This document shows positions 1 through 36,241 of a stretch of DNA of 36,241 bases, one piece after another. The stretch's first letter is position 1. Each line of letters begins with the position of its first letter. Origin of the DNA: an uncultured Lachnospiraceae bacterium (GTDB taxonomy: Bacteria; Bacillota; Clostridia; Lachnospirales; Lachnospiraceae); contig CACWLA010000029.1 in assembly GCA_902761665.1 (NCBI GenBank), positions 1-36,241 on the forward strand. The letters run 5' to 3'. A program made the position numbers and the translations under genes. Below the pieces are notes generated by a model. It saw nothing but the letters and a program-made list of their open reading frames with translations, was not told the DNA's origin and did not search any database.

Positions 1-50
1 TGCCGATATAAATCGACAGCGTCTCGTTTGAACTTGTAACTGTATCGCAT
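1..50 (-). CDS. IS3-family transposase OrfA, N-terminal fragment
   Basis: An ATG at 50-48 opens a frame reading MRYSYKFKRDAVDLYRQ before it leaves the window. This matches the characteristic start of IS3-type OrfA helix-turn-helix proteins (MKYSYEFK...CVELYR pattern), which bind the element ends and work with OrfB integrase, usually by frameshifting. Only 16-17 residues are visible, so the subgroup cannot be assigned. The purine-rich AAAGGGGG ribosome-binding site lies in the 3' arm of the upstream hairpin. Confidence 0.7.
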   Translation of the reverse strand, partial: MRYSYKFKRDAVDLYR

Positions 51-52
51 AA

Positions 53-94
53 ATGTACCCCCTTTGCTGGTGTTGTCCAGTAAAGGGGGTACAT
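53..94 (-). repeat. Inverted repeat at IS end, can sequester transposase RBS
   Basis: The arms 53-70 and 77-94 pair over 17 of 18 positions around the loop TGTTGT. In a transcript entering from the upstream operon (same direction, minus strand), the hairpin would bury the AAAGGGGG ribosome-binding site a few bases before the transposase start. Insertion sequences such as IS10 are known to limit translation from impinging transcripts in this way; that it happens here is an inference from the fold. Confidence 0.6.
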
Positions 95-129
95 ATCACA
101 GTGCAGCCTCTTATGCTTGTGCTGTAAGT

Positions 130-303
130 TTATTCAGGGATATCTTCTCTTTTGACTTCGACCGTGATCTTCGGCGTGCCGTAGGCGGGATCGAAAAGCC
201 CTGCGATGTGTGTCAGGTACCATTCCTGCAGCGCCGCTTCGTCCAGCTCGCAGCGCTCACCCTGCGTGACGATGGTCACTGTCGCGGTGATTCTTTCTTC
301 CAT
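130..303 (-). CDS. Small conserved-looking protein of radical SAM operon (57 aa)
   Basis: A 57-codon frame begins at ATG 303-301 behind a good ribosome-binding site (AAAAGGAGA, 5-6 nt away) and ends with TAA at 132-130. The product starts MEERITATVTIVTQGE and ends ITVEVKREDIPE: acidic, with two beta-strand-like segments flanking a predicted helix (residues 19-33) and a single Cys18. It begins 25 nt after the stop of the Cys-Ala tail protein, so it is very probably the third gene of that operon. I do not recognise a family. Size and position would suit a helper or recognition protein for the radical SAM system, but nothing in the sequence proves that. Confidence 0.65.
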   Translation of the reverse strand: MEERITATVTIVTQGERCELDEAALQEWYLTHIAGLFDPAYGTPKITVEVKREDIPE

Positions 304-327
304 GGTGTTCTCCTTTTCCCAAATGTC

Positions 328-1614
328 TCAGGCATTTTCTTTCCGCTTGCTGTCGATCCGGACGCGGCCTTCGTGGATGCTTTCCTTAAAGAAATCCTTC
401 ACGGAGCAGCCGGCGCGGCCGGAGGAGGCGCAGGCGCAGGCACAGGCGCAGGATGACGCGCAGGCGCAGTGCGATGCGCAGGCACAGGACGACGCGCAGG
501 AGGAGTGGTGCGATCCGCCGCCGGAACGGGTGCCGCCGCCTCCGCCTGAACGCGGCACGCGGACGGGAATGTTCACCACGTTGACGCGGATATAAGTGTT
601 CGGGGAATCGCCGTAGCGGTAGGTACCGGTGTTCGTGTAGCGTTCGGGCTTTTCGATCTGGCTTTCCTCGACCACTTCCTTGCTCTTGATCATGCTGCGG
701 CCGCAGTAGGCGCAGTTGTCTTTGCCCTCCTCACGCGGCATGCCGCAGCCCGGACAGAATTCATAGTATTCGATCTTCGTGCGGGTGATCTTCTTCTCGG
801 TCTTCGTTTCTGTACCGAAGCCTGAGCCGCTGAAGATGTACTTGAAGAATTTGACGACCACGATGATCGGGATGAAGATGACAGCCAGGGAAATGATTCC
901 GCCGATGATTCCCGCGATGATCTCGAAAGGATCCGAGGTGCTCGGTTCGGGATCGATGATGGGTGTGCTGCCGCCGCCTCCGTCAGCCTGGCGGTCGGGC
1001 GAGAAGCCGAAGGTATCGTTCGCGTACACGACGCTCATCGTATAGCGGCCGCCCGGGGAAAGGCTGTCGCGGAAGACCAGGTAACCGTCTTCCTGTGAGC
1101 AGTCGGGCTGCCAGGCGCCGGCTTCATCTGCATTCCAGCGGATCACGAGTTCGTCGACGGAGAAATCATCGAACCAGGCCGGCGTGAAGGTGTAAACGGT
1201 TTCGCCTTCCACCCATTTGTCGATCTGGTACATGTGGTCCTGGACCATGGAAAATTCAAACGTGACGATCTCGTTCTTGCTGTAGCCGCGGTCAAGATAG
1301 ATCGCAAGTTTGCTGCCGTTGTCCTTGATGCGTGAAATATTGGTGGTTATTGCAAAGATATCTTCGTGGTATTTGTTCGGAACGCCGAGGTCGATCCATT
1401 CCAGCTTTTCCTTGCCGCCGTTATCGTACAGGACCTTCCATTCGATGTGGTAGGTCATGAGGAGGGAGGCGTCGTCGTTCACGTCAACGGTGATCGTGAA
1501 GTTCAGGATCTCATCGGTCGGTGCGGCCTGCGCTTTCGTTCCCGGAAGCAGGAGAGCGATGAACAGGACTGCTGCAAGAAGCAGGGCTTTCGCGGCCTTG
1601 TTAACGGTTTTCAT
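328..1614 (-). CDS. Membrane protein with zinc ribbon and Cys-Ala-rich cytoplasmic tail
   Basis: The protein has 428 residues from the ATG at 1614-1612, chosen for its AAGGAGG site; the frame stays open 8 codons further upstream. Visible in order: a signal peptide (1-30, cleavage near AQA/AP), an extracytoplasmic beta-rich domain (about 35-205), a Gly/Pro linker, one transmembrane segment (about 231-256), a cytoplasmic zinc ribbon (Cys287, 290, 301, 304), a Gly/Ser-rich stretch and a tail from 371 to 403. Ten cysteines in the tail (373, 377, 379, 383, 385, 389, 391, 393, 395, 403) are mostly spaced by single alanines. The last 25 residues are charged. The start overlaps the stop of the radical SAM gene (TGATG). 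I infer that the tail is the substrate of that enzyme; the topology places both in the cytoplasm. The N-terminal part may be related to DUF2207-like proteins, uncertain. Confidence 0.85.
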   Translation of the reverse strand: MKTVNKAAKALLLAAVLFIALLLPGTKAQAAPTDEILNFTITVDVNDDASLLMTYHIEWKVLYDNGGKEKLEWIDLGVPNKYHEDIFAITTNISRIKDNGSKLAIYLDRGYSKNEIVTFEFSMVQDHMYQIDKWVEGETVYTFTPAWFDDFSVDELVIRWNADEAGAWQPDCSQEDGYLVFRDSLSPGGRYTMSVVYANDTFGFSPDRQADGGGGSTPIIDPEPSTSDPFEIIAGIIGGIISLAVIFIPIIVVVKFFKYIFSGSGFGTETKTEKKITRTKIEYYEFCPGCGMPREEGKDNCAYCGRSMIKSKEVVEESQIEKPERYTNTGTYRYGDSPNTYIRVNVVNIPVRVPRSGGGGGTRSGGGSHHSSCASSCACASHCACASSCACACACASSGRAGCSVKDFFKESIHEGRVRIDSKRKENA

Positions 1615-3011
1615 CAGCAGTACCTCCTTAACGGACACTCGCCGGTCATTGCGGACGAGAAGCTTCTGCGCTCACGGCAGACCTCGCTGTTCCAGATCGT
1701 TTCCCAGTCGTCGGTGAGCATGTTGCCGAGCGGGGCATCGGAGAGCCAGCTCTGGCAGGGAACGACGTTGCCGCCGGGCGTGACGGCCATGTTGGAGAGG
1801 CAGGCGCCGCAGGACGGGGAAGGAATGTTCAGTTCGTCGAAGACCTCCTGGCGGATCCAGCCGGGCGATGTGAAGGCGATCTCCATGCCGTTTGCGTGGC
1901 AGTAGGCGACGGCTTCGCGCAGGATCTTCTCCAGTTCCTCACTTGAAAGCTGCAGGGTCTCGGACGGTTCTTTCGCTGCGTTGCCGGTCGTGATCATGCC
2001 GGAGCAGGTCACGTAGATGACGCCTTTTTCATGCAGGTATTCGAGCGTTTTCACGTAGTCGCGGTTCAGGGTGCAGAGCGGGGTATTGATGCTGACGGAC
2101 AGGCCTTCGGCCAGGGCATTGCCGATACCGGCCGCCGTGTTTGCGAACTGCGGCGCGCCGACGAGCTTGTTGTGCACCTCGGGATCGCAGGAATAGAAGG
2201 TGATCTGGACGCTGTCCAGCTCCGCTTCGTGCAGTTTCCGGCAGTATTCCGGCGTCAGCTTGATGCCGTTCGTGTTCAGACGGGAGATGAACCAGCGCGC
2301 GTCGTGGATGAGTTCGAACAGGTCCTCGCGCATGGTCGGTTCGCCGCCCGTGAAGGTCACCTGCGGGATGCCGGCTGTTCGGCATTTCCGAAGGATCGTT
2401 TTCCATTCCTCGGTCGACAGCTCCGCCTCGTCAGCGTGGATCTGGCCGGCCGCGTAGCAGTGCACGCATTTCTGGTTGCAGTGCCATTTGCCGTCCTTCG
2501 TCATCGCGCTGACCATCACGTCCATGCGGTGCGGGGCGTTCATTTCGTCCGCGTATTCGCCGAGGCTCATGTAGTGGATCTCTGTCGTGACCGGTTCGCG
2601 GTACGCGATCTGCTTCAGCGTGGTGTAGATGGTGAAGATGTCGTTCCGGATGCGTTTCTTCGAAAGGACCGGAATGATCCCCTTCACGCTTTCGGCAGTC
2701 CTTTCCAGGATGTTCTGTACGTCCTTCTCACCGATCTCCTTACCGTCGTAGCTGTTCGTCATGCGGATCATCTCGGCAAGGATGACGGCATACACGAAAT
2801 TCACCGGCACGACGTCAGTGCCGTTCACGATCGCGATGCTCGGGTTAAGAACGTTTTCTTCCTTTTTCGGCGGGATCAGATGGATGCGGATCGCGCCCGG
2901 ACCGTTCGGATTCAGCGTGGTGTGCAGGACTTCGTTGAACATCAGGTCCATGTACTCCTGGATCTGCCGGACCGATTTGGTCTTGCGGAATAGTTTCGGT
3001 ATGGTGATCAT
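1614..3011 (-). CDS. Radical SAM/SPASM-type maturase
   Basis: The 465-residue protein carries the 4Fe-4S radical SAM motif C178-x3-C182-x2-C185 and the SAM-binding GGEP at 222-225. Its C-terminal region has Cys401, 404 (CGAC), 419, 445, 459 and 465, the pattern of a SPASM/twitch domain holding auxiliary iron-sulfur clusters. Residues 1-165 are an extra N-terminal domain that could bind a peptide substrate (RRE-like role), not recognised with confidence. SPASM enzymes commonly modify ribosomal peptides or protein side chains (sactionine and other thioether links, formylglycine). The neighbouring Cys-Ala tail protein, translationally coupled through TGATG, is the obvious candidate target. Translation starts at ATG 3011 with AGGAGG only 4 nt upstream. 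It has its own promoter at 3047-3075. The exact chemistry cannot be read from the sequence. Confidence 0.85.
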   Translation of the reverse strand: MITIPKLFRKTKSVRQIQEYMDLMFNEVLHTTLNPNGPGAIRIHLIPPKKEENVLNPSIAIVNGTDVVPVNFVYAVILAEMIRMTNSYDGKEIGEKDVQNILERTAESVKGIIPVLSKKRIRNDIFTIYTTLKQIAYREPVTTEIHYMSLGEYADEMNAPHRMDVMVSAMTKDGKWHCNQKCVHCYAAGQIHADEAELSTEEWKTILRKCRTAGIPQVTFTGGEPTMREDLFELIHDARWFISRLNTNGIKLTPEYCRKLHEAELDSVQITFYSCDPEVHNKLVGAPQFANTAAGIGNALAEGLSVSINTPLCTLNRDYVKTLEYLHEKGVIYVTCSGMITTGNAAKEPSETLQLSSEELEKILREAVAYCHANGMEIAFTSPGWIRQEVFDELNIPSPSCGACLSNMAVTPGGNVVPCQSWLSDAPLGNMLTDDWETIWNSEVCRERRSFSSAMTGECPLRRYC

Positions 3012-3046
3012 GTTGCCTCCTGACGGGTCTGTTTTCTTTCACTGTT

Positions 3047-3075
3047 ATTATAAAGGGCGGACGTCTTCGTGTCCA
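3047..3075 (-). promoter_or_regulatory. Sigma-A-type promoter of radical SAM operon
   Basis: On the minus strand, TGGACA (3075-3070) and TATAAT (3052-3047) are separated by 17 nt, a near-consensus promoter about 36 nt before the radical SAM start. The -35 box and the spacer lie inside the inverted repeat at 3052-3081, so the dyad may double as operator or as terminator of the preceding gene. Confidence 0.65.
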
Positions 3076-3081
3076 CCCTTT
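3052..3081 (-). terminator. Dyad between flippase gene and radical SAM operon (terminator or operator)
   Basis: The arms AAAGGGCGGAC (3052-3062) and GTCCACCCTTT (3071-3081) pair over 11 positions with one G-T. On the minus strand the hairpin is followed by TTTATAATAA, a poor U-tract, so termination of the flippase transcript would be only partial. It overlaps the promoter of the next operon. Confidence 0.5.
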
Positions 3082-3084
3082 GAT

Positions 3085-4089
3085 TCATATGCTTTCCTTC
3101 TTCTTTTTTCCGCCGATGAGGATCAGGAGGATCCCGACGGCGATGCAGGAAAGGTCGCGTATCCGGAAGATCAGACCACCCATGACAGCGGTCTCCATGT
3201 CGAAGCCCAGACAGGCAAGGGCAAGTACGATGCCGCCTTCGCGCGTTCCGGCCTGCATCGGGATCATGAAGAGGAGGTTCCCGATGAGAGAGGCGAAGGT
3301 CAGTACGAGGATACCGCCGCTGAAATGAATGTTGATCCCGAGATAAAGAAAGATCAGGAAATATTCCACGGCTTCCAGCAGGCGCGTTGCATATTCCAGG
3401 AGCACTGCCTTGTACAGCCGGCCGCGGTCCGCGCAGAATTCGGAATAACAGCTGTCCGTTTCTTCGAGCGTGTCACGGTGCTTTTCCGCGAGCCCTGCGA
3501 TCTTTTTTCCGACGAGCGGGAGCTTCGCAAAGAAGCTGACGGCAGGGACAACAAAGCCTCTTTTCTTTTTGCGGAAAAAGTAAATGACGACTGTGAGCAG
3601 GAGCAGCGCAGCGATGATCAGCAGTACGGTGGTCAGGGTGTTTCCGGGACAGCCGAGGGCGAAATAGACGAGAGCCCCGGTGATCCAGAGCAGCATGTGC
3701 CCGATCATGTGGATCAGGTTGAAGGTCATGGCGGAGGAAGCAGCCTTCCCGGCCGGCATGTATTCCTTCAGCTCAAGGATGCGGTAGGGTTCACCGCCCA
3801 CGATCCCCGCCGGCGTGACGTTGTTGATCGCAAAACCGGAAACGCAGATCCGGTACATCCGCGGGAAACCGACCGCGGACGCGGCTTCCTTTCCCATGAT
3901 GAGCAGGTAGACTGCGGTATGGATCGCATAAATGACCGCCCAGAGAAGCAGCAGACCGAGAAGCAGCAGGGGCAGGCGCGGGGTGAACAGCTCACTCCAG
4001 TCCGACTTATCGGGGACCGCCTTGACGGCAAGCAGAACGATGCCGCCGATCCCGATCAGAAAGAACAGGATACGGTATCTGGTCTTCAT
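3085..4089 (-). CDS. LPG-synthase TM / UPF0104-type flippase-like membrane protein
   Basis: A 334-residue polytopic membrane protein with about eight hydrophobic segments, ending in a basic KKKKES tail. The sequence FAINNVTPAGIVGGEPYR (about residues 91-108) and the later MIPMQAGTREGG are the conserved Asn/Pro/Gly- and Arg/Glu-containing loops of the lysylphosphatidylglycerol synthase transmembrane family (PF03706), the flippase half of MprF without its synthase domain. It probably moves a polar lipid across the membrane. Its ATG overlaps the stop of the CDP-alcohol phosphatidyltransferase gene (ATGA), so the two are coupled. This suggests it handles the lipid made by that enzyme; the substrate itself is unknown. 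Confidence 0.8.
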   Translation of the reverse strand: MKTRYRILFFLIGIGGIVLLAVKAVPDKSDWSELFTPRLPLLLLGLLLLWAVIYAIHTAVYLLIMGKEAASAVGFPRMYRICVSGFAINNVTPAGIVGGEPYRILELKEYMPAGKAASSAMTFNLIHMIGHMLLWITGALVYFALGCPGNTLTTVLLIIAALLLLTVVIYFFRKKKRGFVVPAVSFFAKLPLVGKKIAGLAEKHRDTLEETDSCYSEFCADRGRLYKAVLLEYATRLLEAVEYFLIFLYLGINIHFSGGILVLTFASLIGNLLFMIPMQAGTREGGIVLALACLGFDMETAVMGGLIFRIRDLSCIAVGILLILIGGKKKKESI

Positions 4090-5135
4090 CGGCCGGCTCC
4101 GCCCTTTCTCCAGCCGGAGCGTTTCGCGTCTTCCGGGAAAAACTCGGTCAGGATGCGTCCGGTCATGGCCTCATAGCGGGCCATCATGGCGTATTTCAGG
4201 CCTTCCAGCACGACGCAGACAAAGAGGAACCAGAAGATCTCCTTTCCGAAGAGCAGCAGAAGAAAGAGGATATAAGTCCTGAGGTTGAAGCCCAGGGTAT
4301 TGGTGATCTGGATCACTTTGCGGCTTTCGCGGATATAGCGTTCGGCGAGTTCTTCCGGGATGACGCCGCCGTTCTCATCGATCTTATCCAGCAGGTGCTG
4401 CGTCTGTTTTGCGCCTTTTTCCTGCACGGCAGTGTAGAGCAGGTAGATCTTCAGATAGAGTTTCCGGAACGGGGAAGTTCCCTCCGGAAGGGAGGCAAGC
4501 TCCTGCCGCAGATCTTTTGAGCGTGCGAAATAGTTGTCGTTCGTACCCTTCAGAAAATACAGGTGCAGGCCGCGGTAGTAGTCCGCTTTTCTGGCCTGAG
4601 AGGAGTGGCAGATGAGAGCCAGGACAATGACGATCCAGATGTACCAGGAAACGTGCAGCGTGACCGTCGGCGTAACGTCAAAGGATTCGCCCATCAGCCG
4701 GAAACCGAGCGCCAGATAGATCGCCAGATAGTTGGCCATGTCGACGGCGCCGTCAAGGACCCGTCCGAACGGGGTGCCCGAGTGGCAGAGTCTCGCGACC
4801 TGGCCGTCCGAGCAGTCAAGGACTGCCGCAAAAATGATCAGGGCAACGCCCAGCAGATTAAGACCGACTTTCTGCGGATACAGCAGGGCGGCGCCGGCCA
4901 CGCCGAAAACGAGGGACAGGAGCGTAACGGCGTTGGGGGACCATTTCATCCTGATGAACAGCGTGGTCAGCCGGATGGCGAGAGGGTCGTAAACGAAGAC
5001 GTCAAACGGGTCGTCCGTCTCGCTGGACTTGCGGGAAGCCTGAATGTCCTCCTTGAATTTCTTCGCGCGGGCAGCGGCGGCCTCCTTGATCTCTTCTATG
5101 TTGATCAGTTTGTCTGTGTTATGACGGGTACTCAT
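4086..5135 (-). CDS. CDP-alcohol phosphatidyltransferase family protein
   Basis: A 349-residue membrane enzyme with the complete family signature D107-x2-D110-G111-x2-A114-R115-x8-G124-x3-D128-x3-D132, which binds CDP-lipid and two metal ions and transfers the phosphatidyl group to an alcohol. The start is ATG 5135-5133 behind GGGAG, although the frame stays open 47 codons further upstream. It is longer than housekeeping PgsA (about 190 aa). It has an extra charged N-terminus of about 50 residues and a central soluble insertion (about 190-260) between membrane segments. The acceptor alcohol (inositol phosphate, glycerol, other) cannot be told. It is coupled to the flippase-like gene downstream, and a promoter lies at 5175-5202. 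Confidence 0.85.
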   Translation of the reverse strand: MSTRHNTDKLINIEEIKEAAAARAKKFKEDIQASRKSSETDDPFDVFVYDPLAIRLTTLFIRMKWSPNAVTLLSLVFGVAGAALLYPQKVGLNLLGVALIIFAAVLDCSDGQVARLCHSGTPFGRVLDGAVDMANYLAIYLALGFRLMGESFDVTPTVTLHVSWYIWIVIVLALICHSSQARKADYYRGLHLYFLKGTNDNYFARSKDLRQELASLPEGTSPFRKLYLKIYLLYTAVQEKGAKQTQHLLDKIDENGGVIPEELAERYIRESRKVIQITNTLGFNLRTYILFLLLLFGKEIFWFLFVCVVLEGLKYAMMARYEAMTGRILTEFFPEDAKRSGWRKGGAGR

Positions 5136-5174
5136 GATTTCTCCCTGCAATGCCTGTGGCAATAATACCTTTCC

Positions 5175-5202
5175 ATAATAGCGAATAATCCGGAAAAGTA
5201 AA
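5175..5202 (-). promoter_or_regulatory. Promoter of the CDP-alcohol transferase/flippase pair
   Basis: Minus strand: TTTACT (5202-5197), 16-nt spacer, TATTAT (5180-5175), about 40 nt before the start codon at 5135. It lies downstream of the terminator at 5250-5282, consistent with an independent transcript. Confidence 0.5.
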
Positions 5203-5245
5203 GCGAAAACGCAGGTCCGGCCGCAGAAAAAAGGAATTATCTGCA

Positions 5246-5282
5246 CGAAAAAGGCATGTGCCCGTGAAAGACACATGCCTTT
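5246..5282 (-). terminator. Rho-independent terminator after the 5307-5945 gene
   Basis: A perfect 11-bp stem (5250-5260 with 5272-5282, AAAGGCATGTG arm) is followed on the minus strand by CTTTTTCG. It ends the transcript of the two-gene unit 5307-7044. Confidence 0.8.
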
Positions 5283-5306
5283 GCCCTGTCCGGCTGGCGG
5301 GGCATG

Positions 5307-5945
5307 TCAGGCCCACTTGTCCTCGGAGACCGGGATGCGGATGTCCATGAGCAGTCCCTGGAACACCCAGATGAACCATTCGCCGGTGGAAGGTTTCCTG
5401 CGCAGCTGGATCTGGCGGGGGTTGTCCGCGCCGCCGCTCACCACGTACAGATACAGGTAGTTCTCGATGTCGCGGCTGTTCGGATACTCCACCATTTCGA
5501 CCGTCCAGGGATCCTTCGGTTTGTAATCGTTGGCCGGTTCCGCGCCTTTAAAATACGAGCGGATCAGATAGTCGCTGTCCGAGAGACGTTCTTGCATCAT
5601 CTGCAGTTCGAGGTTCGAGACCTCTTCCGGCCCCTTCAGTACGCTGAGCATGGCCTTGCCGTCTTCCTGATCGCTGACGAAGCGGAGCAGGGCGGCGACA
5701 GTAAAGGCGGCGACGGCGTACTCATCCTTCTGGTTAAAGTTTGGCATCGCCTTCATTTCTTCAACGTTCTGCGGGAGCTTTTCGAACTTCACGGTCTTGT
5801 GCTTGACGGAAGCCTTCTGCTTCGCATTCTTCACCGCGCTGTCGATGCCGCTGCTGATCCCGTTCTTCACCTTGACGGCGCCGCTGTGCAGGACGCCCTT
5901 CGCCGCTGCGCCGAGTCTTTTCATTAAGTCATCCAAAAGAGCCAT
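5307..5945 (-). CDS. Uncharacterised protein (212 aa), possibly DUF6935-like
   Basis: A soluble protein without signal peptide. It starts MALLDDLMKRLGAA, has a Lys/Ala-rich helix (about 1-50), a helical middle (about 60-125, including FNQKDEYAVAAFTVAAL) and a beta-rich C-terminal part ending around a WFIWVFQGLLMDIR segment. I recall proteins of this shape in gut Clostridia grouped as a domain of unknown function (perhaps DUF6935), but I cannot confirm the family. It starts behind a GGAGG site 23 nt after the ATP-grasp gene and is probably cotranscribed with it; a strong terminator follows. No catalytic motif is visible. Confidence 0.75.
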   Translation of the reverse strand: MALLDDLMKRLGAAAKGVLHSGAVKVKNGISSGIDSAVKNAKQKASVKHKTVKFEKLPQNVEEMKAMPNFNQKDEYAVAAFTVAALLRFVSDQEDGKAMLSVLKGPEEVSNLELQMMQERLSDSDYLIRSYFKGAEPANDYKPKDPWTVEMVEYPNSRDIENYLYLYVVSGGADNPRQIQLRRKPSTGEWFIWVFQGLLMDIRIPVSEDKWA

Positions 5946-5967
5946 GATCGTGTCCTCCTGTCAAAAA

Positions 5968-7044
5968 TTATTGCTTAAAGACTTCCCGCAGGATCGCTTT
6001 GGTATCTTCCCCGAACAGCGGTCCGTTGTTCAGCTGATGAAAGTCGATCTCACCGTCATAGAAATTGGCTTCGATCAGGACGGGCTCGCCGTCTTCCCGG
6101 AGCGCGATGTCCCAGGAGACCAGCCGGAAATGCGGGATCCGCAGGGCTGCCTTCTCTACGAAAGCGATGATCTTATCCATCCCGGGGATGACGATATCCT
6201 TAAAGGGAAGGCCGCTTGTCGGGTGATCCAGAAGCCGCTTCCCTGCATTGACGTAGGAATAGTATCCGGCTTCCGTGCAGTGACCGTCAAAACCAACGCC
6301 GCAGGTGATGCCGCCGCTGGAGGCGTTGTCGACCTTTGCGCCCGCAATGCCCATCCGCAGGATGATCGAGTAGATCTTTACGCTCCCGTCCGGCCGCAGC
6401 AGGGACAGCGCCCGGATCGTATTCACGCTGGATTCGTTGACCCGCGCCAGTGCCGGATGCTGCTTCAGCGCTTCCTGCACGACGATGTCCACTTTGATCC
6501 TGCCGACGGCTTCCCAGAACAGGCTGACGGCGTCTCCGGACTCGCCGGAAACGTAATACACGCCCTTTCCGCCGTAGGAATTGGTGGCTGCCTTGATGAA
6601 CATGGAGGAACGGCTCCAGATCAGGTCATCCATGGCTTCCCGGCCGATCGGAAGCCCTTCGGCGTCGAACCAGATACCGTTCAGCCGCTTCAGGTACGTC
6701 TTCGGCATCGCGATGCCCGCGAACAGATAGTCGTAGTAGCATTTGTTGTCCAGAAAACGGGCTTCCTTCGTGTTGTTGAAATACGGGTCGATATAGATGT
6801 AGTAAAGGTCTTCGGGGATGTATTCCCTGCGGAACACGCCGGATTTATCCTTCAGATAATTGTGATAGACGGTGTTGATGGTCTTCCCGGTCGTATTGCG
6901 GTAAAACAGGACCGCTTCCTTCTTTTCGTCTTCGGTCAGAACGTTTCCGCTTGCATTCTTTCTGGCCCGTTCAGCGAGACGCTTCGCCGTACCGGCTCTG
7001 CGGCGGTCCCTGAGGATCTTTCTTATCGGATCAAGACTGATCAT
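5968..7044 (-). CDS. Sugar-transfer-associated ATP-grasp protein
   Basis: A 358-residue enzyme with the layout of the ATPgrasp_ST family (PF14397): a basic N-terminal region, then ATP-grasp lobes. Recognisable parts are FIKAATNSYGGKGVYYV (about 150-166, Gly-rich ATP loop), VVQEALKQHP, the NTIRALSLL strand, SGGITCGVGFDG, and the metal/ATP-binding WDIALREDGEPVLIEANFYDG near the end (D, E, N ligands). Members of this family occur in polysaccharide and surface-modification clusters and probably join a carboxylate to an amine or hydroxyl; the substrate is unknown. It is divergent from the N-acyltransferase gene at 7241 and has a consensus promoter at 7081-7109. Confidence 0.8.
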   Translation of the reverse strand: MISLDPIRKILRDRRRAGTAKRLAERARKNASGNVLTEDEKKEAVLFYRNTTGKTINTVYHNYLKDKSGVFRREYIPEDLYYIYIDPYFNNTKEARFLDNKCYYDYLFAGIAMPKTYLKRLNGIWFDAEGLPIGREAMDDLIWSRSSMFIKAATNSYGGKGVYYVSGESGDAVSLFWEAVGRIKVDIVVQEALKQHPALARVNESSVNTIRALSLLRPDGSVKIYSIILRMGIAGAKVDNASSGGITCGVGFDGHCTEAGYYSYVNAGKRLLDHPTSGLPFKDIVIPGMDKIIAFVEKAALRIPHFRLVSWDIALREDGEPVLIEANFYDGEIDFHQLNNGPLFGEDTKAILREVFKQ

Positions 7045-7080
7045 TCGTTTGCGGTTCCTTTCTCATTCTTATCCAGTATC

Positions 7081-7109
7081 ATTCTGCCATAATTCGCGGG
7101 TCCTGTCAA
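7081..7109 (-). promoter_or_regulatory. Promoter of ATP-grasp/unknown gene pair
   Basis: Minus strand: TTGACA (7109-7104, consensus), 17-nt spacer, CAGAAT (7086-7081), 36 nt before the ATG at 7044. Confidence 0.55.
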
Positions 7110-7160
7110 TCGCGGGGACCTCTGCCGGGCGGCGTTCGGCGGCTTTTGCGGTATCTGAAA

Positions 7161-7189
7161 TTGCAAAAGCAGGCAGATGATGGTATAGT
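7161..7189 (+). promoter_or_regulatory. Promoter of the N-acyltransferase gene
   Basis: TTGCAA (7161-7166), exactly 17 nt, TATAGT (7184-7189), about 50 nt before the ATG at 7241, which has an AAAAGGAG ribosome-binding site. Confidence 0.6.
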
Positions 7190-7240
7190 TATGCATAATA
7201 CAGAGGATCTGCCGGTTCGGATCACGAAAAGGAGTTTGTC

Positions 7241-7972
7241 ATGGATCACATTGAGACAGCGGATTATCTGGTGAGGATGCTGGATCTGAACAATAAAGAA
7301 GAACTGAGAGAAGTGCAGAAGCTTCGTTACGATTACCTTCTGCGGGATTTTGATGAAAATAAAAACGACAGCGACGGACTGGACGACGACGGCTACGATG
7401 TGTTTTCCGAGTCCCTCATTGCCGTGGAAAAGAAGACCGGACGGATCGTCGGGACCTACAGGGTGGCAACGGATGAGACCCTGAAGGGCGGTGTCTTCAA
7501 GTGCGAGGAAGAGTTCGACATTTCCGCCCTGCGGAAGGATCCGGGCGGGATCGTTGAAGCCGGACGGGCCGTGATCCACAGGGATTACCGGGGCGGCGTC
7601 GTATTCAGCCTGCTTTGGAGAGGCGTGATCACCTACGCAAGAGACTTTGGCCTGCGCTATGTCATCGGTACCTGTTCCCTGCACGGGACGGATCCCGGTG
7701 CTTTCGTGAACTGCACCTCTTATCTGAACGAGAAGCATCTCTGCAGCCGCTTCGAGGTGCGGGCGTCTCACGATTCCTTCGAATACGGGAACGTGAAAGG
7801 CCTGTCCGCCGCTGAGGCAGGCCTGCCGGGCCTGCTGAAAGCCTATCTGAAGATCGGTGCCACGGTCTCGCAGAACGGTTTCATCGACTATGATTTCAAC
7901 TGCTGCGACGTGATGATCATCCTGGACCGGGAAAACATGAACGAAAGGTTCCTGCGGCGCTTTGCAGGGTGA
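7241..7972 (+). CDS. GNAT-fold N-acyltransferase, OlsB/hemolysin-like
   Basis: The 243-residue protein resembles the Acetyltransf_5 family (PF13444) that includes ornithine N-acyltransferase OlsB, which moves a 3-hydroxyacyl chain from acyl-ACP to an amino acid, the first step of amino-acid lipid synthesis. Family landmarks: LRYDYLLRDFDEN (about 28-43, the R/F-D region), ESLIAVEKKTGRIVGTYRV (about 60-78) and EAGRAVIHRDYRGG (about 107-120, acceptor/acyl-carrier loop). No OlsA gene adjoins it, although a PlsC-like acyltransferase lies at 31451. An autoinducer-synthase-like or other acyl-amino-acid role is equally possible. Confidence 0.75.
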   Translation: MDHIETADYLVRMLDLNNKEELREVQKLRYDYLLRDFDENKNDSDGLDDDGYDVFSESLIAVEKKTGRIVGTYRVATDETLKGGVFKCEEEFDISALRKDPGGIVEAGRAVIHRDYRGGVVFSLLWRGVITYARDFGLRYVIGTCSLHGTDPGAFVNCTSYLNEKHLCSRFEVRASHDSFEYGNVKGLSAAEAGLPGLLKAYLKIGATVSQNGFIDYDFNCCDVMIILDRENMNERFLRRFAG

Positions 7973-8035
7973 ATGGGGAAGCTGCGGCATGTGCCGGACG
8001 TGAACGAAACCGCCGGAGAAAAGGAGGTACCGGAA

Positions 8036-9991
8036 ATGAAGAACCGTAAGAACCGAATGCTACCGGCCTTGCTGGCAGCTGTCCTGATGCTGTCTTCGTG
8101 CGCGCCGGCCGTAAGGCCGTCCGCATCGCAGCCCGCCTCGGAAAGCGAAACGGCGGCGGTGACGCCGGCATCTTCTTCGGAAGCCGAAAAGAGTACGGCG
8201 GAAAACGTTCCGGAAACGCAGCCGGCGGAAAGCGTTCCGGAAACGCAGCCGACGGAAAAACCTTCGGTCCCTGAGACGGCACCGACGGAAACGGAGCCTG
8301 AGACCCGCCCGACGAAAGAGAACCAGAGCGGACGGACACCGAAGGGATATTCGGTGCAGTTCAGGACGCCTTACGGGGAGGCTCCCGAAGCGCAGCAGGT
8401 GCCGAAAGGGGGACTTGTCACGGAACCTGCAGAGATCCCTGTGCCCGGAAAGACCTTCGCAGGCTGGTACCGGGAAGGCATCGGCGGCAGGTGGAATTTT
8501 GACGAAGACAGGGTCACGGAACCCGTGACGCTGATGGCTGTCTATACGGATCCCGTGCCCCGCGCAGCGGGCAGGCTCAACCTGCATGACATCGGCAGAA
8601 CGGCTGCCGAACTGAAAGGGACCCATGCGGCGGTCGTGATCTTTATCGGCTATACTGACGGCATCGTTCCCGAAAAAGACCGGTATGAGGCTTTCTTTGC
8701 GGGGGATTACGGGCAGGAAAAGGCCATGGATTCGCTCTCGACCTATTTCAGGCTGAATTCCTACGGCAAGGTCTCCATGGAATTCTATTTCCATTATTAT
8801 GATACCGGCATGAGCTGCAGGGAGGCATACGATTATACGGAAGATGCCGGGAAAGCCATGGAACTGCTTTATGATGGGTTCCGGGAATTTCAGCAGGCGT
8901 ACGACGGGGATCTGAGAGATTGGGACCGCAACGGCGACGGCTATGTGGACATGCTGTATTTCATATCCTGTGAGGATCCGGCAAAAACTATCGGGAACGG
9001 AAAGAACCGCTACATTTACGGGGCCGGAGCAACGCCGACGGAAAACATTCCGCCGGATCCGGAAAGACCGGTCATTCATACCTATTCCAAGCTGGCTTAC
9101 TTTGACATGCTGAAAGAGATCCTTCCCGGAACTTCCCTGGGAGGCCTTCGCATCCTGATCCACGAAACTGGGCATATCTTCGGCCTGGAGGATTATTACA
9201 ACAGCAAAACAAAAGAGGGAGAAAACGATTTTGAAACGCTGGGCATGTACGACATGCAGGCATTTGATATGGGAGACTGGAATGTCTTTTCCCGCTTTGC
9301 CGCCGGCTGGCTGGATCCCTATGTGATCGACGGGACGATGGATGAAGTGACGCTCAGGCTCGGTTGTTCCTCCGAAGTCCCGGATGCCGTGCTGATCCCG
9401 ACGGCGGCCGGCTGGAACGGAACGGCTTTTGACGAATACATCCTGATCGACGTAATGGCGCCGTATGCGGCGAATGCCCTGGACTGGGAGCGTCTGTGTC
9501 AGCTGCCGCTCGTGCAGCCGGATGATCCGCGTATTGCGGGCGGTGTCCGGGTCTATCACGCGGACGGCCGGCTGGTACGGGCGGAAATCGGCGCAACGGC
9601 TGTTTACACGCCTGTCAACACGTATGAAGAGATCCTTGCGGTCACGCAGGAGCAGCACGTCTGGCTGTGGCGGCGTTTCCTGAATTCCGACGGATATGAA
9701 CCGAAGCTGCCGGAAGATTCCTTCGGGAAGCATCAGATCGAGATCGTGCCTTCGGACGGCAGCGGCCGCTTCCGCGGGAAAGATCAGATCATGTTCTGGC
9801 AGGCGGTTGATTCCCTGCTGGTGAACGACCTCTTCGGTCCCGGGGACGTCTTTTCCATGGAGAAGTGCGCGGGTGCTTTCGTAGATGAGCCGCTGATGAA
9901 TAACGGTTCATCCCTCGATTACGAGATGACCGTAGACTTTTACGATCCGGAGGCGCGCGAAGCCGTCATTACGATCCGGAAGATCCGCTGA
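8036..9991 (+). CDS. Lipoprotein M6-type metalloprotease with InlB-like repeat
   Basis: A 651-residue surface protein. The ATG at 8036 is chosen for its AAGGAGG site and the typical lipoprotein signal that follows (MLPALLAAVLMLSSC, lipobox Cys22). A Ser/Thr/Pro/Glu-rich stalk follows (about 23-95) with a duplicated 27-bp unit encoding VPETQPAES/VPETQPTEK. Next come a Listeria-Bacteroides (InlB B-type) repeat (about 98-165, with KTFAGWYRE) and the protease domain. Zinc site: H376-E377-T-G-H380-x2-G383-x2-D386, the HExxHxxGxxD form of M6 immune-inhibitor-A-type peptidases. DRNGDGYVD (about 302-310) looks like a calcium loop. It is predicted to act on external proteins while anchored to the membrane. 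A strong terminator follows. Confidence 0.85.
   Translation: MKNRKNRMLPALLAAVLMLSSCAPAVRPSASQPASESETAAVTPASSSEAEKSTAENVPETQPAESVPETQPTEKPSVPETAPTETEPETRPTKENQSGRTPKGYSVQFRTPYGEAPEAQQVPKGGLVTEPAEIPVPGKTFAGWYREGIGGRWNFDEDRVTEPVTLMAVYTDPVPRAAGRLNLHDIGRTAAELKGTHAAVVIFIGYTDGIVPEKDRYEAFFAGDYGQEKAMDSLSTYFRLNSYGKVSMEFYFHYYDTGMSCREAYDYTEDAGKAMELLYDGFREFQQAYDGDLRDWDRNGDGYVDMLYFISCEDPAKTIGNGKNRYIYGAGATPTENIPPDPERPVIHTYSKLAYFDMLKEILPGTSLGGLRILIHETGHIFGLEDYYNSKTKEGENDFETLGMYDMQAFDMGDWNVFSRFAAGWLDPYVIDGTMDEVTLRLGCSSEVPDAVLIPTAAGWNGTAFDEYILIDVMAPYAANALDWERLCQLPLVQPDDPRIAGGVRVYHADGRLVRAEIGATAVYTPVNTYEEILAVTQEQHVWLWRRFLNSDGYEPKLPEDSFGKHQIEIVPSDGSGRFRGKDQIMFWQAVDSLLVNDLFGPGDVFSMEKCAGAFVDEPLMNNGSSLDYEMTVDFYDPEAREAVITIRKIR
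8207..8260 (+). repeat. 27-bp tandem duplication in lipoprotein stalk
   Basis: Two adjacent 27-bp units beginning GTTCCGGAAACGCAGCCG (8207-8233 and 8234-8260) encode two nine-residue VPETQP repeats. They keep the frame and lengthen the stalk. Confidence 0.8.
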
Positions 9992-10020
9992 GCGAAAAAG
10001 GCTCCGACAGAACAGAATAA

Positions 10021-10060
10021 AAAAGAGGTGTGCCCCGTGTGATGAGGCACACCTCTTTTT
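10021..10060. terminator. Bidirectional terminator between convergent genes
   Basis: A perfect 14-bp stem (AAAAGAGGTGTGCC 10021-10034 with 10046-10059) has an A-run on one side and a T-run on the other. It serves the metalloprotease (plus) and the M42 peptidase (minus). Confidence 0.85.
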
Positions 10061-10070
10061 CGCTGCCGTT

Positions 10071-11102
10071 TTACTCTGTCAGGTAGGCGCAGAGCAGGTC
10101 GTAGGTGTTCTTCAGGCCGTCGATATGCGTCCGTTCGTAGCCGTGGCTGTTGGCGGTGCCGAAGCCGATGGCGGCGTGGCGGATGTCGTAGCCCGCAGTC
10201 ACGCTGGCATCGCCGTCCGTTCCGTAGTGCGGCGTAAAGATGTCCATGACGTAATCGATCCCGTGCTCTGCCGCTTTCTGCCGCAGTTCATTTGTCATTC
10301 CCCAGTGGTAGGGGAAGCGGGAATCCTTCGCGAAGATGGAGACCTTCCGTTCGTCGGAGGTCTGGTCGGGGCCCGTCGGCGCGATGTCAATGGCCAGGAT
10401 GTCCTTCGTATCCGCGGGCAGCCAGACCGTGCCGTGTCCGATCTCCTCGTAAAAGGCGAAATAGGCATAGACCTTCCGGGACGGCGTCACGCCTTCTTCC
10501 TTCAGCGCTTTCAAGAAAGTGAGCAGGATCGCAGCGGCTGCCTTGTCGTCGATGAAGCGGGACTTGATGTAGCCGTTCACGAAGACCGGCCGCGGGTCAA
10601 GCGCGATCATGTCGCCGGTCTCGATGCCGAGCTTTGCGACGTCGGCAGCGCATTTTACGTTCTCGTCCAGTACCACGCAGACGTTCTTCCGGTAGTCGGG
10701 AAGCACCGTACGCAGTTCCTCCTCGGTCACATGGATGGAGTTCGGGGTGCGGCAGACGGTCCCGGTAAAGACCTTCCCGTCCCGGTTGTATATCCTCACG
10801 TTTTCCGTGACGCAGTAGAAGGGGTAAAGCCCGCCCACGGGGCAGACGTTCAGGGTGCCGTCTGCGTTTATGTGCCGCACCATCAGGCCGATGTCGTCGA
10901 GGTGCGCTGTCACGGCGATGGGGTCGCCCTCACCGCCGGCGCAGGCGATCACGCCGCCCTTATGCGTCAGGTCATAACGGTATCCGAGGTCATTCAGGAT
11001 CCTGCAGAGTACGTCCTGGATCTCCTCGTACTGACCGGTTGTGCTGTCGACCGCGACAAGTTTTCTGAAGATATCCAGACAGTATTCCTGATCAAAGTTC
11101 AT
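10071..11102 (-). CDS. M42 family metallo-aminopeptidase
   Basis: A 343-residue cytosolic aminopeptidase of the M42 (glutamyl aminopeptidase/TET) family that trims amino acids from short peptides. Expected metal and catalytic residues are visible: His-Asp in TAHLDDIG, Asp in SRFIDDKAAA, the general base pair Glu-Glu in FYEEIGHG, Asp in LAIDIAP and the late His in NSHGYERTH. The start is ATG 11102-11100 behind AAAGGAG; an in-frame ATG 11 codons upstream has no good ribosome-binding site. It stands alone between convergent and divergent genes. Confidence 0.9.
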   Translation of the reverse strand: MNFDQEYCLDIFRKLVAVDSTTGQYEEIQDVLCRILNDLGYRYDLTHKGGVIACAGGEGDPIAVTAHLDDIGLMVRHINADGTLNVCPVGGLYPFYCVTENVRIYNRDGKVFTGTVCRTPNSIHVTEEELRTVLPDYRKNVCVVLDENVKCAADVAKLGIETGDMIALDPRPVFVNGYIKSRFIDDKAAAAILLTFLKALKEEGVTPSRKVYAYFAFYEEIGHGTVWLPADTKDILAIDIAPTGPDQTSDERKVSIFAKDSRFPYHWGMTNELRQKAAEHGIDYVMDIFTPHYGTDGDASVTAGYDIRHAAIGFGTANSHGYERTHIDGLKNTYDLLCAYLTE

Positions 11103-11255
11103 GGGGTACGCTCCTTTGTATTTTGCTGCTTCCATTCTATCACGTTTTTCCGGATTAGAAAAGATTCCCTTCGGTGCGGCGGAGAAGAAATGTACGGCGG
11201 CATCTTCCGTAAAGAGCCGTATTGTGCTAAAATAGCATTAAAGGAGGCGGATGCC

Positions 11256-11567
11256 ATGACAAGGATCGAGCGGATCACGGAAATGGAACGCTGCCTGGAT
11301 GCGTCGCGCGCAGCGGTGGACAGGTTGGCGGAGGCTTTTGACGCCTATGAGGCGGTGCAGAAGGACTATATTAAACTGAGTGAATACTACGGAAGCGCGA
11401 AGTGGAACGACGACTACGACGCGGATGCGGCCGGCAAACTGCCGGCGGGGCTGAAGCGGGGCGTGCTGTCAGAGGATGCGGTCTATGACCTCATCACCGA
11501 CAACCACGAACTGGCGGTCAGGATGCTGAAAACCGTTGTAAAGGCGCTGGAGAACCAGGCGCTGTAA
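11256..11567 (+). CDS. DUF4298 family protein
   Basis: A 103-residue, mostly helical acidic protein. Its ending, LSEYYGS...W...AGKLPAGLKRGVLSEDAVYDLITDN, is the signature of DUF4298 (PF14131), small cytosolic proteins of Firmicutes with unknown role. ATG 11256 follows AAAGGAGG by 8 nt; the ATG five bases earlier is out of frame. The N-terminal half (about 1-45) is a coiled-coil-like helix. The GNAT gene begins 62 nt downstream and may be cotranscribed. Confidence 0.85.
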   Translation: MTRIERITEMERCLDASRAAVDRLAEAFDAYEAVQKDYIKLSEYYGSAKWNDDYDADAAGKLPAGLKRGVLSEDAVYDLITDNHELAVRMLKTVVKALENQAL

Positions 11568-11629
11568 GGAAAAAACCGTTGGCGGCGGCAGGGCGGAATG
11601 CCGGAAAGCCGCGGCAGAAGAGGTGCTGC

Positions 11630-12064
11630 ATGGAAGTTTTTCGGACGGATGACGAGATGCTGAAGAGGAGAGCGGCCTGGGCGGTCGATCCGTACTTTCC
11701 GGTGGGCCTGCACGGTCAGCCGGACCCGGAGGCGGCGCTCCTGAAGATGCTGCGCCTGGCAGATTTCATCGTGGCAGCGGACGCCGGGGAACCGGTCGGC
11801 CTTGCCGTGATCTACGCGAATGACCTGAAGACCCGCGCCGCTTACATCACCCTCTTCGGCGTGAAGGACGAATACGGCCGCCGGGGCGTGGGGCAGATGC
11901 TTCTGGACGCCTGCGCGGAGCTTGCGCTTTCGCGCGGCATGGACCGGATCCGTCTGGAGGTCACGGACAGCAACGAGCGGGCGGTCCGCTTCTACACGAA
12001 GCACGGATTCATCCGTACCGGCGCCTGTGAAGAAGACAGTTCCTACATGGAAAAAACGCTGTAA
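11630..12064 (+). CDS. GNAT family N-acetyltransferase
   Basis: 144 residues covering a full GNAT domain: beta4 AAYITLFGVKDEYGRRGVGQMLLDAC (about 72-97) contains the acetyl-CoA loop R-R-G-V-G, followed by LEVTDSNERAVRFYTKHGF (about 113-131) of motif B. The start is ATG 11630 behind AGAGGTG. The acceptor is unknown. A bidirectional terminator follows. Confidence 0.85.
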   Translation: MEVFRTDDEMLKRRAAWAVDPYFPVGLHGQPDPEAALLKMLRLADFIVAADAGEPVGLAVIYANDLKTRAAYITLFGVKDEYGRRGVGQMLLDACAELALSRGMDRIRLEVTDSNERAVRFYTKHGFIRTGACEEDSSYMEKTL

Positions 12065-12094
12065 GAAGCGGCAGCACACCGCGGGAGATCATTA

Positions 12095-12129
12095 CGAAAA
12101 GAGCGCTGCAGGACGCAGCGCTCTTTTCG
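12095..12129. terminator. Bidirectional terminator between GNAT and nitroreductase genes
   Basis: A perfect 15-bp stem (CGAAAAGAGCGCTGC 12095-12109 with 12115-12129), with A- and T-runs inside the outer stem, lies between convergent genes. Confidence 0.8.
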
Positions 12130-12167
12130 TTTCCCCGCATCCGCTCTGTCCGGATGCGGACGTGGTT

Positions 12168-12692
12168 TTACAGATAAAATGCCCGGCCGTCCTTACGCGG
12201 CACCGGCGTCGGGAGTTCTCCGTCCGCGTAGCCGATCGCGCAGTGTCCGATGCCTTCATATTCGCCTTCGATGCCCAGCTCGCGGAGCAGGGCTTTCATC
12301 TCTTCGGTCTCAAATTCCTGCTTGGCGCGGTGGATCCAGATGCCGCCGAGTCCCAGCGCGTGCGCCGCATTCAGCATGTTCCCCATGGTGAGGCTCCCGT
12401 CGAAGAGATAGGTCGGAACCTCTTTGTTTGCCAGGACCACAAGTACGGCTGGCGCGCCGTAGAAGGGATCGGAGCCTTCGGGCTGGCCCAGGATCCGGCG
12501 GTTCATGTCGGAAAGTCTGTCGCGGAGCTTTTTGTCCGTAACGGCCAGGATCAGGGAGGACTGGCGGCCCATGCCGCTCGGTGCGTAAAGCCCCGCCTCC
12601 ACGATCTGCTCGATGAGTTCCTTCGGCGGCATTTCCGCCTTGAATTTCCGGATGCTCCGGCGTTCCGTTAAGGTCTTGATCACTTCGTTCAT
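12168..12692 (-). CDS. Nitroreductase family protein
   Basis: A 174-residue FMN-dependent oxidoreductase of the compact nitroreductase fold. The N-terminal TERRSIRKFK (9-18) contacts the FMN phosphate, YAPSGMGRQSS (about 36-46) is the usual PSG/Q flavin loop, and GLGGIWIHRAKQ (about 114-125) with GHCAIGYADG completes the flavin site. It likely reduces nitro compounds or quinones with NAD(P)H; the natural substrate is unknown. The ribosome-binding site is AAGGAGG. Confidence 0.9.
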   Translation of the reverse strand: MNEVIKTLTERRSIRKFKAEMPPKELIEQIVEAGLYAPSGMGRQSSLILAVTDKKLRDRLSDMNRRILGQPEGSDPFYGAPAVLVVLANKEVPTYLFDGSLTMGNMLNAAHALGLGGIWIHRAKQEFETEEMKALLRELGIEGEYEGIGHCAIGYADGELPTPVPRKDGRAFYL

Positions 12693-12806
12693 GCAGTACC
12701 TCCTTATCGTTGAATGTGCCCCTTCGGGGCAGATAATTTGATGGTTTCAGTCTTTTTTTCTGCAGACCGTATTGGCCAGAATGACTAGCGCGATGCAGTC
12801 AGCGGA
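12693..12806. other. Short intergenic region, minor hairpin only
   Basis: The region 12693-12806 holds a small TGCCCC-TTCG-GGGCA hairpin (about 12717-12731) in the nitroreductase leader. It is too short and poorly placed to be called a terminator with confidence. Confidence 0.4.
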
Positions 12807-14132
12807 TCAGTCTTCGGGAGCGGCTGCGGATCTGCGGACGGTCTCGGCATCGGCGGGCGTCAGGCCTTCCGGAAGATAACTATCCGGCACTTCGCAGCCG
12901 AAGAAGAAGCGGAAGAACAGGCAGGCGGCAAGGAAACTGCCGGCAGCGTTCGGATGGTAGAAGTCGGACTTATACAGGGAGAAGCCCGGATGCGCGTCCT
13001 GAAAGCGTACGAAAGCTTCCCCGACGGGGACGAGAGGACATTCCAGACGCCCGGCCTCAGCCTGATAGCCTTCGCTGAGAAGGCGCAGCATCTCCCGGTA
13101 TTCCAGCCCGGTCCCGCTCAGCTTGGGACTGCCTTCCTGATAAGGGCAGGTCGCATAGAAGACGGGCATGGCACCGCGGGCACGGATCGCCGGAACCAGG
13201 CCGTCCACGCCTTCCCGGAACAAATCCCGGTGAATGGCCGGAGCAATGCTCTGTTCCTGCAGGACGACCGCGTCCCAGGGTTCGGAGGCGATGAGCGGCA
13301 GCGCTTCGTTTCCGTGCGGGTCGGCCGGATCGGTGTAGCGCCGGAGTTCATAGCCGCCATAGGCAAGCATGCGGACGTCGGCCTTAAGACCGGCCGCGTC
13401 AGCCATGCCCTGCACCATGGCGGGCATTTCGTTGAAATAGGTAAAGCTGTTGCCGATGAACAGGATCCGCTTCATGCGTGGGGTTCCTTTCTCCATGTCA
13501 GTTCCCTGGGGTGGGATCCGACCGGCTGCCTTCGCCAGTGTGTTCCGCACGATCGTATCGAGCAGTGCTTCGCGGCTTTTCGCGCTCTCAGGGATCGCAG
13601 CGATGACGTACCAGGCACCGGGATAGTCCCAGTGCCGCTGGAAGTACGCTTCGACGGGATAGGGGTCGGCGACCTCCGACAGTTCGGGCCGTACGCGACG
13701 GACGATCTCCAGGGCTTCGGCATGGATCCGGTCCCGGAAATCCGCGGCGTGAGCCAGGTCTTCATCGTTGATCTCCGGCGGTGCAAAACGAACGGGAAGG
13801 CTGTCCCCGGCCGCCGGTTCCGGCACCAGGCCGCAGTGCCTTTCCAACAGTTCCCGCAGGGAAGGTCTTTCGGGATCGAGGCGGTATGCCGATCCGTCCG
13901 GACTTCTGCTGACCAGCCCGGCGTCGCAAAGTTCCCTGCGGAGGGCTGCGGCATCGCCAAACGAATGCAGACCGTTCAGCAGCGCGCCGAACTCAGCCTC
14001 GGAATACTCCTTCTCCGGCGGAATGTGCTCCGCAAGCCAGGCCAGCGCCATGAGCCGTTTTTTCTTTTTAGCGGGCAGCCCGGTCAGCATCCCGTGCTGC
14101 AGGAACGGCATCAGTTCATCGTATTCATTCAT
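12807..14132 (-). CDS. DUF2087 domain fused to SGNH hydrolase (DUF4886-like)
   Basis: A 441-residue protein. Residues 7-85 match DUF2087, a winged-helix-like regulator domain (LTGLPAKKKKRLMALAWLA). Residues about 110-215 are unrecognised. Residues 220-441 are an SGNH hydrolase: Ser229 in FIGNSF (block I), VLQEQS (block III region), and Asp390/His393 in SDFYHPN (block V), closest to DUF4886. Such enzymes remove acyl groups from sugars or lipids; no signal peptide is present, so it should act inside the cell. The start is ATG 14132 with AAGGAA; the frame is open further upstream but overlaps the previous gene. An in-frame Met220 (13475) has its own AAAGGA, so the hydrolase may also be made alone. 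Confidence 0.75.
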   Translation of the reverse strand: MNEYDELMPFLQHGMLTGLPAKKKKRLMALAWLAEHIPPEKEYSEAEFGALLNGLHSFGDAAALRRELCDAGLVSRSPDGSAYRLDPERPSLRELLERHCGLVPEPAAGDSLPVRFAPPEINDEDLAHAADFRDRIHAEALEIVRRVRPELSEVADPYPVEAYFQRHWDYPGAWYVIAAIPESAKSREALLDTIVRNTLAKAAGRIPPQGTDMEKGTPRMKRILFIGNSFTYFNEMPAMVQGMADAAGLKADVRMLAYGGYELRRYTDPADPHGNEALPLIASEPWDAVVLQEQSIAPAIHRDLFREGVDGLVPAIRARGAMPVFYATCPYQEGSPKLSGTGLEYREMLRLLSEGYQAEAGRLECPLVPVGEAFVRFQDAHPGFSLYKSDFYHPNAAGSFLAACLFFRFFFGCEVPDSYLPEGLTPADAETVRRSAAAPED

Positions 14133-14145
14133 GGTCAATTCCTTT

Positions 14146-14652
14146 TTATGCGCGGCCTGCCGTTTCAAACGCGAAGAGGGTGTCGGCGGGGAATCGGTAT
14201 TCGGCATCGCAGGTGTATCCGCGAAGCCAGAGAACGCCGTCCACGTTTCTGAGGTACAGCCCTTTTGGGAAGGCGTCGCTTTCTTCAAGGATGTCCGACA
14301 GGACCGTAACGGCCCGGTCCGGTGCTTTGTGCGTTCCGCTGAGAACGGAATTCCGGCTCACCGGCTGATCCGACCATGCCAGGCGGAGGAACAGGGCGGT
14401 TCCCGGAGAGCAGGGCTTTAAGCCGACCTGCGGAAGCCGCTGAAAGATCTCCTCCAGCACTGCGCTGTTTTCCAGCCCGATCTCCCGCAGCGACGCGACG
14501 GTCACGGCGGTGTTTTCCGGAAGCACGGCGGAAAAGCGCGGGTGGGAAAAATACTGCTCCGCGTATGCGTTGACGCGGATGCCGTTTTCTTCCAGTATTC
14601 GGAGGATCCGGTCCGCCGGAACGGATCCGGCTGTCAGCTTGATCTCCTGCAT
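14146..14652 (-). CDS. Conserved hypothetical protein (168 aa)
   Basis: A soluble protein starting MQEIKLTAGSVPADRILRIL, with ILEENGIRVNAYAEQYFSHPRF, LREIGLENSAVLEEIFQRLPQVGLKPC and LFLRLAW segments. Similar proteins occur in Firmicutes, sometimes loosely labelled helicase, but no helicase motif is present here; the function is unknown. It starts behind GGAG, 13 nt before the DUF2087-SGNH gene with which it is probably cotranscribed. Promoter at 14732-14760. Confidence 0.7.
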   Translation of the reverse strand: MQEIKLTAGSVPADRILRILEENGIRVNAYAEQYFSHPRFSAVLPENTAVTVASLREIGLENSAVLEEIFQRLPQVGLKPCSPGTALFLRLAWSDQPVSRNSVLSGTHKAPDRAVTVLSDILEESDAFPKGLYLRNVDGVLWLRGYTCDAEYRFPADTLFAFETAGRA

Positions 14653-14731
14653 GATGAGAACTCCTTTCAGACGGCGGTCCGGTCCTGCTTCGCCGGCCGC
14701 GCGGAACGGCGCCGGCCGACGGTTTTCTTAA

Positions 14732-14760
14732 ATTATAGCATGGGATGGCGCACGTACCAA
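14732..14760 (-). promoter_or_regulatory. Promoter of 14652/14132 gene pair
   Basis: Minus strand: TTGGTA (14760-14755), 17 nt, TATAAT (14737-14732) with an extended -10 (TGCTATAAT), 80 nt before the ATG. Confidence 0.6.
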
Positions 14761-14782
14761 CGTCTATTCCCGAAAAATCGCG

Positions 14783-14820
14783 AAAAAAGACCTGACGGCG
14801 TTTCTTCCGTCAGGCCTTTT
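14783..14820 (-). terminator. Terminator after pepT
   Basis: CCTGACGG (14791-14798) pairs with CCGTCAGG (14807-14814), extendable by mismatched G/A pairs. On the minus strand it is followed by TCTTTTTTCG. It ends the pepT-deoD operon. Confidence 0.75.
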
Positions 14821-14845
14821 CAGTTTTCCGCCTTACTGCTGGGCT

Positions 14846-16051
14846 TTACGCACGGACGATGTTCACCAGGATCTCGACCATCTTCTCCATGGCGGGGACG
14901 GAGACGAACTCGTGGATGCCGTGGAAGTTTTCGCCGCCGGTCGAAAGGTTCGGGCAGGGAAGACCCATGAAGGAGAGCTGCGCGCCGTCGGTGCCGCCGC
15001 GGATGGGAACGGTCTTCGGTACGACGCCCGCCTTCCTTATCGCTTCCTCGGCCCGTTCGATCACGTACATCACCGGAAGGATCTTCTCCTTCATGTTGCG
15101 GTACTGGTCGCGGATCGCGACTTCGACGGTGCCTTCGCCGTACCTGCCGTTCAGGAATTCGGCCGTACGCTTCATCGTGGCCTTGCGCGCTTCGAGCTTC
15201 GCTGCGTCGTGATCGCGCAGGATGTAGCGGATCTCGGTGGTCGTTTCGTCGCCTGCGATGGCGCCGGCGTGATAGAAGCCTTCGTAGCCTTCGGTGTGGG
15301 AAGGGGTCTCGGCCGCCGGCAGGAGGCTCATGAATTCGCCGGCGATGAGCACGGCGTTTTTCATCTTGTTCTTGGCGGAGCCGGGGTGGATGTTCACGCC
15401 GCGGACGGTCACGCGTGCAGCGGCTGCGTTGAAGTTTTCGTATTCGATCTCACCGAGGGTCCCGCCGTCTACGGTATAGCCGTAGGCCGCGCCGAAACCT
15501 TCGATGTCGAAGTGTTCGGGCCCGCGTCCGACTTCCTCGTCGGGCGTGAAAGCAACAGCCACGCGCCCGTGCTTCACCTCGGGATGCGCGAGCAGATATT
15601 CGACGGCAGTCACGATCTCCGCAACGCCGGCCTTGTCATCGGCGCCGAGAAGCGTGGTGCCGTCGGTCACGATCAGCTCCTGCCCCTTATAGCTTTCCAG
15701 GAAAGAGAAATCCGCGAGCCGGGTCACGACACCGTTCCCGAGCGCAATGTCGCCGCCCTCATAGACGACGCGGCGCGGCTTGATATCCTTTCCGGATACC
15801 GCGGGAGAGGTGTCCATATGCGCGATCAGGCCGATCGTCACGGCATCTTCGCAGCCGGGAGAGGCCGGCAGGAAGCCGTAGACGCGGCCGTACTCATCGC
15901 GCTTTACGCCCTCCAGGCCCAGGCCGGTGAGTTCATCGGCCAGACAGTCCGCAAGAAGCAGCTGGCAGGCGGTCGAGGGGGTCTCGGTGCTGTCCTCGTC
16001 CGAGGTCGTTTCAAAACTGACGTATTTTAAGAATCTTTCGTCGACTTTCAT
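14846..16051 (-). CDS. pepT: Peptidase T (tripeptidase)
   Basis: 401 residues, the usual length for the M20B aminotripeptidase that releases the N-terminal residue from tripeptides in the cytosol. Zinc ligands and catalytic residues are visible: IAHMDTSPA (His/Asp), LLGADDKAG (bridging Asp), FTPDEEVGRG (Glu-Glu), YTVDGG and the late IHEF His; IRGGTDGAQLSFMG is the PepT-specific segment. The start codon overlaps the stop of the M20 amidohydrolase (ATGA) and follows AGGAG. It is the last gene of the peptide/nucleoside scavenging run. Confidence 0.95.
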   Translation of the reverse strand: MKVDERFLKYVSFETTSDEDSTETPSTACQLLLADCLADELTGLGLEGVKRDEYGRVYGFLPASPGCEDAVTIGLIAHMDTSPAVSGKDIKPRRVVYEGGDIALGNGVVTRLADFSFLESYKGQELIVTDGTTLLGADDKAGVAEIVTAVEYLLAHPEVKHGRVAVAFTPDEEVGRGPEHFDIEGFGAAYGYTVDGGTLGEIEYENFNAAAARVTVRGVNIHPGSAKNKMKNAVLIAGEFMSLLPAAETPSHTEGYEGFYHAGAIAGDETTTEIRYILRDHDAAKLEARKATMKRTAEFLNGRYGEGTVEVAIRDQYRNMKEKILPVMYVIERAEEAIRKAGVVPKTVPIRGGTDGAQLSFMGLPCPNLSTGGENFHGIHEFVSVPAMEKMVEILVNIVRA

Positions 16052-17295
16052 GTTCGGGCTCCTGTTGAATGACGGGCAAGCGCATCGCAGAGCACCATGG
16101 CGCCGGTGCAGATCGCTTCGTCCGAGGTAAATTCATTGCTGTTGTGGCTGATCCCGCCGCGGCAGGGGATGAAAAGCATCGCAGTGGGGACGAGGTCGGC
16201 AAAACTCAGGGCATCGTGGCCGGCGCCGCTCATCATGCGGTGGGACTGTGCGCCGAGGCTGCGGGCGGACTGCTCCAGTTCATCCATCAGCTGCGGAGCC
16301 ATGGACCGCGGCAGGTCTTCGTACTGCCTGGCGATCGTGATCTCAACGCCGCGCTCTTTCGCGATGTCTTCCGCGGCAATGCGGATCCGCTGCTCCATGC
16401 GGCCAAAACTGCCGGGCATGATGCCGCGCGTGTCGACGCCGAGTTCCACCCAGCCCGGGATGACGTTCATCACGTTGGGATAATTCTTGATGATGCCGAC
16501 GGTGGCGACGCTCCTGAAGCGCCCTTCCGACTGGCCGATCTTTTCGACGGCCAGGATCAGCTCGGCGGCGGCGCAGAGGGCATCGCTCCGCATGTCCATG
16601 GGGGTGGCGCCGGAATGGTCCGCCTCGCCGTCGATGACGATGCGGAAGCGTCTCGGCCCTGCGATCGCTTCAACGACGCCGACGTCCTTCCCAAGGGTCT
16701 CCAGCACCTTGCCCTGCTCGATGTGCAGCTCGAAATAGGCACTCACGCCTTCGATCTTCTGCGGATGCAGGTCCAGGCCGCGCTCAGCGAAGACTTCGCG
16801 GAGCGTTCGGCCTTCCGGATCGGTGAAGTCAGCCGCGTCATCGCCGTCGATCGCGCCGGTAATGAGGCCGCTGCCGAGGGTGGAGCGGCCGAAAGCCGAG
16901 CTTTCCTCGCAGCGGAAGGCGGCGACGCGGAGCGGGAATTCCCTGCTCTCTTCGCGGAGCCATTTCAGGCAGGCCATGCCGGCAGCGACACCGGCCACGC
17001 CGTCATAGCGGCCGCCGCGCACGACGCTGTCCAGATGCGAGCCGACGAGAACGGCACTTTGCCCTTCCCCGGCTGCCGCAGTCGCGGCATCGTTTTCCAG
17101 ATAGCTGTTGCCGACAGCATCGGTGTAGGCAATGAAGCCGTTTGCTTCGCCCCAGTCGCGGAAGATCTCATGCATGCGGTCTTCCGCGGGACCGTAGCCG
17201 AGGCGGGTCACGCCGCCGCCGTCCAGCGAGCCGGGCTCCTCAAAGAGAGCCATGAGGGCTTTGATGTCTTCAAGTTTTTCCGCGGGCAGTTCCAT
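16048..17295 (-). CDS. M20 family amidohydrolase (N-carbamoyl-amino acid / allantoate type)
   Basis: 415 residues of the hydantoinase/carbamylase branch of M20: GSHLDSVVRGGRYDGVAG (about 81-98, zinc His/Asp and bridging Asp), FRCEESSAFG (Glu-Glu), ELHIEQG (zinc His), DHSGATPM dimerisation-domain signature and GGISHNSNEF (terminal zinc His). These enzymes release ammonia and CO2 from N-carbamoyl-amino acids or hydrolyse allantoate or ureidoglycolate. Nearby deoD and surE make a purine-breakdown role attractive, but the substrate cannot be fixed. It starts 1 nt from the DUF362 stop. Confidence 0.85.
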   Translation of the reverse strand: MELPAEKLEDIKALMALFEEPGSLDGGGVTRLGYGPAEDRMHEIFRDWGEANGFIAYTDAVGNSYLENDAATAAAGEGQSAVLVGSHLDSVVRGGRYDGVAGVAAGMACLKWLREESREFPLRVAAFRCEESSAFGRSTLGSGLITGAIDGDDAADFTDPEGRTLREVFAERGLDLHPQKIEGVSAYFELHIEQGKVLETLGKDVGVVEAIAGPRRFRIVIDGEADHSGATPMDMRSDALCAAAELILAVEKIGQSEGRFRSVATVGIIKNYPNVMNVIPGWVELGVDTRGIMPGSFGRMEQRIRIAAEDIAKERGVEITIARQYEDLPRSMAPQLMDELEQSARSLGAQSHRMMSGAGHDALSFADLVPTAMLFIPCRGGISHNSNEFTSDEAICTGAMVLCDALARHSTGART

Positions 17296-17296
17296 G

Positions 17297-18178
17297 TTAC
17301 TCCAATTCGATCAATTCGTATTCGCGGGTGCCGAAGCCGAGCTCGGCTGCCGCTTCGAGGGTATGTTCGCCGTGGCGTGAATGCACGCGTTCCAGGAAAT
17401 GGTCCCGGCCGGGGTCGTCAGAGGCGTAAATGAGGTCCATGCAGGCCTGGTCGACGGCGATGGGGTCGAGGGAGGCCAGCACGCCGATGTCAGCCATGCA
17501 GGGATCCTCCGCCGTGTCGCAGCAGTCGCAGTCCACGGACAGGTTCTTCATCACGTTGATGTAGATCGCGCGGCCGCCGAAATAGTCCACCACGGACTTC
17601 GCGGCGTCGGCCATGCATTCCAGGAAGCGGTCGCCGGCCATGTGGCTCCAGACGATGTTCTGGTCGTCGGTATAGCCCGCCGAATGGATGAGGCACTTGC
17701 CGGCGGTCGAAGCGATACCGATGGACAGCTGCTTCAGGGCGCCGCCGTAGCCGCCCGCGGGATGTCCCTTGAAGTGGGAGAGGACCAGCAGGCTGTCGTA
17801 GTTTGCGAGGTTCTTTCCGACCAGGTTCTCCTTCAGGATCTTTCCGCCGATGACGGGCAGGACCATGTCGGGACCCTCGGCATCCATGAGGTCGAAGGGG
17901 AAGACCGTATCCCAGCCGCGGCGGCGGATCAGGGCCTTGTGCTTCGGCGTGGAGTTGCGCTCGCCGGGGTAGGCGGTGTTGCATTCCACGACCGTGCCGC
18001 CGGCCTCGTCAATGACGGGCTTCCAGAATTCGGGCTTCAGAAAGTTCTGGTTGCCTTCTTCACCGGAGTGGAGCTTAATGGCGAGTTTCTCTGCGGGAAG
18101 CGGGCCCAGAAGGCGGTAGAGCGCGAGGGGGCTTTCCGGCGTGGCCTTGGGGATGAAGTAAACTTTTGCTTTTTCCAT
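17297..18178 (-). CDS. DUF362 domain-containing protein
   Basis: 293 residues of the DUF362 family: KLHSGEEGNQNFLKP (about 35-49), LSHFKGHPAGGYGGALKQLSIGIAS (about 133-157), and DCDCC...CMADIGVLASLDPIAVDQA near 217-245. The cysteines CDCC and C are retained, but the C-terminal two-cluster ferredoxin domain often fused to this family is absent. The function is undefined; family members are proposed to be Fe-S related. It sits in the operon between the P1 peptidase (60 nt upstream) and the M20 amidohydrolase (1 nt downstream). Confidence 0.85.
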   Translation of the reverse strand: MEKAKVYFIPKATPESPLALYRLLGPLPAEKLAIKLHSGEEGNQNFLKPEFWKPVIDEAGGTVVECNTAYPGERNSTPKHKALIRRRGWDTVFPFDLMDAEGPDMVLPVIGGKILKENLVGKNLANYDSLLVLSHFKGHPAGGYGGALKQLSIGIASTAGKCLIHSAGYTDDQNIVWSHMAGDRFLECMADAAKSVVDYFGGRAIYINVMKNLSVDCDCCDTAEDPCMADIGVLASLDPIAVDQACMDLIYASDDPGRDHFLERVHSRHGEHTLEAAAELGFGTREYELIELE

Positions 18179-18238
18179 GTGGTTCCTTTCGTAAGGGCAG
18201 CGGAGGCGTATCCGCGGGCTGCCCGGGTCATTCTGGCT

Positions 18239-19219
18239 TCAGCGGTGCGCGGCGAGTTCTGCCGCGGACGGGTATCCGTAGGCGCTTTCCGCGCTCATGA
18301 CGGCGCGGACGATAGCCTTTGCCGTGACCTCCGCGGCAAGCGTGCCGACGAGGTCACGGTCGGCCTCCAGTTCACCGACGGAGAGGGCATAAATACTGTC
18401 GCCGTCGGCAGAGGTATGGACGGGGCGGATGGCGCGGGCAAAGCCGTCGTGGGCCATCCCCGCGATTTTGCAGAGGGCGGATTTTTCAAAATAGGCGTTC
18501 GTGATGACAACACCGAGCGTGGTGTTGGAGGTGAAGCGGTTTTCCACCGGCGGGACGGACTCCCGCAGAACTTCGGAGGTGGAGGCAAGGTGCATGCCGT
18601 CTTCGGAAAGAAGCCCCGCGATCTGCCGGCCCGTCTCCGGGTCGAAGACGTCGCCGAGGGCGTTCACGGCAACGACCGCGCCGACCTTCAGACCGTGGGT
18701 CTCGATCGCACAGCTTCCGATGCCGCTCTTCATGCAGCGTTCCATGCCGCGGATCTTCCCGACGGTCGCACCGCAGCCGGCACCGAAATTGCCGTCACGG
18801 TAGTTCGGTGCTTCCAGGGCGAGGCGGGCAGCCTCACGGCCCATTGCGGCGTCCGGACGGGTAAAACTGTCGCCCACGGTCAGGTCGAAGAGGTCCGACT
18901 GCGCGACGAGCGGGACTTTCGTCACGCTCACGTCAAAGCCGATGCCGCGTTCTTCCAGAAACTGCATGACGCCGCCGGCCGCATCAAGGCCGAAGGCGCT
19001 GCCGCCGCCCAGGACGACCGCGTGGATCGTCTCCGCCGCCGTGAGGGGGTCGAGCAGGCCGCTTTCCCGTGAGGCGGGACCGCCGCCGCGCACGTCAAGA
19101 CCGGCCCGCATGCCGTCCGGGCAGAGGAAAACGGTAAGGCCTGTTCCGGCCGCCCGGTTTTCCGTCTGTCCGATCCGGAGCGGCGCCAGATCCGTGACCG
19201 GGATATTGCGCGTGATCAT
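18239..19219 (-). CDS. P1 family peptidase, DmpA-like aminopeptidase
   Basis: 326 residues of the self-processing N-terminal-nucleophile family of L-aminopeptidase D-Ala-esterase DmpA and beta-aminopeptidase BapA. Landmarks: AVVLGGGSAFGLDAAGGVM (about 68-86), GNFGAGCGATVGK, and the autocleavage region FTSNTTLGVVITNA (about 228-241), where chain splitting would expose a Thr nucleophile after Asn (DmpA uses Ser). It would hydrolyse N-terminal residues from small peptides or amino-acid amides in the cytosol. Its ATG directly abuts the deoD stop. Confidence 0.88.
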   Translation of the reverse strand: MITRNIPVTDLAPLRIGQTENRAAGTGLTVFLCPDGMRAGLDVRGGGPASRESGLLDPLTAAETIHAVVLGGGSAFGLDAAGGVMQFLEERGIGFDVSVTKVPLVAQSDLFDLTVGDSFTRPDAAMGREAARLALEAPNYRDGNFGAGCGATVGKIRGMERCMKSGIGSCAIETHGLKVGAVVAVNALGDVFDPETGRQIAGLLSEDGMHLASTSEVLRESVPPVENRFTSNTTLGVVITNAYFEKSALCKIAGMAHDGFARAIRPVHTSADGDSIYALSVGELEADRDLVGTLAAEVTAKAIVRAVMSAESAYGYPSAAELAAHR

Positions 19220-19936
19220 TTACCGTACCGCGACTTCGAGGGCGATCTCCATCATCTGCGTGAAGGTATTCTGGCGCTCCTCGGCGGTCGTGATCTCGTT
19301 CAGGTAGATGTGGTCGGAGATCGTGAAGATGCCGAGCGCGTGTTTCCCGGCCCTCGCTGCATTCACGTAGAGGGCGGCGGTCTCCATTTCCACGCAGAGG
19401 GCGCCCATGCCGCGCCAGTTGTCGTTCTGCAGCTTGTCGGCGCTGTAGAAGGTATCGGACGAGAAGACATTGCCCACGAAGTGGCGCACACCCATCTCTT
19501 CCGCGATCGCGTCAGCTTTCTTCAGCAGGCCGAAATCCGCGATCGGCGCGTAGGTGCCGCGCAGGTCGAACTGGCTGCAGTAGTTGGAATTCGTGCAGGC
19601 GCCTTCGGCGATGACGACGTCGCGCAGGTGGATGTGGTCCTGCAGCGAGCCGGCGGATCCGATGCGGATGATGTTTTCCACGCCGAAGAAATTGAACAGT
19701 TCATAACTGTAGATGCCGATGGAGGGAATGCCCATGCCGCTGGCCATGACCGAGACGGGTTTCCCCTTGTACAGGCCGGTGTAGCCCTGCACGCCGCGGA
19801 CGTTGTTGACGAGTTTCGCGTCAGTCAGGAAGTTTTCCGCCACGAACTTGCTGCGGAGCGGATCGCCCGGCATGAGAACAGTCGGGGCAAAATCAGCGGG
19901 GGTCGCGTTGATATGAGGGGTGGGGTAAGCTGCCAT
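19220..19936 (-). CDS. deoD: Purine-nucleoside phosphorylase, DeoD type
   Basis: 238 residues, the length of hexameric PNP. It splits purine (deoxy)nucleosides with phosphate into base and (deoxy)ribose-1-phosphate. Visible: GDPLRSKFVAENFL (phosphate-binding Arg), RIGSAGSLQ (Arg and Ser of the phosphate site), VEMETAALY (ribose-binding Glu/Met/Glu) and the catalytic Asp in ISDHIYL. AAGGAGG precedes the start. It follows surE by 60 nt; SurE would supply nucleosides. Confidence 0.95.
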   Translation of the reverse strand: MAAYPTPHINATPADFAPTVLMPGDPLRSKFVAENFLTDAKLVNNVRGVQGYTGLYKGKPVSVMASGMGIPSIGIYSYELFNFFGVENIIRIGSAGSLQDHIHLRDVVIAEGACTNSNYCSQFDLRGTYAPIADFGLLKKADAIAEEMGVRHFVGNVFSSDTFYSADKLQNDNWRGMGALCVEMETAALYVNAARAGKHALGIFTISDHIYLNEITTAEERQNTFTQMMEIALEVAVR

Positions 19937-19996
19937 GATAGCCTCCTTGAATGATGGATTAACGGGCTGCGCCCGAGAATTTACGGGAAAATTTTA

Positions 19997-20749
19997 CTAA
20001 TTATATTCCGGAAAGACTTCGCTGCGGACGATGCCGACGGAAATATATCCGTTCAGGACGGCCCAGACGTCCGTCCCTTCCGGGGCTTCATCCGGCTGAA
20101 GCGCCCTGCCGTGCGCCTTGAAGCGGAGCGGCCCGCCGGGGACCGACTCGGCCGAGTACTCGTCGGCGTAGAGCGGCGTCGGAGCGATCTTCGTGTTCCG
20201 GATGATCCCCTTGAACTCGGAGAGAGGACAGCCGGGGAAGTTGATGTTCCAGAATGCGCCGAGGGGGAGCGGATGTGTGAGGCACTCCGCGGTCATCTCT
20301 TCCAGATACGCGGCAGGGACTTCGCCGCTCCCGTGATTTGCCGTTGAAAAGGCGATCGAAGGGATGCCCTTGATTGCGGCTTCCTTGCAGGCGCCGATGG
20401 TACCGGAGTAGGCGATGTCATAGCCGGTGTTGTAGCCGCGGTTCATGCCGGAGAAGACGATGTCGGGCTTTTCCGGGACCAGGGACCAGGCAGCCAGCTT
20501 GATGCAGTCCGCGGGCGTTCCGCCGATCTTCCAGGCCTTAACGCCCGGAACGGGATAATCGACCTCCTCCGCGGGAATCTCCTCAAAGAGCGTGAGGCGC
20601 TGGCTCATCGCGCTGCACTGGGCCGCCGGTGCGGCGACGGTCACTTCGCCGAATTTTACCGCGGTTTCGACAAGCGAAAGGAGCGTCGGCGCGTCGATGC
20701 CGTCGTCATTGGTGACGAGAATGCGGAGCGGTCTTTTGTTTTCCGGCAC
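19997..20749 (-). CDS. surE: 5'/3'-nucleotidase SurE
   Basis: 250 residues from a GTG at 20749-20747, preferred over the ATG 24 bases upstream because AAGGAGG sits 6 nt before the GTG and would lie inside the coding sequence of the longer form. SurE dephosphorylates nucleoside 5'- and 3'-monophosphates. Metal site: LVTNDDGIDAP (Asp-Asp), Ser in AAQCSAMSQ, and Asn in FSGMNRGYNTG; AYSGTIGA follows. It is first in the scavenging run; a TATAAT box lies at 20803-20798 on the minus strand. Confidence 0.9.
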   Translation of the reverse strand: MPENKRPLRILVTNDDGIDAPTLLSLVETAVKFGEVTVAAPAAQCSAMSQRLTLFEEIPAEEVDYPVPGVKAWKIGGTPADCIKLAAWSLVPEKPDIVFSGMNRGYNTGYDIAYSGTIGACKEAAIKGIPSIAFSTANHGSGEVPAAYLEEMTAECLTHPLPLGAFWNINFPGCPLSEFKGIIRNTKIAPTPLYADEYSAESVPGGPLRFKAHGRALQPDEAPEGTDVWAVLNGYISVGIVRSEVFPEYN

Positions 20750-20766
20750 GGGCGGCCTCCTTTCCG

Positions 20767-20794
20767 TTGACATTTACGGGGAAATTTCTATAAA
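20767..20794 (+). promoter_or_regulatory. Promoter of deoxyinosine glycosylase gene
   Basis: TTGACA (20767-20772), 16 nt, TATAAA (20789-20794), about 58 nt before the ATG. A TATAAT facing the other way (20798-20803) serves surE, so the divergent promoters interlock. Confidence 0.55.
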
Positions 20795-20851
20795 ATGATT
20801 ATAGCCTAAATCAGGCGCTTTGCCTATATCAAAATTGAGGAAGGAGAAAAA

Positions 20852-21343
20852 ATGAGCGAACGGGTGGAACATCCTTTCGGGCCTTTATACGATGCGGCGT
20901 CGCGCATCCTGATCCTCGGCTCCTTCCCTTCGGTGAAGTCGCGGGAGCAGAATTTTTTCTACGGCCATCCGCAGAACCGTTTCTGGAAGGTGATTTCCGG
21001 CCTTCTCGGCGAGCCGCTGCCGCAGACGGTCGAAGAAAAGCGGGAGATGCTTCTTAAGCATCACGTCGCACTCTGGGATACGATCGCATCCTGTACCTTG
21101 ACGGGCTCTTCGGACGCGTCGATCCGGGACGTCGTACCGAACGACCTGTCGAAGATCCTGGACGCCGCAGACATCCGTGCGATCTACTGCAACGGCGGGA
21201 CGAGTTGGTCGCTGTACGAGAAATACATCCGGCCCGTGACCGGGCGGAGCGCAGTGAAACTCCCGTCAACGAGTCCCGCGAACGCAGCCTGGAGCACGGA
21301 GCGGCTGAGCGACGCGTGGAAAGTGATCCTGGAGGAACTGTGA
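20852..21343 (+). CDS. DNA-deoxyinosine glycosylase (UDG superfamily)
   Basis: 163 residues. ILILGSFPSVKSREQNFFYGHPQNRFWKV (about 19-47) is the active-site motif I region of the hypoxanthine-DNA glycosylase branch of the uracil-DNA glycosylase superfamily, LWDTIASCTLTGSSD follows, and LPSTSPANA (about 137-145) is motif II. It removes hypoxanthine (deaminated adenine) from DNA. The start follows AAGGAG by 8 nt. A strong terminator follows. Confidence 0.88.
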   Translation: MSERVEHPFGPLYDAASRILILGSFPSVKSREQNFFYGHPQNRFWKVISGLLGEPLPQTVEEKREMLLKHHVALWDTIASCTLTGSSDASIRDVVPNDLSKILDAADIRAIYCNGGTSWSLYEKYIRPVTGRSAVKLPSTSPANAAWSTERLSDAWKVILEEL

Positions 21344-21414
21344 CAGGGCGCGAAAACCTCGGTCTGTCATGCCATCTGCCGTACGTGTGCCGGAAGAAAT
21401 GACGGCTGTGCAAT

Positions 21415-21457
21415 AAAAAAGGGCTTCCCGCCGCACCGCGGCAGGAAGCCCTTTTTG
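21415..21457. terminator. Terminator after the glycosylase gene
   Basis: A 13-bp perfect stem (AAAAAGGGCTTCC 21416-21428 with 21444-21456), GC-rich inner loop, ends in TTTTTG. It could act in both directions. Confidence 0.85.
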
Positions 21458-21479
21458 TATCGGTCAATGCAGAAGTGAA

Positions 21480-21523
21480 GATCCTTCGCCCGTACCCTGC
21501 GGGTACCTTGCTCAGGATGACAG
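21480..21523. repeat. REP-like palindromic repeat, copy 1
   Basis: GATCCTTCG (21480-21488), a GTACCC-TGC-GGGTAC hairpin (21492-21506) and CAGGATGACAG (21513-21523). Both outer modules recur in the convergent region at 31374-31400. It lies between the terminator and the 3' end of the GNAT gene and is non-coding. Confidence 0.6.
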
Positions 21524-21566
21524 GGAGCGGCGGATGAACGCAGGGCACAGGCTTTGCGTTTTTCGC

Positions 21567-22394
21567 TTACACTTCCCGGATATAGCAGATGATCCTGGCG
21601 GTCTCCTTAAACCCTGCGGCTTCCCTGAGGGCGGCGCCGGCGGCGTCATCCAGTTCACAGTCGGCTGCGAGTTCGCGGCAGCCCATTTCCTTTGCCCAGT
21701 CTGCGACGGCGCTGATCAGTTTCCGTGAAAGCAGGCCGGCGGGATCCTCTTTCAGGTAGATCCCCTCCAGATAGGCGACGCCGTCCGGGCATTCCCGTGC
21801 GCCTTCAACGTAGTCACTGCGGATACGGGCGTGCGCGAGGCCGATCAGATCATTCTCCCGGCGGCAGCCGAAGAGCGCGGCTTTCGGATCAGTCATCTGC
21901 CGCCTGAAGCTTCTGCTTACGGCCTCCCCGCTGCCGGGGCGAAGCCCTTCGCTGAGGGCGGCGACATCCGGAAGATCGTCTTCCGAAAGGCGGGAGACGA
22001 TCCCTTCCTTTTCCGCTTTCTGCCGCCGCATGAGCAGCTCGGAAAGCAGTTCGTACAGAAGACCGCTGCTCATGCCGTAGAGCACGAAGGGACTGTCGTC
22101 ATCCATCAGGCCGGCCAGCCGGCCTTCCAGCTCGGCGTCGCTGGCGCTTTTTACGTCTTCACCCGAAGAAAGCCGTATGCCTTCCCCGCCGAGACTGCGG
22201 AGCGCGACCCTGCAGATCTTTTCTGCGCCGCTTTCGCGGTAGCCGAGCAGAAACTCGCCGACTTCTTCCTGGAAATCCTTCGGGACGTCATTGCCGAACC
22301 CGCGGCACCAGGAGAGTTTTTCGGGGGAGTCAAGAATGTCTTTCAGAAATACCAGCGACCTTTCCAGCCAGTCGGTCCGAATGCAGTCTTCCAT
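21567..22394 (-). CDS. GNAT acetyltransferase, AAC(6')-like C-terminal domain
   Basis: 275 residues. Residues 1-125 form a helical domain I do not recognise. Residues about 130-275 are a GNAT domain resembling the aminoglycoside 6'-N-acetyltransferase branch: GVAYLEGIYLKE (beta4), then AADCELDDAAGAALREAAGFKETARIICYIREV. The acetyl-CoA loop (PAGLLSRKL) lacks the usual R-x-x-G-x-G/A, so cofactor binding may be weakened. An aminoglycoside-resistance role should not be assumed. It starts behind AAGGAGC, 16 nt after the S66 peptidase gene. Confidence 0.7.
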   Translation of the reverse strand: MEDCIRTDWLERSLVFLKDILDSPEKLSWCRGFGNDVPKDFQEEVGEFLLGYRESGAEKICRVALRSLGGEGIRLSSGEDVKSASDAELEGRLAGLMDDDSPFVLYGMSSGLLYELLSELLMRRQKAEKEGIVSRLSEDDLPDVAALSEGLRPGSGEAVSRSFRRQMTDPKAALFGCRRENDLIGLAHARIRSDYVEGARECPDGVAYLEGIYLKEDPAGLLSRKLISAVADWAKEMGCRELAADCELDDAAGAALREAAGFKETARIICYIREV

Positions 22395-22409
22395 GATTGC
22401 TCCTTACTT

Positions 22410-23432
22410 TCAGATGAACAGTGTCTGCAGTTTCATTTCTCCGTCACGCGCATCGACCTTTGCGACAGCGCCGGAAACCATCGGCATCGCGGGCGGCAGA
22501 TGTCCGAGATCCGCATTCAGCAGAATGGGAACGCCAAGATCCCCGAGCATGCTCATGACCGCTTCGTCGAAACTCATCCCCATGAAGTCCTCACCGAAAC
22601 GGAAGGGGCGGCCGAAGATGAAACCGCTTGCATGCCGGAACCAGCCGGCTTCACGGAGTTCCCACAGCGCGCGGCGCAGATCCATGGCGGAAAGGTCGCA
22701 GGCTTCGAGGAACCAGATGATCCCGCCCTCCTTATACCGCTCGGCGAAGTCTGCCGCCCGGTCAAAACGCGTTCCGCAGAGGTTCGCGAGACAGTCAAGG
22801 CAGCCGCCGATGAGGCGCCCGGAGAAGCGCGCCCTGCCGCCGCCGGCCACGGTCATGCCGTAAGGCTCGGTGATGTTGTATGGGGCAAAAGGGTTCTCTT
22901 CATCCTTCAGGGACTCTAATTCCCAGCCGTCGTAATTCGTGAAAAAGGACTTCTTTCCCTTCAGTACGGCAAAGGCGTCTTTCACGGCCCGATGCGGCGG
23001 CTTCATGCCGAAGGTCGGCGCACAGGGACCGTAGACCGCGGCCGTATCGCAGAGCGTCGGCAGGGTGAAGGTCAGATAGGTGTTGTCGGAGTAACCGAGA
23101 TACCAGTGCGGTTTTGCGGCCCGGATCGCTTCAAAATCCACGAAGGGAAGATCCTCGCACATGGTCTCTCCGCCGCCGCAGGAGATGATGACGTCAGCCC
23201 GGTCGTTCGTGAAGAAATCGTTGATCTCGGCGCCGCAGTCTTCGGCGGTGTTGCTCTTGCCGATGCCCTTTGCCTCACGGCAGTTCGGACCGAGGACGGT
23301 CTTATAGCCGCTGCGGCGGAAAAACTTCAGTGCAGCATCAAAAGCGCTCTTGTAAGGTTCCGTTGAACAGCCAAAGGACGGAGCGATAAAACCGATCCGT
23401 CCTCCGGGTTCCAGAAATTCTGGATAACGCAT
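22410..23432 (-). CDS. S66 family peptidase (LD-carboxypeptidase / MccF-like)
   Basis: 340 residues of the S66 serine peptidase family, which includes murein L,D-carboxypeptidase LdcA and the microcin C-cleaving MccF. Nucleophile Ser115 in LGYSDNTYL, Glu in WFLEACD and His near the end in NADLGH form the expected Ser-Glu-His triad. It has no signal peptide, so it works in the cytosol. It is shortly downstream (2 nt) of the broken surface-protein gene. MccF-like self-immunity and cell-wall recycling are both possible. Confidence 0.85.
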   Translation of the reverse strand: MRYPEFLEPGGRIGFIAPSFGCSTEPYKSAFDAALKFFRRSGYKTVLGPNCREAKGIGKSNTAEDCGAEINDFFTNDRADVIISCGGGETMCEDLPFVDFEAIRAAKPHWYLGYSDNTYLTFTLPTLCDTAAVYGPCAPTFGMKPPHRAVKDAFAVLKGKKSFFTNYDGWELESLKDEENPFAPYNITEPYGMTVAGGGRARFSGRLIGGCLDCLANLCGTRFDRAADFAERYKEGGIIWFLEACDLSAMDLRRALWELREAGWFRHASGFIFGRPFRFGEDFMGMSFDEAVMSMLGDLGVPILLNADLGHLPPAMPMVSGAVAKVDARDGEMKLQTLFI

Positions 23433-23555
23433 ATTTATTCCTCGAGTTTCGGCGGGGCTGCAGCTTCGTCCGCGGTTTCGGCGATGGCTTCGGCGATCTT
23501 GTTGGCCGCATTGGTAATGCTGTCACCGGTATCCGCGGCAGCTTCTTCAGCGGCT

Positions 23556-23597
23556 TTCACGGTTTCTGCACCGGCCTTCACGGTTTCTGCACCGGCC
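23556..23597 (-). repeat. 21-bp tandem repeat in coiled-coil tail
   Basis: Two exact copies of a 21-bp unit (23556-23576 and 23577-23597) encode VKAGAET repeats in the cytoplasmic tail of the surface protein. The unit keeps frame. Confidence 0.8.
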
Positions 23598-24117
23598 TTC
23601 ACGGCTTCTTCAGCTTTTGCTTTTGCTTCCGCCTTGGCTGCCTTTTCCGCTTCCCGGCGGGCAAGTTCGCTTGCTTTCTGCTTGGCCTTTTCCTGGACCT
23701 TGCGGGCCTGCGCTTCGGCTTTGGCCTTTTCCTGGGCTTCCTTCTGCGCAGCCTTCTCGGCTTTCTTCGCTTCACGCTCAGGCATCGTCTTCTTCCGATG
23801 CTCCGCGATCCGTGCGATGATGAGATATAGGGCGATCAGGACGATTGCCGCGGAAAGGATGATCACGAGGGTCATCGGGAACTGCTTCGTATACTGTGCC
23901 GTGTAGGTGCTGTCGCCGAGACGCGTATAGATCTCGCCGTCCATTGCGGCGGTGCCGTCCGACTTGTACCAGCTTACGAACTCGTAGTTCTTCTTCTCGG
24001 AGGCTGCCGGAAGGGTGACCGGCGTGCCGTATACCTGTTTGACGTCCTGCGTACCGGTCTCGCTGACAAAGTGCAGCGTGTAGGTGTTGGGATGCATCAC
24101 GGCATTGACCTGCAGCG

Positions 24118-24137
24118 TCAGCGGCTGTCAGCGGCTG
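24118..24137. repeat. 10-bp tandem duplication causing frameshift
   Basis: TCAGCGGCTG occurs twice in direct succession. Deleting one copy reconnects the two frames exactly: the shortened reading ...FITAVQPLTLQVNAVMHP continues into the C-terminal frame. Confidence 0.9.
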
Positions 24138-26157
24138 AACAGCGGTGATGAAGCTCTCGCCGGCTTCATAGGCCTTGCCGTCGGAAGTCTGCCAGAGATC
24201 GAAGCTGTGGCCTTCTTTTTCGGGAACGGGCAGCTCCGGCGTCGTTTTTTCGGCCTCAAGGGTCTTCCAGACGAGATTGTCCATGAGCAGCTGATAGGTC
24301 AGGCTGCCGCCGTTGTTGTCGCCTGCGGCAAAGTTTCCGAGGACTTTGTCAAAGTAGGGTGAAAGGATCTCTTCAGCCATTCCGGCCGGAAGAGGGAAGG
24401 CTTCGCGGAAGGCATCGCCCGGGATCACATGGGTAAACACCGCGGAGGGAACATTGGGCATGTAGCCGTCAGCGCGCGCGATCTCCGGCGCAGCATAATA
24501 GGTAAAATCGCTTTCGGCATCGGGCATCGTATGGCGCTCGTAGGCAAGCTTATTGTGCCCCAGAACGGAAAAGATCTCATCGATGACCACGGATGCCTTT
24601 ACTTCCAGGAAAGGTGCAGCCCAGATGTCGCCGGGCACTTCCTTCCATTCGATCTCGGCAAGCTTATCCGCAAGAGCTTTCTGATAGGCCTCCTCAGCTG
24701 CTTTCTGCGCTTCTTCCGCTTTCTTTGCCGCTTCTTCGGCCGCTTTCTTCGCGGCTTCTTCAGCTTCCCTCGCTTTTTCCTCTTCGGTCTTTTCGCTGTC
24801 CGGATCTTCCGGCACTTCCGAAGATTCCGATTCTTCCGGTTCTTCCGCCGGCTCTTCTTCGGGCTCTTCCGGAAGGAACTGGCTGCGGTCGATTTCCGGC
24901 ATGCTGTAAACTGTATCGACCTTATTGTCGGCATAGGTGCAGAGCATCATGCGGACGGCAAAGGGCAGTTCATTGCTGCCGGCACCGTCAATGCAGATGC
25001 CGCCGTAGGCATTGAGCGCAGAGTTGCCGTAAAGGGAACTGTTGATGATATCGGTCATGACGGCGCGGTCTGCAGAGATGAACAGGCCGCCGCCCATTCC
25101 GGCTTCCGCCTTCAGACCTTCGAGACCTTCCTGAAAGAGGGAAGACTCGGCGCGGTTGTGTGCGATGATCCCGTTCAGGAAAACGAGATCGCAGTTTTCC
25201 AGCGCGAGGCCGCCGCCCAGAGATGCGCTGCACTGGGTCACGACGCAGTCCGTCATGGAAAGCGAAGATTCAACGGCGTAGATCGCGCCGCCTCTGGTGC
25301 GGTCCGGGTGATCCGCGAATGCCGTGTCAGTTTCCTGCCCGCCCTCTTCAGGTTCGGGCAGAAGATACTGATGGCTGGCTTCGTTGGCGCTGAAGCTGCA
25401 GCCGGTCAGTTTCAGAACGGCGGCATCGGCATAGATCGCGCCGCCGCCGAGAGCCGTCTTGCCGTTGCCGGAAAGGTTGCCGTTAAATGCGCAGTTTTCC
25501 GCGGTGAACACGATGTTGTCCTTCCCTTTCTCACCGAGCAGGAGGACGGCGCCGCCGCGGTCGCGGACAGCGTTGCCGAGGAAGGAACAGTCAGAAGCCT
25601 GAATGTTCAGCTTCGCATCAGTCTCATCGTAATCGGCAATGAGGTTGGCACCGGAGAGGCTGACGTAGTTGCGGAAAACGCAGGCGGTCAGCAGGGCGTC
25701 AACGTCGCCGCGGAAGGTCACGGCTGACGGAAGCACCTCATCCTGTTCCCAGAAACTTTCCGGAATGCTGGATGCGTCACCGGTGGAATAGAAGATGATG
25801 TTGTCGAGCTGTACCGAGATCTTTCCGCTGCTGCCGTCAATGACGAAACTGCCGTCGAAGAAAGTCGCCGGGCCCTGCTCTTTTCCGCTGCGCAGGGTGA
25901 CGCTTTTCGAGATGACGATCGGGTCTTTCAGCGCACTGAAATCGATGTCCCCGACCGGGATCTCACCGCCGTCGGCGATATTGTCGATCGCTGCCTGCAG
26001 ATCGGCCGCCGTGCCGATCGCGGCGGAGGCAGCATGTGCGGACAGGGGCGACATGAGGCTCAGCACCAGCAAAAGAGCGCTGAGGGCTGTCCATATTTTT
26101 CTTAAGGAACAGGATCTCATATAAAATTCTCCCTTCCCATTTTGCATAGGCTCAAAA

Positions 26158-26186
26158 ATTATAGCAGATGTTTTGCGGAAACACAA
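26158..26186 (-). promoter_or_regulatory. Promoter of the surface beta-helix gene
   Basis: Minus strand: TTGTGT (26186-26181), 17 nt, TATAAT (26163-26158) with extended -10 TGCTATAAT, about 38 nt before the ATG at 26120. Confidence 0.6.
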
Positions 26187-26211
26187 GCAAAACCGCATAA
26201 AAACGGGCTTT

Positions 26212-26781
26212 TCAGGCCTTGGGACCGAGCTGCAGCTCCCCGGCACGGGCTTTCATGCCGCGGATGGCGATCTCCGAGACTTCGCGGATATCCATGCCCA
26301 GCATCCCGCAGCCCTGCAGGATCAGCTCGCGATTGCATTTTGCCGCGAATTTCTTATCCTTGAATTTCTTCATGAAGCTGGGGACTTCGAGGTCCGTAAT
26401 GCCGAGCGGGCGCATGCGGGCGGCCGCCTGGATGATGCCGGACAGTTCGTCCACGGTAAAGAGGGTCTTTTCCATGGGGGTCTCCGGCCGGATGTCGTTG
26501 TGCAGGGTATAGCCGTGGCAGAGGATGGCACGGATGTCCCGCTCAGGCACCCCGGCAGCGCGCAGCGGCTCTTCGGTATGCGCCAGATGGTCGTCCGGGA
26601 ACTTTTCGAAATCGTAGTCGTGCAGCCAGCCGACAGCCTCCCATTCTTCGGGGTCCTCGCCGAAATGTTCGGCGAAGGCGCCCATGCAGGCGGAGACGTT
26701 TGCGGCGTGGAGAAGCAGATGGTCCTCCGTGACCATTTCCGCATTCAGCCGTTTCGCTTCTTCAAGGGTGAGTTTTTCCAT
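26212..26781 (-). CDS. HD domain-containing protein
   Basis: 189 residues. The start ATG 26781 follows GAGG. The metal-binding His-Asp pair is in VGWLHDYDFEKFPDDHL, with a preceding His in HAANVSACMGAF and a later CHGYTLHNDI, giving the H...HD...D order of small HD phosphohydrolases. Family members hydrolyse nucleotides or phosphoesters, substrate unknown. It lies 8 nt downstream of trpS and is probably cotranscribed. Confidence 0.8.
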   Translation of the reverse strand: MEKLTLEEAKRLNAEMVTEDHLLLHAANVSACMGAFAEHFGEDPEEWEAVGWLHDYDFEKFPDDHLAHTEEPLRAAGVPERDIRAILCHGYTLHNDIRPETPMEKTLFTVDELSGIIQAAARMRPLGITDLEVPSFMKKFKDKKFAAKCNRELILQGCGMLGMDIREVSEIAIRGMKARAGELQLGPKA

Positions 26782-26789
26782 GCGGGACC

Positions 26790-27887
26790 TCATTTCTTCA
26801 GCAGGGCTTCCCACTCCTTTACGATGGAGCGGTCGTCGAAGTAGTTGATGCGCATCGCCCTGCGGACGCGTGCCAGAGTTTCGTTCGTGGTCTCGACTGC
26901 GCGTGCGGTCCCTTCGCGGAGGATGTCGTAGACGGCATCGATGTCGGCTTCCCATTTTGCCCTTTCGGCGCGGATGGGCTGCAGGGTCTCTTCCAGAATA
27001 TTGATCAGGAACTTCTTGCAGGTGCCGTCGCCCAGACCGCCGCGGCGGTAGTGGGCTTTCATTTCCTCAAGGTTCGCGTAGTCCGGGAGGTACCTGCCGA
27101 AGTGTTCGTCGGTGCACAGGGCGTCCAGGTAGGTAAAGACCACGTTGCCTTCGGTGTGGCCGGGATCGCTGATCTGCAGGTGCTGCGGGTCGGTGAACAT
27201 CTTGCCGTTCACCTGCTTCTTCACGGTCTTTGCGTCGTCGGAAAGGTAAATGCAGTTCCCGAGGGACTTACTCATCTTGGCTTTACCGTCCACGCCGGGG
27301 AGGCGCCGCTGCGTCTCGTTTTCGGGGATGACGGCCTTCGGCATGACGAGAGTCTCGCCGTAGATGCGGTTGAATTTCTCCACGATCTCGTGGGCCTGCT
27401 CGATCATGGGCAGCTGGTCTTCGCCGACCGGGACGATGTTCGCGTCAAAGGCCGTGATATCCGCGGTCTGCGAGACCGGGTAGGCGAAGAATCCCGCCGG
27501 CAGGCCTTCGTCGGCGAAGCCGCGCATCTGGATCTCGGCCTTGACGGTGGGATTGCGGGACAGTCTGGCGGTCGAGACCAGGTTCATGTAGTAGAAGGTG
27601 AGGGCGTGGAGCGCCGGCAGCGCGGACTGCACGCAGATGGTGCATTTCGCGGGATCGATGCCCACGGACAGATAGTCGAGAACGACCTGGATGACGTTGT
27701 CACGGATCTTGCCGGGGTTGTCGGCGTTGTCGGTCAGCGCCTGATCGTCGGCGATCAGGATATTGATCGCATCGAATTTTCCCGAATTCTGCAGCTCGAC
27801 GCGGCGCTTCAGGGAACCGACGTAGTGACCGAGGTGCAGGCGGCCGGTCGGCCGGTCTCCGGTCAGGATGATATTCTTCTCGGACAT
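26790..27887 (-). CDS. trpS: Tryptophan--tRNA ligase
   Basis: 365 residues, a class I synthetase charging tRNA-Trp. The HIGH-type motif is TGDRPTGRLHLGHYVGSL (about 9-26) and KMSKS is exact in GKAKMSKSLGN (about 205-215); EIQMRGF and VPVGEDQLPMIEQA are TrpRS-type tRNA/Trp-site segments. The start is ATG 27887 behind GGGAGG, 22 codons inside a longer open frame. The leader between promoter (27925-27953) and start is under 40 nt, so no T-box is present. Confidence 0.93.
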   Translation of the reverse strand: MSEKNIILTGDRPTGRLHLGHYVGSLKRRVELQNSGKFDAINILIADDQALTDNADNPGKIRDNVIQVVLDYLSVGIDPAKCTICVQSALPALHALTFYYMNLVSTARLSRNPTVKAEIQMRGFADEGLPAGFFAYPVSQTADITAFDANIVPVGEDQLPMIEQAHEIVEKFNRIYGETLVMPKAVIPENETQRRLPGVDGKAKMSKSLGNCIYLSDDAKTVKKQVNGKMFTDPQHLQISDPGHTEGNVVFTYLDALCTDEHFGRYLPDYANLEEMKAHYRRGGLGDGTCKKFLINILEETLQPIRAERAKWEADIDAVYDILREGTARAVETTNETLARVRRAMRINYFDDRSIVKEWEALLKK

Positions 27888-27924
27888 GGTATTACCTCCC
27901 GCTTGAAACAGAGTCGTATCGTTC

Positions 27925-27953
27925 ATTCTAACATAGGAAAAGACATTAAGCAA
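27925..27953 (-). promoter_or_regulatory. Promoter of trpS
   Basis: Minus strand: TTGCTT (27953-27948), 17 nt, TAGAAT (27930-27925), about 38 nt before the ATG. Confidence 0.65.
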
Positions 27954-27982
27954 GATTTTGATGGAAAAGCAAGGCCTTCCCG

Positions 27983-27991
27983 TGTTACAAT
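27983..27991 (+). promoter_or_regulatory. Extended -10 for flavoprotein/GTPase operon
   Basis: TGTTACAAT is an extended -10 box about 60 nt before the ATG at 28051. No convincing -35 is visible at 16-18 nt. Confidence 0.4.
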
Positions 27992-28050
27992 GAAATCACT
28001 GGACCGGACGGGACAGCCTTCGTCCGCCGGCGCAGGGAAGGAGACCGCAG

Positions 28051-28677
28051 ATGAAAGTCTTATTACTGAACGGAAGCCCTCACAGGGACGGCTGCACGGC
28101 CGTCGCGTTAAAGGAAATGATCCGCATCTTTGAAGCGGAAGGCGTCGAAACGGAGCTGGTGCAGGTGGGCGGCAGAAAGATCGCCGGCTGCATGGCCTGC
28201 GGCTATTGTGAAGAACACGGAGAATGCGTTTTCCGGGACGACCCGGTCAACGAAACGCTGAAGAAATTTGAGGAAGCCGACGGCCTCGTGGTCGGAAGCC
28301 CGGTCTATTACGGTTCGCCGAACGGCGCGGTCCTGGCCTTCCTGGACAGGATGTTCTACAGCTCGAATTTTTCAAAGCACATGAAGGTCGGTGCTGCGGT
28401 GGTCAGCTGCCGCCGGGGCGGCAATACCGCGAGTTTCGACGTGCTGAACAAATATTTTACCATCAGCGGCATGCCGGTGGCTTCTTCCACCTACTGGAAC
28501 CAGATCCACGGGAACACGGCAGCGGACGCGCTGAAGGACAAAGAGGGGCTGCAGACCATGCGGAACCTCGCCCGGAACATGGCTTTCCTGATGAAGGCGG
28601 CCGCGGACGCAAAAGCGAAGTATGGACTCCCTGAAGAGGAGAGGTCCGTTTACACCAACTTCGCGGACGGGAAGTAA
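28051..28677 (+). CDS. Flavodoxin-fold iron-sulfur flavoprotein / FMN reductase
   Basis: 208 residues. LLLNGSPHRDGCTAVAL (about 4-20) is the FMN-phosphate loop of the NADPH-dependent FMN reductase family, GSPVYYGSPNGAVLAFLDR (about 82-100) the second flavin loop. GCMACGYCEEHGEC (about 49-62) is a compact Cys motif as in iron-sulfur flavoproteins, which carry electrons via FMN and a 4Fe-4S cluster. The start is behind AAGGAG. The GTPase-nuclease gene begins 3 nt after its stop. Confidence 0.85.
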   Translation: MKVLLLNGSPHRDGCTAVALKEMIRIFEAEGVETELVQVGGRKIAGCMACGYCEEHGECVFRDDPVNETLKKFEEADGLVVGSPVYYGSPNGAVLAFLDRMFYSSNFSKHMKVGAAVVSCRRGGNTASFDVLNKYFTISGMPVASSTYWNQIHGNTAADALKDKEGLQTMRNLARNMAFLMKAAADAKAKYGLPEEERSVYTNFADGK

Positions 28678-28680
28678 GCC

Positions 28681-31314
28681 GTGAAGAGGCTGACGGCCGC
28701 GCTGACGGCACATGTGGACGCCGGCAAGACGACGCTTGCCGAGGCGCTTCTGCATGCCTGCGGGCAGGTACGGCGGCCGGGGCGCGTCGATCAGGGAAGC
28801 GCTGCGCTTGACAGCGGCAGCGAGGAGCGCCGCCGCGGGATCACGGTGTTTGCCGGCGAAGCGGTGCTCCCCTGGAAGGACGCAGAACTGGATCTGCTGG
28901 ACACCCCGGGACATGTGGATTTTTCTCCGGAGACGGAACGCGTGCTGGCTGCCGCGGACGTCTGCGTGCTCGTGATCAGCGGACTGGACGGCGTGCAGGC
29001 GCACACCCGCTCGCTCTGGAGACTTCTCACAAAACGAAAACTGCCCGTCATCCTCTTCGTCTCCAAGATGGACGCGGGGAGGCGGAGCAAAGAGGACCTG
29101 CTTGAGGATCTCAGGCAGTCGCTTTCCGATGCCTGCATTCCCGCCGAAAAACTCCTCCCGGAGGACGGGGTGCCCGGCGAAGAGGCAGCGCTCCTTGACG
29201 AAACCCTTTTGGAACGCTACCTTGCCGGAGATGCGCTGACGGAGGAAGACGCCCTGTCTCTTATCGAAAGGCGCGAGGCCTTCCCGGTCATCTTCGGGAG
29301 CGGCCTTCGGGAAGAAGGCGCGGAACCGCTTCTCGACCTTCTCACGGCGCTCGCGAAAGACCGGTCCGCGGCAGAAAAGGAAGCCTTCGGCGGCCTTGTC
29401 AGCAAGATCAGCTACGACGAAAAAGGGACCCGTCTGACCCACGTCAAATGCCTCTCCGGAAAGCTCCGTCCCAGGGACGAGATCAGCTGGCCGGACGGCC
29501 GCGGGAGCGAAAAGATCGCGCAGATCCGCCGCTATACCGGGAGCCGCTTCGTGCAGGCGGACGAACTGCCTGCAGGGAGCGCAGGCGTTCTGACCGGCCT
29601 CTCCTTAAGCCGCGCGGGCGATGTGATCGGCGCAGCAGAAGCGCTGCCGGAGACTGCGTTTTTTGAACCGGTCATGCGCTACCACCTGCGCCTTCCGGAA
29701 GGCCTGAAACCTGAACTTGCCGAGCCCTCCCTGCGGAAACTGGAAGAGGAAGACCCTTCGCTCCACCTGCGCTATGAAGCGGCAGCGGGGCTGATCTTCG
29801 TGGACCTCATGGGACCGGTGCAGGGAGAGGTGCTGACAGAACTTGTTAAGGAACGCTTCGGCTGGACGGTGAGCCTTGAGCAGGGACGGATCCTGCATAA
29901 GGAAACGCTCACCGCGCCCGTGGAGGGCGTGGGACATTACGAGCCGCTCCGGCACTACGCGGAGGTGCATCTCGAGATCCGGCCGCTCCCGCGGGGAAGC
30001 GGCGTGGTCTTCGCCGATGAGGACCGGGGCAGGTACCTCGAGGGCGACATGCGGCGCCTCATTCTGGGGCAGCTCGCCCAGAAGCACCATAAGGGCGTTC
30101 TGACCGGGGGAGAACTGACGGACGTCAGGATCGCACTCCTCGGCGGGCGTTTCCATGAAAAGCATACCGAAGGCGGCGATTTCCGCGAAGCGGCCTGGCG
30201 GGCGGTGCGGCAGGGCCTCATGGAAGCCCGGAAGGAAGGGAAGGCACTGCTGCTGGAACCTTTCCTTGCCTTCACGATCCTGGTCCCGCCGGAAAAGGCC
30301 GGGCGGGTCTTCAGCGACGTTCACGCCCGCTTCGGTGAGGCGGAGCAGACCGGGGAAAAGGATGGTCTCAGCGTGATCGAAGGCCGCGCCCCGCTTGCCC
30401 TGATGCAGGACTATGCCGCGCAGGCGGCGGCCTTTACCGGCGGCCGCGGGACCGTGCGGACCCGCCCGGACGGGTACGACGTCTGCCATGATCAGGAAGC
30501 GGCGGTCCGGGAAGCGGAATACGATCCTGTCGCCGACCGCGCGGATCCGCCGGATTCCGTCTTCTGCCGGAACGGCGGCGGTTTCTCCGTTCCCTGGGAC
30601 GAGGTGCCTGCATACATGCATCTGCCGTATCTGGCCCATGCACCGGAAGGCAGGAAAAACGCGGGAAGCGGCGCAGCGGAAAAGGGCGGGAAGATGCCCC
30701 GGAGCGGGGCGGGCGACGAGGAACTCGAAGCCATCATGCTGCGGGAATTCGGCCCCATCAAGCGGCCGGCCGCGCATGCGGGGACAGAGGTCTGGAGCGA
30801 AAAAGCCTGGAAGGAACCGGTGAAGCTGGAAGGGCCGGCTGAGTACATCGTGGACGGCTACAACCTGATCTTTGCCGTGCCTGAACTGAAGGCGGATGCA
30901 GAAAAGAGCCTGGATCTTGCCCGGGAACGGCTTGAAGTGAAGCTCCAGAACTTCGCGGCGTTTACCGGAAGTCACGTGCAGCTGGTCTTTGACGGCTGGC
31001 GGGTCGCCGGCGGAGAAGGCTCGGCTGAGGACAGGCCGCCGCTTTCCATCGTCTACACCGCGGAAAACGAGACCGCGGACATGTACATTGAGCGGGAACT
31101 CGGCGAACGCGCCGCGAAGGATAAGAGAAGGATGCCGGCCGTGGTCTCGAACGACAACCTGATCCGTCTGTGCGTGATCAGGCTCGGCGGGCTGCGCATT
31201 GACTGCGAGGCTTTCGAGGAACTCTGCGGGGAAGCCATGGAACGCCTGCGGAAACTGAGCAGCGCGGAACGGAAGCGCCTCGGCGCGCCGGTCCTGGCGG
31301 AAGAAGAAAAATAA
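28681..31314 (+). CDS. Tet(M)/EF-G-like ribosomal GTPase fused to YacP/Rae1-type NYN nuclease
   Basis: 877 residues from GTG 28681, 3 nt after the flavoprotein stop; the ribosome-binding site (GGGAAG) is weak, suggesting coupling. Residues 1 to about 655 are a translation GTPase of the tetracycline ribosomal-protection family: G1 AHVDAGKTT (10-18), G2 RRRGIT (Thr55), G3 DTPGH (74-78), then EF-G domains II-V ending in CHDQEAAVREAEYDP and VPAYMHL. G4 is SKMD (128-131) instead of NKxD. After a linker, residues 720-860 are a NYN domain of the YacP/Rae1 type: VDGYNLI (Asp725), VFDGW (Asp771), ENETADMYIE (Asp800), VSNDNLIR (Asp825). In Bacillus subtilis, Rae1 is a ribosome-associated endoribonuclease cutting mRNA in the A site. 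The fusion suggests a ribosome-targeted mRNA cleaving factor; drug resistance is not implied. Confidence 0.85.
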   Translation: MKRLTAALTAHVDAGKTTLAEALLHACGQVRRPGRVDQGSAALDSGSEERRRGITVFAGEAVLPWKDAELDLLDTPGHVDFSPETERVLAAADVCVLVISGLDGVQAHTRSLWRLLTKRKLPVILFVSKMDAGRRSKEDLLEDLRQSLSDACIPAEKLLPEDGVPGEEAALLDETLLERYLAGDALTEEDALSLIERREAFPVIFGSGLREEGAEPLLDLLTALAKDRSAAEKEAFGGLVSKISYDEKGTRLTHVKCLSGKLRPRDEISWPDGRGSEKIAQIRRYTGSRFVQADELPAGSAGVLTGLSLSRAGDVIGAAEALPETAFFEPVMRYHLRLPEGLKPELAEPSLRKLEEEDPSLHLRYEAAAGLIFVDLMGPVQGEVLTELVKERFGWTVSLEQGRILHKETLTAPVEGVGHYEPLRHYAEVHLEIRPLPRGSGVVFADEDRGRYLEGDMRRLILGQLAQKHHKGVLTGGELTDVRIALLGGRFHEKHTEGGDFREAAWRAVRQGLMEARKEGKALLLEPFLAFTILVPPEKAGRVFSDVHARFGEAEQTGEKDGLSVIEGRAPLALMQDYAAQAAAFTGGRGTVRTRPDGYDVCHDQEAAVREAEYDPVADRADPPDSVFCRNGGGFSVPWDEVPAYMHLPYLAHAPEGRKNAGSGAAEKGGKMPRSGAGDEELEAIMLREFGPIKRPAAHAGTEVWSEKAWKEPVKLEGPAEYIVDGYNLIFAVPELKADAEKSLDLARERLEVKLQNFAAFTGSHVQLVFDGWRVAGGEGSAEDRPPLSIVYTAENETADMYIERELGERAAKDKRRMPAVVSNDNLIRLCVIRLGGLRIDCEAFEELCGEAMERLRKLSSAERKRLGAPVLAEEEK

Positions 31315-31426
31315 AAAAGGCTGTGATAAACCTTGTCATCCTGAGGGAAGCGGCAGAGGCTCCTGTACCGAAGGATCCTTCGCGTTGCGCAGGATGACAG
31401 AAATGATGGTTTTCACAGCCTTTTTT
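31313..31426. terminator. Long bidirectional terminator hairpin enclosing a repeat
   Basis: AAAAAAGGCTGTGATAAACC (31313-31332) pairs with GGTTTTCACAGCCTTTTTT (31408-31426) with one bulge, between convergent genes. The loop holds the palindromic repeat at 31334-31400. Confidence 0.75.
31334..31400. repeat. REP-like palindromic repeat, copy 2
   Basis: TGTCATCCTG (31334-31343) and CAGGATGACA (31390-31399) are exact inverted repeats; inside lies the 12-bp palindrome GAAGGATCCTTC (31370-31381). GATCCTTCG and CAGGATGACAG are shared with 21480-21523. Confidence 0.7.
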
Positions 31427-31450
31427 ATATTCGGCGGCGGAAGCGTCTTC

Positions 31451-32722
31451 CTACGCCAGGCCGGGCGGGCAGGGCTCGCCCTTTTTTTTGCAGTGGTCGA
31501 AATACAGCTCCTCCGCCGCGAGTGCCATCTTGGTCACGGCAAACCCTTCGCATTCGGGGTAGATATACCAGGTGTCCTCCAGCGTGTTCAGGTCCACGCA
31601 GTCGCCGTATTTTCCCAGATACTCGTACTCGATGTGGCAGGAATAGAGAGAGGGCACGGGCTTGACCATTTCAAACGGGTCGCCGTCCGCATCGGTGCCG
31701 CGGCAGACGAAGCCGTTCATGTCATGGACGAGGGTGCCCTGCCCCAGGCGGATGAAACGCTTCGCGTTCGGGAGCGTATCCACGTGGACCGGCAGCTCGC
31801 CGCTGGAATAGGTCCCGTCTTTCACCTCGCGGCGGACGTTTTCCCGTTCCCACTCGTACCAGTCGGGTACGTGGGAAAACTCAGTCTTTCCGTCTTTCGC
31901 ACGCAGTTCGCCGAGCTCGGTCAGTTCCCAGCGCTTCCCGCATTCGCGGCAGAACAGTTCCGTTCCCTCCGAGGCCATGCGGAATTCCTTCCCGCAGGCG
32001 GCGCACTGATAAAGGACCTTGTGCAGGCCTTCGGCGCGCTTTTTGTACGTGATCCGGATCCCGCGCTCCTTCTGCCAGCGGTGGTCGTCGTACTGAAAGG
32101 CTTCCACGAGGCGGCGGTTCAGCTCGTCCGGCGGGGTTTTCTTCAGATCTTCGGGCGTAAAGAGCAGCTTCAGTTCGGCTTCCACCGGTTTGACGCCGCG
32201 GTCGTGCAGGTTCCAGAAGGGCGAATTGACGTGGTGGCCGTGACAGATCAGGGTCACGACCGGAACGCCGAGGAGCCGGCAGAGGCGCCCCAGCGAGCGC
32301 GGCAGCACGGCGGTCGTTCCGCAGAGCGAGTAGCGCGCCTCCGGGTAAACGACGGCGATGTCGCCGTTCCGGACCGTCCGGACCAGCTGGCGGATGAGCC
32401 GCGGATCGGAGGTGAATTTCCGCTTGCAGATGCAGCCGACGTCGCGCAGGAGCTTTTCCCGCCCGATGAAGCCGTCGATCGCGACCACGTAATTGGCGCG
32501 CGCCGGCCAGATCGCCTTCGTCGCGACCTTGAAATCCAGAAAGGCGTTATGGTTGCAGAGGAGAAGATAGGGCGGCTTAATGCCGTCCATGCCGGTCTTC
32601 GTGAGCTGCGACCGGTGTTTGATAAGATCAGGCAGGCTGATCATGAGCGCGAGCGGACGCAGGAACCATTTCGTGCGCCGCGGCGGAAGGGTCATGTCAA
32701 AGCGTTCGAATTCCTGTTTCAT
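31451..32722 (-). CDS. PlsC-type lysophospholipid acyltransferase with zinc ribbon
   Basis: 423 residues. The N-terminal acyltransferase domain has H58-x4-D63 in LCNHNAFLDF, IGREKLL (motif II region) and VVYPEARYS in the PEGxR position (motif III, here PEAR). Such enzymes add an acyl chain to lysophospholipids, typically 1-acyl-glycerol-3-phosphate. A Cys4 zinc ribbon follows (QCAACGKEF...CRECGKRW, about 250-275), then a C-terminal domain of about 150 residues that I do not recognise, making the protein nearly twice the usual PlsC length. There is no clear membrane helix beyond the first 30 residues. A TATAAT box lies at 32801-32796. Confidence 0.85.
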   Translation of the reverse strand: MKQEFERFDMTLPPRRTKWFLRPLALMISLPDLIKHRSQLTKTGMDGIKPPYLLLCNHNAFLDFKVATKAIWPARANYVVAIDGFIGREKLLRDVGCICKRKFTSDPRLIRQLVRTVRNGDIAVVYPEARYSLCGTTAVLPRSLGRLCRLLGVPVVTLICHGHHVNSPFWNLHDRGVKPVEAELKLLFTPEDLKKTPPDELNRRLVEAFQYDDHRWQKERGIRITYKKRAEGLHKVLYQCAACGKEFRMASEGTELFCRECGKRWELTELGELRAKDGKTEFSHVPDWYEWERENVRREVKDGTYSSGELPVHVDTLPNAKRFIRLGQGTLVHDMNGFVCRGTDADGDPFEMVKPVPSLYSCHIEYEYLGKYGDCVDLNTLEDTWYIYPECEGFAVTKMALAAEELYFDHCKKKGEPCPPGLA

Positions 32723-32795
32723 CGTTTTCTCCGATCCCGGGGAGCAGGCGTTGTGCCGGTAAGGTCCGGCGCCCGCTCATGAACATTCTCTGACT

Positions 32796-32801
32796 ATTAT
32801 A
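32796..32801 (-). promoter_or_regulatory. -10 box of the acyltransferase gene
   Basis: Consensus TATAAT on the minus strand, 74 nt before the ATG at 32722. The -35 (TTTTCT at 17 nt) is poor. Confidence 0.4.
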
Positions 32802-32850
32802 CAGGACCGTCCGGCTGCAGAAAAGCTTTTTTTCGAAAGCCTTCACCATC

Positions 32851-32879
32851 TTGCAATCCCGCGCACGGGAGGATATACT
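32851..32879 (+). promoter_or_regulatory. Promoter of the one-carbon (fhs) operon
   Basis: TTGCAA (32851-32856), 17 nt, TATACT (32874-32879). The leader is only about 30 nt, leaving no room for a riboswitch. Confidence 0.65.
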
Positions 32880-32914
32880 GACAGGTGATATCTTTATTCT
32901 GTTTAGGAGGACCC

Positions 32915-34591
32915 ATGGCTTTCAAATCCGACATTGAGATCGCACAGGCGTGTGAAAAGAAGAAAATCACCGAGATCGCGCGGGTAGCCGGCGTGGACGA
33001 GAAGTATCTGGAACAGTACGGGAATTATAAGGCAAAGGTGGATTACCGCATGCTGAAGGACCTGGCGGACAAGCCGGACGGCAAGCTGATCCTGGTCACC
33101 GCGATCACTCCGACGCCTGCCGGCGAAGGTAAGACCACCACGAGTGTGGGTCTCACCGACGGCCTTCGGAAGATCGGGAAGAACGCGGTCGTGGCGCTGC
33201 GGGAACCGTCCCTCGGCCCGGTGTTCGGGATCAAGGGCGGTGCGGCCGGCGGCGGCTATGCACAGGTCGTTCCGATGGAAGACATCAACCTGCATTTCAC
33301 GGGTGACTTCCACGCGATCGGCGCGGCCAACAACCTGCTTGCCGCGATGCTGGACAACCACATCCAGCAGGGCAATGAACTCGGCATCGACGTGAAGCGC
33401 ATCACCTGGAAGCGCGCGGTCGACATGAACGACCGGCAGCTCCGGAACATCGTGGACGGCCTCGGCGGCCGGATGCAGGGCGTTCCGCGTGAGGACGGCT
33501 TCGAGATCACCGTGGCGAGCGAAGTCATGGCGGTGCTGTGCCTGGCAAGCGACATCCCGGATCTGAAGAAGCGGCTCGGCAGCATCATCGTCGGCTATAC
33601 CTATGCCGGCAAGCCGGTGACGGCGCACGACCTGAAGGCGGAAGGCGCCATGGCAGCCCTGCTGAAGGATGCTCTGAAACCCAACCTCGTCCAGACCCTT
33701 GAGGGCACGCCTGCATTCATCCACGGCGGTCCTTTCGCCAATATCGCGCATGGCTGCAACAGCGTTACGGCTACCCGCATGGCGCTGAAACTCGCGGATT
33801 ACGCCGTGACCGAGGCCGGCTTCGCCGCCGACCTGGGCGCCGAAAAATTCTTTGACATCAAGTGCCGCCTGGCCGGCCTGACCCCTTCGGCGGTCGTGGT
33901 CGTAGCCACGGTCCGCGCCCTGAAATATCACGGCGGGGTGCCGAAGGCGGAGCTGAACAGCGAGAACCTGGAAGCCCTGGAAAAAGGCCTTCCGAACCTG
34001 CTGCAGCACGTCGGCAACATCAAGAACGTCTACGGCCTGCCCTGCGTGGTCGCGATCAACGCCTTCCCGACCGATACGAAGGCCGAACTGGATCTCGTTG
34101 AAGCAAAGTGCAGAGAGCTGGGCGTAAACGTTGCCCTTTCCGAAGTCTGGGCGAAGGGCGGCGAAGGCGGCAAAGCCCTTGCCGAAGAAGTCGTCCGCCT
34201 CTGCGAACAGCCGAATCACTTTGCCCCGTCCTACGAACTGGATCTGCCGATCGTGGATAAGCTGAATGCGATCGCAACGAAGATCTATCACGCCGACGGT
34301 GCCGATCTGGTCGGCAATGCCGTAAAGCAGGTGAAGGAGATCGAAGCCATGGGCTGCGGCGGCCTTCCCATCTGCATGGCCAAGACCCAATACAGCTTCT
34401 CGGACGACCAGACGAAACTGGGCGCGCCGAAGGGCTTCCGCATTACCGTCAGGAACCTGAAAGTCTGCGGCGGCGCCGGCTTCATCGTGGCGCTGACCGG
34501 CGACATCATGACCATGCCGGGCCTGCCGAAGGTTCCGGCCGCCGAGAAGATCGACGTTGACGAAAACGGCGTGATCTCCGGCCTGTTCTGA
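32915..34591 (+). CDS. fhs: Formate--tetrahydrofolate ligase
   Basis: 558 residues, standard length. It makes 10-formyl-THF from formate, THF and ATP in the cytosol. [23 protein letters not shown] holds the P-loop (about 57-79); [23 protein letters not shown] and the NIAHGCNSV segment are invariant in the family. The start is ATG 32915 behind TAGGAGG (4 nt spacing). It is the first gene of a four-gene one-carbon operon; fchA follows 9 nt after its stop. Confidence 0.97.
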
Positions 34592-34600
34592 GGAGAAACG

Positions 34601-35218
34601 ATGAAACTGACTGACTGCACGGTCACGGAATTTACCGAATCGCTTGCTTCCAAAGCCCCCGTTCCCGGGGGCGGAGGGGCAAGCGCTCTCGTTGCGGCGG
34701 TCGGCATCGCTCTCGGTGACATGGTCGGCGAGTTCACGGTGGGAAAGAAGCGTTACGCGGACGTGGAGGAGGAGATCAGGGAACTGATGGAAAAAGCGCA
34801 GGCGCTGCGCGAAAGGCTCCTTGAATGCATCGATGAGGACGCGGCGGCCTTCGAACCGCTGTCCCGGGCATATGCGATCCCGAAGGACGCACCGGAACGG
34901 GAGAGCGTGATGGAGGAATGCCTCCGGGCTGCTGCGGCGCCGCCCTTCAGGATCCTCGGCCTCTGCGGCGAGGCGCTTGACCTCCTCGCGGAATTCGCGG
35001 AAAAGGGGAGCGCCATCGTGATCTCCGACGCGGCCTGCGGCGCGGCATTCTGCCGCAGCGCCATGCAGGGGGCTGCCGTAAACGTCCGGATCAATACGAA
35101 AGCGATGCGCGACCGCGAATACGCGGAAGCGCTCGACAGAGAAGCCGGCGAGCTGCTTGCGCATTATCTTCCGCTTGCCGACGGGATCTACGATAAAGCT
35201 GCGGAAAGGATAGGCTGA
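34601..35218 (+). CDS. fchA: Cyclodeaminase/cyclohydrolase family protein (methenyl-THF cyclohydrolase)
   Basis: 205 residues of the FTCD C-terminal domain family (PF04961). The signature APVPGGGGASALVAAVGIALGDMV (about 19-42) is the folate-binding loop and helix. Stand-alone clostridial members (FchA) interconvert 5,10-methenyl-THF and 10-formyl-THF; relatives act as formimino-THF cyclodeaminases. No histidine-degradation gene is near, and fhs and folD flank it, so the cyclohydrolase assignment is favoured. Its TGA overlaps the folD ATG (TGATG). Confidence 0.88.
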   Translation: MKLTDCTVTEFTESLASKAPVPGGGGASALVAAVGIALGDMVGEFTVGKKRYADVEEEIRELMEKAQALRERLLECIDEDAAAFEPLSRAYAIPKDAPERESVMEECLRAAAAPPFRILGLCGEALDLLAEFAEKGSAIVISDAACGAAFCRSAMQGAAVNVRINTKAMRDREYAEALDREAGELLAHYLPLADGIYDKAAERIG

Positions 35219-36078
35219 TGGCTATGCTGCTTAAGGGGGCGCCGGCTGCTGCGGCCCTGAACGAAAGATCCGCGGCGGCTGCCGCCGCACTGAAGGAAAA
35301 AGGGATCGTTCCCACGCTGGCCATCCTGCGCGTTGGCGCGCGGGACGGCGACTTAAGCTACGAACGCGGCGCGATGAAGCGCTGCGAACAGATCGGCGCG
35401 GCCGTGAAGAACGTCGTGCTTCCTGCAGACGTGGAGGCTGACGTTTTCTTTGCAGCGCTGGAATCGCTGAACCGCGACGCGGGCGTCCACGGCATCCTGA
35501 TGCTCCGGCCGCTCCCGAAACATCTGGACGGCGAGAAGGCACGCCGGATGCTCGCGCCGGAAAAGGACGTCGACGGCTGCACGGACGGCTCACTTGCCGG
35601 TGTGTTCACGAACACGCCGCTCGGCTTTCCGCCCTGCACGGCGCAGGCCGCGATGGAGATCCTGAAGTACTATGAGATCCCGCTTTCCGGAAAGCGTGCC
35701 GCCGTCATCGGACGGAGCCTCGTGGTCGGAAGGCCTGCCGCGATGATGCTGATGCATGAAAATGCGACCGTGACGGTCTGCCATACCAGGACCGCCGACG
35801 TTCCCGCCGTTACCCGTGAAGCCGACATCGTGATCGCCGCCTCCGGGCAGCCGGAGAGCGTCGGTGCAGAGTTCCTGCGTGAAGGCCAGACCGTGATCGA
35901 TGTCGGCATCAGCTGGAACGAGGCAAAACAGAAACTCTGCGGCGATGTCCGCTTTGAAGAGGCGGAACCGCTCGTGGAAGCGATCACGCCCGTACCCGGC
36001 GGTGTCGGGGCAGTTACGACGAGCGTCCTCGTCAGCCATGTGGTCGAAGCGGCCGCAAGGGCCGCGGAAAAAAGATGA
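35218..36078 (+). CDS. folD: Methylene-THF dehydrogenase (FolD), cyclohydrolase site altered
   Basis: 286 residues with the FolD fold. NADP-binding GRSLVVGRPAAMML (about 164-177) and PGGVGAVTTSVL near the end are intact, and KDVDG (about 116-120) keeps its Asp. The catalytic YxxxK motif reads Y48-E-R-G-A52, so the Lys needed for cyclohydrolase chemistry is replaced by Ala (a Lys lies two residues later), and the usual LVQLPLP is LMLRPLP, losing the Gln. It should still oxidise 5,10-methylene-THF; the cyclohydrolase step would fall to the adjacent FchA. Its stop overlaps the next start (ATGA). Confidence 0.9.
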   Translation: MAMLLKGAPAAAALNERSAAAAAALKEKGIVPTLAILRVGARDGDLSYERGAMKRCEQIGAAVKNVVLPADVEADVFFAALESLNRDAGVHGILMLRPLPKHLDGEKARRMLAPEKDVDGCTDGSLAGVFTNTPLGFPPCTAQAAMEILKYYEIPLSGKRAAVIGRSLVVGRPAAMMLMHENATVTVCHTRTADVPAVTREADIVIAASGQPESVGAEFLREGQTVIDVGISWNEAKQKLCGDVRFEEAEPLVEAITPVPGGVGAVTTSVLVSHVVEAAARAAEKR

Positions 36079-36241
36079 TCGCGCTCCCGGAGGGGCTCCG
36101 GGAAGAGGAAGCCGTCGCTTATCTGCGCAGGGCGGGCATCGCAGAGAGGACGGCCTTAAGCCCCGAAGAACGCATGGCAAGGTCCGCCGCAGCCTGCGAA
36201 CACATCGCAGGAAGCATGATCTTTGCCGGTGCCGAGACCGT
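36075..36241 (+). CDS. 5-formyltetrahydrofolate cyclo-ligase, N-terminal part
   Basis: The frame opens at ATG 36075, overlapping the folD stop by ATGA, and runs off the window. The 55 visible residues include YLRRAGIAERTALSPEERM and SMIFAGAET, the N-terminal pattern of 5-formyl-THF cyclo-ligase (MTHFS/YgfA), which returns 5-formyl-THF to 5,10-methenyl-THF with ATP. The operon context supports the call; the catalytic P-loop-like region is beyond the edge. Confidence 0.75.
   Translation, partial: MIALPEGLREEEAVAYLRRAGIAERTALSPEERMARSAAACEHIAGSMIFAGAET

Follow-up and report, generated by a model that had tools for sequence, protein, structure and literature searches.

A radical SAM enzyme and a membrane protein with an alternating Cys-Ala tail are encoded by a conserved two-gene unit in the window, which is the whole analysed stretch of 36,241 nucleotides from an uncultured Lachnospiraceae bacterium. 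The enzyme and the tail protein occur together in the sampled genomes, and the enzyme clade and the tail type have evolved jointly. The enzyme very probably modifies the Cys-Ala tail. We consider it fairly probable that the two form a membrane-anchored RiPP-like pair in which the enzyme modifies the predicted cytoplasmic tail, most likely by introducing thioethers, and the modified tail stays attached.

The gene pair in the window

The earlier note had described a SPASM-type enzyme, a tail protein and a 57-aa ORF (130-303) on the minus strand, and we confirmed this layout in the ORF list and the sequence (Table 1). The TGATG coupling of the enzyme and tail-protein genes was also found: the enzyme stop TGA (1616-1614) overlaps the tail-protein start ATG (1614-1612). 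The length of the tail protein is counted from this ATG; the ORF listing starts at an upstream GTG. The window begins at contig base 1, and sequence beyond the 57-aa ORF on that side lies outside it.

Table 1. Features of the gene pair, with coordinates in the window.
Feature	Position	Strand	Basis
Radical SAM enzyme of 465 aa, SPASM/twitch domain at the C-terminus	1614..3011	-	ORF; PF04055, PF13186; 24 aligned relatives; AF2 model
Enzyme N-terminal region, aa 1-165, candidate RiPP-recognition (PqqD-like) domain	2517..3011	-	AF2 model: strands, then helices
C-x3-C-x2-C motif of the SAM-binding [4Fe-4S] cluster (C178, C182, C185)	2457..2480	-	Alignment
SPASM/twitch cluster region	1635..1811	-	PF13186 match, alignment
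Stop/start overlap TGATG, enzyme gene to tail-protein gene	1612..1616	-	Sequence
Cys-Ala-tail membrane protein, 428 aa, candidate substrate	328..1614	-	ORF, relatives, hydropathy, AF2 model
Signal-peptide-like N-terminal segment	1501..1614	-	Hydropathy; AF2 helix 6-22
Extracytoplasmic beta-rich domain	1000..1515	-	AF2 model, Foldseek, DUF2207 in relatives
Transmembrane helix	832..930	-	Hydropathy; AF2 helix 229-261
Zinc-ribbon-like CxxC-CxxC motif, predicted cytoplasmic side	703..756	-	Sequence
Cys-Ala tail, ten Cys, end GRAGCSVKDFF	388..498	-	Sequence; invariant columns; codon test

The radical SAM enzyme

The SPASM-type call was borne out by Pfam matches of the window enzyme to Radical_SAM (PF04055, E 1.3e-20) and SPASM (PF13186, E 4.6e-8, 33.7 bits vs a cut-off of 21.5). 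The three cysteines of the SAM motif are Cys in 25/25 aligned enzymes, as are C401, C419 and C459, and C404 is kept in 22/25. No cysteine outside the SAM motif and the SPASM/twitch cluster region is kept in all 25. In the alignment, the Cx2Cx5Cx3C array of the full SPASM domain with its two auxiliary clusters is present in the L105 enzyme and absent from the window enzyme. The window enzyme presumably resembles the one-cluster twitch type.

PqqD was matched by Pfam in 9/9 scanned Chloroflexota relatives of the enzyme, one of which belongs to the sister type. Pfam gave no PqqD match in the window enzyme, and hhalign of its N-terminal region against the PqqD-like domain of the relatives gave a weak match (probability 20%, E 0.0011).

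The AF2 model of the enzyme has a pLDDT of 86. In Foldseek, SkfB (6efn) was the best match (E 3.2e-14), followed by SuiB entries and then by 5wgg, which we take to be CteB, and anSME; the alignments are loose, with query TM-scores of 0.43-0.57 over the best ten and an rmsd of 4-16. SkfB was also the best profile match (E 8.2e-27). In NCBIfam, heme (NirJ2, AhbD) and MoaA models rank highest for the window enzyme, above peptide maturases. Membership in heme d1/AhbD was rejected since the bits are far below the cut-offs. The maturase models StsB and SkfB, which rank in the first 25 of 60 families, reached 54.9 of 625 and 48.4 of 300 bits with the window enzyme. The PapB model gave the L115 enzyme 62 bits (cut-off 340). 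Judged by this ranking, the enzyme family does not prove peptide chemistry.

The Cys-Ala tail and its membrane protein

The tail with ten Cys, mostly in C-A steps, lies at aa 373-409, as the earlier note had reported. Cys and Ala alternate strictly in the tail alignments, and the conservation among relatives extends to Ala, Gly and Arg positions. The AF2 model has a pLDDT <50 over residues 356-410. We compared codons in 12 orthologues and observed that the non-synonymous share of the differences was 11% in the tail, 48% in the ectodomain, 76% in the linker/TM and 53% elsewhere. No other part of the protein is as constrained as the tail. Since the codon changes show this constraint and the motif recurs in two phyla, the tail is not due to chance. 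In Chloroflexota, as in families f14 and f19, the protein terminates with the tail; in families f1 and f55 further variable residues come after it. Outside the tail, the protein is large, conserved and membrane-anchored in the alignment.

Hydropathy agrees with the proposed single-pass membrane protein, giving a signal-like N-terminal segment and one TM. Pfam matched nothing in the window tail protein at E<=1, and the sole NCBIfam match of this protein, FEA1_rel_lipo (E 0.24, 10.1 bits vs a cut-off of 250), amounts to nothing. Among 32 tail-protein relatives, DUF2207 (PF09972) was matched in 14 and Zn_ribbon_3 in 6 at E<=0.1; DUF2207 left the window protein itself unmatched, and its match in L151 is above the cut-off (25.5 vs 24.4 bits). 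No solved relative was convincing by sequence. The Foldseek matches, M1 aminopeptidases and oligosaccharyltransferase subunits, were rejected as only partial, with query TM-scores of 0.24-0.32 among the best 50.

The tail is predicted to lie on the cytoplasmic side. More positive charges were found after the last TM than before it in 106/122 tail ORFs (114 of the 122 distinct). Hydropathy called three segments before the tail in 24/122 ORFs, in some cases because the signal segment was called in pieces. In L115-L117, tail proteins of f14, a second hydrophobic segment follows the ectodomain and could put their tail outside.

Conservation of the pair

The enzyme (at E<=1e-60) and the motif-bearing tail protein were found in the same 24/299 genomes of the family Lachnospiraceae, and enzyme and tail protein in the same 16/251 Chloroflexota genomes. 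A tail protein that occurs widely without the enzyme, which the earlier note had named as speaking against its reading, was not seen: no tail-bearing genome lacked the enzyme (0/24 in the family, 0/16 in Chloroflexota). All 10 further, more distant enzymes that a search of the window's phylum found (E<=1e-60) adjoin a Cys-Ala tail gene, and the two genes are adjacent in nearly every locus. The motif was seen in 68/74 loci L031-L104; in the remaining 6, the tail protein was found by tblastn and the sequence ends before the tail. A search with 32 tail residues alone found 16/299 genomes, all within the 24 having the enzyme; it missed 8 of the 24, the window's genome included, so its negatives are of limited weight. 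The pair is found in some gut and environmental bacteria, and is present in Roseburia inulinivorans DSM 16841 (L093).

The tail type follows the enzyme tree. Over the 72 rows counted, the six tail types require five changes, which is the minimum possible for six types, and enzyme clade and tail type change together. One exception was found in genome G595 (L106), where an enzyme with PqqD and SPASM, 51% identical to the L105 enzyme, stands without a detectable tail protein. As controls, the homologous ectodomains L152 and L154 lack the tail, and no match to the enzyme profile was found within the 8 to 9 kb read around them. The pair itself is encoded at another site of the contig that carries L152. 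Close to L154 lies a gene of DUF5131 (PF07505, E 1.1e-40), which we take to be a radical-SAM-like family, unmatched by the profile of this enzyme.

Neighbouring genes and carriage

Across 58 loci, no third gene of at least 100 aa is widely conserved next to the pair; the next neighbour groups were an antisense ORF (9 loci) and a group of ABC ATPases (7 loci). The 57-aa protein, which the earlier note had counted as a component, was rejected in this role. It has a counterpart in only one other locus (L031, 95%), and it is absent from L088, which has an enzyme 96% identical to that of the window. Four kinds of upstream gene were rejected as partners: among the 74 loci L031-L104, flippase-like genes occur in 4, CDP-alcohol transferase genes in 4, DUF6935 genes in 2 and ATP-grasp genes in 4, and the flanks are short in many of the 74. 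Carriage by phage or plasmid was likewise set aside: two peptide patterns found no relative in viral contigs, and plasmids gave no match at E<=1e-30.

Comparison with known systems

The closest printed parallel that we saw is the MNIO (DUF692)/TIGR04222 membrane-protein system, a proposal in the available part of PMC12452194. As described in that part, membrane proteins with unstructured Cys-containing C-terminal regions are, as here, encoded beside a peptide-modifying iron enzyme and are its proposed substrates (PMC12452194). The enzyme there is an MNIO, whereas here it is a SPASM/twitch radical SAM enzyme; the tails there are Ser/Gly-rich with Cys, predicted periplasmic and carried by proteins with several TMs, whereas here they are Cys-Ala and predicted cytoplasmic (PMC12452194, same part). 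TIGR04222 genes are listed without MNIO in 490/1372 genomes (PMC12452194, Table 3), in contrast to the sampled genomes here, where no tail stands without the enzyme. NCBIfam gave no TIGR04222 match in the window tail protein and a weak one in L151, a tail protein of the sister type from Chloroflexota (E 5.9e-5, 22.8 bits, cut-off 43). Pfam found no DUF692 (MNIO) enzyme among the seven window proteins at 130-7044; the other side ends at the contig start.

The classical RiPP arrangement of a short leader precursor, a protease and an exporter is not what we observe here, with a 428-aa membrane protein and no widely conserved third gene. The ACGX system (TIGR04340) resembles the pair in its radical SAM/SPASM enzyme, with an NCBIfam title that names a repeat motif, and its partner is presumably a Cys-repeat peptide. 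The TIGR04340 model gave the L105 enzyme 62 bits (cut-off 400); with the window enzyme it does not rank in the first 25 of 60 families. Sactipeptide and ranthipeptide maturases (SkfB, AlbA, CteB, PapB) are also SPASM/twitch radical SAM enzymes beside Cys-rich substrates, in the sections available of PMC11002830 and PMC8326336. The precursors described in these sections are short peptides, unlike the candidate substrate here; the StsB, SkfB, AlbA and PapB models, where they match, are far below cut-offs for the enzymes here. QhpD, set beside the pair by description, is a radical SAM enzyme that introduces intra-protein thioethers in part of a final enzyme, quinohemoprotein amine dehydrogenase; in the section available, its cross-links join Cys to Asp and Glu (PMC11002830).

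Proposed mechanism and alternatives

We infer that the tail is the substrate, that it is cytoplasmic, and likewise its thioether chemistry and its role, which is perhaps metal or redox binding. The tail protein would be synthesised with a signal peptide and would comprise a beta-rich domain outside the cell, a single membrane helix and the Cys-Ala tail on the cytoplasmic side. The cytoplasmic enzyme would dock on it, in relatives via the PqqD-like recognition domain, and abstract hydrogen atoms from tail residues. Cys sulfur would most likely be joined to a carbon of nearby Ala or Ser, giving sactionine-type thioethers, and the modified tail would remain on the membrane protein with no peptide release. 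In the available part of PMC8326336, SkfB has a twitch domain and takes Ala as an acceptor, with abstraction of the alpha-hydrogen. Ala is not among the natural thioether acceptor residues described in the parts of the literature available.

The strict alternation would also suit a reaction that works position by position, and epimerisation of alternate residues (L-Cys/D-Ala) would bring the side chains of all Cys to the same face. The profile search also reaches the rSAM protein YydG, weakly (E 1.1e-4). We nevertheless consider epimerisation, or another C-H modification by a radical reaction, rather unlikely, as the structural ranking places SkfB, SuiB and 5wgg first. Epimerases typically need an extra hydrogen-donor Cys, and the enzymes have no such invariant Cys: all those kept in 25/25 belong either to the SAM motif or to the SPASM/twitch cluster region. 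The tail might instead stay unmodified and bind a metal or Fe-S cluster, working with the enzyme as a sensor, cluster carrier or electron donor. It is Cys-rich, part of the relatives have a zinc-ribbon motif alongside, and its modification is itself something that we infer. However, the conservation of Ala, Gly and Arg seemingly exceeds the needs of metal binding, the tail type changes together with the enzyme clade and the enzyme relatives carry a PqqD recognition domain, which makes this reading quite unlikely.

It is improbable that the tail is a RiPP core which an unlinked protease cleaves from the protein and an unlinked exporter releases. The Cys-rich part is C-terminal like RiPP cores and ends the protein in Chloroflexota, f14 and f19, but variable residues follow it in f1 and f55, the remainder is a large conserved membrane-anchored protein and no protease or exporter is widely conserved in the 58 loci (ABC ATPase group in 7). 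An accidental neighbourhood of a low-complexity tail and an unrelated metabolic radical SAM enzyme is hardly credible. The heme and molybdopterin NCBIfam models outscore the peptide maturases, but the co-occurrence counts contradict an accident because presence is identical in 24/299 and 16/251 genomes, with adjacency in nearly every locus.

Significance of the pair

No model in the libraries searched, Pfam and NCBIfam among them, names the pair. Among the matches listed, literature titles and abstract starts gave no radical SAM enzyme paired with a membrane protein of the Cys-Ala or DUF2207 kind, in a search that most subscription literature lies outside. The pair is minimal, with two genes, and tightly linked. 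RiPP mining mostly targets short peptides, which makes it easy to miss enzymes that act on tails of large membrane proteins.

It is plausible, in our view about evenly balanced, that the pair is a class of its own in Bacillota and Chloroflexota. The multiply cross-linked Cys-Ala appendage that the enzyme builds at the cytoplasmic end of an anchored receptor-like protein would then be a permanent functional element, with a metal, redox or signalling role, rather than a natural product that is released. The sister systems with CHSAC tails, which have an enzyme of their own, would represent this strategy in a second branch. Together with the MNIO/TIGR04222 proteins proposed in the available part of PMC12452194, the pair suggests that iron-dependent modifying enzymes recurrently target the Cys-rich tails of membrane proteins.

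The enzyme and tail-protein genes

The earlier note had described a SPASM-type radical SAM enzyme gene coupled through TGATG to a gene whose product ends in a tail of ten cysteines. This layout was found as stated on the minus strand, with TGATG as the overlap of the two genes. Among the NCBIfam matches listed, the enzyme reached no curated family and the top match was NirJ2 with 107 bits at a cut-off of 500. For the tail protein, Pfam gave nothing at E≤1, and its only NCBIfam match was meaningless. The terminator scan did not pick up the inverted repeat that we saw by eye downstream of the 57-aa ORF.

Features of the window and of loci with related proteins
Feature	Location	Strand	Description
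Radical SAM enzyme gene	window 1614-3011	minus	Radical_SAM and SPASM domains
Membrane protein gene	window 328-1614	minus	ORF; C-terminal tail with ten Cys, mostly Cys-Ala steps
57-aa ORF	window 130-303		
Inverted repeat	window 55-92		GTACCCCCTTT...AAAGGGGGTAC; after the 57-aa ORF, near contig start
Tandem tail proteins	L096:4072-5999		two, upstream of one enzyme; second has one alternating-run Cys replaced by Tyr
Second radical SAM copy	L105:8054-9205		degenerate, without CxxxCxxC; same cluster as intact enzyme
Ectodomain type without tail	L152:2942-5578		fused to protein kinase and FGE-sulfatase-like domain
Ectodomain type without tail	L154:4002-5756		ectodomain plus TM
Sister system	L151:1477-5794		CHSAC tail; third ORF coiled-coil-like by weak Pfam matches
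Sister system	L153:962-5308		CHSAC tail; third ORF present

Co-occurrence and adjacency

We searched 299 genomes of the window's family first for the tail protein and separately for the enzyme (E≤1e-60). The tail protein was matched in 29 genomes, 24 of them with the Cys-Ala motif, and the enzyme was found in the same 24. The matches in G043, G073, G082, G241 and G254 were weak, partial, and without the motif or an adjoining enzyme. In Chloroflexota, the enzyme of locus L105 was found in 16 of 251 genomes (E≤1e-70), and the tail protein in the same 16 and in G732, which carries the sister type with a CHSAC tail. The tail match was single and nearly full-length in 15/16 and split into two pieces in G828. 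Assuming independent genomes, the odds of identical sets are 6e-36 for the family and 1e-25 for Chloroflexota, but the genomes are related and these are not true probabilities. The 57-aa ORF, which the earlier note grouped with these two genes, does not follow them: among the loci compared, L031 is the only other one with a copy (95% identical).

From the genome collection we took 77 loci, 74 of the Bacillota type (L031-L104) and L105, L106 and L107. The tail protein adjoins the enzyme in all 74 (tblastn); the motif is visible in 68, and the remaining 6 stop short of the tail. The pair is also present in L105 (Anaerolineales). The exception is L106, from a genome outside both samples (G595), where the enzyme is 51% identical to that of L105 and the tail protein was found neither in the locus nor in the genome. 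L107 is a weak archaeal enzyme match (E 1e-14), and a search of its genome did not find the tail protein. When 299 genomes of the window's phylum were searched with an enzyme profile, 11 matches were obtained at E≤1e-60, the window included, and a Cys-Ala tail ORF adjoins the enzyme in all 10 others, that of L114 being cut by the contig end. The tail endings of these matches differ, with GGxGAGC in family f55 and GGCT at the very end in f14 and f19. In all 15 new Chloroflexota loci (L123-L137) the tail ORF ends in CACACAGGGR.

Tail-less ectodomains and the sister system

When the enzyme profile was run against all ORFs of the two stretches encoding ectodomains without a tail (L152 and L154, 8 and 9 kb), no match was found. 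These controls call for caution, as the genome of L152 (G796) carries its own pair elsewhere on the same contig and L154 has a DUF5131 gene, presumably of a radical-SAM-like family, close downstream of the tail-less protein. In the Chloroflexota sister system, the same kind of membrane protein has a long CHSAC-repeat tail and a separate PqqD/radical SAM/SPASM enzyme.

Joint inheritance and constraint

For the enzyme tree, 135 rows were reduced to 129 of sufficient length and to 82 after removal of near-copies. On this quick tree, the six tail types of 72 rows (second copies and rows without an assigned type excluded) need five changes, the minimum, which shows that tail type and enzyme are inherited jointly, as a functional pair would predict. 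Among 12 orthologues, codon differences were 155 synonymous and 19 non-synonymous in the tail, compared with 612 and 565, respectively, in the ectodomain; the tail is therefore kept as a protein and not as a DNA repeat.

Predicted structure and topology

The AlphaFold2 model of the window enzyme (pLDDT 86) gave SkfB, SuiB and 5wgg, which we take to be CteB, as the top Foldseek hits, followed by anSME, BlsE, MoaA, TigE and PqqE, all in loose superpositions. Cysteines are invariant only in the SAM motif and at three positions of the SPASM region. Since the Cx2Cx5Cx3C array of the L105 enzyme is absent from the window enzyme, its C-terminal region resembles a twitch domain. The second radical SAM copies examined in Chloroflexota all lack CxxxCxxC (7/7).

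The tail-protein model (pLDDT 77, pTM 0.50) combines a confident ectodomain with a TM helix, and its tail is disordered. Of 122 tail ORFs, 114 of which are distinct, 106 have more positive residues after the last TM than before it, 2 show the reverse, and 14 are tied, including 3 in which no TM was called. This charge bias places the tail probably in the cytoplasm; for f14, with a second segment after its ectodomain, the placement is less certain.

Proposed function

The pair is best read as an enzyme and its membrane-anchored substrate, and, with all readings summed, the tail is very probably a substrate of the enzyme in some way. Thioethers would be the likeliest chemistry of the putative modification, since the closest structural matches are enzymes that form thioethers or modify peptides in other ways and since Ala can serve as an acceptor for SkfB, likewise of the twitch type (PMC8326336). 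This choice of chemistry is inferred and is the weakest step of the reading. The literature search gave no radical SAM counterpart, among the matches listed, to the proposed modification of Cys-rich tails of TIGR04222 membrane proteins by MNIO enzymes (PMC12452194). That proposal is the nearest parallel to the pair, in which a radical SAM enzyme would modify the Cys-Ala tail of an anchored membrane protein.
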